From positions 1-64,000 of the forward strand of contig CALMZP010000131.1 of assembly GCA_937870635.1 (NCBI GenBank): a stretch of DNA of 64,000 nucleotides, given 5' to 3'. Made by a program: the position numbers and the translations under genes. Below, piece after piece: positions 1 to 64,000 of the stretch (within the stretch, counting starts at the first letter, position 1; every line of letters begins with the position of its first letter). This DNA is from an uncultured Acidobacteriota bacterium (GTDB lineage: Bacteria > Acidobacteriota > Thermoanaerobaculia > Gp7-AA8). The notes beneath the pieces are model-generated. The model saw only the letters and a list, made by a program, of their open reading frames with translations, was not told where the DNA came from and did not search any database.

Positions 1-826
1 CGAGCACGTTGGCCTGGCCGCCGAGCCGTCCCTCGGTGCCGACTTCGCGCGCGACGCGCGTCACTTCGCCGGCGAAGGCGTTGAGCTGGTCGACCATCGT
101 GTTGAGCGTCTCCTTCAGTTGAAGGATTTCGCCGGACACGTTCACCGTGATTTTCTTCGAGAGATCGCCCTTCGCCACGGCGGTGGCTACTTCGGCGATG
201 TTACGGACCTGGCCGGTGAGGTTGGAGGCCATGGAGTTGACGGAGTCGGTCAGGTCCTTCCATGTGCCGGCGACGCCGCGTACATCGGCCTGACCGCCGA
301 GCTTTCCTTCCGTTCCGACTTCGCGCGCGACGCGGGTGACTTCGGAAGCGAAGGAGCTGAGCTGGTCGACCATCGTGTTGACGGTCTTGGCGGTGCGCAG
401 GAATTCACCCTTGAGCGGGCGGCCGTCAAATTCGATGGCCATCGTCCGCGTGAGGTCGCCCTTGGCAACGGCGCCGATGACGCGGGCGATCTCGTTGGTC
501 GGCTGGACGAGGTCGGTCACCAGGGAGTTGATGGATTCGGCGGTGGCGGCCCAGGCGCCGTTGTTCGCCGGCGCAGCCATCTTCTGATTGAGTTTGCCCT
601 CTTTGCCGACGACGTTCGAGATGCGCTCGACCTCGGCGCAAAGCCGCTCGTTCGACTCGATGATGTCGTTCAGCGTGTCGGCGATCTTTCCCTGGGTGCC
701 GGTGAACTCGACCGGCATGCGGGCGGTGAAATCGCCCTTCTTGACGGCGGTCAAGGTCCGTAACAGCAGGCGCTCGAAATCACGAGGCGTCAACTCAGAC
801 GCCTTGTCGATGCCAATGGTGGTCAT
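1..826 (-). CDS. Tandem-HAMP signalling protein, probably hybrid histidine kinase (5' part; continues past left edge)
   Basis: This gene is absent from the ORF track because it has no stop inside the window. I translated it from the reverse strand. It starts [20 protein letters not shown] at an ATG preceded by GGAAGGGGAG and stays open to base 1, about 275 codons. The visible part is almost all HAMP-type repeats. Blocks such as [23 protein letters not shown] and [13 protein letters not shown] recur every 92 codons; the DNA repeat spacing is 276 bp. Such poly-HAMP chains normally precede a HisKA/HATPase core with receiver domains in soluble Nik1-like osmosensing kinases, but that part lies outside the window, so the kinase assignment is inference. 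No membrane segment is seen in the visible N-terminus. It is divergent from the MFS exporter at 904. Confidence 0.85.
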
Positions 827-903
827 CGCGCTCCCCTTCCGATGTGGAAAAAACGTGTGATGGGTAAATCCTGACGGCACTCTTTGCAGAAATTGCGCCA
901 CGG

Positions 904-2502
904 ATGAGAGCGGTTTGGGGGCGGTTACACTTCGCAGCCGTGAATCCGACCTACCGCCGTAAAGTCATCACCGCCGGGGTCATGACCGGCATGTTCCTGG
1001 CCGCGCTCGAAGCGACGATCGTCGGTACGGCAATGCCTACAGTCGTCGCCGCAGTCGGAGGGCTCGCGCATTTCAGCTGGGTCTTCTCGGCCTACCTTCT
1101 GACCTCAACAGTCTCGGTCCCTCTGTGGGGAAAGCTCTCCGACCTGTACGGCCGCCGCCTCTTTTATCAGCTGGCCATCGCGGTCTTCCTCGCCGGCTCC
1201 GTACTTTCCGGCGTGGCCCTGACGATGCCGCAGCTCATCGCGGCGCGCGCCCTGCAGGGTCTCGGCGCCGGCGGCCTCATTCCGCTGGGCATGACGATCA
1301 TCGGCGACATCTACACCCTTGAAGAGCGCGCACGGATGCAGGGACTCTTCAGCGGCGTGTGGGGCCTGTCCAGCGTGATCGGCCCGCTCATCGGCGGTTT
1401 CATCACCGATCAGCTGTCGTGGCGCTGGGTGTTCTTCATCAATGTCCCCTTCGGCGTCGCGGCGGCAGTGATCATGGGCATCGCCCTGCAGGAAGCGAAG
1501 CCGTCCACCAGACCGTCGATCGACTACCTCGGCGCGGCAACGTTGACCGCGGCCGTCACGCTGCTGCTGCTCGCCCTCGTCGATGGCGCCTCGGTCGCAG
1601 AGCTCCTCGCACCGCACAACCTCGCGCTGCTCGTCGCGGTGATGGCCTTACTGGCATGGTTCGTCAGAATCGAGCGGCGCGCAAAGGAACCGGTCATCCC
1701 GCTGCAGCTCTTCCGCAACCGCATCGTCTCGCTGTCGATGATCATCGGATTCCTCGCCGGTGCGGCAATGTTCGGCGCGATCTCGTTCGTTCCGCTTTTC
1801 GCGCAGGGATCGCGGGGCGTCTCCGCGACCGCCGCGGGATCATTCCTCACCCCTCTCATGCTGGCCTGGGTGTCCGCATCCATCGTCGGTGGACGTCTGC
1901 TGATCCGCGTGGGATCACGTCCGCTCGTCGTCGCCGGCCTGCTGTTTCTCGTCACGGGCTTCGCCGGACTGGCGATGGCGGACCGGCAGACGCCGACGTC
2001 GCTGCTCGTCGTGGCGCTGACCGTCATCGGCGTGGGGCTGGGCCTGACGATGCTGACGTTACTGATCGCCGTCCAGCATGCGGTTCCGCGAAATCAGCTC
2101 GGCATCGCGACATCGCTCAACCAGTTCTTCCGCTCCATCGGCGGCGCAATGGGAGTCGCCGTCCTCGGCGCCGTGCTGACATCGGGCCTGGTCGCCAACC
2201 TGCGCAACCATCCCCGCCTGACGCCGGCCCAGGCCTCGAACCTCGCCGAGAATCCGAGCGCACTCGTCAGCCGCGAAGCGCAGGCCGCGATTCCTCCCGC
2301 TGCACTCGGCGCGCTGCAGGAGTCGCTCGCGCAGTCGACGCGCAGCGTGTTCATCGCCTGCGCGATCGTCTCCGCCATCGCCCTCATCTTCGGCTTCTTC
2401 CTGCCCGCGGGCCGCCCGGTCGAGGAAAACGACGGCGAAAAATTCGTCATGGCGGAGATGACGGTCATCGACGCCGAGCACGAGCCGGTCACGAAGGACT
2501 GA
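904..2502 (+). CDS. MFS multidrug exporter, DHA2 (EmrB/QacA) family, 14 TM
   Basis: A 532-residue membrane protein of DHA2 length. Motifs typical of the family are visible: LEATIVGTAMPTV in the first helix, GKLSDLYGRR (MFS motif A, loop 2-3), and RALQGLGAGGLIPLG (motif B). The middle contains long hydrophobic segments consistent with 14 helices. It would expel drugs or other amphiphiles across the inner membrane by proton antiport; the substrate is unknown. No ribosome-binding site stands out at ATG 904. The in-frame GTG at 940 (VNPTYRRKVITAG) is an equally plausible start and would remove an atypical N-terminal extension. It is divergent from the poly-HAMP gene with only about 77 bp between them. 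Confidence 0.9.
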   Translation: MRAVWGRLHFAAVNPTYRRKVITAGVMTGMFLAALEATIVGTAMPTVVAAVGGLAHFSWVFSAYLLTSTVSVPLWGKLSDLYGRRLFYQLAIAVFLAGSVLSGVALTMPQLIAARALQGLGAGGLIPLGMTIIGDIYTLEERARMQGLFSGVWGLSSVIGPLIGGFITDQLSWRWVFFINVPFGVAAAVIMGIALQEAKPSTRPSIDYLGAATLTAAVTLLLLALVDGASVAELLAPHNLALLVAVMALLAWFVRIERRAKEPVIPLQLFRNRIVSLSMIIGFLAGAAMFGAISFVPLFAQGSRGVSATAAGSFLTPLMLAWVSASIVGGRLLIRVGSRPLVVAGLLFLVTGFAGLAMADRQTPTSLLVVALTVIGVGLGLTMLTLLIAVQHAVPRNQLGIATSLNQFFRSIGGAMGVAVLGAVLTSGLVANLRNHPRLTPAQASNLAENPSALVSREAQAAIPPAALGALQESLAQSTRSVFIACAIVSAIALIFGFFLPAGRPVEENDGEKFVMAEMTVIDAEHEPVTKD

Positions 2503-2617
2503 AAAAGCGTGTCATCCCGAGCGTTAGCGAGGGACCTGAGGGATGGGCGGCACGAGGCATGATGTCAGGAAAAGCAACCACAGCGGTCGATGGTTATCGG
2601 TCTCCTGTTTTTTTACC
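2503..2617. repeat. Intergenic gap with a fragment of a GAGCGAAGCGAGG-type repeat
   Basis: The gap between the convergent exporter and penicillin-binding protein genes holds GTCATCCCGAGCGTTAGCGA near 2511, a diverged copy of the repeat arm seen intact at 22405 and 22598. No second arm, gene or convincing terminator was found. Confidence 0.45.
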
Positions 2618-5209
2618 TCAGGTGTTCGTCGGTGGCGGTTGCGGCTCCGGCTGCGGCGGCTCCGGGACCGACGTGTTGGTCGACGGTGGAGGCGCCGTCG
2701 GCAGAGTGGTCGTCGGCGGAACGGTCGTCGTGGGCGGCGGTTGCGGGACTGGTGTGGGAACCGGCGCCGGTGCCGGTGGAGCGCCCGTATCCGTCCGGAA
2801 AACGCCGCCACCCAGAGTCGAATCAGGCAGCGGTGGCGGCGGCACATAGTCCGTCGTCGTTCCGAATGACGTATCGAGCGCGATCGGATCGCCGAACATG
2901 TCGGTCATCGGCATCGGTGGCGGTGCCGGCGCGTGAAGCGGACAGAGGTTGCCCGGCTCGGTTCCGCTCTTGAAAGCTTCGTTGACGACGAGCTGGGGCG
3001 GGCACAGCTCGCTCGCAAGTCCTCCGCTGGTCGCGTCGACGGCGACGAACGAGATTCCGCTCGGCACGGGGAAATCAGCATCTTCTTCGCCCGCGGTGGC
3101 GGTGACCATGTACCGCGCCCACATCGGGACCGCTGCGTCGCTACCCGACAGTCCGGTGGGCTTGTTGTCGTCGAATCCAATCCACGTCAATGCCAGAGTC
3201 CGCGGCGTATATCCGATGAACCACGAATCGCGCTTGTCGTTCGTCGTGCCGGTTTTTCCTGCGGCGATCTTCTTGAAACCCATGCGGCGTACCGACGCGG
3301 CAGTTCCGCGTTCGACGACGCCTCGCATGATGTGGTTCACGAGATAGACGTCGCGCGCCGGGAATACCTGCACGGCCTGCACTTCGCCGCTCGTGGCCAG
3401 AACGCGTCCGCGATCGTTCGTGACGAAGCGGACCGCGCGGAGCGGCATCCGGCCGCCCATCCGGGCGATCGTTGCGTACGACTCGGCCATCTCGATCGGC
3501 GGTATGCCGGCCGCACCGAGGAGGATGGCGGGGTTGTTCTGCAGCTCGGTCGAGATGCCCAGAGTCCGGGCAGTCTTGAGAATCGCGTCGATGCCCGAGG
3601 CCAGGCCGACTCGTACCGATGCAGAGTTGAGTGACTGCTCCAGCGCCTGTCGCACGGTGACGGTCCCGTAGTAACGATTCTCGTAGTTGCCCGGAGACCA
3701 GTCGGCGCTGAAGCGGCGTTTGAGGATGAACCGCGTGTCGCTGACGAGCGTCGCCGGCGTGATGTTCTGATTGGACAGGCTCGGCTCGAACGCCGTCAGA
3801 TAGATGAAGGGCTTGAAGAGCGAGCCCACCAGGCGCTTCGACTGCAGGGCACGGTTGAACTGGCTCTGTGCGTAGTCGCGTCCGCCGACCAGCGCGCGGA
3901 TCTCCCCGGTCGGCACGTCGACGTCGATGATGACTCCCTGCAGCGGCTGGTCCGTTCGCCGCAGCCCGCGGCTGCTCTTCTCCAGGTTCGCCAGCGTGGT
4001 GCGCACTGTCTGCGTAGCGGTGTCCTGCGCGGAGAGATCGATGGCCGTATAGATCTGAAGGCCGCGGCCCTTCACGTCGTCGATGCCGTAGTCCCGGGCC
4101 ATCTCCTGCAGCACGCGATCGACGTAGTAAGGAATCGAAGCGAGGCCGGTGCGCTGACGAAACGGCTTGCGCGGGAGTGCAGAAGACCGCGCCTTCGCGT
4201 GTGTGGGTTGATCGATCTTCTTGTTCCGAAGCATCGCATCGAGAACGGTGTTCCGGCGCTTCATGGCGAGCTCGGGGTTCTCGAACGGTGAATAGTTGTT
4301 GGGGCTGCGGATGATCCCGGCCAGCAGCGCCGCCTCCGCCTCGTTGATCTCCGACACCGGTTTGCCGAAATAGAACCGCGACGCCTCGCCCACCCCGATG
4401 ACCGAGATGGAACGGTTCCGGCCGAGATAGATGTCGTTGAGGTAGGCCTCGAGGATCTCTTCTTTCGAATACTTCGCATCGAGGACGAGCGCCATGAAGG
4501 CCTCGACGATCTTGCGGCGCATCGTTCGCTCGCTCGTGAGGTAGTAGTTCTTCACGAGCTGCTGCGTCAGCGTCGATCCACCCTCTTCCACGTCGCCGGA
4601 TCGGATGTTCCGAATGAGCGCGCGAAAGATGCCGAGCGGGTCGACCCCGGGGTGACGCCAGTAGCGAACATCCTCCGTCACGACCACGGCATCCTTCAGA
4701 TGCCGCGGAACCTGGTCGAGTCGAACGGGACGGCGGTTCTCGAGCTGGTCGCTCAGGATCGAAGTGAGAAGCTCCGGCTCCAGCGCCACTTCGCCGCTCC
4801 CTCCCAGCGGAGTCACCTCGGCGATGGCCGATTTCGCGATCCTGATCTCCACCGGCCGCGCTTCGTACTTCCCGCTCGGATGCTCGAAGGGACGGGTGTA
4901 GATCTGAATCGTGTCGCCGTCGCGGAGATACTGTCCTGCCTGCGACGGCCTTCTGCTCTCCCGGTAGCCCAGCCGGTCCAGCTTTTCGAGCAGATCGTCG
5001 GCAGTGACTGGAAGACCCTGCTGAAGCGGAACGTAGTCGGCGTAGATGCGCGTGGGAAGGGATAGGCGGCGCAGCTGGAAGTGTCCGACCGATGTGCGGT
5101 AGACGTAGAGAAGCATCCCGGCGAAGAGGACGATCAGAACCAGGACCGAGATGGAGATGATCCGGAAGACGGTGCGGCGTCTGGGCATCCGCGGTGTGAA
5201 GTTGGCCAT
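2618..5209 (-). CDS. Bifunctional penicillin-binding protein, class A (PBP1B-like)
   Basis: An 863-residue bifunctional murein synthase anchored in the inner membrane. There is one N-terminal transmembrane helix (about 15-37), then a UB2H-like segment (YADYVPLQQGL...LEKLDRLGYRE) that points to the PBP1B branch. The GT51 glycosyltransferase domain carries TEDVRYWRHPGVD and GGSTLTQQLVKN. The transpeptidase domain has SLFK (SxxK serine), SLNSAS (SxN) and KTGTTND (KTG). The last 130 or so residues are a proline/threonine-rich tail after the catalytic domain. It polymerises lipid II and crosslinks stem peptides. The start is taken as given; a basic cytoplasmic N-tail precedes the helix. It lies head-to-tail with pgeF, 21 bp apart. 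Confidence 0.95.
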   Translation of the reverse strand: MANFTPRMPRRRTVFRIISISVLVLIVLFAGMLLYVYRTSVGHFQLRRLSLPTRIYADYVPLQQGLPVTADDLLEKLDRLGYRESRRPSQAGQYLRDGDTIQIYTRPFEHPSGKYEARPVEIRIAKSAIAEVTPLGGSGEVALEPELLTSILSDQLENRRPVRLDQVPRHLKDAVVVTEDVRYWRHPGVDPLGIFRALIRNIRSGDVEEGGSTLTQQLVKNYYLTSERTMRRKIVEAFMALVLDAKYSKEEILEAYLNDIYLGRNRSISVIGVGEASRFYFGKPVSEINEAEAALLAGIIRSPNNYSPFENPELAMKRRNTVLDAMLRNKKIDQPTHAKARSSALPRKPFRQRTGLASIPYYVDRVLQEMARDYGIDDVKGRGLQIYTAIDLSAQDTATQTVRTTLANLEKSSRGLRRTDQPLQGVIIDVDVPTGEIRALVGGRDYAQSQFNRALQSKRLVGSLFKPFIYLTAFEPSLSNQNITPATLVSDTRFILKRRFSADWSPGNYENRYYGTVTVRQALEQSLNSASVRVGLASGIDAILKTARTLGISTELQNNPAILLGAAGIPPIEMAESYATIARMGGRMPLRAVRFVTNDRGRVLATSGEVQAVQVFPARDVYLVNHIMRGVVERGTAASVRRMGFKKIAAGKTGTTNDKRDSWFIGYTPRTLALTWIGFDDNKPTGLSGSDAAVPMWARYMVTATAGEEDADFPVPSGISFVAVDATSGGLASELCPPQLVVNEAFKSGTEPGNLCPLHAPAPPPMPMTDMFGDPIALDTSFGTTTDYVPPPPLPDSTLGGGVFRTDTGAPPAPAPVPTPVPQPPPTTTVPPTTTLPTAPPPSTNTSVPEPPQPEPQPPPTNT

Positions 5210-5230
5210 GTTTTTGTGAGTCAGCGCTCT

Positions 5231-5947
5231 CTACTGAGCGACGATTGCCAGATTCCTGCCGCCTCCCTTTCCGTCACGCCGGTAAGAGTGGAAGATCGAT
5301 CCCTCGCAGCGCGTGCACAGTCCCGAATCGACGATACTTCCTTCTGCAAACCCTCGGTTACGAAGAAGATCGACCGTCAGGGCGACGACGTCGACGTGCG
5401 GCTTCGAGCCCGACCGATCGACATACCGTTCCATCCCCTCGTACCGCGCGGAGAACTGATCGACGACCTCCTCGCCGACCTCGAAACAGCATGCGCGGAT
5501 CGTCGGGCCGAGGTAGGCGCGCGCGGCGGCGGGGTCGAAGTGTGCGGAGTGCTGCACGGCATCGATCGCAGCGGCGGTGATCTTCTGCACCGCGCCGCGC
5601 CATCCCGAATGAACGTTCGCGATGACCTCGTCGGCCACGATCGTCACCGGCAGGCAGTCCGCGACCTTGATCCCCAGTGCGACACCGCGATCGGCAGTCC
5701 ATAACGCGTCGCAGGAATCGCACTCCCGCCACGACCCATTGCGCTCCGCCTTCTGCACAATGGCGCCATGGACCTGCGTGCAGGTGCTGAGCGAAGCTTC
5801 GATGCCGAAGCGCCCGCGGATGAAGTTCCGGATCACCGCCACGGCATCAGCGTCGAGCCGTCCGCTGATGTCGCGGGTCGTGTAGAAGACAGGATCGCGC
5901 TGCGAAACGACGACGCGACCAAGGGAGGTTTGTTCGATGGAAAACAT
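5231..5947 (-). CDS. pgeF: Peptidoglycan editing factor / purine nucleoside phosphorylase, PgeF (YfiH/LACC1 family)
   Basis: A 238-residue copper/zinc-type multi-activity enzyme of the laccase-domain family. In bacteria PgeF trims aberrant muropeptide precursors, and homologues act on purine nucleosides. Signatures are CTQVHGA, DALWTADRGVALGIKVADCLP, VIANVHSGWRGAVQKI and CCFEVGEEV, which carry the His and Cys metal ligands. The ORF-track start at 6004 is rejected: its extra residues (SQSKIQNPKSQ) are translation of an adjacent heptamer repeat array. The ATG at 5947 (MFSIEQTSLG) is the first start outside it. The repeat abuts this ATG, so no Shine-Dalgarno sequence is visible. Proximity to the penicillin-binding protein fits a wall role. 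Confidence 0.9.
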   Translation of the reverse strand: MFSIEQTSLGRVVVSQRDPVFYTTRDISGRLDADAVAVIRNFIRGRFGIEASLSTCTQVHGAIVQKAERNGSWRECDSCDALWTADRGVALGIKVADCLPVTIVADEVIANVHSGWRGAVQKITAAAIDAVQHSAHFDPAAARAYLGPTIRACCFEVGEEVVDQFSARYEGMERYVDRSGSKPHVDVVALTVDLLRNRGFAEGSIVDSGLCTRCEGSIFHSYRRDGKGGGRNLAIVAQ

Positions 5948-6065
5948 TTGGGATTTTGGATTTTGGATTTTGGATTGAGAGATCCATGCAAAATTCAAAA
6001 TCATTCAAAATCATTCAAAATCTAAAATCTAAAATCTAAAATCCAAAATCCAAAATCCAAAATCC
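5948..6065. repeat. Heptamer inverted-repeat array, TTTGGAT flavour (copy A)
   Basis: Left arm: about three to four TTTGGAT units (5950-5976). Right arm: the complement, ATCCAAA units, grading inward into ATCTAAA and then ATTCAAA variants (about 5990-6062). The arms can pair through the outer units; the inner part of the right arm is diverged. AT-rich island in GC-rich surroundings. Fills the whole gap between the start of pgeF and the end of the DUF4388 gene. Confidence 0.95.
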
Positions 6066-6066
6066 C

Positions 6067-6870
6067 TCACACCGTCCGGATCTCGCTGATGCGGGACCTC
6101 AACTGCTCGGTCACGGCGACGCCGCGCAGGAGAGACGCGGTCTTCTCGAACTCGACGACCATCGTGTTCACGGCTTCGTCGCCATTGCCGCTCATGATGC
6201 CGTCGAGGGCATGGAGGAAGTGCTTTTCTATGGTCTTGTGCGCCGAATCGCCGATGTACTCCTCGGCCACCGCGCGGATCCGGGCCGCGAGGTCTACGAG
6301 CTCCCCGTTCTCTTCGTCGGGATTTCGTTCAGACTTTTTTTTTAACTGAACGAGCTCGCCGGTGATCATTCCGTAGAGGATCTTCGCTACATCGAACGAC
6401 GAGATGTTCAGCGCGCGGCCGATGTCCGCAATGGAGCGATGCCCGTCGATCTTCGTGACGAGCATCCACTCGTGTGGTGTCAGCGTGACCTGTTCGTGCC
6501 GGTTGTCCCGCGCCAGAAGCTCGGGCACGAAGTCGACCCCGGGGATCTTCTTCGAGAGGACCCGCCATTCGTCCAGGCGGCGGGCGGCCTCCATCAATAG
6601 ATTGGTGTTCGACTTCGTGATGGTCTGCCGGTCGGCCTCTTCGCCCGCGGTGAACTGGAAGTCGCCCGAGCTCCAGATGGCCAGCGCGTAAATCGCTTCC
6701 TCGCCAACGAGATCTCCGACCACGGCGTGGACCATCTGGCCGCCCTTGAGGAAGATGAGGCCGCGGTCGTCTTCACGGGTGAGCGTGAAACGGCCAGTCT
6801 TCCCCGACACACTCACGAGCTGAATGATGTCGGGCAGCGGCAGCTCTTTGAGGGATCCCTGGAATGCCAT
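6067..6870 (-). CDS. DUF4388 domain protein (PatA-like signalling family)
   Basis: A 267-residue soluble protein. The N-terminus (MAFQGSLKELPLPDIIQLVSVSGKTGRF... to about residue 75) is a clear DUF4388 domain, which occurs in gliding and heterocyst regulators and many Acidobacteriota and Myxococcota signalling proteins. The middle region (DFVPELLARDNRHEQVTLTPHEWMLVTKIDGHRSIADIGRALN) resembles the winged-helix-like segment often found behind DUF4388. The C-terminal 80 residues are helical with no motif I recognise. No catalytic residues are visible; an adaptor or regulatory role is inference. A run of nine T on the plus strand (A on the coding strand) encodes KKK within the gene. Confidence 0.8.
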   Translation of the reverse strand: MAFQGSLKELPLPDIIQLVSVSGKTGRFTLTREDDRGLIFLKGGQMVHAVVGDLVGEEAIYALAIWSSGDFQFTAGEEADRQTITKSNTNLLMEAARRLDEWRVLSKKIPGVDFVPELLARDNRHEQVTLTPHEWMLVTKIDGHRSIADIGRALNISSFDVAKILYGMITGELVQLKKKSERNPDEENGELVDLAARIRAVAEEYIGDSAHKTIEKHFLHALDGIMSGNGDEAVNTMVVEFEKTASLLRGVAVTEQLRSRISEIRTV

Positions 6871-6918
6871 GTGTTCGGTGTGACCGGTTCCGAAGCGTAA
6901 CCCGTGGAAATTGAGGCG

Positions 6919-7374
6919 TCAAGAAGTGGCGATTGAGCCGCGCCGCTGTTCCACGGCAGCGAGGGCCCAGAGCGCAAACGCGATGGCCACTGCCAGCCCG
7001 GTCGCAATCCGGAGGGTGTTCGTGCTCGTTCGCAGCCCCGCCGCCTGGGTGACGCCGTCCAATGTGATCGGCAGCGCGGCGGCGAAGGTCAGCAGCCGGG
7101 CCGAGCGCTCCTCGACCTTCGGCCAGGACACGGACGCGACCAATCCGAGGAGGAGGCCGGCGTAGATGCCGAAGCAGCGCGCACAGATCGGCATCGCTTC
7201 TCCGAACATCGTCAGCGAGCGTTCCGGCAATCCATGGCAGAAGAGCCTGAAGAGGAGTCTCCATTGCGCCGATGCGCCTTCGGCGATCGCGAACGTGCAG
7301 AGAAGCGAACCCGCGGCGATCACGCCCGCGATTCCACCCAGCACACCCGCTACGATCCAGGTGTCTCGTTTCAA
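6919..7374 (-). CDS. DUF2085 family membrane protein
   Basis: The ORF track shows this only as the tail of a 454-residue reading frame. The real protein is about 151 residues, starting at TTG 7374 (LKRDTWIVAGVLGG). That TTG overlaps the TGA stop of the upstream gene as TTGA, implying translational coupling. Three to four hydrophobic helices flank the DUF2085 signature FCHGLPERSLTMFGEAMPICARCFGIYAG, whose Cys-His and CxxC-like residues could bind metal. Function is unknown in the family. A later start is possible, but it would remove the first helix. Confidence 0.8.
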   Translation of the reverse strand: MKRDTWIVAGVLGGIAGVIAAGSLLCTFAIAEGASAQWRLLFRLFCHGLPERSLTMFGEAMPICARCFGIYAGLLLGLVASVSWPKVEERSARLLTFAAALPITLDGVTQAAGLRTSTNTLRIATGLAVAIAFALWALAAVEQRRGSIATS

Positions 7375-8108
7375 ACGTTTGCCCGCCGGTAGACCTGCGC
7401 GTACGCGTACGTCGTGATGCACATCGCCCAGAACCCGGTGAAGATCACGCCGATGCACAGCAGGATGATGCCGAAACCGCCGAGGAACCGCGCGATGAAG
7501 TAGATGACGAGCGCCAGCAGATAGTCGCCGATGTTGTTCCTGATGAACGGCCAGATGCGGTCGAACTCGAACGCCGCACCGAACCGTTTCTCCACGGCCG
7601 CCATCAGCAGCGATGCCGGCATGAAGAACGTGACCGCCAGGCTCAGCGGAAACATGAGACACCACATCGTCCCGGCCATGCACCCGCCGATGTTTTCCGC
7701 GAGCTCGTTGTTCGACTCGGACAGGATCGCGCCGGGAAGGACGAAGCACATGGCGATGACGATGAGGGGGATGATCCACACCAGCACGACGCCGATCAGC
7801 CGCAGGCCCTCGCCGAAGTACTCTCCGAGGTCGTCCCATTCGGGGAGAGGGTTCTGGACGCCGGCGATGACGTTGCGAGCCAGCCGCGCCTGGTAGCCCA
7901 TGATGAAGAAGAAGCCGATGAGGAGAAAACCGAGGAGATAGAAGAGCCCGCCGACCAGAATCTTCGGAAGCCACCGCGGATCGTCGAAGACGAAAGCGAA
8001 TGGGCGAACGAAGTCGAACCCGGCGGGCGCCGTCGGCGCGGGAGGCGCCGGTGGCGGCGGTGGAGGAGGGGGCGGCGGCGGTGTGTAGGTGCCTTCGCTC
8101 ATGTTCAT
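7371..8108 (-). CDS. DUF4013-like multispanning membrane protein with proline-rich N-tail
   Basis: The start is ATG 8108 (MNMSEGTYT) or the second ATG at 8102, giving about 245 residues; the upstream part of the 365-residue track ORF is a shadow of the divergent gene. A stretch of eleven prolines plus PAPPAPTAPAG forms a flexible N-terminal tail. It is followed by about four to five transmembrane segments (ILVGGLFYLLGFLLIGFFFIMGY and others). The loop after helix 1 (YQARLARNVIAGVQNPLPEWDDLGEYF) matches what I recall of DUF4013. Function is unknown. It is translationally coupled to the DUF2085 gene downstream. Confidence 0.75.
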   Translation of the reverse strand: MNMSEGTYTPPPPPPPPPPPAPPAPTAPAGFDFVRPFAFVFDDPRWLPKILVGGLFYLLGFLLIGFFFIMGYQARLARNVIAGVQNPLPEWDDLGEYFGEGLRLIGVVLVWIIPLIVIAMCFVLPGAILSESNNELAENIGGCMAGTMWCLMFPLSLAVTFFMPASLLMAAVEKRFGAAFEFDRIWPFIRNNIGDYLLALVIYFIARFLGGFGIILLCIGVIFTGFWAMCITTYAYAQVYRRANV

Positions 8109-9114
8109 TGAGTGTAAACGTAACCTGGAAGAAAAGTTGCGCGTCAGACCTTGTATCGACGGAGTGGAAGAGCGGATCGAGCTGATCGCCGGCGAAAGCC
8201 GGAAGCAGGGCGGATTCTCCGTTCCGACGGCCGTTTCGATCCTTGTCCACGTGGGCCTCTTGATCCTCTTCATTCGCGCGCACACGAGCGCGCCCGAGAT
8301 CAAACAGGACGAGCCGGCAATCCGCTTCGTCGAGCTGATCCGCAGCAACCCGCGGGAGTTCGTCGAGGCGCCAGGCCCGCAGGTCGGGAGCGCCCCGATC
8401 ACCGCACCGTTTTCCGATGCAAATCGCCGCGCCTCGATGCCGAAACCGACCGGCGATACCCCCACCACCCGGCCTGGTGACGGCCGCGGCCTTTACACCC
8501 CGCCGATGGGCTCCTCACGGTCTCCGGCGGGCGATCCTGCCAGGGCCGCCGGGAGAACGACCGAGACGATCGCCGCGAGCGAAGGGTCGCCCATTGCGGC
8601 CTCGAGCGTCGACGGCTCGTCGCGAATCCCTGCGCTCCGTACCGAAGCTTCTGCGATGACGGGCGAAGTGAACTGGCGCTCGGCCATCAAGGAGATCGGC
8701 AAGGTCGCTTCGATCGGCGGCAATCAGGGCATCGACCTGTCGGGCGTCACCGGTGGCGAGGCTGGTTCGGCGGAAGCGGGACCGCTGTCGTTCGAGACGC
8801 AGTGGTACGACTGGGGCGAGTATGCGCAGTCGATGATCAGCCGGATCCGCGTGAACTGGTACAACCACATGCCGCAGCTGATCCGCACCGGCATGCAGGG
8901 AGTGGTGACGATCCGCTTCACGATCCAGCGCGACGGACGCCTCACCGAGATCACCCTGCTCAACAGCTCCGGCGTCCCGCCGTACGACAACGCCGCGCGG
9001 AAATCGATCGAGCTGTCATCGCCCCTCAACCCGCTGCCGAAGGACTTTCCCAAGCCCACCGAGCGCGTGACGGCGATGTTCTATTACAACTCCACGCCGC
9101 CCGTTAACCGCTGA
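8101..9114 (+). CDS. TonB family protein (energy transducer-like)
   Basis: Up to 337 residues. A hydrophobic helix lies near residues 43-60 (VPTAVSILVHVGLLILFI), followed by a proline/serine-rich periplasmic spacer and a TonB C-terminal domain in the last 90 residues (RVNWYNHMPQLIRTGMQGVVTIRFTIQRDG, then NAARKSIELSSPLNPLPKDF). TonB proteins pass proton-motive energy from ExbBD to outer-membrane receptors, two of which are encoded in this window; exbB and exbD are not. The start is uncertain. ATG 8101 overlaps the start codon of the divergent gene (CATG) and leaves no promoter room; GTG 8164 (VEERIELIAG) is an alternative. Confidence 0.85.
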   Translation: MFIECKRNLEEKLRVRPCIDGVEERIELIAGESRKQGGFSVPTAVSILVHVGLLILFIRAHTSAPEIKQDEPAIRFVELIRSNPREFVEAPGPQVGSAPITAPFSDANRRASMPKPTGDTPTTRPGDGRGLYTPPMGSSRSPAGDPARAAGRTTETIAASEGSPIAASSVDGSSRIPALRTEASAMTGEVNWRSAIKEIGKVASIGGNQGIDLSGVTGGEAGSAEAGPLSFETQWYDWGEYAQSMISRIRVNWYNHMPQLIRTGMQGVVTIRFTIQRDGRLTEITLLNSSGVPPYDNAARKSIELSSPLNPLPKDFPKPTERVTAMFYYNSTPPVNR

Positions 9115-9116
9115 CG

Positions 9117-9206
9117 CTGCATTTTGGATTTGCGATTTTGGATTTTGGATTCCCACAGCCCGCGCGGAAAGAAAAATCCAAAATCCAAAATCCAAAATCT
9201 AAAATG
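9117..9206. repeat. Heptamer inverted-repeat array, TTTGGAT flavour (copy B)
   Basis: Left arm 9121-9151 with about four units, one carrying a substitution (GGATTTGCGATTTT). A spacer of about 22 bp follows, then a right arm of ATCCAAA units ending at 9204. It fills the gap between the TonB-family gene and vanZ, and its end touches the vanZ ribosome-binding region. Confidence 0.95.
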
Positions 9207-9208
9207 AG

Positions 9209-9676
9209 GTGGTGCGCGCCGTCGCCATCCGCCGTCCGATCACCGTGCTCCTCCTCATCGCGGTGACCGTTTCCATCGTCGCGATGACGGTGTGGACGGG
9301 CGGCAAGAGTTACTCGAAGGTCGATCCGCGGCCCTTTGACGATCTCCAGCTCATCGCCGACCGCTTCGGCTCGCGGCCGATGTCGACACAGCTCCTGGCG
9401 GTGCTGATCGTTCCGATCATCGGCAACATTCTCCTGTTCGTGCCGTGGGGCTTCCTGATGTTCATCGCGCTTTACACGGTCGACCGGCCGACCATGCAGA
9501 CCTACCTCCTCACCTTCCTCCTCGGGCTCTCCTTCACGCTCGCGATCGAAGCATGGCAGTACTTCCTCCCGTCGCGGGTCGTCGACGTGAACGATGTCAT
9601 CTGGAACTCGGCCGGGGCGATCATCGGGGCCGTACTGGGTCACATGCGCCTGCGCGTCCGATTCGAATTTGAATAG
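9209..9676 (+). CDS. VanZ family membrane protein
   Basis: A 155-residue protein starting at GTG 9209 (the next codon is also GTG) after AATGAGG. It has four predicted helices and the VanZ core pattern GNILLFVPWGFL, then LSFTLAIEAWQYFLPSRVVDVNDVIWNSAGAIIGAVLG. VanZ proteins are linked to teicoplanin resistance and, more widely, are membrane proteins of uncertain role. The MFS gene follows 37 bp downstream in the same direction. Confidence 0.85.
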   Translation: MVRAVAIRRPITVLLLIAVTVSIVAMTVWTGGKSYSKVDPRPFDDLQLIADRFGSRPMSTQLLAVLIVPIIGNILLFVPWGFLMFIALYTVDRPTMQTYLLTFLLGLSFTLAIEAWQYFLPSRVVDVNDVIWNSAGAIIGAVLGHMRLRVRFEFE

Positions 9677-9713
9677 CGGACCGCCCGGCCGGCTGATCGA
9701 CAACGTGCGCGCC

Positions 9714-10850
9714 ATGCCGCGCGAAGTCTGGATCATCCTCCTCGGCACCTTCATCAACCGGTTCGGCTCGTTCGTGATGCCGTTCCTCGCGATCTATCTC
9801 ACGCAGCAGGGATTCGCGGTGACGCAGGCGGGCGTCGCCATCAGCGCGTACGGAGCGGGACACCTCTCGGCATCGATGCTGGGCGGATATCTCGCCGACC
9901 GGATCGGCCGGCGCCACACCATCGCGCTTTCGATGTTCGGATCGGCTGTGGCGATGCTCGCGCTATCGCAGGCCCGGACTTTCCCGCTCATCGTGCTGTT
10001 CACCGCGCTGACCGGGGCGGCGGGCGAGCTTTACCGTCCCGCGGCCGGGGCTCTCATCGGCGACATCGTTCCACCCCAGCGCCGCGTCACGGCGTTCGCG
10101 CTTTATCGTCTCGCCGTCAATCTCGGATTCGCGGCCGGTCCCGCGACCGCCGGTTTTCTGGCGAGCCGTTCCTTCCTATATCTCTTCATCGGCGATGCCA
10201 TCACTTCCGTCGCCTATGGGGTGATCGCACTGCTCTTCCTGCCACACGGTGTGCGCAGCGCGGCGCACGAGGAGAAAAGGCACGAAGGGGCGATCACCGT
10301 CGCGCTGCGCGATCGCGCGTTCGTTCTTTTCCTTCTGGCGACGATCTGCTCGATGTGGATCGACTACCAGCTCCACACCGTTCTCCCCATCTACGTCTCG
10401 TCCCTCGGATTCTCGACGAACACTTACGGCCTGCTGCTCTCGCTGAACGGCGTGATGATCGTGCTGTTCGAGCTGGCGATCACCGGTTGGACACAGCGCT
10501 TTCCCCCGACCAGGATGATCGCGATCGGCTATGGACTGTCGGGGATCGGCGTGTCACTGACGGGCCTCGCGCACACCGTACCGACTCTGGCCATGACGGT
10601 CGTGCTCTGGACGACCGGCGAGATGATCCACGCCTCGGTGGCCGGGGCCTACGTGACGAACCTGGCGCCCGAGCGCTTCCGCGGCCGCTATCACGGCATG
10701 TGGGTGTTCACCTGGTCCATCGCGATGCTGGCCGGTCCTTCGCTCGGAACGTGGATCTACTCGCGGAATCCCGACGCGCTGTGGCTCACGTGCGCGGTTG
10801 TCGGGATCGCCGCGGCAGTCCTGCCGCTTGTTCCTGCGAAGCGGAGCTGA
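9714..10850 (+). CDS. MFS transporter, 12 TM
   Basis: A 378-residue carrier. The track start at 9594 lies inside vanZ and is rejected in favour of ATG 9714 (MPREVWIILLGTFINRFGSF); GTG 9705 is also possible. Motif A is visible in GYLADRIGRRHTIAL between helices 2 and 3, and the second half contains LNGVMIVLFELAITGW and a long C-terminal hydrophobic run. It resembles the MdtH/YttB-like drug-exporter branch, but the substrate cannot be told from sequence. It ends at the left edge of heptamer array C. Confidence 0.88.
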   Translation: MPREVWIILLGTFINRFGSFVMPFLAIYLTQQGFAVTQAGVAISAYGAGHLSASMLGGYLADRIGRRHTIALSMFGSAVAMLALSQARTFPLIVLFTALTGAAGELYRPAAGALIGDIVPPQRRVTAFALYRLAVNLGFAAGPATAGFLASRSFLYLFIGDAITSVAYGVIALLFLPHGVRSAAHEEKRHEGAITVALRDRAFVLFLLATICSMWIDYQLHTVLPIYVSSLGFSTNTYGLLLSLNGVMIVLFELAITGWTQRFPPTRMIAIGYGLSGIGVSLTGLAHTVPTLAMTVVLWTTGEMIHASVAGAYVTNLAPERFRGRYHGMWVFTWSIAMLAGPSLGTWIYSRNPDALWLTCAVVGIAAAVLPLVPAKRS

Positions 10851-10922
10851 TGGATTTTGGATTTTGGATTCCCGCCCACCCGTAATCCAAATCCAAAATC
10901 TAAAATCCAAAATCCAAAATAG
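10850..10922. repeat. Heptamer inverted-repeat array, TTTGGAT flavour (copy C)
   Basis: Three units in the left arm (10853-10870), a 16-bp GC-rich loop, then about five complementary units with one ATCTAAA variant (10886-10920). It lies between two convergent genes, the MFS carrier and the ABC ATPase, where a bidirectional terminator would be expected. Confidence 0.95.
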
Positions 10923-10924
10923 AA

Positions 10925-11689
10925 TCACACCTCCGGCACGATCCAGGTACGGCCGCCTGACGATACGGTTCGGGCGTCGAAGCCGAACAGGTCGCGGACG
11001 ATCTCGGGGCTCATGATCTCCGCGGGCGTCAGATCGGCGGCCAGAGCGCCGTCGCGCATCACCAGAACGCGGTCGCTGTAGGCAGCAGCCCAGTTGAGTT
11101 CGTGCGAGGCGAAGATCACCGTCGACCCGGTGCGATCGACGATGTGGCGCAGGAGTCTGGAGAACTGCTGCACGTGCGCTGCATCCAGCGCCGACAGAGG
11201 CTCATCCAGCAGGATCAGCTTGGGGCGCGCCGCGAGCACGCGTGCCAGGAAAACCCGCTTTCGCTCTCCGCCGCTCATCTCGTCGAGATAACGCGCTGCG
11301 AGATGGCCGGCGTCGCACATCTCGAGCGCCTCCGCGGCAGCAGCAAAATCGCCCTCGCCTTCCCAGCCGAACCGCGTCAGAAACGGTGCGCGGCCGGACA
11401 CCACGATGTCGATGGCCCGCATGGAGAAGGTGGCGTCGGGATCCTGCGGAAGGTATCCGACATTGCGGGCATACTCCCTCCCGCCCCATTCCACGAGCGC
11501 ACGCCCTTCGAACCGGACTTCGCCATGCGAGGGCGCGACGACGCGAGCGACCACTTTCAGCAACGTCGACTTTCCCGATCCGTTCTGACCGGTCAGCGCA
11601 ATGAGCTGCCCTGCTTCGGCCCGCGTGCTCACGTCGCGCAGCGCGACACTTTCGGCGTACGCAAAACTCACGTTCTCGACCTCGAGCAT
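10925..11689 (-). CDS. btuD: ABC transporter ATP-binding protein, cobalamin/Fe-chelate type (BtuD/FecE-like)
   Basis: 254 residues from ATG 11689 (MLEVENVSFAY). The longer track ORF reads through the permease in another frame. Walker A is GQNGSGKST, the Q-loop sits in VGYLPQD, the ABC signature is MSGGERKR, and Walker B is LILLDEP followed by LSALDAAH and the H-loop SHEL. Its ATG overlaps the stop of the permease gene by one base (TGATG), so the two are translationally coupled. It powers import by the BtuC-like permease with the binding protein encoded upstream. The cobalamin assignment rests on family resemblance; haem or siderophore import is possible. Confidence 0.9.
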   Translation of the reverse strand: MLEVENVSFAYAESVALRDVSTRAEAGQLIALTGQNGSGKSTLLKVVARVVAPSHGEVRFEGRALVEWGGREYARNVGYLPQDPDATFSMRAIDIVVSGRAPFLTRFGWEGEGDFAAAAEALEMCDAGHLAARYLDEMSGGERKRVFLARVLAARPKLILLDEPLSALDAAHVQQFSRLLRHIVDRTGSTVIFASHELNWAAAYSDRVLVMRDGALAADLTPAEIMSPEIVRDLFGFDARTVSSGGRTWIVPEV

Positions 11690-12687
11690 CACGCATCCCT
11701 CCGCAGCAGCGAAAGGAACAGAGGGACGCCCAGAAGCGCCGTGAGCGCCGCGATCGGAAGCTCCACCGCAGGGATGGCAACCCGCGCGACGATGTCCGCC
11801 GCCACCAGAAGGGTTGCGCCGCCAAGCGCCGTCAACGGCAGCAGGACCCGGAAATCGCGCCGCCAGACGAGGCGTACCAGATGCGGCACCAGCAGCCCTA
11901 CGAACCCGATCACTCCGGTCACCGAGACCGCCGCGCCGGTGATCAGCGAGCCGCAGAGGAACCCGGCGAGCTTCACACGCTCGACCTCCACCCCGCGCGA
12001 CTTGGCGTCCTCTTCGCCGAAGACGAGCATCCGCAGATCGTTCGCCATCCAGGCGAGGACGATCATCGCTGCCGCCAGGAACGCGGCCAGCACTAGGGTC
12101 TCGAACCACGTCACACCCTGCAGCGATCCCATCATCCAGCGGAGCGCGGCAGTCAGATCGGTCTGTGTCGAGAACGAGAATGCGATGAGGATCACCGCGG
12201 AGAAGAACGCGTTGAGCACGAGCCCCGAAAGGAGCAGCCGCGTCGGATCCGTGTGCTCGCGCCGTCTGGCCAGCAGAAACACCGCCGCCGTCGCCGCGGC
12301 CGCGCCGGCGAACGCGATGATCTGCACGAGGCCCGGATACTTTCCCCAGCCAAGGGCAGTCGCGACGGCCGCACCTGCCGCTGCCCCGCCCGAGACGCCG
12401 AGGATGAAGGGGTCGGCGAGGGGGTTGCGAAGAAGAGTTTGAAACGCGAGTCCAGCCACCGCGAGGATCGCACCGGCCAGCGCGGCCGCGACGACTCGCG
12501 GCGCGCGGATGCGCAGGAGGATCGCCCGCGCGGTCTCGTCGTGCGCAAGCTCACTCCATGACAGCGAAGCCGATCCGACCGAGATCGCGATCGCAATCAC
12601 GATCAGAAGAATCAATCCGAGCAGCAGGATCGAATTGAGAATTGAGAATTGAGAATTGAGAGTTGTCGGCTTCAAGTTCTTTCTCAA
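11689..12687 (-). CDS. btuC: FecCD/BtuC-type ABC transporter permease
   Basis: About 330 residues with ten hydrophobic helices and the FecCD family segments LRIRAPRVVAAALAGAILAVAG, NPLADPFILGVSGGAA and TGVIGFVGLLVPHLVRL. It forms the inner-membrane channel of the importer. The first codons lie in heptamer array D: the track start at 12687 is TTG and gives NSQFSILNS, which is repeat translation. The next in-frame starts (TTG 12615, GTG within the first helix) would cut into helix 1. The original N-terminus therefore seems to have been rewritten by the repeat. Confidence 0.88.
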   Translation of the reverse strand: MRKNLKPTTLNSQFSILNSILLLGLILLIVIAIAISVGSASLSWSELAHDETARAILLRIRAPRVVAAALAGAILAVAGLAFQTLLRNPLADPFILGVSGGAAAGAAVATALGWGKYPGLVQIIAFAGAAAATAAVFLLARRREHTDPTRLLLSGLVLNAFFSAVILIAFSFSTQTDLTAALRWMMGSLQGVTWFETLVLAAFLAAAMIVLAWMANDLRMLVFGEEDAKSRGVEVERVKLAGFLCGSLITGAAVSVTGVIGFVGLLVPHLVRLVWRRDFRVLLPLTALGGATLLVAADIVARVAIPAVELPIAALTALLGVPLFLSLLRRDA

Positions 12688-12720
12688 TTCTCAATTCTCA
12701 ATTCTCAATTCTCAATTCCT
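12632..12720. repeat. Heptamer inverted-repeat array, GAATTGA flavour (copy D)
   Basis: Left arm: four GAATTGA-type units from 12632 to about 12662. A spacer of about 18 bp follows, then five complementary TCAATTC units (12682-12718). Same architecture as the TTTGGAT arrays with a different core. It spans the junction between btuF and btuC, overlapping the btuC start and the btuF stop region. Confidence 0.95.
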
Positions 12721-13641
12721 CGAGGACCAGCGGTCGACGATCCCGTTCAACTCGGCTGCCGCTTCGGCAACGCGCGGCCCGGGCCTGGTGAAGCGGTTGT
12801 CGTCCACTGCAACGATATCAATCTGCCGGAGGATGCCCGGCCTCGCTGCAAACAACTTCTCCACTGCGTTGCGAGTGACGGCGTTCTTCGGATAGAGAAC
12901 GATGTCCGGCGGATTCGCGATCAGAGACTCCTGCGGATACTGAGGCCAGCCTTTCGACTCGACGGCGTTCCTGGCACCCGTCAGGGCGATCAGGTCGCCG
13001 GCAAACGTCTCGCCGCCGGCGGCGTAGATCGGATCGGCCCAGATCGCGAAGAGGATCCGCGGCTGTTTCGCGCGACGGCGCATCTGCCGTGCAATCTGAT
13101 CGCGCAGCGTCGACGCCGCGGTCTCGCCGTGGCCCGTCCCGAGCAGTTCCCCGATCCGGCTGAGCGACAAGGGTATCTCGTCCAGCCGGTCGGTGCGCAC
13201 CACGAAGAGCGGTACCCCCGCCGCCGCGAGCGACGGTGCAACGGCCGGCTGGTTTCCTTCGGTCGATGCGAGGACGACGTCAGGACGCAGCGCGACGACT
13301 CGTTCGATATCAGGCTGCATCCCGCCGACACGGGGCAACCTCAGCGCCTCGGGCGGATAGTCCGAGAACTGGTCCGCTCCCACGAGGCGATCGCCTCCAC
13401 CCGCCGCGAAGACGATCTCCGTGAGGTTCGGTGCGAGTGTAACGACCCGCTCGATGCGCGCCGGTACCTGGATCGTCCGTCCGAGGTCGTCGACGACTTC
13501 ACGGCTTCCCGCGGCAGGCGCGGCGGGCTGACAGGCCGTGAAAAGGAGAAAGAGAAAGAGAACCGAGGGGGAAAGGAACCTGGCTACGTCATTCTGAGGC
13601 GGCGAAGCGCGCCGAAGAACCTCAAATTCCGGGAGTCGCAT
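12712..13641 (-). CDS. btuF: Periplasmic cobalamin/Fe-chelate binding lipoprotein (BtuF-like)
   Basis: A 309-residue substrate-binding protein of the helical-backbone class. The hydrophobic segment LSPSVLFLFLLFTAC ends in a lipobox cysteine. It is followed by REVVDDLGRTIQVPARIERVVTLAPNLTEIVFAAG and VGADQFSDYPPEA, the usual BtuF/FhuD start. MQPDIERVVALRPDVVLAS and FAIWADPIYAAGGETF are further family blocks. It delivers ligand to the BtuCD-like pair encoded downstream. ATG 13641 is the only in-frame start upstream of the signal peptide and lies inside a dispersed inverted repeat, so the first 20 or so residues look repeat-derived. Confidence 0.88.
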   Translation of the reverse strand: MRLPEFEVLRRASPPQNDVARFLSPSVLFLFLLFTACQPAAPAAGSREVVDDLGRTIQVPARIERVVTLAPNLTEIVFAAGGGDRLVGADQFSDYPPEALRLPRVGGMQPDIERVVALRPDVVLASTEGNQPAVAPSLAAAGVPLFVVRTDRLDEIPLSLSRIGELLGTGHGETAASTLRDQIARQMRRRAKQPRILFAIWADPIYAAGGETFAGDLIALTGARNAVESKGWPQYPQESLIANPPDIVLYPKNAVTRNAVEKLFAARPGILRQIDIVAVDDNRFTRPGPRVAEAAAELNGIVDRWSSRN

Positions 13642-13676
13642 TTTGAGATGCTTCGTCGTCGCGACTCAGCATGACG
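13584..13676. repeat. Imperfect inverted repeat, CGTCATTCTGAG...GGCGAAGC family
   Basis: Left arm CGTCATTCTGAGGCGGCGAAGC begins near 13586. The right arm (GCTTCGTCGTCGCGACTCAGCATGACG) ends at 13676 and is its imperfect reverse complement. The repeat overlaps the 5' end of btuF and supplies its only start codon. This is a different family from the heptamer arrays. Confidence 0.75.
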
Positions 13677-13693
13677 TGGATCATGGCATCACG

Positions 13694-13921
13694 CTACTCG
13701 CCACCCTCTTCTTCGAGATCGTTCGGAACGCCCAGCCGCGCGCACGCGGCCGCGTACATCTGCTTCGAAGCGTTGATGGCGGTCTGCAGGTCGGCGATGC
13801 GATCCTTGACCTTCGACAGCTCTTCTTCGATCTGGTCTTTGAGCTCGGAAATCTCAGCGCGAGTGATCTCGAGCGTCGTCTCGTAAAACTTGCGCTGCTG
13901 ATCGGTCAGAACCGCCGGCAT
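13694..13921 (-). CDS. Small coiled-coil protein, unknown function
   Basis: 75 residues: MPAVLTDQQRKFYETTLEITR, then a strongly heptadic, charged helix (ISELKDQIEEELSKVKDRIADLQTAIN) and an acidic tail. No signal peptide or metal motif is seen. It has plausible codon use and sits just upstream of the btuF repeat in the same direction. I do not recognise a family; a small structural or regulatory coiled coil is the most that can be said. Confidence 0.65.
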   Translation of the reverse strand: MPAVLTDQQRKFYETTLEITRAEISELKDQIEEELSKVKDRIADLQTAINASKQMYAAACARLGVPNDLEEEGGE

Positions 13922-13957
13922 TCCACACCCTCCGTCCGCAAAAAAAGCGGGGGCGGA

Positions 13958-16618
13958 TTATAGCTCGAACTTCACCGGGACCGTCGCCCACGCCTTGACG
14001 CGCGTACCGTCCCGCATCATCGGCGCCGAGAAGGTCGAACGACGGATGACCTGCTCGGCCGCTTCGTTCAGGCCGACTGGGCGGTTCACTCCGCGAATGA
14101 GGCGCATTTCCAGCACCTGGCCCGTTTCGGACACGAGCACGCTCATCAGGATCGTGCCCTGGACGCGCTGAGTCCGGGCCATCTGGGGGTAAGGAACGCT
14201 TCCGTACCGGATGACTCGCGGTGGAGTCAGGCCCTCCGTTCCCTGCGGCACCAGGTCGCCCTGCCTGAATTGGGGCGCCGCCGGAGTCGTCTCGGTGGGT
14301 ACCGTGGCGACCGCGGGGGCTTCGGTCACCGTCGGAACGGGTTCTGGTTCCTGCGCGGGAGCCGTCGTCTGAGTCGGAGATGGCTGCGGCTGCGGAGCGG
14401 GCTGGCGCACGGCGGGCGCCGGCTGCTGCGCGCGTTGCGCGGCCGCGGCCTGTTGCTGTTCCAGCCGCGCCCGCTCAGCCGCGAGAAGCCTCTGCACTTC
14501 CTGATCGACGGCTGTCGGGTCGAGCGTCGGCGCCACTGTTCCCGGGGCCGGCGGATTCGTATTGGTCGTTTCGGTCGGAACGGGGAGAACGGTCCCGGTC
14601 TCGGCCGGTGTCAGCGGCGGTGCGGCAGCGGGACTCACGGGCGCCATCGTCGCGGCGGAATTCGTCTGCGCGTCCGCGGTCTGCGCCACGGGCCGGCTGC
14701 GAACGAAAAAGTAGCCTCCGACGATCCCTGCTAGGAGCAGCAGCACGAACACGATCGGCAAGGCCGCGGAGCGTCGCTTGGGCGTCCCGGCAGCCGCAGC
14801 CACGGATGCGGGCGGTGCTTCCCACGACGGCATGGCCACGCCCGTCGGTGTCACGGAGGTAGCGGCCCGCACCGGGGTAGCTGCTGCGACCGCGGGGGGC
14901 GGCGGTGCGGCGATCGGTCCCGGCGGAACGACCACCGGCGCTTCCACGTGTGCCTGAGCGATCACCGGCTCGGGGGCGGACAGTCGGTGCATGTAGATGG
15001 CGAGGTCGGCGCTCGTCGGCGTCGGACGCAATGAATAAAGGACGCCTTCGATGTCCTTCGCCATGTCGCCCGCGGTCTGATAACGCCGCTCCGGATCTTT
15101 CTGGAGCCCCTTCGCGACGATCGCGTCGATCTCGGGCGTCACTTCGTCGTTCCACTGCGACGGCGGGGTGACGCGCGCCTCGCGCACCTGCTCGAGGATC
15201 GACATCTCGCTGTCACCTGAGAAGAGCTTGCGTCCGGTCAGCATCTCGAACAGCACCGCCGCCACGGCGAAGATGTCCGAGCGGCGGTCGATGGGCTTGC
15301 CCGACGCCTGCTCGGGCGACATGTACTGAAGCTTGCCCTTCAGCGCGCCGATCTGCGTATGCGAGGCCTTCGTGGCGGCCTTGGCGATGCCGAAGTCACA
15401 CAGCTTGACGTCGCCGTCCTGCGAGATGAGAACGTTCTGCGGCGAGACATCGCGGTGGACCAGGCCCATCTCGACCTGGTTGAAATCGCGCTTGCGGTGC
15501 GCATAGTCGAGCGCGGACGCGAGGCGGGATGCGATGAACAGCGACAGCTCGACGCCGAGAGGATGATCCTTTTCCTGTCCGCGCTTGATGATCGTTTTCA
15601 GGTCGTACCCATCGACGTACTCCATGGCGATGTAGTACGAGCTGCCGATCTTTCCCAGATCGTAGATGTGAATGATGTTGTTGTGGTTGAGCTGCGCAGC
15701 CAGCTTGGCTTCATCGATGAACATCTCGATGAATTCCTGGTTGTCGGAGAGGTGCGGCAGGATTTTCTTGATCGCTACGATCTTCTGAAATCCCTCTTCT
15801 CCGCTTTTCCGCGCTTTCCACACTTCGGCCATGCCGCCGGTGGCGATCTTTTCCAGGAGCACGTAGGGTCCGAAGCGCACGCCATCCGCCGGCTCCGGCT
15901 CCTCCTTCGGCGCGGCGTGCTCAGCGACGAAGATCGGCGCGGCGGCCGCGACTCGCTCCGGCGCCGCTGCGGACGAAGGTGGAGGATCGGATTTCACGGG
16001 TGGCTTCTTCTTCTCGAGCCCGGAGAGTGAATCGTTGAGGATCTTGTCCAGCTCGGCAGCCGATTTGGGCTTGGCGGTGGTTCCGGGTGAAGTCGCGGTT
16101 CTCTTCGGCATCGAGCCGCCCAGGGTGTCGGCGAGCAGCTTGTCGATATTGTCCGTGGGGTTCATGTTCTTCCTCGGCGCTTGCGCGGGTGCGGCGGGGC
16201 TGTCATCGAGGATGTCGCCGAAGATGTCGTCGGAAGTCAGTTGCGGCGTCGCCGGAAGACCGAGAAGGCTCTGCACTTTCGCGAGGAAGTCGGCCTCGGT
16301 GTAGGGCTTGGGAAGAATGTCGGACACACCGAAACGTGCCACGTCCTGCGCGGGATCCTTGCCGCTGTAACCGGAGACGGTGAGAAGGATCGGCGTGGTC
16401 AGGCTTCTCCCACGGATCGCTTTGATGATGTCGCCGGCGTTCCCCTTTGGAACGACCGAAGAGAGAACGATGAGGGCGGGATGGGAGGAGGCGACTTCGC
16501 GCAGCGCCTCCTCGCCGTCCCGAGCAAAGGTGACGGTGAGAGGCAGTCCGGTCAGCGCCTGCCGTACGCGATCGGTGTATTTCGGCTCGTACTCGACGAC
16601 GAGAATGTTGTCAGGCAT
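13958..16618 (-). CDS. Fused pseudo-receiver / Ser-Thr kinase / TonB C-domain protein
   Basis: 886 residues from ATG 16618 (MPDNILVVEY). The longer track start runs through heptamer array E and is rejected. Residues 1-120 form a receiver fold (LLTVSG, ILPKPY), but the phosphoacceptor position holds serine (LIVLSSVVP) and the acidic pair reads EY instead of DD, so classical phosphorylation is unlikely. A proline-rich linker follows. The Hanks-type kinase begins near residue 249: GGMAEV, AIKK, HRDVSPQN, DFGIAK, and MSPEQ in the APE position. A transmembrane helix (LPIVFVLLLLAGIVGGYFFV) and an Ala/Gln/Pro-rich spacer lead to a TonB C-terminal domain (YPQMARTQRVQGTILMSVLV). A cytoplasmic kinase is thus joined to a periplasmic TonB-like module. 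Confidence 0.92.
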   Translation of the reverse strand: MPDNILVVEYEPKYTDRVRQALTGLPLTVTFARDGEEALREVASSHPALIVLSSVVPKGNAGDIIKAIRGRSLTTPILLTVSGYSGKDPAQDVARFGVSDILPKPYTEADFLAKVQSLLGLPATPQLTSDDIFGDILDDSPAAPAQAPRKNMNPTDNIDKLLADTLGGSMPKRTATSPGTTAKPKSAAELDKILNDSLSGLEKKKPPVKSDPPPSSAAAPERVAAAAPIFVAEHAAPKEEPEPADGVRFGPYVLLEKIATGGMAEVWKARKSGEEGFQKIVAIKKILPHLSDNQEFIEMFIDEAKLAAQLNHNNIIHIYDLGKIGSSYYIAMEYVDGYDLKTIIKRGQEKDHPLGVELSLFIASRLASALDYAHRKRDFNQVEMGLVHRDVSPQNVLISQDGDVKLCDFGIAKAATKASHTQIGALKGKLQYMSPEQASGKPIDRRSDIFAVAAVLFEMLTGRKLFSGDSEMSILEQVREARVTPPSQWNDEVTPEIDAIVAKGLQKDPERRYQTAGDMAKDIEGVLYSLRPTPTSADLAIYMHRLSAPEPVIAQAHVEAPVVVPPGPIAAPPPPAVAAATPVRAATSVTPTGVAMPSWEAPPASVAAAAGTPKRRSAALPIVFVLLLLAGIVGGYFFVRSRPVAQTADAQTNSAATMAPVSPAAAPPLTPAETGTVLPVPTETTNTNPPAPGTVAPTLDPTAVDQEVQRLLAAERARLEQQQAAAAQRAQQPAPAVRQPAPQPQPSPTQTTAPAQEPEPVPTVTEAPAVATVPTETTPAAPQFRQGDLVPQGTEGLTPPRVIRYGSVPYPQMARTQRVQGTILMSVLVSETGQVLEMRLIRGVNRPVGLNEAAEQVIRRSTFSAPMMRDGTRVKAWATVPVKFEL

Positions 16619-16930
16619 GGGTTTCGGGCGATTGCGGGATTGTAAACCAGACCTTGGACCCTGGACCCTGGACCTTGGACCCTGGTCCAGGTCCAAGGTC
16701 CAGGGTCCAGGGTCCAAGGTCCAGAGCACCCAGCGGCGAAACGTGTAGCCGAAATGCTCTCGAGCGCCCCCGCTTGCATTTCCCTCTCGGGTTTCGCATA
16801 CTGCCTCCCGCACCGCGTGCGACGATCGTGAGAAGGCAGCCTGCCGGGCGTTAGAGATTTTTGATTCTCCGCCTCGATATCGTCGGATCCAGGGACTCAC
16901 AGGTTGCAGCAAACGGCTTATTGATTTTGC
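16619..16930. other. Intergenic region between divergent kinase and rho, with heptamer array E
   Basis: 312 bp. Bases 16648-16723 are the GGACCTT array, listed separately. The remaining 200 bp upstream of rho hold no ORF, tRNA or recognisable riboswitch. No strong Shine-Dalgarno sequence is seen just before the rho ATG. Promoters for both genes must lie here, but I could not define -10/-35 boxes. Confidence 0.6.
16648..16725. repeat. Heptamer inverted-repeat array, GGACCTT/GGACCCT flavour (copy E), mirror-ordered
   Basis: Five units on each side. The variants GGACCTT and GGACCCT occur in the order T,C,C,T on the left. The right arm is the exact reverse complement over 30 bp (16652-16681 against about 16690-16719), so the variant order is mirrored. 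The loop is under 10 bp. This is the cleanest hairpin of the heptamer class here. Confidence 0.95.
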
Positions 16931-18307
16931 ATGACGCCAGACAATCGCACGCCGCGTAAGCGGCGCCGCCGGAGACGTCGACCTGCCGAAGAGGCAGGAG
17001 CAGCACTCCCGGCCGGAAATGGACAGATGCCAGAACCCGGAAACGAATCGAATTCGAACAATTCAGGATCGCAGCCCAATGGTGACCGCCAGCCGTTCGG
17101 ACGCCGCCGCCGCCGCTCACGCCGCCGTGGCCGGAGCCGCGGCGCCGGTGGCGGCGGCGGAGCGGAGCCCGTAGCGCAGACACCGGCCGATTTCGCGCCC
17201 GGCGAGCTCGTCGCCGCCGGCGGCGTTCTCTACATCAAGCCGAATGGCGTGGGGATCCTCGTCCAGACCGAGAACAACTACGTGCCGCAGCCCGGTGACG
17301 CCATCGTGCCGCGCTCGATGATCGAGAAGCTCCACCTTCAGGTGGGCCTCCGCATCAGCGGCAGCGCGCGGCGCGCTGGAAACGGCGGGCTGGAGCTGGT
17401 CGGCCTCGAACAGGTGGAAGGCATGGGCCTCGAGGATTACCGCGAGTCGCGCCGTCCCTTCTCCGAGCTGATCTCGATCGACCCGAACGAGATGTTCAAG
17501 CTCGAGACCGAGTCCGACCGCCTCACGACTCGTGTCCTCGATCTCCTGTCACCTCTCGGCAAAGGTCAGAGATGCCTCGTCGTCGCGCCGCCGAAGGCAG
17601 GCAAGACCACCCTCCTCAAAGACATCGCTCACGGCCTCAACCTCAATCACCCCGAAGTCATCCTCTTCGTCCTCCTCGTCGACGAGCGTCCCGAAGAGGT
17701 CACCGACTTCCGCCGATCGGTCGAACAGGGCGAGGTGATCGCCTCGAGCTCGGACGAAACGGCGGAGAATCACATTCTCATCGCCGAGACGGTCATCGAG
17801 CGCGCGCGGCGCCTGGTGGAGATGAAGAAGGACGTGGTCATCCTCTGCGACTCCATCACCCGCATGTCGCGCGCCTACAACAACGAGCAGCGCGGCTCGG
17901 GCAAGATCCTCTCCGGCGGCATCGACGCAAGGACGATGGAAAAGCCGCGGCGCTTCTTCGGTGCCGCGCGCAACGCGGAAGAGTGGGGATCGCTCACGAT
18001 CATCGCCACCGCGCTCGTGGACACCGGCTCGCGCATGGACGAGGTGATCTTCCAGGAGTTCAAGGGCACGGGCAACACGGAGATCGTGCTCGACCGCGGA
18101 CTCTTCGAGCGCCGGATCTTCCCGGCGATCAACATCGCTCAAACCGGTACGCGCAAGGAAGAGAAGCTGATTCCTCCCGCGTATCTGCCCAAGATCCATA
18201 CGTTGCGGCGTGCGCTGGCGGGGACGGATCCGATGACGGCCATGAAGATGCTTCTGGAACGGCTGCAGAAGTTCCCGACGAATGAAGCATTTCTCAAGAG
18301 CTTCTGA
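16931..18307 (+). CDS. rho: Transcription termination factor Rho
   Basis: 458 residues. The N-terminal 85 residues are a low-complexity tract rich in Arg, Asn and Gly ([28 protein letters not shown]), as in Rho proteins with an N-terminal insertion domain. The RNA-binding CSD follows ([13 protein letters not shown]), then the RecA-like motor with Walker A PPKAGKTT, Walker [11 protein letters not shown], the Q-loop region [44 protein letters not shown], and a conserved C-terminus. It unwinds RNA-DNA hybrids to end transcription. The basic tract probably adds nonspecific RNA affinity (inference). No cotranscribed partner is visible. Confidence 0.97.
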
Positions 18308-18437
18308 CGAAAAGTTTTCATGCGCTCCACGCGCCTCGAGTTCTTATACACTCAACATAGAGAGATCGGTTTCCCCGGCGCCAACCGTCCAGATGAGCGC
18401 CGCCGAGAGTGGAAGTCCAAAATCTTGAGGAGGATTC

Positions 18438-21400
18438 ATGTTCAGACTCCGTAACTTGTTACTGATGGCGGTCTGCGCACTTCTGGCGATCGTGCCGGCT
18501 GCGCAGGCGCAGGTCACGACCGGCAACATCGCCGGAACCGTGCTTGCTGCCGACGGAAGCGCCCTTCCCGGCGTATCCGTCGAGGTCGTCCATATACCCA
18601 CCGGGACCCGCTACTCCGCGGTGACCGACGGGAACGGCCGGTTCGTCATTCCCAACGTGCGCGTGGGAGGTCCCTACACGGTGACTTCGACGCTCGAGGG
18701 ATTCCGCCGCGCCGAAAGCAGCAACATCAGTGTCCCGCTCGGCGGCACGGCCGAGGTTCCTGTCCGCCTGCAGCTCGAGGCAGTCACCGAAGCGATCACC
18801 GTCACGGCCGTGGCCGACGACGTGATCAACCCGAACCGTTCGGGCAGCACGTCGGCTGTCTCGGAAGAGCAGATCGAATCGCTTCCGACGGTCAACCGCA
18901 CGCTCCAGGACTTCGCCCGCACGAATCCGTACACGAACGTCGACCCGCAGGATCAGTCGGCGACGCGTATGTCGATTGCCGGCAAGAGCAACCGCTACAA
19001 CAACATTCAGATCGACGGCGCGGTCAACAACGATCTCTTCGGGCTGGCCGACACCGGCACGCCGGGCGGACAGGCGGATGCGCCGCCGATTTCGCTGGAT
19101 GCCATCCAGGAACTGCAGGTCCTCGTCTCGCCGTACGATGTCCGGCACAGCGGATTCACCGGCGGCGGCGTAAACGCCATCACCCGCTCGGGCTCGAACG
19201 CCATCGAAGGCTCGGTCTTCTACTCGAAGCGTGACGCGTCGTTCGTCGGCGACGGGCCGTTCGACGACCCGATCAGCGAATTCGACAGCGAGCAGTTCGG
19301 CGGTCGTCTCGGCGGACGCATCATCCGCGACCGTCTTTTCTTCTTCATCAACGGCGAGCTGAATTCCCGCGCCGAGCCGACCGATGCTTCCGCGGAGGCG
19401 GGGAGCGAGACGATCAATCCGGCCATCGCGGACCTGGCCAGGCGGGCGGCGGAAATCGCTCAGAATCGTTACGGCCACGACGTCGGCTCCCTCGGCAACT
19501 TCCCCCAGACCAGAGAGAGCGACAACTATTTCGGCCGTCTCGACTGGAACATCGCCAGCACGAACCAGTTCACCCTGCGTCACAACTACGTCGAGGCGTT
19601 CCGCGACGTAGTGAGCAACAGGAGCTTCAACCAGTTCCGTTTCCAGACCTCCACCTACCAGTTCATGGACGAGACGAACTCCACGGTGGCGCAGCTGAAC
19701 ACCGCCTTCAGCGCGAACCTTTTCAATGAGGCGCGGGTCAATTTCTCCACGATCCGCGACAAGCGCGCTTCTCTGGCCAGCTTTCCGGCCGTCGAGATCG
19801 GCGGCAGGTCGCGCAGCGCACAGATCATCCTGGGAAGTGAGCAGTTTTCGCAGGCCAACGCCCTCGATCAGGACATTCTCGAAATCGCCGATGATCTGAC
19901 GTTCATCACCAGCGCTCACACCCTTACGCTCGGCACGCAGAATCAGATCTTCGACTTTGCCAACCTCTTCCTGGCTCCGGCGTTCGGGTACTACTTCTTC
20001 CCGACGATCGAGGATTTCGAAGCGGGCACTCCTACGAACTACGAGGTGACGTTCGCGACGGATCCCAATAATCCGCGCCGTCCCACGGAGTTCGGTGCGG
20101 CACAGTATGGTTTGTACCTCAATGATCAATGGCGTCTGAGCCCGGATGTCACCCTTACGCTTGGTGTGCGTGCCGACATGCCGCGATTTGGAGACACACC
20201 GTCGTTCAACCCCATCGTTGAACAGGCCATCGGCTGGAGCACTGCCCAGACCGGCGGCGAGGGTGTGATCGTCTCACCGCGATTCGGCTTCAACTGGCAG
20301 ATCGGCGGCAATCAGCAGCTTCGCGGCGGAGTGGGCGTTTTCCTCGGACGGGCCCCCTACGTCTGGATCTCGAACGCCTACGCCAATACCGGAGTCGAGC
20401 AACAGACCCTGGTCTGCAACCGGCCCAGCTGCACCACCACGTTCGAGCCGGATCCATTCAACCAGCCCCGCAACTTTCCGGCCGGCACGGGAGCGTTTCG
20501 CGTCAATCTGATCGATCCCGACTTCGAGTTCCCGCGTATTCTCCGCACCACCCTCGGCTACGACCGCGAGCTCCTCTTCGGCATCCGCGGCACGATCGAG
20601 GGCGTTTACACGCGCAACCTCGAGGACGTCTACTACACCGATGTGAATCGCGTGCAGGACGGCACGAGTCCTCTCGATGGCCGGCCAACCTACAAGCCCG
20701 TCAGCAGCAAGCTCTCGAATGCAATTCTGATCACCAACACGAGCAAGGGTGATCAGATGCTCGCCTCGGTTTCACTGAACAAGCGGTTCGGCCGCGCCTT
20801 CACCCTGTCGACGTCCTATGCCTATCAGGACGCGAACTCGGCGTTCGACGGCAGCTCCAGCCAGGCCCACTCCAACTTCCAGTTCCACCATACCCGCGGC
20901 GACATCTTCGAGCCCGAGGTCTCCCGCTCGGCGTACGAGACCAAACACCGCTTCAGTGCCGCGGCGTCTTGGAACCTCCGGACCGGCATCCTCGACCACA
21001 CGCTCGGCCTCTTCTATAACGCCCAGTCCGGTCGTCCGTACTCGCTTCTCTTTGGCAGCGATATCAACAGGGACGGCTTCTCGACGAATGACCTTCTGTA
21101 CATCCCCGGTCAGGTCATCATCCAGAAAAACAGCGGATCCACATGGACCGCTGAGCCAGCCCAGCAGTGGGTCAATTACCTGGCAGCCGCAGGACTGGAG
21201 GCCGGCACCGGCGAGATTCTGGAACGCTATGCGTCGACCGAGCCGTGGACGAGAAAGCTCGATCTCCACTACGAGTTGGGCCTGCCGGTCTTCAACAGGT
21301 TCCGCACGGCCATCACAGGCGACGTCCTGAACGTGCTCAACATGTTCGACGAAGAGGCTGGAAACGTGAGGTACGTCTCCAATCAGAACTTCTCGCCGGT

Positions 21401-21545
21401 CACGTATCAGGGTATCGACCAAGCCACCGGCCGGCCGATTTACCGCGAGCGTTTCGCAAACGCGCTCCGCGAAGGCAGCCAGTTTTCCACGTCCAATCTG
21501 GCATCACGGTGGCAGGCTCGTCTCGGACTCCGCCTCAGCTTCTGA
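18438..21545 (+). CDS. TonB-dependent receptor, Oar-like, with carboxypeptidase-regulatory N-domain
   Basis: 1035 residues. A strong AGGAGG site sits 6 bp before the ATG. A signal peptide (LLLMAVCALLAIVPAAQAQ) is followed by a carboxypeptidase-regulatory-like domain (GNIAGTVLAADGSALPGVSVEV...GFRRAE), a plug region (SEEQIESLPTVNRTLQDFARTNPYTN, IDGAVNNDLFGLADTG) and a long beta-barrel ending in an aromatic residue (ARLGLRLSF). This is the Oar/CirA-like class typical of Acidobacteriota outer membranes. Substrates are often glycans or peptides, but the ligand here is unknown. It would need a TonB energiser such as the product of 8101-9114. It is followed by an intrinsic terminator. Confidence 0.93.
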   Translation: MFRLRNLLLMAVCALLAIVPAAQAQVTTGNIAGTVLAADGSALPGVSVEVVHIPTGTRYSAVTDGNGRFVIPNVRVGGPYTVTSTLEGFRRAESSNISVPLGGTAEVPVRLQLEAVTEAITVTAVADDVINPNRSGSTSAVSEEQIESLPTVNRTLQDFARTNPYTNVDPQDQSATRMSIAGKSNRYNNIQIDGAVNNDLFGLADTGTPGGQADAPPISLDAIQELQVLVSPYDVRHSGFTGGGVNAITRSGSNAIEGSVFYSKRDASFVGDGPFDDPISEFDSEQFGGRLGGRIIRDRLFFFINGELNSRAEPTDASAEAGSETINPAIADLARRAAEIAQNRYGHDVGSLGNFPQTRESDNYFGRLDWNIASTNQFTLRHNYVEAFRDVVSNRSFNQFRFQTSTYQFMDETNSTVAQLNTAFSANLFNEARVNFSTIRDKRASLASFPAVEIGGRSRSAQIILGSEQFSQANALDQDILEIADDLTFITSAHTLTLGTQNQIFDFANLFLAPAFGYYFFPTIEDFEAGTPTNYEVTFATDPNNPRRPTEFGAAQYGLYLNDQWRLSPDVTLTLGVRADMPRFGDTPSFNPIVEQAIGWSTAQTGGEGVIVSPRFGFNWQIGGNQQLRGGVGVFLGRAPYVWISNAYANTGVEQQTLVCNRPSCTTTFEPDPFNQPRNFPAGTGAFRVNLIDPDFEFPRILRTTLGYDRELLFGIRGTIEGVYTRNLEDVYYTDVNRVQDGTSPLDGRPTYKPVSSKLSNAILITNTSKGDQMLASVSLNKRFGRAFTLSTSYAYQDANSAFDGSSSQAHSNFQFHHTRGDIFEPEVSRSAYETKHRFSAAASWNLRTGILDHTLGLFYNAQSGRPYSLLFGSDINRDGFSTNDLLYIPGQVIIQKNSGSTWTAEPAQQWVNYLAAAGLEAGTGEILERYASTEPWTRKLDLHYELGLPVFNRFRTAITGDVLNVLNMFDEEAGNVRYVSNQNFSPVTYQGIDQATGRPIYRERFANALREGSQFSTSNLASRWQARLGLRLSF

Positions 21546-21567
21546 TTCGATTACCATTGCAGTGAAG

Positions 21568-21595
21568 AAAGGCCACCGGAAACGGTGGCCTTTTT
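21568..21595 (+). terminator. Rho-independent terminator after the TonB-dependent receptor
   Basis: Stem GGCCACCG / CGGTGGCC (21571-21578, 21583-21590) with a GAAA tetraloop, preceded by AAA and followed by TTTTTG. It lies 25 bp after the receptor stop and just before the acid phosphatase start, so the two genes are probably separate units or linked by read-through. Confidence 0.9.
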
Positions 21596-21600
21596 GCTTT

Positions 21601-22401
21601 ATGAAGAAACTCGCGATTCTGCCGATCCTGCTCTTCGTTGCGTGCGCGACCGCGACGCCCCCGCCGGCACCCGCGCCTGCCGCTCCGGCCGATTGCCATC
21701 CCGGGCTGGCCATCGTGAACGCGTCCCTCTGGAACCAGTCGGCCGCCGAATACGACGCGGCAGCACTTTCCGCATGGAATGGCGCCCGCCGCGCGGTCGA
21801 AGCAGGCCTCGCACAGAACGACACGCGACCAGCCGCCGTCATCCTCGATGCCGACGAGACCACGCTCGACAACACCGAGTTCGAGGCGCGCATGGTCCAC
21901 ATGGGCAAAACATACGATTCCGCTGAATGGTCGAAGTGGATCGCCGAGGCGAACGCCCGCGCGGTTCCGGGATCGGTCGAGTTTCTGCAGTGGGCAGCCT
22001 CGCGCGGGGTGACTCCGTTCTACATCACGAACCGCAAGGCCGATGAGGAAGCGGGCACGACGGAAAATCTGCGCAAGCTCGGTTTTCCTCTCAAAGCCGA
22101 CAGTGTCCTCGTGCGCGGCGAGCGACCCGAGTGGGCCGGTCGCGACAAATCACCGCGCCGGGACTGGGTCGCGTCGCGGTATCGCGTGCTGGCCGTGGTG
22201 GGCGACGATCTCAATGATTTCGTGAATACGCAGGGGGCGAGCGCTTCCCAGCGGGACGCCCTCGTGGCTGCCAACGCCGAGAAGTGGGGAACGACCTGGT
22301 TCGTGATCCCCAATGCGATTTACGGATCGTGGGAGGACGTAATCACGGGAGAGGGAAGCCCGTGCGAGAAGCTGCAGAGAAAGATCGAGGCTCTCAGGTA
22401 G
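21601..22401 (+). CDS. HAD-superfamily class C acid phosphatase lipoprotein (5'-nucleotidase, e(P4)-like)
   Basis: 266 residues from ATG 21601; the track start at 21562 lies in the terminator. The signal peptide MKKLAILPILLFVAC ends in a lipobox Cys, so the protein is lipid-anchored. The HAD nucleophile motif is VILDADETTLDN (DxDxT). FYITNRKADEEAGTTENL is the class C motif II region, and VGDDLNDF supplies the acidic motif IV. Family members dephosphorylate nucleotides and NMN at the outer membrane. The final residues run close to an inverted repeat that begins 4 bp after the stop. Confidence 0.9.
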   Translation: MKKLAILPILLFVACATATPPPAPAPAAPADCHPGLAIVNASLWNQSAAEYDAAALSAWNGARRAVEAGLAQNDTRPAAVILDADETTLDNTEFEARMVHMGKTYDSAEWSKWIAEANARAVPGSVEFLQWAASRGVTPFYITNRKADEEAGTTENLRKLGFPLKADSVLVRGERPEWAGRDKSPRRDWVASRYRVLAVVGDDLNDFVNTQGASASQRDALVAANAEKWGTTWFVIPNAIYGSWEDVITGEGSPCEKLQRKIEALR

Positions 22402-22404
22402 TTC

Positions 22405-22624
22405 ATCCCGAGCGAAGCGAGGGATCTCCGGAAGCACCGGCAGGATTGAGGTTGATGGCCTGTCTAAGTGGAGCGCGGGCGACCTCGCCCGCGGCCCCTT
22501 CACGCCAAGTAGTGGGTCTCGCCCTTCGCACCGGTCGCGTGCGAGGTCGCCCGCGCTCCACCATTCCCCCCTTGTGGGTCCGTTCAGCGCGGTGTTACCG
22601 GAGATCCCTCGCTTCGCTCGGGAT
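22405..22624. repeat. Nested inverted repeats (GAGCGAAGCGAGG outer, GGAGCGCGGGCGACC inner)
   Basis: The outer arms of 27 bp (22405-22431 and 22598-22624) are exact reverse complements. Inside them, 21-bp arms (22468-22488 and 22541-22561) of another family are also exact reverse complements. The right outer arm lies within the 3' end of rimO and encodes its last residues. The structure suggests insertion of one palindromic element into another. No gene occupies the gap. Confidence 0.92.
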
Positions 22625-23984
22625 TCCAGGAAACCACTCCGCCGATGACATCGTACGGATGCGCCTCGGAAATCTCGACCCGCACGAACGCCGGCAGTTC
22701 TCCCAACCGTTCGATCCCGTCATTGATCAGCAGCCGGCCATCGATTTCCGGCGCCTGCGAGATGAGACGGCCCTCGAGCAGGTGCTCGGTCTCGTCGCAG
22801 ACTCCGGTGATGAGGGCGTCATACGTCTGGCCCACGCGCATCTCGTTGCGCGATAGCGAGATCTTCTGCTGCAGCTCCATCAGCTTGGCGCGGCGGCGCT
22901 CGGCGGTCTTGCGCGTCGGGATCTCCCCCATCTTCGACGCGGGCGTGAATTCCTCGGGTGAATAGACGAACGCGCCCATCTGGTCGAACTGCGCCCACTC
23001 GACGAAGTCGTACAGCTCGCCGAACTCCTTCGGCCCTTCGCCGGGATGCCCCGTGATGAAAGTCGTGCGCAGCGACAGATCGGGGACCAGGTCCCGCATC
23101 CGCGTCACCATCTCACGATACTCTTTCGGCGAGCCGGGGCGGCGCATCGCCTTGAGAACGTTCTCGGAGCAATGCTGCAGAGGGATGTCGCAATACGACA
23201 CGAAGCGTTTCTCGTGCCCCATCAGCTCGAAGAGAGACCAGTCGAGGCTTCCCGGATACGCATACAGGAAACGGATCCATTCGAAGTCCGTATCGGAGAG
23301 GAGCGTTCTGACCAGCTCCGTCAGGCCGTTCTGCAGACCGAGATCCTGACCGTAGCGCGTGGTGTCCTGCGCCACGAGGCAAAGCTCCTTGACGCCCTGC
23401 TGCTGCAGCTGCTGCGCTTCCCGGACCAGCGATGAAATCGTGCGGCTGCGGAACTTGCCGCGCATCTGCGGAATCGCGCAGAACGTACACGGATTCGAGC
23501 AGCCTTCCGAAACTTTCAGGTACGCGTGTGCGGTGCCCTGGGTGAGAACGCGCGGAAGATCTTCGTAAAGCCGCTGCGACATCTTCCGCTTCGTCGGCGC
23601 CGCATCGACTTCTCCGCTGACCGCCGATGTGATGGCCTCGAGATGATCGAGCCCGACGAACGCGTCGATCTCCGGAATCGACTCCTGCAGGTCGGTCCGG
23701 TACTTCTGGACCATGCAGCCGGTGACGATCAGCCTTTCGACGCCGTTGCCCTTCCGCCCCGCCACCTCGAGGATCGTATCGATCGACTCCTGCTTGGCCG
23801 CATCGATGAATCCGCAGGTGTTGACGATCACCACGTCGGCCTCATCGAGGTCGTTGGTGATCGTCACTTCGGACTCTTCCCGCAGCTGGCCCAGCATGAT
23901 CTCGGCATCGACGAGATTCTTGGGGCAGCCGAGGGAGATCATGCCCACTCGGCGGGGTTTCTTTTCCTGATGGACTACGGTCAT
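22584..23984 (-). CDS. rimO: Ribosomal protein S12 methylthiotransferase RimO
   Basis: 466 residues from ATG 23984 (MTVVHQEKKPRRVGMISLGCPKN); the track extension is repeat translation. The N-terminal UPF0004 domain has Cys ligands in SLGCPKNLVDAE, VNTCGFI and TGCMVQKY. The radical SAM cluster motif is CSNPCTFC. A C-terminal TRAM domain ends near PYDVIGGVV. RimO methylthiolates Asp of ribosomal protein S12. The last dozen residues (SWNPERSEGSPVTPR) are encoded by a dispersed inverted repeat that also provides the stop codon, so the native C-terminus has been replaced or extended. Confidence 0.93.
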   Translation of the reverse strand: MTVVHQEKKPRRVGMISLGCPKNLVDAEIMLGQLREESEVTITNDLDEADVVIVNTCGFIDAAKQESIDTILEVAGRKGNGVERLIVTGCMVQKYRTDLQESIPEIDAFVGLDHLEAITSAVSGEVDAAPTKRKMSQRLYEDLPRVLTQGTAHAYLKVSEGCSNPCTFCAIPQMRGKFRSRTISSLVREAQQLQQQGVKELCLVAQDTTRYGQDLGLQNGLTELVRTLLSDTDFEWIRFLYAYPGSLDWSLFELMGHEKRFVSYCDIPLQHCSENVLKAMRRPGSPKEYREMVTRMRDLVPDLSLRTTFITGHPGEGPKEFGELYDFVEWAQFDQMGAFVYSPEEFTPASKMGEIPTRKTAERRRAKLMELQQKISLSRNEMRVGQTYDALITGVCDETEHLLEGRLISQAPEIDGRLLINDGIERLGELPAFVRVEISEAHPYDVIGGVVSWNPERSEGSPVTPR

Positions 23985-24031
23985 GAGCAACGGGTTAACA
24001 GGGGTTAGCGGGCGGCTATTCTGCCGCCCTT

Positions 24032-24128
24032 TTGGACCTTGGACCTTGGACCTTCGGAGCGCGACCGCGGTCATTCAACCCAAGGTCCAAGGTCCAAGGT
24101 CCAAGGTCCTACCGCGGTCCAGGGTCCG
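24032..24128. repeat. Heptamer inverted-repeat array, GGACCTT flavour (copy F)
   Basis: Left arm TTTTGGACCTTGGACCTTGG (24032-24055), then a spacer containing GACCGCGGTC, then four complementary AAGGTCC units and a further copy of ACCGCGGTCC. It lies between the rimO start and the end of the downstream unknown gene. Confidence 0.93.
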
Positions 24129-24130
24129 AC

Positions 24131-25069
24131 TCAGGCCAGGCGCCACACCAGTCCCCCTATCCCTGCCCGAGCCGCCTCCACCCCCAGGGCATGGTTCATG
24201 ACCTCGGCGTTGACGAGGATCTGGGCGTCGTCCAGGTCCGCGTCGAGGAGGGTGAGCCCGAGGGCGGAGGCGACCTGGCGGGTGGTCCGGTTGTGGAGGT
24301 TCACGATCATCTCCGAGACCGGCTTTTCCGGGTTGACCTCGTGCGTTGCGGCCAGCGCTTCGCCGCGAAGGATGTAAATCATGCAGCCCTTGTCGCGGAG
24401 CCAGGTGATCGCGGACGCGAGCGTCACCACGTGCCAGTTGCGGTGACGGCGGTAGATGCGGGAGATGGCGCGATTGCGATCGCCCGCTGGCTTGTATACG
24501 TTCGGCTGGACTTCCCAGAGCAGGGCCACATTCGTGGCGGCATCGAGAGTGCCGGTGGTTTCGCCGACCGACCCGGGAAGGGTGTGTTGCTGTCCGTGCG
24601 CACGTCCGATGGCGATCGCATCTTCGAGCTCCGCGGGGATGACGTCGAAGGAGATCGTCGAGTCGCGACCGCCGAAATGCGCGTTCCGTCCGAGCATGAG
24701 AAACCCGTCGGGAACCGGCTGTGCTGCGCCGACGGCGTTGCGCGCCGCATCCGGGATCGGACCGAGGGGGGTCGCGAGACCGGAGGCGCGACCCTGCATG
24801 GCGCGGGGATACCAGAGGCTCGGCGTCGGCGTACCTTCGGCCCAGCGAGGATGGTTCTTGCGGAGATAACGTTCGATCACCTGCTCGCGAATGAGCAGCG
24901 TGTCCTCGGGAGTCAGCTCGCTCGGCAGGCGCACGGTCTCGGCGATGTCACTGAAGACTTCGAGCACTTCCGCGCCCATGGAGAGGTAGAGATCGAAGAG
25001 CGCGGCCTTGGTATCCGCACGCACACCGAAGGCGTCGAAGACACGCTCGATGTGATCGGGAAACGGCAT
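24131..25069 (-). CDS. Protein of unknown function, coupled to dusB
   Basis: 312 residues from ATG 25069 (MPFPDHIERVFDAFGV). The ATG overlaps the dusB stop by one base (TGATG), so it is translated after dusB. No signal peptide or membrane helix is seen. Conserved-looking blocks are LRKNHPRWAEGTPTPSLWYPR, FLMLGRNAHFGGRDSTISFDV and YRRHRNWHVVTLASAITWLRDKG, with isolated His residues that could be catalytic. I do not recognise the family. The ordering DusB-unknown hints at tRNA or housekeeping metabolism, but this is weak inference. Confidence 0.75.
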   Translation of the reverse strand: MPFPDHIERVFDAFGVRADTKAALFDLYLSMGAEVLEVFSDIAETVRLPSELTPEDTLLIREQVIERYLRKNHPRWAEGTPTPSLWYPRAMQGRASGLATPLGPIPDAARNAVGAAQPVPDGFLMLGRNAHFGGRDSTISFDVIPAELEDAIAIGRAHGQQHTLPGSVGETTGTLDAATNVALLWEVQPNVYKPAGDRNRAISRIYRRHRNWHVVTLASAITWLRDKGCMIYILRGEALAATHEVNPEKPVSEMIVNLHNRTTRQVASALGLTLLDADLDDAQILVNAEVMNHALGVEAARAGIGGLVWRLA

Positions 25070-26058
25070 CAGGCGGCGGCGAGCTGTTCGCGGGTCCGGT
25101 CGAGCAGCCGCTGAACGTCGGCGACGGCGGTGATGTCCTGCAGCCCGGTGCGGATGTCCTTGCCGTGCGGGATGCCCTTCGAGAACCAGCCGATGACGGT
25201 GCGTGCCTTGTGGAGCTTCCACTTGTCGATGTTGGGCGCGCCTTCGATCTTCGAGAGGTAGCGCTGCATGGCGTCGATGCGTCGCTCGATCTCATTCGCG
25301 GCGACGGCCTCGCCGTTCACGTACGCGCGGATGTCGCGGAAGATGAACGGATTGTGCAGCGCGGCGCGGCCGATCATCACACCGTCCACGCCGGTCATCT
25401 CGAACATGCGGATCGCATCGGCGGCGGTCTTTACGTCGCCGTTGCCGAAGACCGGAATGTTGAGGGCGCTCTTCACCTGAGCGATGTAGGCCCAGTCGCT
25501 CGCGCCCGTGTATGCCTCGCTCCGCGTGCGGCCATGGATGGCAATCGCCGAAACGCCGATCTCTTCGAAACGCTTGAGAAGCGGCAGGACATCGTTGCTC
25601 TCCCATCCCTTGCGGACCTTGACGGTCACCGGGATCCTCACCCGCCTTCTGATCTTTTCGACGACCCTGGCAGCCTTGTCGAAATCCTTGAGCATGGCCG
25701 AACCGGCGCCGCTGTTCACGATCTTCCGCACCGGGCAGCCCATGTTGATGTCGACGATGTCGACACCCTCGGCCTCGACGATCGCCGCGGCATCGTCCAT
25801 ACGGTCGGGGTCACCGCCGTAGATCTGGATGGACACAGGACGCTCGTTCTCGTTGAAGGCGAGCATCTGATGGCTGCGGTCGTTCTTGCGCGTCAGGCCT
25901 TCGGCGGAGATGAATTCGGAGACGACGAGGCCCACCCCGCCCAGCTCCTTGATCAGCGACCGATAGTACGTATCGGTCACCTCGGCCATGGGGGCCAGGG
26001 CGAGGGGAGGATCGATGCGGACACCGCCGATGTTGAACGTTTTGTTGAGGTAATGCAT
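25069..26058 (-). CDS. dusB: tRNA-dihydrouridine synthase (DusB-like)
   Basis: 329 residues from ATG 26058 (MHYLNKTFNIGGVRIDPPL); the longer track ORF extends into the divergent promoter region. It is an FMN-dependent TIM barrel: LALAPMAEVTDTYYRSL, the catalytic cysteine in VDINMGCPVRKIVNSGAGSAML, PVTVKVRKGW, AIAIHGRTRSEAYTG, GNGDVKTAADA and GVMIGRAALHNPFIF. It reduces specific uridines in tRNA with NADPH. It is divergent from the chalcone isomerase-like gene and overlaps the unknown gene downstream. Confidence 0.95.
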   Translation of the reverse strand: MHYLNKTFNIGGVRIDPPLALAPMAEVTDTYYRSLIKELGGVGLVVSEFISAEGLTRKNDRSHQMLAFNENERPVSIQIYGGDPDRMDDAAAIVEAEGVDIVDINMGCPVRKIVNSGAGSAMLKDFDKAARVVEKIRRRVRIPVTVKVRKGWESNDVLPLLKRFEEIGVSAIAIHGRTRSEAYTGASDWAYIAQVKSALNIPVFGNGDVKTAADAIRMFEMTGVDGVMIGRAALHNPFIFRDIRAYVNGEAVAANEIERRIDAMQRYLSKIEGAPNIDKWKLHKARTVIGWFSKGIPHGKDIRTGLQDITAVADVQRLLDRTREQLAAA

Positions 26059-26136
26059 CTTCGGAGCTGAATTTAACGCAATTCGCACCGATCCTCTTCC
26101 GTTAGAATCCGCGACGTCCAGTTCATGGAGGAAATC

Positions 26137-26691
26137 ATGCGCAAAACCGCACTCGCACTCTCGATCCTGCTCCTGTCCGGCTCGGCTCAGGCGGCCAATG
26201 TCGGCGGAGCCAACCTCAGCGACAAGGCCACCGCGGGCGGCCAGACCCTCGTCCTCAACGGCGGGGCGGTCCGCAAGAAGCTCTTCATCAAGGTTTATGC
26301 GGCCGGCCTCTATCTGCCCGCGAAGCAGGTGGCAGCAGAACGGATCCTCGCCACCGATACCCCGCGGCAGATGGTCATGCACTTCCTCTATGACGTCGAC
26401 AAGGGAAAGATCGCCGAAGCGTGGCAGGAAGGGCTGCAGGCCAACACACCCAACACCTCCCCCGCCGTCAAGCAGGCTTTCTCCACCCTCTCCTCGTGGA
26501 TGGAGGACATGAACAAAGGCGACCGCCTCGTCATGACCTACGTCCCCGGGGCCGGTACCACCGTCGAAGTGAAGGGGAAGGTCAAAGGCGTTCTCCCCGA
26601 CAAGGCCGTCAACGACGCGATCCTCGCGACGTGGATCGGCCCGAAGCCGGGTCCCGGAGAAGACTTCAAAAAAGCGCTGCTGGGCAACTAG
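26137..26691 (+). CDS. Chalcone isomerase-like secreted protein
   Basis: 184 residues. The start is ATG 26137 because GGAGG lies 6 bp upstream; the track start (26125) sits on that site. The signal peptide MRKTALALSILLLSGSAQA is cleaved before ANVGG. The mature part (LVLNGGAVRKKLFIKVYAAGLYLP, QMVMHFLYDVDKGKIAEAWQEGL, LVMTYVPGAGTTVEVKGK) matches the bacterial chalcone-isomerase-like fold, which probably binds lipids or fatty acids and lacks flavonoid chemistry. It is a single gene between divergent dusB and the convergent HAD gene. Confidence 0.85.
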   Translation: MRKTALALSILLLSGSAQAANVGGANLSDKATAGGQTLVLNGGAVRKKLFIKVYAAGLYLPAKQVAAERILATDTPRQMVMHFLYDVDKGKIAEAWQEGLQANTPNTSPAVKQAFSTLSSWMEDMNKGDRLVMTYVPGAGTTVEVKGKVKGVLPDKAVNDAILATWIGPKPGPGEDFKKALLGN

Positions 26692-26699
26692 CAGAGGAG

Positions 26700-26747
26700 T
26701 GCGGCAGCTTGCCAGCCGCTCTGGCTCGCCGCAGCTTGCTGCGGCGG
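26700..26747. repeat. GC-rich hairpin between convergent genes
   Basis: GCCGCAGC TT GCTGCGGC (26728-26745) is an 8-bp stem with a 2-nt loop, preceded by a related GCGGCAGCTTGCC (26701-26713). There is no T-run, so it is listed as a repeat and not called a terminator. Confidence 0.55.
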
Positions 26748-26751
26748 GTCA

Positions 26752-27387
26752 TCACAGCAGCAGGGTGACGGCCTCGCTCACGCTGTCCACGATCAGATCG
26801 GGTTGCGCGGCTTCCAGCGCGGCGAGGTTCGGATAGGCGCCGCGCACCGCCACGGCACGTACCTTCGCGGCGCGTGCCATCAGTACATCCTCTGGGCTGT
26901 CGCCGATGTACGCCGCGCTCTCCGGTGCCACTCCCATCTGCTCGAGACACAGCAACAACGCCTCCGGGTGCGGCTTCTTCTCGACGATATCGCTTCCGCA
27001 CACGACGGCATGAAAGCGATGGGCCACGGCGTGCGAGAGAAGCTCGCGCTCGATGCGCGGACGGCTGCCGCTCGTGACGATGCCGATCGGCAGATTCTGC
27101 CTGGCGATCGTCTCCAGCGCGGTCAGCGCATCCGGCACCAGATGGACCTTCTCTTCGGCAAAGCAGGCAAGCCACTTCTCGTCCGCCGCGCTCCAGTGCT
27201 CCTCGGCCAGCCCGACGCAGCGGAACGTGTGATACCAGTTCGGAGAGTAGGTCTCGGCGTAACGCCGGCGGTCGAAGGAAATCCCGAAATCCGAGAACAT
27301 CCGGACGTAGCAGCGGAAGGTCGCTTCCGCCGTATCGGCAAGCGTGCCGTCCCAGTCGAACAGGACGGCACGCGTGCGATGGCTCAA
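26752..27387 (-). CDS. HAD-family hydrolase, phosphoglycolate-phosphatase-like
   Basis: 211 residues from TTG 27387 (LSHRTRAVLFDWDGTLADTA). The TTG overlaps the TGA of the upstream TonB-dependent receptor as TTGA, which argues for coupled translation and decides this unusual start. HAD motifs: I, LFDWDGTLAD; II, GIVTSGS; III, EKKPHPEALL; IV, AAYIGDSPEDVLMAR. The cap domain is the alpha-helical C1 type. The substrate is unknown. The first 125 codons of the track ORF are an alternate frame of the receptor. Confidence 0.88.
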   Translation of the reverse strand: MSHRTRAVLFDWDGTLADTAEATFRCYVRMFSDFGISFDRRRYAETYSPNWYHTFRCVGLAEEHWSAADEKWLACFAEEKVHLVPDALTALETIARQNLPIGIVTSGSRPRIERELLSHAVAHRFHAVVCGSDIVEKKPHPEALLLCLEQMGVAPESAAYIGDSPEDVLMARAAKVRAVAVRGAYPNLAALEAAQPDLIVDSVSEAVTLLL

Positions 27388-30365
27388 TAGAGAAGCCTCA
27401 CGGCGAGCTGAATCTGACGGGGGTCGCCCACGCCGCTCTGCACCGTTCCGTCGAAGTTGAAGATGAGGTTCGTGACTTCGGGACGCCGCAGATTCTTGCT
27501 GTTGAACAGATTGAACACGTCGATCGCCGGCTCCACAGTGACTCCGCCGAAGCTGAACGCGCGCGCAAGGCGCAGGTCGAGCGACGAGAACTCGTTGTCC
27601 TTGCGGCCGAGGTTGCGGCGCGTGACGCTGCCGTCGGGATTGATGCGGTCCGCGGGAGTTCCGGCATCGGCGCCACTGGCCGTGATCGACTTCGGCTGCG
27701 CCGAACGGTACGAATAGCGGACGTTCACATCGATCGCCTGCGGCGCGTTCCACAGGAGCCATCCGTTGAAACGATGGCGCTGATCGCGATCGGACCAGCT
27801 GTACTCCGCATCGAGATTGTCGACGCGCGCGTACCGGAACGAGAAGGGGTCGCGCTCGTTGTCGTCATCGGACTTGTCGCGAGAATAGGTGTAATAGGCC
27901 TGGAACTGCACGTTCTGAGAGGGGCGCTTCGTCAGCCCGAGCGTGAGGCCGTGATAGAGGCTTTTCGCGCTCGATTCGACGGTCGTCAATACTCCGATGC
28001 CGTTCTGGCCGTCGGCGCCGAGCCCGGTGCTCCACGGGGAGCCTAGGAGCGGATCGTTCCGATTGATGAAGCGCGTGATGTGATCGCCCTTCGCGTAGTT
28101 GTATTTCACGAGAACCGCATAGTTGGGGATCACCTCCTGTTCCCACGAAAGCGAAGCAGAGGTGGTGCGTGGGTTCTTGAAGTCCTTGTCGAAGACGAAG
28201 ACGTCGGGGCGAAACGGATCAGCGATCTCGGATGCCGGGATCAGGTTCGGGTAGGCCGGGACCGGGCCGAGGAATGGCGACGCGGCGCTGTTGCGGAAGA
28301 TCGTCTGGCCGCGGCTGCCGTTGGTCGAGCGCGACGACGCGAGCGTGAGGCCCGGAACGCGTCCATAGAAGATCCCGGCGTTCGCGCGCAGGACGCTCCT
28401 GCCGTCGCCGTTCGGGTTCCACGACAGGCCTAGGCGTGGCTGCCACATCGCGGTGTCGGAGGGAATCTCGCCGTTGGAGGGGAACTCCTGACCGTTCCGG
28501 GTCTGCCCGATGAACGGCGCGTAGAAGACCTGGCTGGCGGGGGTGATCGGGTCGGGCTGGAGCTGCGCCTCCCAGCGCAGTCCGTACTGGAGATTCAGGT
28601 TCGGCGTGGCCTGCCAGCTGTCCTGGAAAAACACCGCCGGCTCGGTCTGGGGAATGCTCTGCGTGCCCGCTTCTTCGACCGACAGACCACCGACCCCTGC
28701 CTGCTGAAGGTAGAGCAGGACCGGGCCGACGATGTTGAAACCGTCCGGACAGGCGCCGGTTTCCGAAGTCGTGAACATGGTCCCCTGGGCGCACTCGAGA
28801 TAGTTCGGGTTGCGCAGGTACCCGAGGAAGCCGTCGGTGGAACTGAAGATGTAACGGCCGTTCGCAAAGCCGATGAACGTCTGCACCGAATCGACCTTGT
28901 TGTATTCCGCGCCGAGCTTGAACGAATGCGCTCCGCGGATGAAGGTCAGGTTGTCGTTGAACTGGAGACGGGTGTCGTAATACTCGACAGGGATGAAGAA
29001 CGGCATTCCGAAGCGGTAGCTGCGGCCGAAGTCGAACGCCGTATCGGGAAGGGGGCGATTCTGCCCGGCGATGTTCGGACCGTTATAGGGCCTGGGGCGG
29101 TTCTCCTTTGCCGTCTGGAACCGGAATTCGTTGAGCGTGTTCATGGTGAGCGTCGAGATCAGCGACCCGGTGACGGCATTCGAGTCGTCCTTCTCGATTG
29201 CGTTGGCGCTGACACCCCACGAATCGACGTCGAACGTCCCGTTCACCTGCTCGGAGTAGGTGTAGTTGTAACGGAGAGTAGCCAGGTGCCTCGCGCTCGC
29301 CGACCAGTCGATCTTGCCGAGGAACACCCGGGCGTCGTTCGTGCGGGCGATGGGAGCGTTCTCGTTCGGACTGCCCAGCGACGCCATGGCATCGACGACG
29401 CGCTGTTCGATGCGGGTTGGATCCGTCTGCTTCGTCGTCTCGGCATCCTGGAAATCGAACGCCACGAAGTAGAAGAGGGAGTCGCGGCGCAGGGGACCTC
29501 CGAGCGTGAACCCCGCCTGCAGCTGGTTTGAATCGAAGCTCGGCGCCTCGGTGCCGTCCGCCCTCTTCGGGTTCGCGCTGAGTGCGTCATTCTTGAACAC
29601 GAGGTGGGCCGTGCCCTTCATCTCGTTCGTGCCCGATTTCGTGATGACGTTGACGAATCCCGACTGCGAGCGCCCGAACTCGGCGTTCGCCCCGTCGGCA
29701 ATCACGACCATTTCCTTCACGGCGTCGAGATTGAACGTGAACGCCGGGCGCTGGCCGCCGCGCTGCTCGCCGAAGAACGGATTGTTGAAGTCGGCGCCGT
29801 CCACGGACACGTTGTTGGAAATCCCCTTCTGTCCGTTGATCGAAAGCTCGTCGCCGTCGGGTCCCTGCACGATCGTCACGCCCGGCGTGAGCTTCGTGTA
29901 GTCGAGGAAGTTCCGGCCGTTGTTCGGCAGCCCTTCCACGGCCTGCTGGTCGATGCGCACCGCCCCTTCGGTTCGCGCCGTCTCGATCAGCGGCGCCTCG
30001 GCGGTCACCACGATCGATTCCTCGACCGCGGCTGCCGTGAGGGTGATGTCGGCCGTGAGAGTCTGTCCAACGGCGAGCTGATAACCGCGCTGCGTCTTCG
30101 TTCCAAAGCCCGAGAGAGCCGCGCTCACCTCGTAACGGCCGAGAGGAAGGAGGACGCCGCGATAACGTCCGCCGGAGTCGGTGACGAGGGTCTGCGTGTA
30201 GTTGGTTTCGATGTTTCGAAGCGTGACCGTGACTCCGGGCAACGCCGCACCGCTGGCGTCGGTGATGACGCCTTCGATCACACCGGTCGTGGCTTGGGAT
30301 TGTGAGAAGACTACGGAGGGAACAACGAGAACGACGAGCAGCAGCCCGATCGGAGAATGACGCAT
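27384..30365 (-). CDS. TonB-dependent receptor, Oar-like, with carboxypeptidase-regulatory N-domain
   Basis: 993 residues from ATG 30365 (MRHSPIGLLLVVLVV), preceded by GAGGAGGCCTC. A signal peptide ends near VVFSQ. The carboxypeptidase-regulatory-like domain is GVIEGVITDASGAALPGVTVTLRN...GFGTKTQRG. The plug contains RIDQQAVEGLPNNGRNFLDYTKLTPGV and LSINGQKGISNNVSVDGADFNNPFF. A large barrel ends in QIQLAVRLLY with the terminal aromatic residue expected for BAM recognition. It is about 40 residues shorter than the receptor at 18438 and not closely similar to it. The ligand is unknown. It is cotranscribed with the HAD phosphatase gene. Confidence 0.93.
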   Translation of the reverse strand: MRHSPIGLLLVVLVVPSVVFSQSQATTGVIEGVITDASGAALPGVTVTLRNIETNYTQTLVTDSGGRYRGVLLPLGRYEVSAALSGFGTKTQRGYQLAVGQTLTADITLTAAAVEESIVVTAEAPLIETARTEGAVRIDQQAVEGLPNNGRNFLDYTKLTPGVTIVQGPDGDELSINGQKGISNNVSVDGADFNNPFFGEQRGGQRPAFTFNLDAVKEMVVIADGANAEFGRSQSGFVNVITKSGTNEMKGTAHLVFKNDALSANPKRADGTEAPSFDSNQLQAGFTLGGPLRRDSLFYFVAFDFQDAETTKQTDPTRIEQRVVDAMASLGSPNENAPIARTNDARVFLGKIDWSASARHLATLRYNYTYSEQVNGTFDVDSWGVSANAIEKDDSNAVTGSLISTLTMNTLNEFRFQTAKENRPRPYNGPNIAGQNRPLPDTAFDFGRSYRFGMPFFIPVEYYDTRLQFNDNLTFIRGAHSFKLGAEYNKVDSVQTFIGFANGRYIFSSTDGFLGYLRNPNYLECAQGTMFTTSETGACPDGFNIVGPVLLYLQQAGVGGLSVEEAGTQSIPQTEPAVFFQDSWQATPNLNLQYGLRWEAQLQPDPITPASQVFYAPFIGQTRNGQEFPSNGEIPSDTAMWQPRLGLSWNPNGDGRSVLRANAGIFYGRVPGLTLASSRSTNGSRGQTIFRNSAASPFLGPVPAYPNLIPASEIADPFRPDVFVFDKDFKNPRTTSASLSWEQEVIPNYAVLVKYNYAKGDHITRFINRNDPLLGSPWSTGLGADGQNGIGVLTTVESSAKSLYHGLTLGLTKRPSQNVQFQAYYTYSRDKSDDDNERDPFSFRYARVDNLDAEYSWSDRDQRHRFNGWLLWNAPQAIDVNVRYSYRSAQPKSITASGADAGTPADRINPDGSVTRRNLGRKDNEFSSLDLRLARAFSFGGVTVEPAIDVFNLFNSKNLRRPEVTNLIFNFDGTVQSGVGDPRQIQLAVRLLY

Positions 30366-30500
30366 GAGGCCTCCTCTTTCGTGAGACTTTTCGGGGGCTC
30401 CGGAGCAGGACGATTCCCTCTGACTATATGGCAAACGCCGCCGATTCACCATCAAAGGATGGCATCTCCTCCCCGTGTTCCGCCGTGGCGGGGTTGAGGG

Positions 30501-31241
30501 TCAGAGTTTCGCCCGGCAGACGAAAAACAACTTCACTCCCTTCGCGTGAAGGTCGTCCGAGTCTTTGAACGGATCGAAGTCGATGACTTCCACCGGAACC
30601 AGTCCCGCCTCGCCGAGCGACTCGACGATCTCGCGCTCCGAATAGGCCCGTTGCTCCTGGCGCTCCGAAATCTCGACCCGGTGGCCCGTCGGCAGCAGTG
30701 CCCAACCGCTGATGAGCGCGAGGCCGGTCGCGTCATGCCGGCGAAATGCAGTGGCCATTTCAAGGTGGAACCCCGATCCGCTGGCCACGAACGGTTCCTT
30801 CATCCCCCACACCGCGGGATAAATGTCGGGATGATTCATGTCGAAGAAGAAGAGAGACCGGTCCGACATGAGCCGCTGCACTCCGCGAAACACTGCCACG
30901 AGGTCCGCGCGGCCTTTCACGTGATTGAGACTGTCGTACAGGCACGTGATGCGAGTGAACGTTCCGCGCAGAGGCAGCGCGCGAAAGTCCGCGGCCACCA
31001 CACGCCGCGTACGCCGGCGGGCCAGGCTGAGCATCGGAAGCGAAGCGTCAACGCCGACTGACGTCCATCCGCGCGCGGCGAAGAACTCCATCGCCAGCCC
31101 GGTCCCGCAGGCGAGGTCGAGATGCGTCTTCTCGACAGCGGGGTATCGATCGAGGAGGCGGGTCAGCAGCCGCCGCGCCGAGCGGAAGAACCGTTCGCCG
31201 AGCGCCTGATCATAGGCATACGCGAAGGCGTCATAAACCAT
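30501..31241 (-). CDS. Class I SAM-dependent methyltransferase
   Basis: 246 residues from ATG 31241 (MVYDAFAYAYDQAL); the track extension is the heptamer repeat and another frame. The SAM-binding glycine motif is HLDLACGTGLAMEFF, followed by VGVDASLPMLSLAR (motif II acidic residue) and RITCLYDSLNHV (motif IV). Its C-terminal beta-rich half resembles glycine/sarcosine or cyclopropane-type small-molecule methyltransferases. The substrate cannot be told. The start codon touches heptamer array G. Confidence 0.85.
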   Translation of the reverse strand: MVYDAFAYAYDQALGERFFRSARRLLTRLLDRYPAVEKTHLDLACGTGLAMEFFAARGWTSVGVDASLPMLSLARRRTRRVVAADFRALPLRGTFTRITCLYDSLNHVKGRADLVAVFRGVQRLMSDRSLFFFDMNHPDIYPAVWGMKEPFVASGSGFHLEMATAFRRHDATGLALISGWALLPTGHRVEISERQEQRAYSEREIVESLGEAGLVPVEVIDFDPFKDSDDLHAKGVKLFFVCRAKL

Positions 31242-31297
31242 TTTGGATTTTGGATTTTGGATTGACCTCAAATCCAAAATCGAAAATCCAAAATCTT
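31241..31297. repeat. Heptamer inverted-repeat array, TTTGGAT flavour (copy G)
   Basis: Three TTTGGAT units (31242-31261), an 8-bp loop, then three to four complementary units with one ATCGAAA variant. It lies between the methyltransferase start and the end of the dehydrogenase gene. Confidence 0.95.
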
Positions 31298-31299
31298 CG

Positions 31300-32151
31300 T
31301 CACTCGTTCCATTCGTAGAAGCCGCGGCCGGTCTTCTTCCCCAGTTTTCCTTCCGCGACCATGTCACGGAGAATCTGCGGCGGCTCGAAGCGCGGACCGA
31401 GCGCGCCGGCCAGGTATTCGGCGATGCCGAGGCGGACGTCGAGGCCGATGAGATCGGTGAGGCGGAGCGGTCCCATCGGATGGTTGTAGCCGAGCTCCAT
31501 GGCGCGATCGATGTCTTCGGCGGAGGCCACGCCCTCCTCGAACATGCGGATGGCTTCGAGGCCGATGGCAACGCCGAGGCGCGACGTGGCGAAGCCGGGA
31601 GTGTCGCGCACGACGATCGCTTCTTTCCCCATCTTCTTCGCGAGAGCCTGCATCTCCGCGACCGTCTCGGAGGAGGTTCGCTCGCCGCTCACGATCTCGA
31701 TGAGCTTCATGAGGTGCGGCGGATTGAAGAAGTGGAGACCGATGAACCGGTCGCGGCGCTCGACGTTGCCGGCGAGCTTCGAGATCGAGATCGACGACGT
31801 GTTCGACGCGAGAATCGTTTCCTCGGAACAGAAGAGGTCAGCCTGAGCGAAGATGTCGCTCTTCAGCTCCAGGTTCTCGGGCACCGCTTCGATGATCAGA
31901 TCGGCGGCGCGGACGGCCGGCTCGATATCGGTCGCGAGGTGCACGCGGCTCAACGCAGCCTGAGCGGCTTCGCCCGTCAGCTTCGATTTCTCGACGCCCT
32001 TCAGCAGCGTTGACTCGATCCAGGCCCTCGCTCCATCGAGCGCGGCGCGATCGAAATCGAAGACGACGGTGTCATGGCCGGAAACGGCCGCGAGGTAGGC
32101 GATGCCCCGGCCCATCGTGCCGGTTCCGATCACTGCGATCTGCCGAATCAT
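31300..32151 (-). CDS. 3-hydroxyacyl-CoA (3-hydroxybutyryl-CoA) dehydrogenase
   Basis: 283 residues, the usual length of single-domain-pair Hbd/PaaH. The Rossmann motif is IAVIGTGTMGRGIAYLAAVSGHDTVVFDFD. LIIEAVPENLELK and ASNTSSISISKLA precede the catalytic region FIGLHFFNPPHLMKLIEIV (active-site His). The C-terminal dimerisation domain has ELGYNHPMGPLRLTDLIGLDV and a final LGKKTGRGFYEW. It oxidises 3-hydroxyacyl-CoA with NAD in beta-oxidation or butyrate metabolism. No other beta-oxidation gene is adjacent. Confidence 0.95.
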   Translation of the reverse strand: MIRQIAVIGTGTMGRGIAYLAAVSGHDTVVFDFDRAALDGARAWIESTLLKGVEKSKLTGEAAQAALSRVHLATDIEPAVRAADLIIEAVPENLELKSDIFAQADLFCSEETILASNTSSISISKLAGNVERRDRFIGLHFFNPPHLMKLIEIVSGERTSSETVAEMQALAKKMGKEAIVVRDTPGFATSRLGVAIGLEAIRMFEEGVASAEDIDRAMELGYNHPMGPLRLTDLIGLDVRLGIAEYLAGALGPRFEPPQILRDMVAEGKLGKKTGRGFYEWNE

Positions 32152-32167
32152 TCGAGCGCGGACTCGC

Positions 32168-32935
32168 CTACACGCTGCGCATGGCGAGTTTCAGAATCTC
32201 GCGGTGAGTGAAGAAGTTCACCGCCGGATCGTCGAGGTGGAAGCTGTAAGTGAACTTCTCGTCGTTGTCCGCGACGAACGTGAAACGGTGGTACCGGCCG
32301 TCGGTGCCGTCGCCGAATTCCTTGACGCTCTCGGAGACGCCGTTGTCGGCTTCGACCTTCAGCACGCGGTACAGCTTGTGCGCGCTGATCGGAAGGTCTT
32401 CCGGCGGATAGTGGATGAACTGGATTGCGTAGATCGACTTCGGATCGATCTCCCGCCGCGGAAACTCCTGCACTCCCTCGGTCGAGGTTCCGGTGAACCA
32501 CGTCTCCTCTTCCTTGAAGAGAACGAGATTCGCGGAGTTCTCGGTCATCGGCAGAAGACCGCGGTCGAGGTGGATGTGCTGCTCCGGATCGGACGACTCG
32601 CGGAGCTGCGTCAGCAGGTCGATGAGGTACTGGATCCCTTCGCGCGTCCCCGTGAGGGCAACCTCGTCATCCTCGTCCGAGATCCAGACGTCGAGCCAGG
32701 CGTTCTTGGGAAGCTTGACGCGGCTCTCCAGGGTATCGAACGTGACGGCGGCGAAGCCGAGGCGGGTGGCCGCGGCGGAGAGAAAGTCGTTGCAGTGAGG
32801 ATCGTCGATCAGATTCTGGCGTGCGTAGTCGATGGCGGCTTCGTAAGCGCGCTTCCGCCCGAAATCATGGCTGAGATCGAAGGGGCTGATGATTTCGTCG
32901 AGGATCTGAGCGTGACGCTCCGCAGGTCGTGACAT
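32168..32935 (-). CDS. Conserved-looking protein of unknown function
   Basis: 255 residues from ATG 32935 (MSRPAERHAQILDEIISPF); the track start at 33025 adds residues from an intergenic region. It is soluble, acidic, and rich in beta segments such as LYRVLKVEADNGVSESVKEFGDG and YHRFTFVADNDEKFTYSFHLDDPAV. No signal peptide or known catalytic motif is visible. It has good coding character and lies 16 bp upstream of the dehydrogenase in the same direction, so they are likely cotranscribed. I do not recognise the family. Confidence 0.7.
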   Translation of the reverse strand: MSRPAERHAQILDEIISPFDLSHDFGRKRAYEAAIDYARQNLIDDPHCNDFLSAAATRLGFAAVTFDTLESRVKLPKNAWLDVWISDEDDEVALTGTREGIQYLIDLLTQLRESSDPEQHIHLDRGLLPMTENSANLVLFKEEETWFTGTSTEGVQEFPRREIDPKSIYAIQFIHYPPEDLPISAHKLYRVLKVEADNGVSESVKEFGDGTDGRYHRFTFVADNDEKFTYSFHLDDPAVNFFTHREILKLAMRSV

Positions 32936-33024
32936 GGCTTTGTGAGGCCGAAACCGATTCGAATCTATCATAAATCCCGCGGGTAGCCGGGACGTTCGGC
33001 GCGCACTTCGTTCGACCAAAAGCA

Positions 33025-33108
33025 ACCGCGGAGACGCAGAGAGCGCTGAGGGACGCAGAGAGAGGCAGGACGCTCTGCGTCCCTCAGCGCTCTCCGCGTC
33101 TCCGCGGT
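33025..33108. repeat. Near-perfect 36-bp inverted repeat (ACCGCGGAGACGC family)
   Basis: Arms 33025-33060 and 33073-33108 are reverse complements with one mismatch, around a 12-base loop. No T-run follows. It sits between the unknown gene and the ferritin-like gene and belongs to yet another repeat family in this window. Confidence 0.92.
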
Positions 33109-33131
33109 GAACGGTTGTCTCTATCGAGCGG

Positions 33132-33701
33132 TCACCCCGCCGTTCGGTCGCGCGTCTTCCAGTCCTTGTCCAGGTCTGCGAGGAAGCTGGAGAGATCGTC
33201 CGCGTGCTCTTCTTCCACGGCGAGGATGCCTTCCAGCATGCGGCGGGTGGTGATGTCGTTGTCTCCGATATAGCGGATCATCTCCGTGTACGAATCGATG
33301 GCAACCCGCTCGGCGACGAGATCTTCCTTGATCATGTCGACCAGTGTCGTTCCCTCGACGTACTCCGAATGCGAGCGTGTCAGAAGACCCTGCGGGCTGA
33401 AGTCGGGTGAGCCGCCGAGCTGCACGATCCGGCCGGCAATCTCGTCGGCGTGTCCCTGCTCCTCGTTCGCGTGCGTGAGGAACTCTTGGGCGATCGGATC
33501 GGCGTGAATGCCCTGCGCCATGAAGTAATGCCGCTTGTAGCGCAGCACGCACACGATCTCCGTCGCCAGCGCTTCGTTCAGCAGCTTGATCACGGTTTCA
33601 CGGTCGCCGCGATAGCCCTCGGTGACCGCTCCTTCTTCTATGTGCTGGCGCGCGCGACGCCGAAGCTCCTTGACGTCGGTGAGAAATGGTTTGTCAGTCA
33701 T
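33132..33701 (-). CDS. Ferritin-like / bacterioferritin-family diiron protein
   Basis: 189 residues forming a four-helix bundle. Diiron ligands are visible as LLNEALATEIVCVLRYKRHYF (Glu), THANEEQGHADEIAGRI (ExxH), KEDLVAERVAIDSYTEMI (Glu) and GILAVEEEHADDLSSFL (ExxH). The order E, ExxH, E, ExxH matches bacterioferritin/Dps-like iron-storage or peroxide-detoxifying proteins. No haem-ligand methionine could be assigned with confidence. It is cytoplasmic, with no operon partner closer than the repeat downstream. Confidence 0.88.
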   Translation of the reverse strand: MTDKPFLTDVKELRRRARQHIEEGAVTEGYRGDRETVIKLLNEALATEIVCVLRYKRHYFMAQGIHADPIAQEFLTHANEEQGHADEIAGRIVQLGGSPDFSPQGLLTRSHSEYVEGTTLVDMIKEDLVAERVAIDSYTEMIRYIGDNDITTRRMLEGILAVEEEHADDLSSFLADLDKDWKTRDRTAG

Positions 33702-33724
33702 AAGGCGCTGAACATATCACCACC

Positions 33725-34852
33725 TCACGCGCCGAAGTGGGTGCGGTCGGCGTCGTACGTACGTCCTCGCCAGGCTAGCTGCCCACGCACGCCTGTGACC
33801 CACATCGACCGCATCCACAGCCACGTCCAGAACAGGATCATGAATGGATGCGCCCAGACGGCGTCATGGAGGGGATAGCGCAGTGCCGCGAAAAGGATGA
33901 GCCTGGTGAGCGTGATCAACGCCACCGTGATCACACTCACGAGCTCGCCAGTCGCAGCCCAGAAGTAGGGCATCACATGAAACACCAGCCCGAGAATGCC
34001 CAGACCGATGGTGAGGAAGTAGCTTCGGTGGAAGACGGCGAAAATGTTCTTCGTAAATCCTTCCACGATCGCCCGCCGCCCCTGATACATCCGCACCGAC
34101 GTGAGCGAGCTCGCGCGCACGACGGTCGTGCGGTATCCGTTCCGGCGAAGGAGACGCGCGGTGGCAACGTCGTCGATGACGGCCTCACGCAGCGCTGCGT
34201 GGCCGCCCACCGCATCGTAGTGATCGCGGCGAACGAGGTTTCCCGTGCCCCCGCCCACCCCGAGAATCGGAATGAGGGTCCGGTTCCCGAGCCAGGTCGG
34301 AAGGATCGAATAAGCGACCACCGCCAGATACGGCATGGCCAGCCTTTCCCAGAACGTCTCCATGACGAGACGAGGGAACAGCGTGACCATCGAGCTCCGC
34401 GCGGCATGCAGCTGCGCGACAGCCGCCGCGACGGCGGGGGGCTCGTAAACGATGTCGGCATCGACGAACAGAAGCAGCTCGCCTCGCGCGAGACCCTGCC
34501 CCTGATGGAGCGCCCACGGCTTGCCGAGCCAGCCATCGGGAGGCTCCACACCATTGATGACGCGAAGCCGCGGATCCTCGGCTGCAACGGAGTGGAGAAT
34601 CGAACCGGTGGCGTCGGCGGAACGGTCATCGACCACGATGATCTCGAGCGATTCCCACGTCTGGGCGAGGAAAGCCCGCACGGTGCGCTCGATGCTCTCC
34701 GCTTCATCGCGGGCAGGGATGATCACCGAGACGAGAGGCCCGCGCGTCTGCGCGCCTTCTTCGAGCCGGGGGATGAGCAGGAGATTGAGGATCGTCCGGA
34801 TCAGCGTGGTGACCCACGCGATCAGGACGATCCACTGAAGGTAGTGTGCCAT
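33725..34852 (-). CDS. Membrane glycosyltransferase family 2 (HpnB/CrtQ-like)
   Basis: 375 residues from ATG 34852 (MAHYLQWIVLIAWVTTLIRT); the track N-extension is repeat. An N-terminal helix is followed by the GT2 domain: VSVIIPARDEAESIERTVRAFLAQTW, LEIIVVDDRSADATG, the DxD-type LLLFVDADIVYEP, and the acidic VIDDVATARLLRRNGYRT. Three C-terminal helices (FLTIGLGILGLVFHVMPYF and others) complete an architecture like hopanoid-associated HpnB or carotenoid CrtQ transferases. Neither acceptor nor sugar donor can be fixed; no hopanoid or carotenoid gene is nearby. Confidence 0.85.
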   Translation of the reverse strand: MAHYLQWIVLIAWVTTLIRTILNLLLIPRLEEGAQTRGPLVSVIIPARDEAESIERTVRAFLAQTWESLEIIVVDDRSADATGSILHSVAAEDPRLRVINGVEPPDGWLGKPWALHQGQGLARGELLLFVDADIVYEPPAVAAAVAQLHAARSSMVTLFPRLVMETFWERLAMPYLAVVAYSILPTWLGNRTLIPILGVGGGTGNLVRRDHYDAVGGHAALREAVIDDVATARLLRRNGYRTTVVRASSLTSVRMYQGRRAIVEGFTKNIFAVFHRSYFLTIGLGILGLVFHVMPYFWAATGELVSVITVALITLTRLILFAALRYPLHDAVWAHPFMILFWTWLWMRSMWVTGVRGQLAWRGRTYDADRTHFGA

Positions 34853-34854
34853 TC

Positions 34855-34920
34855 GATTTTGGATTTTGGATTTTGGATTTTGGGGCAATCCAAAATCCAA
34901 AATCCAAAATCCAAAATCTC
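34855..34920. repeat. Heptamer inverted-repeat array, TTTGGAT flavour (copy H)
   Basis: Four TTTGGAT units, a very short loop (GGGGCA), then four complementary units: a nearly uninterrupted 30-bp-arm hairpin. It lies between the glycosyltransferase start and the end of the TPR gene. Confidence 0.96.
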
Positions 34921-34951
34921 CCCGGCCGGTCAGGGCGCGTGCGAGTTTCGG

Positions 34952-35665
34952 TTACGCGGAGCCGACGCGGCGCTGAGCCTCGAGCGCGAACGGCGAGTCG
35001 GGGAACTCGGTGACGATGCGGCGGTACGTCGCGCGGGATTTCTCGTCGTCTCCCTGCACGTCGTACGCGTGCGCGAGGAGGACGAGGATCGAATCCGCCG
35101 GCAGCACCGGCTCCGTCTTCGCCAGCTCGGCATTCAGCTCGGTGGCAACCTGCTGGGCCTGGCCGCCGTCGATGCGCATCTGGAAGAGGCTGTAGCGGGC
35201 GGCGCCGACCAGGAAATGCTTGGGATGCTCGTCGACGAACTCTTTCAGCATCTTCTCGGCGGTGGCGACGTCTCCGCGTGCGGCGCTGATGCGGGCGATG
35301 TAAAGCCCGGCGACGTCCGCGCTGTCCGTGCCTCCGAACTTCGACTGCACATCCTTGAACTGCTTCTCGGCGGCGGCGGTGCGCTCCGCCTCGGTTTTGA
35401 ACTTCGCGCGCGGATCCTGCTGCGGCTGCCCCTCGGTCACGAGCGGCGATTCGAAGGTCTCGATGGCCTGAGCGAGCGCGGTCTGCGCCTTGTCTTCCTG
35501 ATTGCTCCGGTAGAAGTAGATTCCGTAGGCGATGAGGGCGATGGCGACGGCGGCCGCGCCGAGGAAGAGGAGTCCGCGCTGGTTGGCGCGCGCTTTCTCG
35601 GTCAGCAGGCCGACTTCGTCGACGAACCTGTCATGTTTGAGGTCTCTGCGGTGCTGGCGATCCAT
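34952..35665 (-). CDS. Membrane-anchored tetratricopeptide protein (YfgM-like)
   Basis: 237 residues: a short cytoplasmic tail (MDRQHRRDLKHDRFVDEVG), one transmembrane helix (GLLFLGAAAVAIALIAYGIYFY), then TPR-like helical pairs such as VAGLYIARISAARGDVATAEKMLKEFVDEHP and LVLLAHAYDVQGDDEKSRATYRRIVTEFPDSPFA. This matches the tetratricopeptide-like domain family (YfgM), which works with SecYEG and periplasmic chaperones in E. coli. BamB and Der, the usual neighbours, are absent here, so the specific role is inference. Confidence 0.8.
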   Translation of the reverse strand: MDRQHRRDLKHDRFVDEVGLLTEKARANQRGLLFLGAAAVAIALIAYGIYFYRSNQEDKAQTALAQAIETFESPLVTEGQPQQDPRAKFKTEAERTAAAEKQFKDVQSKFGGTDSADVAGLYIARISAARGDVATAEKMLKEFVDEHPKHFLVGAARYSLFQMRIDGGQAQQVATELNAELAKTEPVLPADSILVLLAHAYDVQGDDEKSRATYRRIVTEFPDSPFALEAQRRVGSA

Positions 35666-35870
35666 GGACGAACTGCCTCCGTTGAAAAGAGGGTGACTCT
35701 AATTCAGCCGCCCTCAACCGTCAATGAAATCAAGCGATTCCCGTCACAGCCAGCCCATCCCGTTCCGCGGGTACAATGTGCTGAAACTACGTCCTCGGAG
35801 CGCGGCCGGCAAGGGCACTGATGTTGCAGAAGCGCGTCACCAAGTGACTAAAGGGTTCAACGGGAGACTC

Positions 35871-37031
35871 ATGAGCGCGCGGGCGTTGGCGGCAGTCGTA
35901 GCCGTGGTGTTGGCACTTCCCCTTCTCGGTCAGGAACCTGACCAGAGACCGGACGCGACCGTACTCTGCTACCACATCGTCGAATCGCCGTCCGACGAGC
36001 GGATGGAGATCAGCCGCGAGACCTTCCGCCAGCACCTCCAGTATCTGGAGATGACCGGCTACAACGTCATCCCGCTCCAGCATCTGTACGAATACGTCGC
36101 CGGCAAGCGCGAATCGATCCCTCCCAACGCGGTCGTCATCACCATCGACGACGGCTGGACGAGCGCCTACACGGAAGCGTTCCCTGAACTGAAGAAGCGG
36201 AACTTCCCCTTCACGCTCTTCATCTATCCGAACATCATCGGCAAGACCTCGATCGCCCTCAGCTGGGATCAGATCAAGGAGATGGCCGATGCCGGCGCCG
36301 ATATCCAGAGCCATTCTTTCTCGCATCCGTTCCTGACCAAGCGCCGTCATCCGTCGCTGGACGATGCGAAGTACGCCGCCTGGCTGCAGCGCGAGCTCGC
36401 CGACAGCAAACGCATCATCGAGAAGAAGGTCGGCAACAAAGTCCGGTTCCTCGCCTATCCCTACGGCGACTACGACACGCGCGTCGCTGCGTTCGCCGCG
36501 AAAGCCGGTTACGACGCGGCGCTCACCTGCGATTTCGGCAAGGTAAAGGTCGGGAGCAACCCGCTTCGCATGAAGCGCTTCGTCATCGACAAGAGAATGT
36601 CCTTCGCCGACTTCCGCCGCTATCTTGGCGCCGGAGCGATGCAGCTCGCCGACGTGACGCCGAAGCCCGGCGATTCAAAGGATCCTGTGACGGTGGTGTC
36701 AGCGCGCATCCCCAATCACGAACAGCTCGATCCGACCTCGGTCGGTCTCGCCGTCCTGAGTCTGGGCGACGTAGTCCCCTACGCTTACGACGCTACGACC
36801 GGCTCGATCTCGGTCGAGATCGACGAGAAGCCGGAAACGCTTCGCGGCAAATATCACCGTGCCGTGGTCTGGGCACGCGACGCGAAGAGCGGCAAGCGAG
36901 TCGAGGCTTCCTGGACGTTCCGGTTCCCGGAGGAAGTGCCGCAGCCGCAGCAGCCGGCTGCAATTGCGGCGCGGCTCACGCCCGCGGCTGGCGTGGCAAC
37001 AGGTGCCCCCACTGCGAACGAACGTCGCTGA
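35871..37031 (+). CDS. Secreted polysaccharide deacetylase (NodB homology, CE4)
   Basis: 386 residues from ATG 35871 (MSARALAAVVAVVLALPLLG), which makes an intact signal peptide; the longer track start would bury it. The NodB domain carries motif 1 AVVITIDDGWTSAYTEAFPELKKRNFPFTLFIYPN and the metal-binding motif 2 QSHSFSHPFL, with AYPYGDYDTRV further on. A C-terminal beta domain and a Pro/Ala/Gln tail follow. It probably removes N-acetyl groups from envelope or extracellular polysaccharide. Its stop is directly adjacent to that of convergent yhbY, with no gap. Confidence 0.9.
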   Translation: MSARALAAVVAVVLALPLLGQEPDQRPDATVLCYHIVESPSDERMEISRETFRQHLQYLEMTGYNVIPLQHLYEYVAGKRESIPPNAVVITIDDGWTSAYTEAFPELKKRNFPFTLFIYPNIIGKTSIALSWDQIKEMADAGADIQSHSFSHPFLTKRRHPSLDDAKYAAWLQRELADSKRIIEKKVGNKVRFLAYPYGDYDTRVAAFAAKAGYDAALTCDFGKVKVGSNPLRMKRFVIDKRMSFADFRRYLGAGAMQLADVTPKPGDSKDPVTVVSARIPNHEQLDPTSVGLAVLSLGDVVPYAYDATTGSISVEIDEKPETLRGKYHRAVVWARDAKSGKRVEASWTFRFPEEVPQPQQPAAIAARLTPAAGVATGAPTANERR

Positions 37032-37328
37032 TTACTTCGGCAGTTTGATCTCCGGCTTATCGTCCCGCGCGCGATACAGGATCGCGATCTTCCCGACGGT
37101 CCCGGCGAGGTCGGACAAGGTAGCCGCCGCAAGCTTCGCCGCGAGCTCCTTCCGCTCCCCGGAGTCATCGGACTCGATCTTCACCTTGATCAACTCATGG
37201 GCGGCGAGGGACTTCTTCGTCTCCTCGACGACCGCGTCGGTCACCCCTCCCTTTCCAACTCGCACCACCGGTTCGAGCGGATGGGCCAGACCCCTCAGAA
37301 ATTGGCGTTGTTTCGATGTCACGGTCAT
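37032..37328 (-). CDS. yhbY: YhbY family RNA-binding (CRM domain) protein
   Basis: 98 residues from ATG 37328 (MTVTSKQRQFLRGLAHPLEPVVRVGKGG). The CRM domain is complete: LRGLAHPLEPVVRVGKGGVTDAV, HELIKVKI and GKIAILYRAR. YhbY associates with pre-50S ribosomes. The proposed ATG lies inside one arm of a 107-bp palindrome, which also covers the expected ribosome-binding site; the track start 18 bp upstream is likewise in it. Expression may therefore be shaped by a hairpin in the leader. Confidence 0.9.
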   Translation of the reverse strand: MTVTSKQRQFLRGLAHPLEPVVRVGKGGVTDAVVEETKKSLAAHELIKVKIESDDSGERKELAAKLAAATLSDLAGTVGKIAILYRARDDKPEIKLPK

Positions 37329-37430
37329 GGTGTCAGGTCTGGACATTGGACATTTCTTCCAGAACTAGTGTGTGCCAGGCACACACTAGTTCTGGAAGAA
37401 ATGTCCAATGTCCAGACCTGACACCATGAC
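37324..37430. repeat. Perfect 107-bp palindrome with TGGTGTCAGGTCTGGA ends
   Basis: Base-by-base pairing from 37376/37378 outward to 37324/37430 shows 53-bp arms without a mismatch around a single central base (37377). The outer part reads TGGTGTCAGGTCTGGA, the same as the palindrome at 61169; the inner parts differ. It occupies the space between yhbY and the aminotransferase gene and includes the yhbY start codon. Confidence 0.97.
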
Positions 37431-37442
37431 ACGCCCAACAAA

Positions 37443-38552
37443 ATGTTCTCACGACGTACGAACTTCGGAGCGCCGATCAACCAACTCACCATAGCTCGCG
37501 AAGAGCGGCGGCGGCGCGGTGAGGAAATCCTTGATCTGACGGTCTCCAATCCAACCGAGGTTGGGATTGCGTATCCGCTGGACGAGCTGGCGGAGGCGAT
37601 GGCGCGCGGCGCGCGCATGCCCTACGACCCCCAGGCCCTCGGGATTCGAAGCGCACGGGAAGCGGTGGCGCGTGAGCTCGCGTGCGACGCGGAGGACATC
37701 GTCATCACGGCGTCGACGAGCGAAGCGTACTCGTTTCTCTTCAAGCTGCTGACCGAACCTGGTGACGAGATCGCGATCGCCGTTCCTTCCTATCCCCTTC
37801 TCGAGCACCTCGCCGCGATGGAGCTCGTGACGCTCCGTCCTTTCGCGCTCGAGTTTCACGGCCGGTGGGAGATGACCGAGCCCGACCTCACTCCCCGCAC
37901 GCGCGCGATCGCCGTCGTGAATCCCAACAATCCGACCGGATCATTCGCGCGGGCGGGAGAGTTGGCAGCGATCGCGAAACGCCCGCTCATCCTCGACGAG
38001 GTCTTTCGCGACTACCCCGTCGATGGCGGGCGTCCCGGAACACCGCCGCCCGACGTTCTCGCCTTTACACTCGGCGGACTGTCGAAGTCCGCGGGGCTGC
38101 CGCACTACAAGCTCGGCTGGATTCGAGTGAGCGGGCCGGAAACGGAACGGCGCGCGGCGATCGAAGGGCTGGAGATGATCGCCGACAATTTTCTTTCCGT
38201 TGCGACGCCCGTGCAGGCGGCACTTCCCGATCTGCTGAGGATCGGCCGCGGCATTCGAGCGGCGATTCTCGAACGCGCGCGGTCGAACCTCGCACTGGTC
38301 CGCCGGGCGCTTTCTGATCGTCCTTCGATCTCCGTACTTCCGGTCGAAGGAGGATGGTCGGCGACATTGCGCATACCTGCGATGATGTCGGACGAGGAGA
38401 CCGCGCTCGCCCTGCTGGGGCGCGGCGTGGTCGTCCATCCGGGGTACTTCTTCGACTTTCCTTCCGACGGTTTTCTGGTCGTTTCGCTCCTGACGCCGCC
38501 CGATATTCTGTCGGCGGGTCTGGGCAGGCTTCTCGAGGTCATCACACAATGA
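37443..38552 (+). CDS. PLP-dependent aminotransferase, class I/II (fold type I)
   Basis: 369 residues starting MFSRRTNFGAPINQLT. Fold type I landmarks: LTVSNPTEVG, TASTSEAYSFLFKLL, VAVVNPNNPTGSF (substrate and PLP Asn), PLILDEVFRDYPV (PLP Asp) and the Schiff-base lysine in GGLSKSAGLPHYKLGWIRVSG. It resembles histidinol-phosphate or aspartate/tyrosine-type aminotransferases. The substrate is uncertain, since no his operon is nearby. The stop overlaps the start of the next PLP enzyme (ATGA), so they are coupled. Confidence 0.88.
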   Translation: MFSRRTNFGAPINQLTIAREERRRRGEEILDLTVSNPTEVGIAYPLDELAEAMARGARMPYDPQALGIRSAREAVARELACDAEDIVITASTSEAYSFLFKLLTEPGDEIAIAVPSYPLLEHLAAMELVTLRPFALEFHGRWEMTEPDLTPRTRAIAVVNPNNPTGSFARAGELAAIAKRPLILDEVFRDYPVDGGRPGTPPPDVLAFTLGGLSKSAGLPHYKLGWIRVSGPETERRAAIEGLEMIADNFLSVATPVQAALPDLLRIGRGIRAAILERARSNLALVRRALSDRPSISVLPVEGGWSATLRIPAMMSDEETALALLGRGVVVHPGYFFDFPSDGFLVVSLLTPPDILSAGLGRLLEVITQ

Positions 38553-39706
38553 AAGAACACTGGATGCTCGACCCGGCCATCACCTACCTGAACCATGGAT
38601 CGTTCGGCGCTACGCCGCTGGCGATTCTGGCGAAGCAGGACGAATACCGCTCCCAGATGGAGCGCGAGCCCGTCCGGTTCTTCGTCCGCGAGCTCGAGGC
38701 GATGCTCGATGCGGCGCGGCGCGAGCTCGCGGCATTCATCGGTGCCGACGCCGAGGGTCTGGCGTTCGTCCCGAACGCCACGGCGGGGGTGAACGCCGTG
38801 TTGCGCTCGCTCGACCTCGACAAGCACGAGGAACTGCTCGTCACGAATCACGAATACAACGCCTGCCGGAACATCCTCGACTTCGTGGCCGAGACCTCCG
38901 GCGCCAAGGTCGTGGTCGTCGATATCCCGTTCCCGATTACGGGGCCCGACGCGATCGTCGATGCGGTTCTCGCGCGCGTCAGCGATCGGACGCGCCTGTT
39001 CCTCATCGACCACATCACGAGCCAGACCGCCGTCATCATGCCGGTCGAGAGGCTGATCGCGGAGATGGACAGGCGCGGCATCGACACGCTCGTCGATGGT
39101 GCTCACGCTCCCGGCATGATCCCTCTCGATCTTCAATCGCTGGGCGCCGCCTTCTACACGGGCAATCTGCACAAGTGGGTTTGCGCGCCAAAAGGGAGTG
39201 CTTTCCTTCATGTACGAGCAAACCGGCGCTACGGCATCAGGCCGGTCTCGATCAGCCACGGCGCGAATTCGCCGCGCACCGACCGCACGCGCTATCTGAT
39301 CGAGTTCGACTGGACGGGGACATTCGATCCTTCGGCGATTCTCGCCGTTCCCGATTCAATCCGCTTCATCGGATCGCTCGTGCCCGGCGGCTGGCCCGAA
39401 GTGATGCGCCGCAACCGCGAGCTGGCGCTGCGCGGCCGCGACATCCTGGCGAGGTCGCTCGGCGTTGCGCCGCCGGTACCGGACTCGATGCTCGGATCGA
39501 TGGCCGCGTTGCCGCTGCCCGACGGAACGGCCACGACGGCTCCGGCGCTCTACGGCGATCCGCTGCAGGATGCACTGCTGGAGAAGGATCACATCGAGGT
39601 GCCGGTCGTTCCGTGGCCGCACCCGCCGAAGCGCCTGATCCGGATCTCGGCGCAGCTGTACAACGAGGAAGGGGAGTACGAGCGGCTGGCCAGAAGTTTA
39701 TCCTGA
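38549..39706 (+). CDS. Class V aminotransferase, isopenicillin-N-epimerase-like
   Basis: 385 residues from ATG 38549, overlapping the previous stop by 4 bp (ATGA). It begins MKEHWMLDPAITYLNHGSFGATP, the typical start of the CefD-like branch. PLP landmarks: PNATAGVNAVLRSL, IDHITSQTAVIMPVE, LVDGAHAPGMIPLDLQSLGAAFYTGNLHKWVCAPKG with the Schiff-base lysine in HKW. Family members are epimerases, cysteine desulphurases or lyases; the name does not imply beta-lactam synthesis here. The final Leu-Ser codons and TGA stop fall in a small inverted repeat. Confidence 0.88.
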   Translation: MKEHWMLDPAITYLNHGSFGATPLAILAKQDEYRSQMEREPVRFFVRELEAMLDAARRELAAFIGADAEGLAFVPNATAGVNAVLRSLDLDKHEELLVTNHEYNACRNILDFVAETSGAKVVVVDIPFPITGPDAIVDAVLARVSDRTRLFLIDHITSQTAVIMPVERLIAEMDRRGIDTLVDGAHAPGMIPLDLQSLGAAFYTGNLHKWVCAPKGSAFLHVRANRRYGIRPVSISHGANSPRTDRTRYLIEFDWTGTFDPSAILAVPDSIRFIGSLVPGGWPEVMRRNRELALRGRDILARSLGVAPPVPDSMLGSMAALPLPDGTATTAPALYGDPLQDALLEKDHIEVPVVPWPHPPKRLIRISAQLYNEEGEYERLARSLS

Positions 39707-39727
39707 GCGAAGCGAAGGATAAACTTT
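39693..39727. repeat. Small inverted repeat AAGTTTATCCT...AGGATAAACTT between convergent genes
   Basis: An 11-bp perfect stem around TGAGCGAAGCGA, followed by T residues. It overlaps the stop of the class V aminotransferase and may act as a terminator for it; the loop shares the GAGCGAAGCGA core of the repeat at 22405. Confidence 0.7.
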
Positions 39728-39732
39728 CAGCC

Positions 39733-42135
39733 TCAGCATAAACTTCGGCTCAGCGCGGCATCCAGATCTTCCCCCCTCGTCGGTTTGGAGAGATAGTCGT
39801 CCATGCCAGCGGCCAGGCATTTCTCGCGATCGCCGCTCAGCGCGTTGGCGGTCATGGCGATGATGCGGCGGCGGCGGCCGCCGCGTTCACGTTCGCGGCG
39901 CCGCAACTCCATCGTGGCCTGATAGCCGTCGACGATGGGCATCTGGCAATCCATGAGGATGACGTCGTAGTCCTTCTTGTCGGCGGCGTCGATCGCCTCC
40001 TGCCCGTTCGGGACCGAATCGGCTTCGTACCCGAGCTTCTGGAGCTGCTGCATCGTCAGCTTGGCGTTCAGGAAGTTGTCTTCCGCGAGGAGCACGCGGA
40101 TCGTCTTGCGTTGCGCGGCAGTGAGCGGCACGGGTTTGGGCCGGCTCTGCGCAGGCTGCTCGACGGCGCGCGCCATCGGAATGGCGTCCTGCGCGAGGGC
40201 GACCGCCATCGCATCGAACAGCTCGTTCTGCCCCGCCGGTTTCGCGACGTATGCGCTGATGCCGGCATCGCGCAATTGCGCGCGATTGATCACATCCCCC
40301 GATCCAGCCATGAACACGAGACTCGTTGCGGCGAGCGCCGGGGTCGAGCGGATCTCGCGGGCGAACGCGATGACGTCGGTGTCGGCGGCGGCATCGTAGA
40401 GCACGACTCGAACAGGATCCCCCTGCGCCGAATCCTGCAACCCGCGGCGCGCCTCCACCGCCGATGAGGCCATATCGACGCGCATCTGCCAGACATCCTG
40501 AAGGTAATGACGCACGACCTTCGCGTTGGTCGATACGCGATCGAGGAGAAGAACGCGTTTCCCCTTGAAATCGAGGTCGGAGGACGCGATCGGATTGCGG
40601 CCATGGGACTGCTTCGGGAAGGGAATGCTGAACCAGAAGGTCGATCCCTTTCCCGGGAAGCTGTCGACGTCGATCAGGCCGCCAAGGCTCTCGACGAGGT
40701 GGCGCGCGGTGGCCAGGCCAAGTCCGGTGCCCTGATAGCGGCGCGTGGTGGCGCCTTCGATCTGCGAGAACCGTTCGAACAGCAGCAGGCGATCCTCCTC
40801 GGCGATTCCGATTCCCGTGTCGCGGACCTCGAACCGGATCAAGCGGTGAGTGTCGGTTTCCTTCTGCTGCGACACGCGCAGGCGAACCGTCCCGCTGTCG
40901 GTGAACTTGATGGCGTTCTCGAGCAGGTTCGTGATGATCTGACGCACTTTCGACTGCTGTCCGCGCAGGACCGCGGGGATCGCGGGGTCGTACTCGAAGG
41001 CCACGTCGAGATCCTTGCCGAGGGCGGCCACCTTCATGACTTCGACGACGCGGGCGAGAGTGCGGTACAGATCGAAGTCGACATTCGTCGCGGCGAGGCC
41101 CGCGGCTTCGACATTCGAAACGTGGAGAATGTTGTTGACGATCGCCAGCAGCTGCTCGGCGCTCTCGCGGGCCTGCGAAGCGAAGTCGCGCTGCTCCGCC
41201 GTGAGCGATGTGGCCCCGAGGAGATCGATCATGCCGACGATGCCGTTCATCGGCGTGCGGATCTCGTGGCTGACGTTCGTGAGGAACTGAGTCTTCAGGC
41301 GCCCGGCCTCGAGCGCCGCGTCTCGCGCGTTGCCGAGCTCCGCCTCGAATGCCTTTCGATCGGAGATGTCACGGAAGATCACGCGGACCATGACCGGAAC
41401 GCCGTCGAGAAGCCGCGGCCGGAATGACCCTTCCAGCGTGATCCGGCGCCCGCTCGACGTCACGAATACGGTCTCGATCACCCGCGGTTCACCGGACTCG
41501 AACACGCGGGCCAGCGAGCGGCGAAACTCTTCGCGCGAGTGCTCGTCGACGAACGTCTCCAGCGCATTGCGCTGGAGCTCCTCGGCCTTGAAGCCCAGGG
41601 TGTTCGGAACGGTCTGGTTGAAATGGACCAGCACCCCGTGCGAATTGATGCTCATCACCAGGTCATCGGTCTGTTCGAAGAACTCCCGGAAACGTTCCTC
41701 GAGCTCGCCAAGCTTTCGGTTGACTTCGATCTCGCGCGAGACCTGCCGCGCCAGGAGGCGCAATGCCACGACCTGGTCGGTCGCCATCTGGCGCGGATGC
41801 CGGTCGACGACGCACAGCGCACCGACCATGCGACCGCCGTCCATCACCGGCGCTCCTGCGAAGAAGCGGATGCCGGGATGGCCGGTGACGAAGGGATGCG
41901 TGGCGAATCGCGGGTCGCGGGCGGCGTCGATGATGACTACGACATCCGTGGCGTCCGCCATGCGGGTCGCGAAACCGAAGCCGGAAGCCAGCGTGGAGAC
42001 GTTCCATCCCCGCGACGCGACCACGCTCTCCCCTTCCTTGCCGAGGAACGTCAGGATGCCCACCGGCACCTGGCTGGTCCTCACTGCTTCCGCAACGATT
42101 GTGTCGAGCTCGCTTTGTGATCTGCTGATCTGCAC
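39733..42135 (-). CDS. Hybrid sensor histidine kinase (GAF-PAS-HisKA-HATPase-REC-REC)
   Basis: About 800 residues. I choose GTG 42135 because AGGAG lies 6 bp upstream, and because earlier ATGs overlap the divergent gene. Order of domains: GAF (about 10-160; FFAGAPVMDGGRMVGALCVVD), PAS (LVMSINSHGVLVHFNQTVPNTLGF), HisKA with the phosphorylated His in FLTNVSHEIRTPMNGIVGM, HATPase_c (ITNLLENAIKFTDSG, GTGLGLATARHLVESLGG), a diverged receiver (VLLYDRV-like start, VVLYDAAADTD), then a canonical receiver (LLAEDNFLNAKL, VILMDCQMPIVDGYQA, DYLSKP). It is cytoplasmic, with no membrane helix. Target unknown. Confidence 0.93.
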   Translation of the reverse strand: MQISRSQSELDTIVAEAVRTSQVPVGILTFLGKEGESVVASRGWNVSTLASGFGFATRMADATDVVVIIDAARDPRFATHPFVTGHPGIRFFAGAPVMDGGRMVGALCVVDRHPRQMATDQVVALRLLARQVSREIEVNRKLGELEERFREFFEQTDDLVMSINSHGVLVHFNQTVPNTLGFKAEELQRNALETFVDEHSREEFRRSLARVFESGEPRVIETVFVTSSGRRITLEGSFRPRLLDGVPVMVRVIFRDISDRKAFEAELGNARDAALEAGRLKTQFLTNVSHEIRTPMNGIVGMIDLLGATSLTAEQRDFASQARESAEQLLAIVNNILHVSNVEAAGLAATNVDFDLYRTLARVVEVMKVAALGKDLDVAFEYDPAIPAVLRGQQSKVRQIITNLLENAIKFTDSGTVRLRVSQQKETDTHRLIRFEVRDTGIGIAEEDRLLLFERFSQIEGATTRRYQGTGLGLATARHLVESLGGLIDVDSFPGKGSTFWFSIPFPKQSHGRNPIASSDLDFKGKRVLLLDRVSTNAKVVRHYLQDVWQMRVDMASSAVEARRGLQDSAQGDPVRVVLYDAAADTDVIAFAREIRSTPALAATSLVFMAGSGDVINRAQLRDAGISAYVAKPAGQNELFDAMAVALAQDAIPMARAVEQPAQSRPKPVPLTAAQRKTIRVLLAEDNFLNAKLTMQQLQKLGYEADSVPNGQEAIDAADKKDYDVILMDCQMPIVDGYQATMELRRRERERGGRRRRIIAMTANALSGDREKCLAAGMDDYLSKPTRGEDLDAALSRSLC

Positions 42136-42175
42136 CTGAATCTCCTGCGCACGCTTTCTGCAGCCGCTCGGCGGC

Positions 42176-42790
42176 ATGCGACAGCGCACCTTCATACTTC
42201 TCACCGCCGCATCGCTCGTCCTGACAGCTGCCGGCTGCGTTCGAGAGACGCCCGATCAGGACATGGTCGCCGCGACGGAGACCACCGTCACGAGCGGCAC
42301 CTCCACCACGGGAACGCTCTCCGCGACGACCACAGGTTCTACCGGCGGCAGCGTCAGCGCGATGTCACCTGCTGATAAGGAATTCGTGATTCAGGCAGCG
42401 TACACCGGGATCGGCGAAGTTTCCCTGAGCCAGGCGGCCCTGTCGAGGTCGGAAAACGCGCAGGTGAAGTCCTTCGCCCAGCGAATGGTCACCGACCATG
42501 GCCGCGGCAACGAGGAGCTGCAGAAGCTGGCCACCGTCAAGGGCCTGGCGCTTCCCACGGCACTCGACGATGCGCGTTCCGAGACGCTCGACGCGCTGCG
42601 CGCGGCAGGCCGGGACTTCGACGCCCGGTACGCGGCCCAGATGGTGGCCGATCACGAAAAGGCCGTCGCCGAATTCGAGAACGCCGAACGATCCGTCCAG
42701 GATCCGGACGTGAAAGCCTGGCTGTCCAGGACCCTGCCGGTGTTGCGCGAGCATCTGGGGCACGCGCGGCAGCTGGCCGTTCACCGTTAA
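42176..42790 (+). CDS. DUF4142 domain lipoprotein
   Basis: 204 residues. The signal peptide TFILLTAASLVLTAAGC ends in a lipobox Cys, followed by a Thr/Ser/Gly-rich linker. From about residue 62, SPADKEFVIQAAYTGIGEVSLSQAALSRSENAQVKSFAQRMVTDHG is a typical DUF4142 domain, a ferritin-like four-helix bundle; VADHEKAVAEFENAE and LPVLREHLGHA complete it. The usual ExxH-like positions are only partly acidic. It is exported to the periplasm or outer membrane; function is unknown. It is divergent from the hybrid kinase. Confidence 0.88.
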   Translation: MRQRTFILLTAASLVLTAAGCVRETPDQDMVAATETTVTSGTSTTGTLSATTTGSTGGSVSAMSPADKEFVIQAAYTGIGEVSLSQAALSRSENAQVKSFAQRMVTDHGRGNEELQKLATVKGLALPTALDDARSETLDALRAAGRDFDARYAAQMVADHEKAVAEFENAERSVQDPDVKAWLSRTLPVLREHLGHARQLAVHR

Positions 42791-42829
42791 CCGTTAAGGA
42801 CCGTTAATGCCTTCGGGCGTAGCGTCCAG

Positions 42830-42906
42830 GTGGAGCCGCGGGCGATCTCGCCCGCGGACGTGAAAACCGAAAGGCAACCCGCGGGCGCGATCGCCCGCGG
42901 CTCCAC
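42830..42906. repeat. GC-rich inverted repeat, GGAGCCGCGGGCGATC family
   Basis: 18-bp exact arms (42830-42847 and 42889-42906), each containing an internal CCGCGGGCGA-TCGCCCGCGG palindrome. Same family as the inner repeat at 22468 and the units inside the AI-2E permease gene at 52955. It is preceded by three short CCGTTAA copies (42784-42806). Confidence 0.92.
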
Positions 42907-42941
42907 CAGTCAGCGGACTTACAGTGAACGGTGAACGGAGC

Positions 42942-45616
<2,675 letters not shown>

Positions 45617-45623
45617 CGGTCGG

Positions 45624-46340
45624 CTACCTCACGATCCCAGTCAGCACGGCCAGCGGGAACGACAGGTTGCCGGCGGTGATGATCACGGCAAACGTCGTGG
45701 CGAAGGTCCGGCGCCAGGAGTTGTATTTCGGGTGCACCCATCCGACCGAGGCGAACATGCTCCACAGCCCGTGATAGAGGTGAAATCCGAGGGCGAGGTT
45801 GGCGATGATGTAGACCGCGGCCACCCACCACACCCGCAGCCCCGTGACCACGTTGCTGTAGGCGTCGTCCTGGATGAAGTTCGGATGCGCCTGCCCGGTG
45901 GTCAGATGCAGGAGGTGATAGATGACGAAGAGCAGGATGATCACCCCGCCCCACCGCATCGTGCGCGATGCGTACGACGCGGCCAGATAGTCGCGGTCGC
46001 GATACCCGACGGGCCGCGCCTCCCTGTTCATCTTCGTGAGCATCACCGCCGCGTGGATGTGAAACACCACGCAGACGAGAAGAAAGATGCGCATCAGCCA
46101 CAGCGCGCCCGTCTCCGGCATGGCCGGGGCACCGAGCGCCCGCAGCCAGTGTGCATATTCGTTCAGGTGGACGGCGCCCATGTACAGCTTCAGGTTGCCG
46201 ACCATGTGCAGGAAGATCCATCCGAAGAGGATCACCCCGGTCGCCGCCATCACGGCTTTCTTGCCGATGGCAGATCGATAGAAGTTACCGGCCCACGTCA
46301 TCTTGGAATTCACCTCGCGGATCGCTGCAGCGGCCGACAT
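45624..46340 (-). CDS. sdhC: Succinate dehydrogenase cytochrome b subunit (single-chain anchor)
   Basis: 238 residues with five transmembrane helices. His residues suited to ligate two b haems are visible in [46 protein letters not shown] and [16 protein letters not shown]. The length and single chain match the B. subtilis SdhC/Bacteroides FrdC-type family; no separate SdhD is encoded. It anchors SdhAB and exchanges electrons with quinone. First gene of the operon, 7 bp before sdhA. Confidence 0.93.
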
Positions 46341-46376
46341 GATACCGAATTGATTTCGTGTGTCATCCCGGCCCTT

Positions 46377-46442
46377 GATTTTGGATTTTGGATTTTGGAT
46401 TTTGGATTTGGGTCAATCCAAAATCCAAAATCCAAAATCGAT
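46377..46442. repeat. Heptamer inverted-repeat array, TTTGGAT flavour (copy I)
   Basis: Four to five TTTGGAT units, a loop of about 6 bp, then three to four complementary units. It lies between the sdhC start and the end of the metallophosphoesterase gene, so it probably sits in or near the sdh leader. Confidence 0.96.
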
Positions 46443-46444
46443 CA

Positions 46445-47731
46445 TCACTTCTCCAGCTTCCTTTTCACTTCCTCGCGCACCCGGACCCCGGTGCGCTTGA
46501 TCACCGCTCCCTGGAAGAAGTCGCGGTACCCGGCGGCCATCGTGGCGAGGTAATCGGTCGTGGCAACGATTGCCGTCTCACCCTTGACGGTTCCCGTGGT
46601 GAACGCGGACCAGTCACCCTTCTGGCGGCCCGCGTAGGCCAGCAGTTCCCGCGCTCTCGCCGCCGGGAGCTGAACCACGACGATCTCGTTGTCATAGGGC
46701 AGCGCCGCACGAAGCGTCTCGAGATCGATCGGACCCGCGGGAAGTGGAGACCGGAAACTGCTCGCCGTTGAAAGAGCGAGATCGGCCCCCGCGGACTCTC
46801 GCATCATCTCGACCGTGAGCGCGGCCAGAGCGGGAACGCCGATCGTCTCCGGAAGCGTGACGAACGGAACGAAGAACTCTCGATACCGCGGATCCTCGCG
46901 CAGCGCCGCCCGCATGGCCGCGACACGCGTCTCGATCCCGCGGTCCGCGTCCATCCTGGAATCGACGGGGACGAGCCCGCCGCTGACTCCGGTGAGCCCG
47001 GAGCCGGCGAACTCCATCTTCACCCGGCTGATGGACGCCAGGTACTGCGATGGCGAGACGAACCAGGTCTGCGTCCCGGGAATCCGCATCAGATCCTGTT
47101 TGAGATGGCTGTGTGTTCCGAAGATGAGATCGATCCCGGGAACCTTCCGCGCCAGAGCGAAATCGTCGGGCGCGCTCTCGTGTCCGATGAGAACGACGGC
47201 GTCGACCTTCTCGACTTCGCGCAACGTGCGGACAGCCTCGCGCGCCGCTGCGACCGGATCGCCGAACCGGAGCTCTGGAGCGGCCGCGCGCACGAGGCTC
47301 GGAAAGTCCGATCCGGCGACGGCGAAGACGCCGATGCGGATGCCGTTCGATTCGAGCACGGTGTACGGAGGGAACCCGCCCGTGTTCGCGCTGAGGATCG
47401 GATAGCGGACCGCGTCGCGGCAGGCCGCGAACTCGCGATAACCGTAGTCGGCGTCGTGATTGCCAAAGGCCATGGCGTCGACGATGCCGTCGAGCCACGT
47501 CCATTCAGCGCAGCGATAACGGTCCGACCACGCCGGCGCGCCTTTGTTCAGCATGTCCCCGCCACTGAAGACGAGCGCGCCCTCCGCTTTGTGACGAGAC
47601 AGGAAGCCGATCGCCCGGGCGATCCCGCCGCGGTCCGTCCCCTCCTCCGAGTGAAACGGAAGAGCGTGTGAGTGATAGTCGGAGAAATGAAGAAGCGTCA
47701 CGGTGGCCGCGACGATCAGGAATGAGTGCAC
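46445..47731 (-). CDS. 5'-nucleotidase / 2',3'-cyclic phosphodiesterase-type metallophosphoesterase, secreted
   Basis: 428 residues. A short hydrophobic leader (HSFLIVAATVTLL) precedes the metallophosphatase motifs: HFSDYHSHALPF, VFSGGDMLNKGAP, AMAFGNHDADYG, VLIGHESAPDD and IFGTHSHLKQDL. The C-terminal 5'-nucleotidase domain follows (LTVEMMRESAGADLALSTASSFRSPLPAGPIDLETLRAALPYDNEIVVV). It would release phosphate from nucleotides outside the cytoplasm. It is flanked on both sides by heptamer arrays (copies I and J), a single-gene cassette between two hairpins. Confidence 0.9.
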   Translation of the reverse strand: MHSFLIVAATVTLLHFSDYHSHALPFHSEEGTDRGGIARAIGFLSRHKAEGALVFSGGDMLNKGAPAWSDRYRCAEWTWLDGIVDAMAFGNHDADYGYREFAACRDAVRYPILSANTGGFPPYTVLESNGIRIGVFAVAGSDFPSLVRAAAPELRFGDPVAAAREAVRTLREVEKVDAVVLIGHESAPDDFALARKVPGIDLIFGTHSHLKQDLMRIPGTQTWFVSPSQYLASISRVKMEFAGSGLTGVSGGLVPVDSRMDADRGIETRVAAMRAALREDPRYREFFVPFVTLPETIGVPALAALTVEMMRESAGADLALSTASSFRSPLPAGPIDLETLRAALPYDNEIVVVQLPAARARELLAYAGRQKGDWSAFTTGTVKGETAIVATTDYLATMAAGYRDFFQGAVIKRTGVRVREEVKRKLEK

Positions 47732-47757
47732 GGGGCGAGTTTAGGACGACTTAGGGT

Positions 47758-47811
47758 GATTTTGGATTTTGGATTTTGGATTCAAGCAAATCCAAAATCC
47801 AAAATCCGTTG
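47758..47811. repeat. Heptamer inverted-repeat array, TTTGGAT flavour (copy J)
   Basis: Three to four TTTGGAT units, a loop CAAGCA, then two to three complementary units. It is just upstream of the metallophosphoesterase start and supplies the end of the small lipoprotein-like ORF. Confidence 0.95.
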
Positions 47812-48003
47812 ACCGCCGCGCCTTTCGGGAAAGGCAACGCAGGCTCGCACGGATGTGATGGTGATCTCGGGCCGCGTTGCCGATGGAGGGTCAGGCTGCG
47901 GTCGTGTTTCTGCTGCGGGCGCGGCGGGCTCCGAGGGAGGTCGCACGTCGGGCGACGAACACGCAACGATCAGATAACAAGCAAAAAGGGAAATGGATCG
48001 CAT
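47782..48003 (-). pseudogene. Possible small lipoprotein, 3' end replaced by heptamer array J
   Basis: A 73-codon ORF beginning MRSISLFACYLIVACSSPDV, a credible signal peptide with a lipobox Cys, then a Pro/Glu-rich stretch and PEITITSVRACVAFPERRGGQ. The last residues (RILDFGFA) and the stop are translation of the repeat. This looks like the 5' remnant of a lipoprotein gene cut by repeat J; a real short lipoprotein or a chance ORF cannot be excluded. Confidence 0.4.
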
Positions 48004-48130
48004 CGCGTTACCGAAGGTTCACGTTTCGCGCCCGCAGGAACGAAATCCGTGTCGTCGGTTGATCGGTTAGGCGAGAGCGAGCATCTGTGTATGTCCCAGA
48101 TACACCGGCTCAATTCTGATCGAGGTGAAC

Positions 48131-48640
48131 ATGAAACGGGTTTCTCTTCTCTCTCTCCTGGTCCTTCTCGTTTCCCTTCCAGCCGCAGCACAGACCCCCG
48201 CACCCCTCATCACGTCGGTGCGGCCGGCGGCGGGGCCGACTTCCGGCGGCACACTCGTCGTCATCACCGGTACGAACCTCGGCCTGCCGCCGAACTTCTC
48301 GTGCATCCTGCCGTGTCCGGCGATGGTCCGCTTCGGATCTGCCGAAGTCCCGGCAATCGAAGAAAGCAACACGTCGCTGACGGTCCGCACGGGCGATAAC
48401 CGCACTACGACCGCGCCCGGTGCCTTCACGTACATCACCGACCGCGAAGCGGGATACACGACTGCCCGGATATTCTGGATTTTGGATTTTGGATTGAATG
48501 GTCAAATCCAAAATCCAAAATCCAAAATCCAAAATATCCGGGCCGGCGCCACACCAATCTTTGCCGACGGCTACTTCCCCAGCGCGCTGGCCATCTCTTT
48601 GATGGCGGCTTCGCGGCCCTTTTCTTTCGCGATCTTCTGA
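48131..48640 (+). pseudogene. Secreted IPT/TIG-domain protein interrupted by heptamer array K
   Basis: ATG 48131 follows GAGGTGAAC. A signal peptide (VSLLSLLVLLVSLPAAAQ) leads to an IPT/TIG domain (APLITSVRPAAGPTSGGTLVVITGTNLG...FGSAEVPAIEES...GAFTYI). After about 112 codons the frame enters repeat K (WILDFG, IQNPKSK) and ends in sequence antisense to the next gene. TIG proteins normally continue with further domains, so the gene is truncated. It has a good start and could still make a short secreted product. Confidence 0.75.
48467..48542. repeat. Heptamer inverted-repeat array, TTTGGAT flavour (copy K), with GCCCGGATATT flanks
   Basis: Three units, a spacer of about 9 bp, then four complementary units. 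The pairing extends beyond the heptamers: GCCCGGATATT on the left (48467-48477) and AATATCCGGGC on the right (48532-48542). It lies inside the reading frame of the TIG gene. Confidence 0.95.
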
Positions 48641-48975
48641 TACTGACCGCGGCGGCTCGCGGGGATCTGGCGGATGAGCCCGAGGTAGCGGCCCTGGATC
48701 AAGCGGGATGCGCGCTGCTCGGAGCTGATTCTCTTCCGCCGTCCGGGTGAGGCGCCACCATCTTCACGGCGCGCGATCGGCAGCCGCGCGGCCGCCGTAT
48801 TGGCCTGGCGCAGGCTCTGTAGACGCGACTCGAGGTCCGCGATCTCGCGCTGCATATCCGATACATACCGATTGACTTCGGCAGTGGAGATGCGGCGGTC
48901 GGCAATCAGCCGGTCAAGTACGTACGTGGCCTGTCCTGGACTGAGTCGGGGGGATTCTTTACGTTGTCGGGCCAC
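48571..48975 (-). CDS. Hypothetical protein with coiled-coil segment
   Basis: 134 residues from GTG 48975, chosen because GGAGGT lies 7 bp upstream; the track start TTG 48990 sits on that site. There is a helical, charged middle (VNRYVSDMQREIADLESRLQSLRQ), then an Arg-rich linker and a helical C-terminus (RGQYQKIAKEKGREAAIKEMASALG). It is soluble with no signal peptide. The C-terminal block resembles a segment I have seen in small proteins of Acidobacteriota and Myxococcota, but I cannot name a family. It is antisense to the broken end of the TIG gene. Confidence 0.7.
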   Translation of the reverse strand: MARQRKESPRLSPGQATYVLDRLIADRRISTAEVNRYVSDMQREIADLESRLQSLRQANTAAARLPIARREDGGASPGRRKRISSEQRASRLIQGRYLGLIRQIPASRRGQYQKIAKEKGREAAIKEMASALGK

Positions 48976-49025
48976 CGGTAGCACCTCCAATGCACAAACG
49001 TGCGGGCATCATACAGCGCGTCAAT

Positions 49026-49056
49026 GAAAAAGGGCGAGCCGTGGCTCGCCCTTTCA
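49026..49056 (-). terminator. Intrinsic terminator downstream of ahcY
   Basis: AAAGGGCGAGCC (49029-49040), a GT loop, then GGCTCGCCCTTT (49043-49054): a 12-bp perfect stem. In the minus direction it is followed by TTTTTCATT, a suitable U-tract, 22 bp after the ahcY stop. Confidence 0.9.
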
Positions 49057-49077
49057 ATGCATAGTTCTATTGAGACT

Positions 49078-50580
<1,503 letters not shown>

Positions 50581-50662
50581 TCGCTGATAACTCCTGCAGA
50601 TTGGTGAAAAGCGCGAATTCTACAGCACGCCGCGAAATTCCCTCGTGTACTATCGCGGGCGC

Positions 50663-52003
50663 ATGGAAGCGGCGGAACGGCGGCGGATCCCCCTGCACTC
50701 CCGGATTCTGATCGGCCTGGTGGCCGGGGCCGCCGTCGGCGGCACGGTGAATGCCCTGCTGGGGTCGGATTCGCCTCAGCTCAAATTCGTCATCGATCAG
50801 ATCAGCGACCCCATCGGCCAGCTCTTTCTCCGGCTGCTCCTTCTACTGGTCGTCCCGCTCGTCTTCTCGAGCCTGATGCTGGGCGTCGCCGGGCTCGGCG
50901 ATCTCCGCCGCATCGGCCGGATCGGCGTGAAGTCGTTGATCTACACGATCGTCATCTCGGCGATCTCGGTCGTGATCGGGCTGACGCTCGCCAACACGAT
51001 CCGTCCCGGAGAGCGTGTCGATCCGGCGCTCCGCGACCAGCTTGCCGAGCGTTACAGCTCGGACGCCCAGAAACGCGTGCAGAGCGCGACCGCGGGAACC
51101 GAGACGACGGACGCCCCGATGATGAAAGTCGTCAAGACGGTCGTTCCGACGAACCTTTTCTACTCTGTCGGCCGGGAGACGCCCGACATGCTCGGGCTGA
51201 TGTTCTTCACGCTCTTCTTCGGCATCGCGATCACGCTCGTCCCCGCGGACAAGACGGTCACGCTGATCGCACTGCTCGAAGGCATCTTCGAGACGGTGCA
51301 GGCGGGCATCCAGATCATCATGCGGCTCGCGCCGTATGCCGTGTTCTGCCTGCTCTTTTCCATGACGGGGCGCTTCGGCTTCGGCCTGCTGGTCAGCCTG
51401 GGATGGTTCGTCGTCACCGTGCTCCTGGGCCTGGCCATCCACATGTTCGGCGTCTATTCGGCGTCGGTGTACTTCCTCTCGAGGATCAATCCGATCGAGT
51501 TCTTCCGTCGCATCAAGACGGCGATGATCACGGCGTTCTCGACATCGTCATCGAACGCGACACTTCCCACCGCGCTGCGCGTATCGGAAGAAAACCTCGG
51601 CGTCCCGCGCGAGATCAATTCCTTCGTGCTCACGGTCGGTGCGACCGCGAACCAGAACGGCACGGCGCTGTACGAAGGGGTCACAGTGCTGTTCCTCGCA
51701 CAGCTGGCTGGCGTCGATCTCTCCATGGGCCAGCAGCTGATGGTCGTCTACCTGGCGATCCTGGGCGGCGTCGGAACGGCCGGAGTGCCGTCCGGCTCGA
51801 TCCCCTTCATCATCCTCGTCCTCGCCCAGATCGGCGTGAATCCGGCGCTGATCGCGATCATTCTCGGCATCGACCGCATCCTCGACATGTGCCGCACCGT
51901 CCTGAACGTAGTCGGCGACATCACCATCGCGACCTACGTGGCGCGCTCCGAGGGTTATGAGTTGATGAAGGAAATCCCGGAACCGCCCGAAGTGGATTTG
52001 TAG
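50663..52003 (+). CDS. Dicarboxylate/amino acid:cation symporter (DAACS, GltP/DctA family)
   Basis: 446 residues from ATG 50663 (MEAAERRRIPLHSRILIGLVAGAAVGG). Typical helices follow: DPIGQLFLRLLLLLVVPLVFSSLMLGVAGLGDLRRIG. Hairpin HP1 is the serine-rich stretch AFSTSSSNATLPTALRVSEENLGVPREI. TM7 and HP2 are LTVGATANQNGTALYEGV and GVGTAGVPSGSIPFIILVL, and TM8 has ILGIDRILDMCRTVLNVVGD. The TM8 residues that set selectivity resemble amino-acid or C4-dicarboxylate carriers. It couples import to Na+ or H+. Confidence 0.93.
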   Translation: MEAAERRRIPLHSRILIGLVAGAAVGGTVNALLGSDSPQLKFVIDQISDPIGQLFLRLLLLLVVPLVFSSLMLGVAGLGDLRRIGRIGVKSLIYTIVISAISVVIGLTLANTIRPGERVDPALRDQLAERYSSDAQKRVQSATAGTETTDAPMMKVVKTVVPTNLFYSVGRETPDMLGLMFFTLFFGIAITLVPADKTVTLIALLEGIFETVQAGIQIIMRLAPYAVFCLLFSMTGRFGFGLLVSLGWFVVTVLLGLAIHMFGVYSASVYFLSRINPIEFFRRIKTAMITAFSTSSSNATLPTALRVSEENLGVPREINSFVLTVGATANQNGTALYEGVTVLFLAQLAGVDLSMGQQLMVVYLAILGGVGTAGVPSGSIPFIILVLAQIGVNPALIAIILGIDRILDMCRTVLNVVGDITIATYVARSEGYELMKEIPEPPEVDL

Positions 52004-52317
52004 AAGCGACCTTGGACGTTGGGACTTCGAGTTTCGTTGCGGTTGCTGCAGCAGACCTTGCCTTCGGGTCGATTCGACCTTCGACCTTCGACCTTCGACC
52101 TTCGACGGAGATCGTGCCCACGTCACCCTGAGCCGCGAAGACGGCGAAGGGCCTCGAGCTGCGCAACCTGAGGTCCAACGCCCGCGCTTCGCCAGCTCAG
52201 GATCAAGCGGGGTCGAGTGCGGACCTCGCCCAGAAGCAAGGTCGAAGGTCGAAGGTCGAATCAAGCCGACGCCGAAACCGTCAAAAAACAGGGGGACGGC
52301 GACGAAGCACTCCGCTT
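52004..52317. other. Intergenic region between convergent genes with split TTCGACC heptamer arms (copy L)
   Basis: 314 bp without a gene. Arm 1: TTCGACC units, about five, at 52069-52104. Arm 2: GGTCGAA units, three, at 52240-52262. The 130 bp between them contain further GCGAAGACGGCGAAGGG-type and CCTGAGG repeats. It is a fifth heptamer flavour with a larger central spacer than the others. Confidence 0.85.
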
Positions 52318-53385
52318 CTACTCCACCTCATCCCCGATCACGTCCCTCACGTACAGCTTGCGGACCACGAGGAGCGCTGCTGCTACGAGCGGTTCTGCCG
52401 CCAGCATGCCCAGGACTCCGAAGACGATGCCGAATGCCGAGACGGCGACGATCGTGAGCACGGGGGGGACTTCGAGGCGGCGCTTCAGCAGGAGCGGCGT
52501 CAGGATGTTTCCTTCGAACTGCTGGATCACGATGTAGAGGATTGCGACGTAGATCGCCTTCTGCGGCGATTCGAGCAGAGCGATTCCCAGCGCGGGGATG
52601 GAAGCGATCACCGGACCGTAAAACGGGATGAGCTCCATCAGCCCGGCGATGATGCCGAGGGCCAGGGCGCCGCGGACGCCGAGGAGGGCGAGGGCGGCGC
52701 CGGTGACGAGGCCGATGACGATCATCGCGATCAATCTCGCCGTCAGCCATCCCCGCAGCGTCTCCCCTACCTCGTCGAGCACCTCGATCATCTGCGGCCT
52801 TCGTGCGTGGGGGATGAGATGAACGATGCCCTGGCGATAGGTATCGGGACTGATGCCGATGTAGATCGCCACGAAGATGATGATCAGCAATCCCGCCATT
52901 GCTTCGAATGTGGAGCTGATGACGGGAACGATGGATCGGCCGGCGCCCTGCTGTCCGCGGGCGGGATCGCCCGCGGCTCCACTTTGTTGCTGCTGTCCGC
53001 GGGCGGGATGGCCCGCGGCTCCACCCTGTTGCGGAGCGGGCTGCAGCTTTGCCGCCGCCTGCGCCTTGCCGAGCCAGCCCTCCACCTTGCGCACAGCCTT
53101 CGGCAACTCCTTCGTCAGTTCGTCGGCCTGCTTGCGAACAGGGACGGCCACCGCGGCGATCAAGCCGACGAGCGCACCGACGATGAGCAGCATCACCAGC
53201 GGCGCGCCGACTGAGCGGCGGATTCGATGCTTCTCCAGCCAGTCGGCGGCTCGGACGAGCGCCAGGCCGGCGATGATCGCCAGGAAAATCGTCAGGAACA
53301 GGGCGCGCGCCTTCCAGAGAAACAGCAGAAGGACGAGGGTGCCCAGGGCGATCGCGATCACCTTCGCGGCACGGTCCGAGGTCAT
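52318..53385 (-). CDS. AI-2E family transporter (PerM-like) with in-frame REP-derived insertion
   Basis: 355 residues, eight predicted helices, ending in the conserved family block GLMELIPFYGPVIASIPALGIALL, YIVIQQFEGNILTPLLLKRRLEVPPVLTIVAV and GMLAAEPLVAAALLVV. The family includes AI-2 exporters and Na+/H+ antiporters. Between helices 3 and 4 (about residues 118-147) is the low-complexity QQGGAAGHPARGQQ/QQSGAAGDPARGQQ, a 42-bp DNA unit present twice. Its sequence CCGCGGGCGGGATCGCCCGCGG matches intergenic repeats at 42830 and 22468. The reading frame is intact. Confidence 0.88.
   Translation of the reverse strand: MTSDRAAKVIAIALGTLVLLLFLWKARALFLTIFLAIIAGLALVRAADWLEKHRIRRSVGAPLVMLLIVGALVGLIAAVAVPVRKQADELTKELPKAVRKVEGWLGKAQAAAKLQPAPQQGGAAGHPARGQQQQSGAAGDPARGQQGAGRSIVPVISSTFEAMAGLLIIIFVAIYIGISPDTYRQGIVHLIPHARRPQMIEVLDEVGETLRGWLTARLIAMIVIGLVTGAALALLGVRGALALGIIAGLMELIPFYGPVIASIPALGIALLESPQKAIYVAILYIVIQQFEGNILTPLLLKRRLEVPPVLTIVAVSAFGIVFGVLGMLAAEPLVAAALLVVRKLYVRDVIGDEVE
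52950..53033. repeat. Two tandem 42-bp palindromic units inside the AI-2E permease gene
   Basis: CTGCTGTCCGCGGGCGGGAT (first at about 52949) recurs 42 bp later with few changes. Each unit contains a self-complementary CCGCGGGC...GCCCGCGG core and the CGGCTCCAC end seen in the intergenic copy at 42889. Since 42 is a multiple of three, the frame is preserved. Confidence 0.9.
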
Positions 53386-53389
53386 CGGA

Positions 53390-53602
53390 TCAGTCCTCGA
53401 GCCGGAAGCCGACCTTCATCTTGACCTGGTACTGCGCGACCTTCCCTTTTTCGACGCGGCCGCGCATCTCGGTGACTTCGAACCAGTCGATGTGACGGAG
53501 GGTCTCGGAGGCGCGCTCCACGCCGGCAGCCACCGCCTTGGCGAACGACTCTTTGGAAGTACCGACGATCTCGACGAGCTTGTAGACCTTGTCCTCTGAC
53601 AT
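53390..53602 (-). CDS. Dodecin (flavin-binding small protein)
   Basis: 70 residues from ATG 53602 (MSEDKVYKLVEIVGTSKESFAKAV); GGAGG lies 7 bp upstream, so the second ATG is preferred over the first at 53608. The family pattern is complete: VYKLVEIVGTS, AVAAGVERASETLRHIDWFEVTEMRGRVEKGKVAQYQVKMKVGFRLED, including the flavin-stacking Trp. Dodecins form hollow dodecamers that store or buffer flavins or CoA. It lies 4 bp from the convergent-side end of the AI-2E gene and is divergent from the amidase. Confidence 0.93.
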   Translation of the reverse strand: MSEDKVYKLVEIVGTSKESFAKAVAAGVERASETLRHIDWFEVTEMRGRVEKGKVAQYQVKMKVGFRLED

Positions 53603-53688
53603 TGCCATTCCTCCGCACGGGATTCTATTCTGGAAAGCGCTGTAGAATTATCAGTTACCAGGTCCATCGGACTGTCAGGGCGAGCGGA

Positions 53689-54744
53689 ATGAGAGCGGAA
53701 AAGACGGAACGCGTGCGACGGCGCCTGCTGGAAGCGGCAGTGGCCGACAACCTCGAGACGATACGCGGTCTCCCGCCACGGGCATTGCGCAGGGGAAATC
53801 GGGTCTGGGCGATCTGGCTCCGCCGCGCACCGCTGCTCCTGATCCCGCTCACGCTGGCCGCCTCCACTTACATCGCCGCCAACAATCCGCGCGGCGGCGT
53901 GGCGCCGGTCGTTCGCGCGGCGGTGCAGCCCGTCACGGCAGCCGCGGAGCCCGCGGCCCCGACCGTGCAGTACGACGCGCCGACGGCGACGCTGGCGCAC
54001 GCCGTGTTCCCCGCCCCACCTCTGCAGCGCGTGAAATCAGCCGCGTTCCCACTGTCCGTCCGGCGCGTCGTTCTCGACGCGGGCCACGGCGGCAGCGACG
54101 CCGGGGCGACCACGTTCGGTGCAGCAGAAAAGGACATCACGCTGGACATCGGCCGGCGCCTGACCGCGCTGCTCGAGAAAAAAGGGTTCGAGGTCGTCAC
54201 CACGCGCGAGGATGACAGCACCGTCGCGCTCCGCGAGCGGGCCCGTCTGGCCAACGAATCGCGCGGCGACATCTTCGTATCCATCCACGTGAACACGATC
54301 CTCAAGTACACCGCCTCGCGCGGCATCGAAACCTACTACCTCGGACCCACCAACGATCCGTCGCTGACGCAGCTCGCCGCATCGGAGAACAGCCAGTCCG
54401 GATACTCACTGGCGGATCTCCGCAAGCTTCTGGACGGCGTCTATGCCGACGCCCGGCGCGAAGAATCGCAGCAGCTCGCGGCCACGGTGCAGCAGAGCCT
54501 CTATTCGCGGCTGAAGGAATCGGATCCCGGACTCGAGAACTGGGGTGTGAAGAAGGCGCCGTTCATCGTCCTCGTGGCGACGGACATGCCCGCGATTCTC
54601 GCGGAGGTCGGCTGCCTCTCGAACAGCCATGAGGCGCAGCTGCTCCGCACCGACGCGCACCGGCAGAAAATCGCAGAGGCGCTCTTCCAGGGCATTCACG
54701 CGTACGCGGCGGCGAACGATACGCCGCAGAAGAAAGGAACCTGA
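53689..54744 (+). CDS. N-acetylmuramoyl-L-alanine amidase (Amidase_3, AmiC-like)
   Basis: 351 residues from ATG 53689 (MRAEKTERVRRRLLEAAVADN); the track start lies on the dodecin promoter side. A hydrophobic helix (APLLLIPLTLAASTYIAAN) near residue 45 suggests a membrane-anchored periplasmic enzyme. The catalytic domain starts about residue 125: VVLDAGHGGSDAGATT (Zn His), KKGFEVVTTREDD, VSIHVNT (Zn His) and AEVGCLSNSHEA (catalytic Glu). It cleaves stem peptides from glycan strands, as in daughter-cell separation. The gene for a MamK-like actin begins 4 bp after its stop. Confidence 0.93.
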   Translation: MRAEKTERVRRRLLEAAVADNLETIRGLPPRALRRGNRVWAIWLRRAPLLLIPLTLAASTYIAANNPRGGVAPVVRAAVQPVTAAAEPAAPTVQYDAPTATLAHAVFPAPPLQRVKSAAFPLSVRRVVLDAGHGGSDAGATTFGAAEKDITLDIGRRLTALLEKKGFEVVTTREDDSTVALRERARLANESRGDIFVSIHVNTILKYTASRGIETYYLGPTNDPSLTQLAASENSQSGYSLADLRKLLDGVYADARREESQQLAATVQQSLYSRLKESDPGLENWGVKKAPFIVLVATDMPAILAEVGCLSNSHEAQLLRTDAHRQKIAEALFQGIHAYAAANDTPQKKGT

Positions 54745-54748
54745 ACTG

Positions 54749-55783
54749 ATGGCATCCACCCCCGAGATACTCCATGTCGGGATCGATCTCGGCACATCAC
54801 GCAGCGCGATCTCCGCATCGAACGGCGAGAAGTTCGTCGTTGACAGCTTCGTCGGATGGCCGGTCGACATGGTGGCGAAGAAGGTCCTCAAGCGGACGGT
54901 TCTCATCGGACACGATGCCGTGGCGAACCGCACCATGCTCGACCTCCATCGCCCGCTCGAGCGCGGCCTGCTCAAGGAAGGTTCCGAGAAGGACGTCGAA
55001 GCCGTCCGCGAGCTCCTCCGCCACCTCCTCGGCCTCGTCGGTGTCAGCACGAACGGTAAAGTCGATGCGTCCAACGTCCGCGCGGTCGTGGGCGTCCCTG
55101 CCGCGGCCCTGCGCACGAACAAGCAATACCTGCGCAACGCCATGAAGGGCATCGTCGACAGCCTGATGATCGTCTCCGAGCCGTTCGCCGTCGCTTACGG
55201 ACTCGATGCGCTGCTCAACACGATGATCATCGACATCGGCGCCGGCACGAGCGACTTCTGCGTGATGAAGGGCCGCTATCCGACTGAAGAAGACCAGCGC
55301 ACGCTGACGATCGCCGGCGATTCGATCGATGCGCATCTTCTGAAGCTCATCGAAGAGCGCTATCCGCAGGCGAACGTGACCGTGTACATGGTCCGGGAGT
55401 GGAAGGAAAAGTTCAGCTTCGTGGGCGAGCCGAAGGGCCGCGTCACCGGAACCGCGCCGGTCCACGGTGTGCCGACGGAGCTCGACATCACCAACGAGAT
55501 GAAAGCGGCGTGCGAGACGCTGCTCGGACCGACGATCGAGACGATGCTCGACCTTCTCTCGCGCGTGGAGCCGGAGTTCCAGGAGCGCGTGCGCAACAAC
55601 ATCATCCTCTCCGGCGGCGGGGGCCTCATCCGCAATCTTCCGCAGTCGCTCGAGACCGCGCTGAAGCAGGTTGGCGGCGGCCGGGTGCGGTACATGGAAG
55701 ACCCGGTCTTCACCGGATCGGACGGCGGCCTGGCCCTGGCGATGGACGCGCCGGACACGGACTGGGAAAAACTGTCGGCCTAA
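54749..55783 (+). CDS. MamK-like bacterial actin
   Basis: 344 residues from ATG 54749 (MASTPEILHVGIDLGTSRSAIS). Actin-ATPase motifs: phosphate 1 VGIDLGTSRSAI, connect 1 VRAVVGVPAAALRTNKQYL, phosphate 2 MIIDIGAGTSDFCVMKG, adenosine NIILSGGGGLIRNLP. Segments such as SFVGWPVDMV, LLKEGSEKDVEAVRELLRHLL, VSEPFAVAYGLDALLNTMIIDIGAGTSD and EKFSFVG align by eye with magnetosome MamK more closely than with MreB. No other mam gene is present, so a magnetosome role is unlikely; it probably polymerises and positions something else. Coupled to the amidase, which hints at envelope or division. Confidence 0.85.
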   Translation: MASTPEILHVGIDLGTSRSAISASNGEKFVVDSFVGWPVDMVAKKVLKRTVLIGHDAVANRTMLDLHRPLERGLLKEGSEKDVEAVRELLRHLLGLVGVSTNGKVDASNVRAVVGVPAAALRTNKQYLRNAMKGIVDSLMIVSEPFAVAYGLDALLNTMIIDIGAGTSDFCVMKGRYPTEEDQRTLTIAGDSIDAHLLKLIEERYPQANVTVYMVREWKEKFSFVGEPKGRVTGTAPVHGVPTELDITNEMKAACETLLGPTIETMLDLLSRVEPEFQERVRNNIILSGGGGLIRNLPQSLETALKQVGGGRVRYMEDPVFTGSDGGLALAMDAPDTDWEKLSA

Positions 55784-56205
55784 ATCCCTTCTCCCCCACC
55801 GCAGAGTGGGGGAGAAGGTGCCGCGAAGCGGCGGATGAGGGGGCTGGGGCACGGCGAAATGTTCAATGTTGAGTGTTGAATGTTGAAACTGGTTCTTTCA
55901 ACATTGAGCATTCAATTCAACATTGAACATTCAACATTTCGATCTTCCTACTCTTACCGCCCCCTCATCCGGCCTTCGGGGCGCAACCTCGAACATCGGT
56001 AACAGTTCACTGTCGGGACATCGGTAACACCTTGGTGGTTTGCGACGGCAGAGCCTGTGGGAAAGCGGGAAACGCACGGACGGCGCGACCACATCATCCC
56101 CTTCTCCCTCGGCCAGAAGCTGTACAACGGTCTTCGCGGTCAGAAAGAAATGTTCGTCAGCGAAACCGCATCCCACTCCGAAATTCCGTCGGTGGAAGGT
56201 GAGCG
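55784..56205. other. 422-bp intergenic composite of hairpins and heptamer-like array M, with possible element remnant
   Basis: A hairpin CCTTCTCCCCCA/TGGGGGAGAAGG (55787-55818) comes first. Then GGATGAGGGGGC (55833-55844), which pairs with GCCCCCTCATCC (55959-55970) around array M. After it, CATCGGTAACA occurs twice (about 55993 and 56018), spacing reminiscent of insertion-sequence ends. The following short open frame (56057-56272, MGKRETHGRRDHIIPF) overlaps the methyltransferase end and may be an element fragment. No complete gene is here. Confidence 0.6.
55858..55941. repeat. Heptamer-like inverted-repeat array, TTGAATGT flavour (copy M)
   Basis: GAAATGTTCAATGTTGAGTG and ATGTTGAA units on the left (55857-55887); the complementary TTCAACATTGA-type units on the right (55897-55940). 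The outermost 10 bp (GAAATGTTCA / TGAACATT..TTTC) still pair. Unit spacing alternates between 7 and 8-9 bp, looser than the other arrays. Confidence 0.85.
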
Positions 56206-57141
56206 CTACTTCGAGGCGATCGAGCGCCTGATCTCGCGGACGACACGCTTGAGCTTGGGGACCGCGAAGTAGTGCAGTGAGGCGTGAGGCCGCAGAAGTC
56301 CGCGGCGCGGGCGGGCCACGATGATCTTGTAGTAAGAATCGTGCCCTTTCCGGAGCATCTGCCTCTCTTCATCGATGAGACGCCGCACCACGTCGTCGCC
56401 CGCGCCGGGTCGAAGGCGCGGGAAGAGAACCGACAACAGCGTTCCGCCGTACGGGCGGCGCTCGAGGGTCTTGAATCCGAACAGCAGCTGAGGCTCGATC
56501 TCGCTCGAACGGATCGCCTCGCTCGGATCGTCATCCTGAATCGGATAAGGGAGAGCGTCTCCATCCCGTGCCTCTCGCGGGAGCGACGAGAAGACCCGGC
56601 GATGCGCGGCGAGCAGCTCGTCGTTCCATTCGTGGCGTGACGGGCCGACGTACTCGTCGAGGTAGAGGACGGCGTCCCGTGTCATCGAACGGAGAATGGC
56701 GCGGTACAGCTTCTCCAGCTTGGCCACGTGGTGCGCCGACTGGTGAAAGAGGACCAGGTCGTATCGCCGGCGCGGAAGGACGGGTTCGTTGAAATTGCCC
56801 GCGAAGTAGCGGATCCGGCCGGACATCCCCGCGGCGACGGCCTCCTTCCGCGCGAGACGTAACGAACCGACGGATCCGTCGAATGCGTCGACGCTCGCGC
56901 AGATTCCGCGGCGGACGAGATCGCGTTCCAGGGCGCCGGCACCGCAGCCGATGCTCAGCGCGCGCTGGAATCGGCGCCCGCCGAGCCATCGCTCAAACCA
57001 GTCGAACGGCCATCCGCCGATCTGCTCGTTCACGTAGGCGCGGATGAGGGGATGCTCGAGCCAGCTGACGTGGCTCTGCTCGAGGATCTCGCGATCCCAG
57101 AACTGTCTTGCGTCAGGAGTTCCGCTCACGGGGGGCATCAT
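56206..57141 (-). CDS. SAM-dependent methyltransferase
   Basis: 311 residues from ATG 57141 (MMPPVSGTPDARQFWDREIL); the track start reads through a hairpin. The SAM motif is RALSIGCGAGALERDLVRRG, followed by VDAFDGSVGSLRLARKEA and the motif IV-like YDLVLFHQSAHHVAKLEKLYRAI. VLYLDEYVGPSRHEW completes the class I fold, and a C-terminal extension of about 100 residues follows. The overall plan resembles methyltransferases of polyketide or glycan clusters, but nothing near specifies the substrate. Confidence 0.82.
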   Translation of the reverse strand: MMPPVSGTPDARQFWDREILEQSHVSWLEHPLIRAYVNEQIGGWPFDWFERWLGGRRFQRALSIGCGAGALERDLVRRGICASVDAFDGSVGSLRLARKEAVAAGMSGRIRYFAGNFNEPVLPRRRYDLVLFHQSAHHVAKLEKLYRAILRSMTRDAVLYLDEYVGPSRHEWNDELLAAHRRVFSSLPREARDGDALPYPIQDDDPSEAIRSSEIEPQLLFGFKTLERRPYGGTLLSVLFPRLRPGAGDDVVRRLIDEERQMLRKGHDSYYKIIVARPRRGLLRPHASLHYFAVPKLKRVVREIRRSIASK

Positions 57142-57142
57142 A

Positions 57143-57169
57143 AGGGACGGGCGTTGCCGCCCGTCCCTC
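57143..57169 (-). terminator. Hairpin between secreted protease and methyltransferase genes
   Basis: GGGACGGGC (57145-57153), a loop, then GCCCGTCCC (57160-57168): a 9-bp GC stem located 18 bp past the protease stop in the minus direction. The tail has only two T residues, so termination would be weak or Rho-assisted. The methyltransferase start follows at once. Confidence 0.55.
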
Positions 57170-57186
57170 ATGCTGTGAGCTGGAAC

Positions 57187-58956
57187 TTACGGGCAGGAGA
57201 ATGCTGCGCCGTCGGTGATCGTGAGGAACTTCGTTCCGCGGACGTTGTTGTACGTCTTCACCGCGCCGTTCTGGCTGTCGGTGACGGTAATGGTCACACC
57301 GACGTCGGTGGTACCGCCTGCATAGACCCAGAATTTCTGGTTGAAGCTGCAGGCATTGATCATCTTCAGCAGCACTTCGATGTTGTTCGCGTTGTCGAAC
57401 CAGAACAGTCCGCTGTCCGGCGTGTACTTGATCGCCGTCATCGGCCTCGAGCCCTGGCCGGCGTCATAGGTCAGACGGACTTTGAAGCGGTTGTTCACCA
57501 GGCAGACCGTTCCGTCGGTGAGGTTCTGGACGCAGGGAGCCGGCTGACTGCCGGTTGATGAGAGGTAGGTCTTCAGGAGGTTGAAGGACTGGGAAAATGC
57601 TCCGTCGACTGTGTCGCACTGACGGTCGCAGCCTGCGCTTGCGTCGGCGCAGTTGCACGAACCCCACAGTTGACCGACGATCGAGCCATCGTTCAGAAGA
57701 ATCGATGACCCGGAGCTCCCACCGTACACGCCGCCTTCGCCGCCGTTAGACTCGTTCGAATAGATGAAGTTCGGGCGAGGCTTGGAACCACCCGAGCACG
57801 CGGGGCTCGTCGCCTTCAGGATGGTACGCGAATACATTTGCGGGAACGCGGGAACGCCGGCAAGCGCGACCGGATGGGAAATTCTATGGAGTACCGTGCC
57901 ATTCGCTGGCGGAGTGGTCGTCCAGCCGAGCAGGTATCGATTGGCCGGGATTGATGGCAGACGAAGCAGCGTCACGTCCGTGGTCGCGGAGGTAGTCAGC
58001 AGAGTTGCGCCACTAACAGGCGGAAGATAGTCGTATTCGCCCCACTGGCAACCCTTGAACTGAAAGTCGAAGTAGGTCTCCAGCGAGCTGGCGGACGCCT
58101 GAGTGGAAATGCAGTGATTAGCCGTGAGGAAATAAGGCGTGACGCTCTGCTGCTGGTCGGTGATGAGCGTGCCGCTGCAGACGTAGGGAGTGTTTCCGAC
58201 GGTGAACTCCATTTGCCCGACCGCCCCCTTTGCGGCAGTCAAAGCGGAGAATTCGCCGGCGCCGACGCAGGCTACGGCCTGATCGATGAGACAGGTCGGC
58301 TCGTCGTCGTTGTCGACAGGAAGCTTTGCGCTCCTTGAATGAAGTAGCTCCAGCACCTCGCGAACGTTGAACGACGCGCTCGTTCCTGCCGGCACCTCGA
58401 CTTCGAGGTGCAGTGTGTCCCCGTCGACGCTCGGCGTCCACAGCGACTGACCCGCATCGACCAGCGAAGTATCGAATGCCCTCGCGTCGCCGGTTGTCCC
58501 GTAAACCCAGAGCGTGGTCCCGGCGGGAAGATCGACGTCGTCAAGGCGGAGCCGGATGCGCTTCGCGTTTTCCACGCGGAAAGAAGCACCCCACGTAGTT
58601 CCGTTCGCCGTCGCGGCGACGGCCCCGCGGCCGTGAAGGCCGCTCTTTGCTTCGACACCGCCGAAGCTCACCGCCATCGTCTCGCCGAGGGAGCGACTGA
58701 ACCCGTTCTTGGCAGGGAGCCGGCCTTCGGCGTTCCACTGAAGGACAGCTTCAATGGCCTCGGGCACGGCCTCGGTGGCGGGGCGAAGTGTCATCGCCGG
58801 CGCCAGCTGCATGCGCTCGACGATTCGAGGAACCGCGGGATACGACTTCATGCCGACCGCTTCGCGCACGAAATGAGTTTTCGCTTCTTCGCCGAACGCG
58901 ATCGAACACACCAACATCGCTACTGCCGAAAGCAGCACTGCAGGTTTTCTGAACAT
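57187..58956 (-). CDS. Secreted trypsin-like serine protease with Acidobacteriota-type C-terminal domain
   Basis: 589 residues from ATG 58956 (MFRKPAVLLSAVAMLVCSIAFG), behind AAAAGGAAAC. The long propeptide or N-domain (to about residue 235) resembles lysyl-endopeptidase precursors. The trypsin-fold triad is visible: YFLTANHCIS (His), TTDVTLLRL (Asp) and GGVYGGSSGSSIL (Ser), with several Cys pairs. Residues from about 480 on (VCLVNNRFKVRLTYD, GLFWFDNANNIEVLLKMINAC, KFWVYAGGTTDVGVTITVTDSQNGAVKTY) form a separate domain of unknown role that I recall on many exported Acidobacteriota proteins. Probably extracellular. Confidence 0.88.
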   Translation of the reverse strand: MFRKPAVLLSAVAMLVCSIAFGEEAKTHFVREAVGMKSYPAVPRIVERMQLAPAMTLRPATEAVPEAIEAVLQWNAEGRLPAKNGFSRSLGETMAVSFGGVEAKSGLHGRGAVAATANGTTWGASFRVENAKRIRLRLDDVDLPAGTTLWVYGTTGDARAFDTSLVDAGQSLWTPSVDGDTLHLEVEVPAGTSASFNVREVLELLHSRSAKLPVDNDDEPTCLIDQAVACVGAGEFSALTAAKGAVGQMEFTVGNTPYVCSGTLITDQQQSVTPYFLTANHCISTQASASSLETYFDFQFKGCQWGEYDYLPPVSGATLLTTSATTDVTLLRLPSIPANRYLLGWTTTPPANGTVLHRISHPVALAGVPAFPQMYSRTILKATSPACSGGSKPRPNFIYSNESNGGEGGVYGGSSGSSILLNDGSIVGQLWGSCNCADASAGCDRQCDTVDGAFSQSFNLLKTYLSSTGSQPAPCVQNLTDGTVCLVNNRFKVRLTYDAGQGSRPMTAIKYTPDSGLFWFDNANNIEVLLKMINACSFNQKFWVYAGGTTDVGVTITVTDSQNGAVKTYNNVRGTKFLTITDGAAFSCP

Positions 58957-59127
58957 GTTTCCTTTTCTCTCCTTACGGGACCCTGGACACGAAAGCAGAA
59001 GATCGGGCCGACACGCCCGGCGGACCGTGACGCAAGTCACTCCGCGCACACACCGCGTACTTTGAATTGTATGGACCTTTTGGAGCGGTTATTGTGAATG
59101 AGATCTATTCGTTTCGCAACCCGGGAC

Positions 59128-59204
59128 ACTCTGGATTTTGGATTTTGGATTTTGGATTTCCAAGTCAATCCAAAATCCAAAATCCAAAATCCAAAATCCA
59201 AAGC
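59128..59204. repeat. Heptamer inverted-repeat array, TTTGGAT flavour (copy N)
   Basis: Three to four TTTGGAT units, a loop TTCCAAGTC, then five complementary units. It lies in the divergent gap between the protease and the Ser/Thr kinase, ending about 28 bp before the kinase start. The rest of the 275-bp gap (58957-59231) holds no ORF. Confidence 0.95.
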
Positions 59205-59231
59205 CGGGTCGGTCTAATATCATTGACTCCA

Positions 59232-61160
59232 ATGGCCTTCCACTGCATCCGCTGCAAACGCGAAATCGACAAAACGTACATGGCCTGCCCCCACTGCGGG
59301 GAGCCGGTCACCGACTTCCTGCGCCGCTATGCGGACGAGCCGGTCGACGGTAAGTACCAGATCGTGGAACGACTTGGCGCGGGCGGCATGGGCGAGGTCT
59401 ACAAAGTCACCCACACCTACCTCGGCGCCACCCGCGTCATCAAGGTCATCCGCCCCCAGATCTCCGAGAGCAAGGACGCCCACGAGCGCTTCCTCCGCGA
59501 GGCCCGCGCGGCGACGAAAATCCAGCACCCCAACTTCGCGACCCTCCACGACTTCTCCGCGCTCCCCGACGGGTCGCACTACATGGTCTGGGAGTACATC
59601 GACGGCGAGAACATCGCCCAGCGGATCCGTACGCGCGGCAATCTCCAGCCGCGTTACGCGGTACGCCTGATCATCCAGGCCCTGCATGGTCTCGATGCAC
59701 TGCATCGAGCGGGCATCGTCCATCGCGACATCAGCCCGGAGAACATCATGATCACGCGCGAGGAGCCCGAGCGCGTGAAAGTCATCGACCTCGGTGTCGC
59801 GAAGGTCGAGGACAGCGTCGATGCCGCGACGCGCGTCGGGGTCTTCGTCGGCAAGCTTCGCTACGCGTCGCCGGAACATCTCGGCTTCCTCCCCGATGGC
59901 GAGAAAATCGACGGTCGCGCCGATCTCTTTTCGCTGGCGATGGTGCTCTACGAGATGCTCGCCGGCCGTCCACCGTTCGAGGCCACATCGCCCCACGAAT
60001 ACGTCATGCTCCATTCGCGCGAGCAGCAGTTCCGCCCGCTCGATCTTCCGGCGGACCTGCCCGGAGGCGCGCAGCTGCAGGCAATCCTGGCGAAGGCGCT
60101 CGACCGCGATCGCAACAAGCGCTTCGCCAATGCGCGCGAGTTCGCCGCTGCGCTCGAGGAGGTCGAGAAGACGCTGCCCGACCCGAACGTCATGCAGACG
60201 ATGCATCTGCAGGCGCTCGACACGGATGCGACCTGGACGCCGACACCGCTTCCCTCCATCGACACCCTGCATCGGCAGACCGTGCGCGACACGAAAGCCG
60301 AAGCACCGCCGACGATCCGCACTCCGCTGCCGCCCATGGGGGCGGCGCCGACCATCCAGACGCCGCTTCCGGCGTCGATCCCCGCTCCTCCGCCGCAACC
60401 GGCCCCGGTCGTTCCGCGCGCGCGGCACGGAAGTTTCGCGGCGTTCGCGATCATCGCCCTCATTCTCCTCCTGGCAGGGGGAGCGATCGCAGCCCTGTAT
60501 CTGTGGCGCGGCCGCGGCTCGAAAGAGGTCGCCGAGGTCCGGCCGCCCGCCGAAACGCGGACGGCAACCACGGCGCCGCCGCCATCGCAGGCCAACGTCG
60601 ATGTGATCACCACGACACCGACCGCAACGACGGCGACCACTGAGACGGTCCTCACGGACATTCCCTCTACGACGGCGTCGCCGACGCTCTCGACGACGAA
60701 TGTTCCGGCGGTGGCTACGATGCCTCGCGTCGAACGTCCGGCCCCCGTGCCGCAACCGACACCTCCCCCGGTGCCCGCTCCGGCGAACGTCCGCACATAC
60801 GTCGATGGCGACAGCGGCGATGCCGACGTGAACGAGCAGTTGCTGGCCCACCTTCGCCGGCAGCTGACTGGCGTTCGGTCGGTGGCGGTGCGTGGAAGCG
60901 GCGAGATGTACGACGATCTCGTGAACAGGATCCAGTCCGATCACGGACTCGAGGTCGTGTCATCCGCGGACACGGTGATCACCTTCAACGGCACGCTGGA
61001 CCGCCTCGGTCGCGGCCGAAAGCGACGCTCGGCCGAGGCCACGATCACGAAGAACGGCCGCGTGATCTTCCGTTACGAGCTCCCGCCCGAGGAGTTCCGC
61101 GTCGGCGACAGCCCCGCCGAGGCGTTCTCGCGAGTGATCTCGGAAGCCTTCAACAACTGA
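59232..61160 (+). CDS. Transmembrane Ser/Thr protein kinase with N-terminal zinc ribbon
   Basis: 642 residues from ATG 59232 (MAFHCIRCKREIDKTYMACPHCG); the earlier track start crosses the repeat array. A four-Cys zinc ribbon (CxxC...CxxC) precedes the Hanks-type kinase (about 40-305): LGAGGMGEVYKV, RVIKVIRP, HRDISPENIM and DLGVAK (DLG in place of DFG, as in some PknB relatives). A Pro/Thr-rich linker, a transmembrane helix (FAAFAIIALILLLAGGAIAALYLW), another low-complexity stretch and a periplasmic C-domain (TYVDGDSGDADVNEQLLAHLRRQL...RVGDSPAEAFSRVISEAF) follow. The C-domain is not the TonB type seen on the kinase at 13958. Confidence 0.9.
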   Translation: MAFHCIRCKREIDKTYMACPHCGEPVTDFLRRYADEPVDGKYQIVERLGAGGMGEVYKVTHTYLGATRVIKVIRPQISESKDAHERFLREARAATKIQHPNFATLHDFSALPDGSHYMVWEYIDGENIAQRIRTRGNLQPRYAVRLIIQALHGLDALHRAGIVHRDISPENIMITREEPERVKVIDLGVAKVEDSVDAATRVGVFVGKLRYASPEHLGFLPDGEKIDGRADLFSLAMVLYEMLAGRPPFEATSPHEYVMLHSREQQFRPLDLPADLPGGAQLQAILAKALDRDRNKRFANAREFAAALEEVEKTLPDPNVMQTMHLQALDTDATWTPTPLPSIDTLHRQTVRDTKAEAPPTIRTPLPPMGAAPTIQTPLPASIPAPPPQPAPVVPRARHGSFAAFAIIALILLLAGGAIAALYLWRGRGSKEVAEVRPPAETRTATTAPPPSQANVDVITTTPTATTATTETVLTDIPSTTASPTLSTTNVPAVATMPRVERPAPVPQPTPPPVPAPANVRTYVDGDSGDADVNEQLLAHLRRQLTGVRSVAVRGSGEMYDDLVNRIQSDHGLEVVSSADTVITFNGTLDRLGRGRKRRSAEATITKNGRVIFRYELPPEEFRVGDSPAEAFSRVISEAFNN

Positions 61161-61168
61161 GTTGGTCC

Positions 61169-61280
61169 GGGTGTCCTGGTGTCAGGTCTGGAAAAAGGAC
61201 AAACCGGACAAAAGTAGTCGTTCACTAACGATTACTTTTGTCCGGTTTGTCCTTTTTCCAGACCTGACACCAGGACACCC
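61169..61280. repeat. Near-perfect 112-bp palindrome with TGGTGTCAGGTCTGGA ends
   Basis: Pairing runs from 61169/61280 inward to 61222/61227 with a single mismatch (61217/61232) and a 4-base loop. The segment TGGTGTCAGGTCTGGA is shared with the palindrome at 37324; the central AAAAGGACAAACCGGACAAA part is unrelated to it. It lies between the convergent kinase and glutamate dehydrogenase genes. Confidence 0.97.
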
Positions 61281-61281
61281 C

Positions 61282-64000
61282 TCAGCTTTCCGCTAACGCC
61301 CTCAGCGACCTTGAGGCCACCGTCAGCATGGCGATGTCGACGTTCGGCGCGGACCTCACCTCGGTCATGGTCTGCTCGATCCGCTCGACGACGCGGCGTC
61401 GCTCCGACAACCAGTTCTCGACCGGGTCGCCGGCCTTCGCGCCGTTCGTCTCGCCGATGACTCTCGATGCGAGAACGCTCTGGTAATTGAAGAGGTCATC
61501 CACGAGCGCGGCCACAGCCTGCTTCTGCCATGGTGTGTCGGCGGCGATCGACGCACCCGCGGCACGGAGGCGGTCGAGCCCGAACCGGGCGCCCAGGCCG
61601 AAGTAGACGCGGGCGACTTCCTCGACACCCTGGCCTTTCTTCGCGTCTTCGCCGCGGGAGATGCGAACGATGTCCATCGCCGAGGTCATGACGTCGAGCG
61701 CGGCGATTCTGTCGGCGAGGTCGGCGGGGATGCCGCTTTCGATGAGCTTCGCCTTGCGCGCATTGACGTTCTCCAGGACCGAGGCTGGCAGGATCTCGGC
61801 GAGCCTGCCTTCGATTGCCGCGATGCGCGGTTTGAATTCATTGATGTAGGCGTTGATGTCGAGGCGCTCGTAGTCCGAGCGGAGAATCCACCGCAGCGCC
61901 CGTTCCAGCAGATTGCTGACCGAGATCATCATGTCGGTCTGCAGCGCGGCGGGAACCTTGTTGTCCAGCTGCTCGATTGCGGTCCAGACGGAGCGAAGGT
62001 CGAACGTGTCGCGAATGATGGTGAACGCGCGCGCCACATCGCTCGACGGTTTTCCGGTCTCGTCCGTCATCTGCCAGACGAAGGTCGGCCGCAGCCGGTT
62101 GATCACGTTGTTCGTGACATACGTGGTGATGATCTCGCGGCGCAGACGATGGCGTCCGATTGCCGCGGCAAACCGCGAGCGCAAGGCCGGCGGGAAGTAG
62201 AGGAGGAGGTCGCCGACCAGAAGCGGGTCATCGGGAAGGTCGGACTTGAGCAGATCTTCGGACAGCACGATCTTCGTGTATGCGAGGAGGACGGCGATCT
62301 CCGGCCTGGTGAGGCCGAGGTGAGCGGCGTGCCGCTCGGCGATCGTCTCGTCGTCCGGGAGAAACTCGATGGCACGGTTGAGCCGTCCGGCCTTCTCCAT
62401 CGCGCGCATCGCCCGGGCCTGGATGTCGAGCAGCGATTCTCCGAGCGCATGCGTGATCGTGATCGCCTGGGTCTGCTCGTAGTTGTCGCGAAGGACGAGC
62501 GCGGCCACGTCATCGGTCATCGTCGCCAGGAGCTTGTTGCGGACGGCGATGTCGCCCTCGAGCTCGCCGCGCTCCATCGCGTCGTAGAGGAGGATCTTGA
62601 TGTTGACCTCGTGGTCCGAGGTGTCGACGCCGGCTGAGTTGTCGATGGCATCGGTATTGATCCTGCCGCCGTTCAGGTTGAACTCGATCCGTGCCGGTTG
62701 CGTGAATCCGAGGTTGGCGCCTTCACCGACGACGCGAACGCGAACCTCGGTGGCGTCGACCCGGATCGGATCGTTGGCCCGATCGCGGGCCGCGCTGTGA
62801 TCTTCGTCGCTCGATTTCACATAGGTGCCGATCCCGCCGAGCCACAGCAGGTCCGCCTTCGCCTTCAGAATGGCCTTGATCAGCTCCGCCGGGGTCACCT
62901 GCTTCTGGGGGAGCTCGAACAGAGCCTGCGCTTCGGGCGACAAAGTGACGGTCTTCGCCGAACGCGCGTACACCGCGCCGCCGCGCGACAGCAGCTCAGC
63001 GTTGTAGGCGTTCCAGTTCAGCCGCATGTCGAACAGGCGGCGCCGCTCATTGATGCTCGTCCGCGGATCAGGAGACGGGTCGATGAAGATGTGCGAATGG
63101 TTGAACGCGCCGATCAGCTTGATGTGCGGCGAGAGCAGCATGGCGTTGCCGAACACATCGCCTGACATGTCGCCGACACCGATGACGGTGAAGTCCTGGC
63201 TCTGCGTATCGATGCCGAGCTCGCGGAAATGCCGCTTGACGGCTTCCCATCCACCGCGCGCGGTGATGCCCATTTTCTTGTGGTCGTAGCCCGCTGATCC
63301 GCCTGACGCGAACGCATCGCCGAGCCAGAAACCGTAATCCGCAGAGACGCCGTTGGCGATGTCGGAGAACGTTGCGGTGCCCTTGTCTGCAGCGACGACG
63401 AGATAGGGATCGTCGGGATCGCGGCGGACGACATCCCGCGGCGGAATCACCTCGTCGCCGCGCAGATTGTCGGTAATGTCGAGCAGGCCGCGCAGGAGCG
63501 TCTTGTACGCCTCGATGCCTTCCTGCTGATACGTCTCGCGATCGGCAGAGGGGTTCTTCACGACGAACCCACCCTTCGACCCCATCGGCACGATGACGAC
63601 GTTCTTGACGTTCTGCGCCTTCATGAGGCCGAGGATCTCGGTGCGGAAGTCCTCGCGGCGGTCAGACCAGCGGATGCCGCCGCGCGCCACCTTGCCGAAG
63701 CGCAGATGCACGCCCTCGACGCGCGGCGAATACAGGAAGATCTCGTAGAGCGGCTTCGGCAGCGGCAGGCCGTCGACCTTGGCGCATTCGAACTTGAAGG
63801 CGATGGTCTCGCGCGGCAGGCCGTTGTCGCCGATCTGGAAGAAGTTGGTGCGCGCCGCCGCCTCGACGAGGTTGACGAAGCGGCGCAGGATGCGGTCGTC
63901 CTCGAGGCTCGTGACGTTGGCGAGCATGATCTCGATGTCGGCGCGCAGCGCCGCCTGGTGCTCGGCGCGCGTCGCCTCCTCGCGGCGCGGATCGACGCGG
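61282..64000 (-). CDS. gdhB: Large NAD-specific glutamate dehydrogenase (C-terminal part; continues past right edge)
   Basis: About 906 codons are visible and the frame is open to base 64000: VDPRREEATRAEHQAALRADIEIM precedes the track's first Met, so the listed start is internal. Catalytic-domain blocks of the 180-kDa family: EDDRILRRFVNLVEAAARTNFFQ, FGKVARGGIRWSDRREDFRTEILGLMKAQNVKN, VPMGSKGGFVVKNP (active-site Lys), the NAD-binding FTVIGVGDMSGDVFGNAMLLSPHIKLIGAFNHSHIFIDP, and a long helical C-terminus. It deaminates glutamate to 2-oxoglutarate in amino-acid catabolism. The upstream N-terminal regulatory half is outside the window. Confidence 0.95.
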   Translation of the reverse strand, partial: RVDPRREEATRAEHQAALRADIEIMLANVTSLEDDRILRRFVNLVEAAARTNFFQIGDNGLPRETIAFKFECAKVDGLPLPKPLYEIFLYSPRVEGVHLRFGKVARGGIRWSDRREDFRTEILGLMKAQNVKNVVIVPMGSKGGFVVKNPSADRETYQQEGIEAYKTLLRGLLDITDNLRGDEVIPPRDVVRRDPDDPYLVVAADKGTATFSDIANGVSADYGFWLGDAFASGGSAGYDHKKMGITARGGWEAVKRHFRELGIDTQSQDFTVIGVGDMSGDVFGNAMLLSPHIKLIGAFNHSHIFIDPSPDPRTSINERRRLFDMRLNWNAYNAELLSRGGAVYARSAKTVTLSPEAQALFELPQKQVTPAELIKAILKAKADLLWLGGIGTYVKSSDEDHSAARDRANDPIRVDATEVRVRVVGEGANLGFTQPARIEFNLNGGRINTDAIDNSAGVDTSDHEVNIKILLYDAMERGELEGDIAVRNKLLATMTDDVAALVLRDNYEQTQAITITHALGESLLDIQARAMRAMEKAGRLNRAIEFLPDDETIAERHAAHLGLTRPEIAVLLAYTKIVLSEDLLKSDLPDDPLLVGDLLLYFPPALRSRFAAAIGRHRLRREIITTYVTNNVINRLRPTFVWQMTDETGKPSSDVARAFTIIRDTFDLRSVWTAIEQLDNKVPAALQTDMMISVSNLLERALRWILRSDYERLDINAYINEFKPRIAAIEGRLAEILPASVLENVNARKAKLIESGIPADLADRIAALDVMTSAMDIVRISRGEDAKKGQGVEEVARVYFGLGARFGLDRLRAAGASIAADTPWQKQAVAALVDDLFNYQSVLASRVIGETNGAKAGDPVENWLSERRRVVERIEQTMTEVRSAPNVDIAMLTVASRSLRALAES

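Follow-up and report, generated by a model that had tools for sequence, protein, structure and literature searches.

Two convergent genes, which we take to encode a Ser/Thr protein kinase-like and an NAD-glutamate-dehydrogenase-like protein, face each other across a 112-bp palindrome in the window (the whole 64-kb stretch of DNA that was analysed; Table 1). The true start of the kinase-like gene is probably downstream of the start of its longest open reading frame, near 59220. A sequence-only reading of this DNA had described a giant palindrome with one mismatch, and this description is confirmed: the arms, 61169-61222 and 61227-61280, are 54 nt each, lie 4 nt apart, and are 98% complementary (one mismatch). 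As single-stranded DNA, the palindrome is predicted to form a single hairpin of -68.1 kcal/mol (z = -19.8 versus shuffled sequences). No T run was seen by eye after either of its ends.

A second palindrome lies in the window at the start of a gene that is presumably YhbY-like. The sequence TGGTGTCAGGTCTGGA occurs exactly four times in the 64 kb, exclusively at the ends of these two palindromes, where 0.29 occurrences would be expected by chance even with three mismatches. The outer ends are thus common to both palindromes, as had been proposed. Their interiors differ in type, C at 61169-61280 and B at 37324-37430. The window encodes no Y1 transposase, and the three found in this genome are on other contigs. 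Hairpins of another kind are formed in the window by GGATTTT arrays facing AATCCAAAATCC (5946-6066, 9120-9206, 34852-34918, 46376-46447, 48459-48548, and 59129-59203), several of them intergenic. Similar inverted arrays of simple units are seen at 12632-12718 (GAATTGA) and 16650-16723 (TGGACCC).

Table 1. Coordinates of the two palindromes of the window, their parts and the adjoining genes.
Feature	Position	Strand	Remarks
Palindromic element, type C, with mirrored flank, 112 bp	61169..61280	.	inverted repeat, fold
Element including 5-bp outer pair GTCCT...AGGAC	61173..61276	.	
Left end motif GGTGTCAGGTCTGGA	61178..61192	+	
Right end motif GGTGTCAGGTCTGGA, inverted	61257..61271	-	
Left mirrored flank GGGT, unique to the 61169-61280 copy	61169..61172	.	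extension 9 = 5 + 4 past common end
Right mirrored flank ACCC	61277..61280	.	
Second copy in the window, type B, GTCAT...ATGAC	37324..37430	.	arms 53 nt, 100%
Presumed YhbY-like gene; its ATG is that of the element's terminal ATGAC (reverse complement of GTCAT)	37032..37328	-	translation MTVTSKQRQFLRGLAH...
Presumed Ser/Thr protein kinase-like gene, longest ORF	59067..61160	+	stop 8 bp before the 61169-61280 palindrome
Presumed NAD-glutamate-dehydrogenase-like gene, convergent	61282..63927	-	stop 1 bp past the 61169-61280 palindrome

With at most one mismatch allowed, the end motif was found at 77 places (39 + 38) in the 4.52-Mb assembly, compared with 3 (2 + 1) for a reversed control. Approximately 64 of these ends pair into 32 elements, about six are truncated at contig edges, and about four are without a partner. 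The motif is thus neither limited to two copies nor found mainly outside palindromes, the two outcomes that the sequence-only reading had named as counting against it. The paired elements comprise 31 short dimers of 83-127 bp and one element of 1159 bp. In total, this genome holds about 38 copies, scattered and mostly transposase-less, a number that is approximate because contigs C11, C56, C123, C124, C141, and C170 break inside element copies. Directly outside GGTG...CACC, the pentamers GTC[A/C]T...A[T/G]GAC are present in 31 of 32 copies, with one change in the remaining copy, and both sides of a copy always agree in the variable base (A or C). The outer sequence GTC[A/C]T-GGTGTCAGG is likewise present in 31 of 32, with no GTAG or GTGG tetranucleotide at the foot of a REP hairpin. 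A literature search for the end motif returned chance matches only.

The 1159-bp copy, found on contig C157, is an IS200-like element: between the ends of the palindromes it has an intact open reading frame for a Y1 (HUH) transposase, whose stop codon is part of the right end. The search for a transposase gene flanked by the same ends, which the sequence-only reading had suggested, was therefore successful. Identical 20-bp inverted ends, GTCATGGTGTCAGGTCTGGA and TCCAGACCTGACACCATGAC, surround the frame at 1343-1362 and 2492-2511 of L062. The protein matches Pfam PF01797 (Y1_Tnp) with 34 bits (cut-off 23) and NCBIfam NF047646 (REP-associated tyrosine transposase) below the cut-off of that model. 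In an alignment with relatives, the HUH and RYxxLNP motifs are intact, with N59, H60, H62, R118, Y119, N123, and P124 invariant. Compared with PDB sequences, a profile of the clade matches TnpA_REP 4er8 of E. coli in the core and domain IV of DnaA in the C-terminal part. As for a C-terminal helix-turn-helix (HTH), L232 and L222 match PF08299 above the cut-off and L217 matches HTH_23 below it; a search with the C157 protein of this genome alone gave no HTH match.

Homologues of this transposase occur in 79 of 101 genomes (this one and 100 relatives), and many of those examined are bounded by inverted ends of the form GGGGTCAGGTCT or near variants. The end in this genome, GGTGTCAG, differs at a single base from the TIR consensus published as GGGGWSAS, and the end in relatives of the class, GGGGTCAG, fits it. 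The C157 protein is, as judged from sequence, a putative TIRYT that resembles TnpA_REP subclass 2.1, with a RAYT core and, in relatives, a DnaA-type C-terminal domain. The GGGGTCAGGTCT-like terminal inverted repeats of the relatives match those of TIRtrons/TIRYTs and of subclass 2.1. The genome also encodes a classical RAYT of 180 amino acids (L061, contig C139), which matches NF047646 above the cut-off and is flanked by GTGGAGCGCGGGCGACCTCGCCCGC. REP-like repeats similar to GTGGAGCGCGGGCGACCTCGCCCGC are found in the window at 22468-22561 (within 22405-22624) and 42829-42907. The third Y1 transposase (L060, contig C170) has 320 amino acids and its own 30-bp inverted ends, TGAGGGTCACGTCTGCACTTCGCACTTTCT.

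Among the same 101 genomes, palindromic dimers with GGGGTCAGGTCT were found in eight, including class relatives. Further away, the same GGTGTCAGGTCT ends enclose a Y1 transposase in Massilia agri, M. eurypsychrophila, Rugamonas apoptosis, and the unclassified bacterium Dive96. In each of these four genomes, the next ~15 bp are specific to the genome and common to the transposase ends and the palindromes of that genome. At L217, L224, L225, and L232, palindromes and Y1 transposase were paired independently by end sequence. A DNA pattern scan of GTDB genomes for both ends gave at least 100 stretches, part of which are other repeats. On reading, AACCTGTCAGGTCT repeats in Chloroflexi and Thiotrichaceae and tandem GGTGTCAGGTCTC in Terriglobia were set aside as such. 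Repeats of the AACCTGTCAGGTCT unit in Chloroflexi, Bacteroidetes, and Thiotrichaceae have a different anatomy (L097, L100, L103, L110-L111, L142, L176, L178, and L188). A contig scan of genomes with the transposase protein yielded no confirmed relatives. The element class thus reaches beyond a single phylum. The occurrence of the GGTGTCAGGTCT end in several phyla, linked to Y1 in four other genomes, extends a little-studied transposase class.

In Massilia, elements of M. rubra or M. mucilaginosa are absent from the orthologous sites of congeners. In the genus of G004, a class relative of this genome, the L283 element is missing from the orthologous sites of G013 and G017; the L192 site holds an element in both G004 and G013 and none in G017. 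The alignments of L272, L274, L280, L269, L205, and L276 were not used, as they are not orthologous across the whole site. The elements L192 (G004)/L297 (G013) and L283 (G004) lie in frame inside genes, to which they add ~30 codons. The host genes, which lack the element in congeners, resemble an rlmI-like methyltransferase (L192/L297) and an oxygenase (L283). Empty orthologous sites in congeners show that these elements move, and by extension from these relatives the family in this genome is presumably mobile as well. The elements thus have the properties of a MITE: they are non-autonomous, share their ends with an autonomous element, and show insertion polymorphism, the latter in Massilia and the relatives of G004. 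The proposal of a mobile class recognised by its ends is borne out by the same ends around a Y1 frame here, in Massilia, in Rugamonas, and in the unclassified bacterium, and by the empty congener sites. The more specific suggestion, a MITE with a trans-acting transposase, holds in that a transposase lies between the same ends on C157 with none in the window; action in trans would be a further, likely step.

The 22 bases inward of the common end served to type the arms. The left end of the autonomous copy is of type A and its right end of type B, which the arms of the 37324-37430 palindrome match. All 31 short dimers are homotypic (20 A/A, 8 B/B, and 3 C/C, including the 61169 copy; none is mixed). 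The mean mismatch per 22 bases is 1.06 within dimers and 5.30 when arms are re-paired, and none of 20,000 permutations gave a value as low. The effect is also seen within type A (0.85 within dimers versus 2.25 re-paired). Each copy is one transposon end plus its mirror image. An autonomous source of the type C arms was not found, the autonomous copy matching A and B but not C. Homotypic arms also occur in G004 (p<1e-4) and G001 (p about 0.001, five copies); they are not significant in G033 and G013 and are absent from the dimers of Massilia and Cytophagaceae. The interiors of the two palindromes in the window had been read as exchanged between shared termini. They do differ, but 31 of 31 short dimers being homotypic is not free exchange, and the expected conserved end with a variable core appears as ends conserved genome-wide around a core of a few discrete arm types.

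The mirroring extends past the element. An inverted repeat of at least 3 bp past the common end is present in the flanks of 14 of 32 copies, compared with 4.8% for flanks of different copies, and it reaches 3-6 bp of unique host DNA. G004 and G013 share an orthologous copy in the rlmI-like gene. Between the two genomes, its right arm and flank show two differences within the stem and a further one at its edge; the two stem differences, one of which falls in the flank, recur in mirrored form on the left. In Massilia and Cytophagaceae, mirrored flanks are not above the null, and flank mirroring is not a general property of the class.

Fold-back template switching appears to explain mirrored arms and flanks best. 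We consider it very probable that the palindromes are non-autonomous, REPIN-like miniature transposons of a TIR-associated Y1 (HUH) transposase (TIRYT), with arms equalised by fold-back copying. The transposase from C157 would presumably recognise the end GTC[A/C]T-GGTGTCAGGTCTGGA and the next ~20 bp and would move the element via single-stranded DNA, leaving the centre free to vary; both the cleavage in trans and the single-stranded route are steps that we infer. The nascent or excised strand could then fold at the centre and copy one arm onto the other, at times continuing 3-6 bp into the host flank. More tentatively, and with somewhat less than even confidence, we suggest that fold-back copying of one end (left-left' or right-right'), flank bases included, both creates the elements and maintains their symmetry. 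If true, this copying would explain how flanks join the palindrome and how a REPIN-like element becomes symmetrical again once it has been excised asymmetrically. Template switching is described as homogenising the arms of inverted repeats and as able to extend their identity (PMC8604942, PMC3820800, PMC8794818). Because there are discrete arm types and mirroring into host DNA, copying between arms is testable by strain comparison.

The mirrored flanks would have a different origin if the elements inserted into small pre-existing hairpins (loop ATGAC/AGGAC, stem 3-6 bp), so that the flanks were palindromic beforehand. Sites of the form X-ATGAC-X' at 14 of 32 copies are consistent with such a target choice; in one of them, GTAGT-ATGAC-ACTAC of L024, the stem contains the apparently natural stop codons of both convergent genes. 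At the one site that is occupied in two genomes and empty in a congener, however, the empty sequence of G017 is not palindromic, although this site is divergent (~75-80% identical) and hence not conclusive, and the two occupied copies there have different flanks, each of them mirrored. We regard target choice as rather unlikely. Matched arms could also be held by selection for hairpin pairing through compensatory substitutions. Such changes are reported in REPINs, where the hairpin is thought to be necessary (PMC3116915), but selection on the element leaves the mirroring of host flanks unexplained, and in L058 both ends carry a rare change, GTCTGCA, at a position of the end that hardly varies elsewhere. 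This reading seems unlikely to us, and fold-back copying is the one that we prefer.

According to rough gene calls, convergent gene pairs flank 12 of 29 classifiable copies in this genome, and many copies lie 1-4 nt from a stop codon. Many sides have a stop codon 1-4 nt beyond GTC[A/C]T, and at several copies the neighbour gene starts at the ATG of the terminal ATGAC; examples of such borders are L024, L026, L017, L041, and 37328 in the window. This placement at element borders is tighter than random intergenic insertion predicts and may reflect target choice or simply what survives in a compact genome, in which element-free convergent gaps of -7 to +29 bp are also present. The idea that mirrored stop codons supplied the end of the neighbour gene was unsupported, as the C-termini at L024, L007, L019, and L058 look natural.

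A bidirectional terminator or mRNA-stabilising host hairpin, immobile and selected at gene ends, would fit the convergent neighbours and close stops described above, as well as the 54-bp hairpin between two convergent stop codons at 61169-61280. It is very improbable given that the same ends bound a transposase, that orthologous sites in relatives are without elements, and that some class relatives carry elements in frame within genes. Long invariant ends are also unnecessary for a terminator, and Rfam gave just sub-threshold generic hairpin matches, mostly to animal or viral miRNA-type hairpins. Slightly less probable still is a classical GTAG-tagged REP/BIME moved by a classical RAYT, which would work alike with conserved ends, a variable centre, and a transposase in trans, and for which L061 and REP-like repeats are at hand, since L061 is bounded by a different repeat, the palindrome ends are those of the longer C157 transposase, and a GTAG foot hairpin does not define them. 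The REP/BIME candidacy raised by the sequence-only reading thus survives as REPIN-like dimers, but these are TIR dimers of a TIRYT transposase rather than of GTAG-REPs.

The transposon family is known, whereas the mirror-dimer anatomy is new. In Rickettsia, palindromic elements are tolerated in frame inside genes. The in-frame palindromes of G004 and G013 resemble these elements, which are mentioned in PMC10969869, in their placement. TIRtrons/TIRYTs (Di Nocera et al. 2013, PMC3733652) and TnpA_REP subclass 2.1 (Quentin et al. 2018, PMC6006769) are closer. TIRtrons are known in Acidobacteria and share with our elements a Y1 transposase and long TIRs that can form repeated families and dimers; their C-terminal HTH has counterparts here in clade members, and their GGGG[AT][CG]A[CG]-type TIR motif in class relatives. 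GGGGWSAS is present in the majority of published TIRs. Here, by contrast, the end is GGTGTCAG and common in its motif to several phyla, the copies are ~95-bp near-perfect homodimers that match the left or the right end, and host flank is mirrored. Families of both homodimers and heterodimers also exist for GTAG repeats (PMC3733652), but those are REP dimers, whereas ours are homodimers, some of one end of a transposon and some of its other, different end. Template switching at quasipalindromes likewise homogenises arms and can extend their identity, but the available portions of those sources describe it for mutation of resident repeats and not for keeping a transposable element symmetrical (PMC8604942, PMC3820800, PMC8794818). 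REPINs (Bertels and Rainey 2011, PMC3116915) share two inverted conserved ends of ~16 bp around a variable, hairpin-forming spacer, compensatory changes, and a transposase in trans, which is likely here, and the REPIN/BIME features of an inverted doublet, a hairpin, and an extragenic position are all seen in this genome. REPIN ends are the REPs of RAYTs, whereas the ends here are TIRs of a longer transposase, with discrete arm types and mirrored flanks. How palindromic mini-elements such as REPINs re-establish their symmetry was named a key issue by the REPIN authors (PMC3116915).
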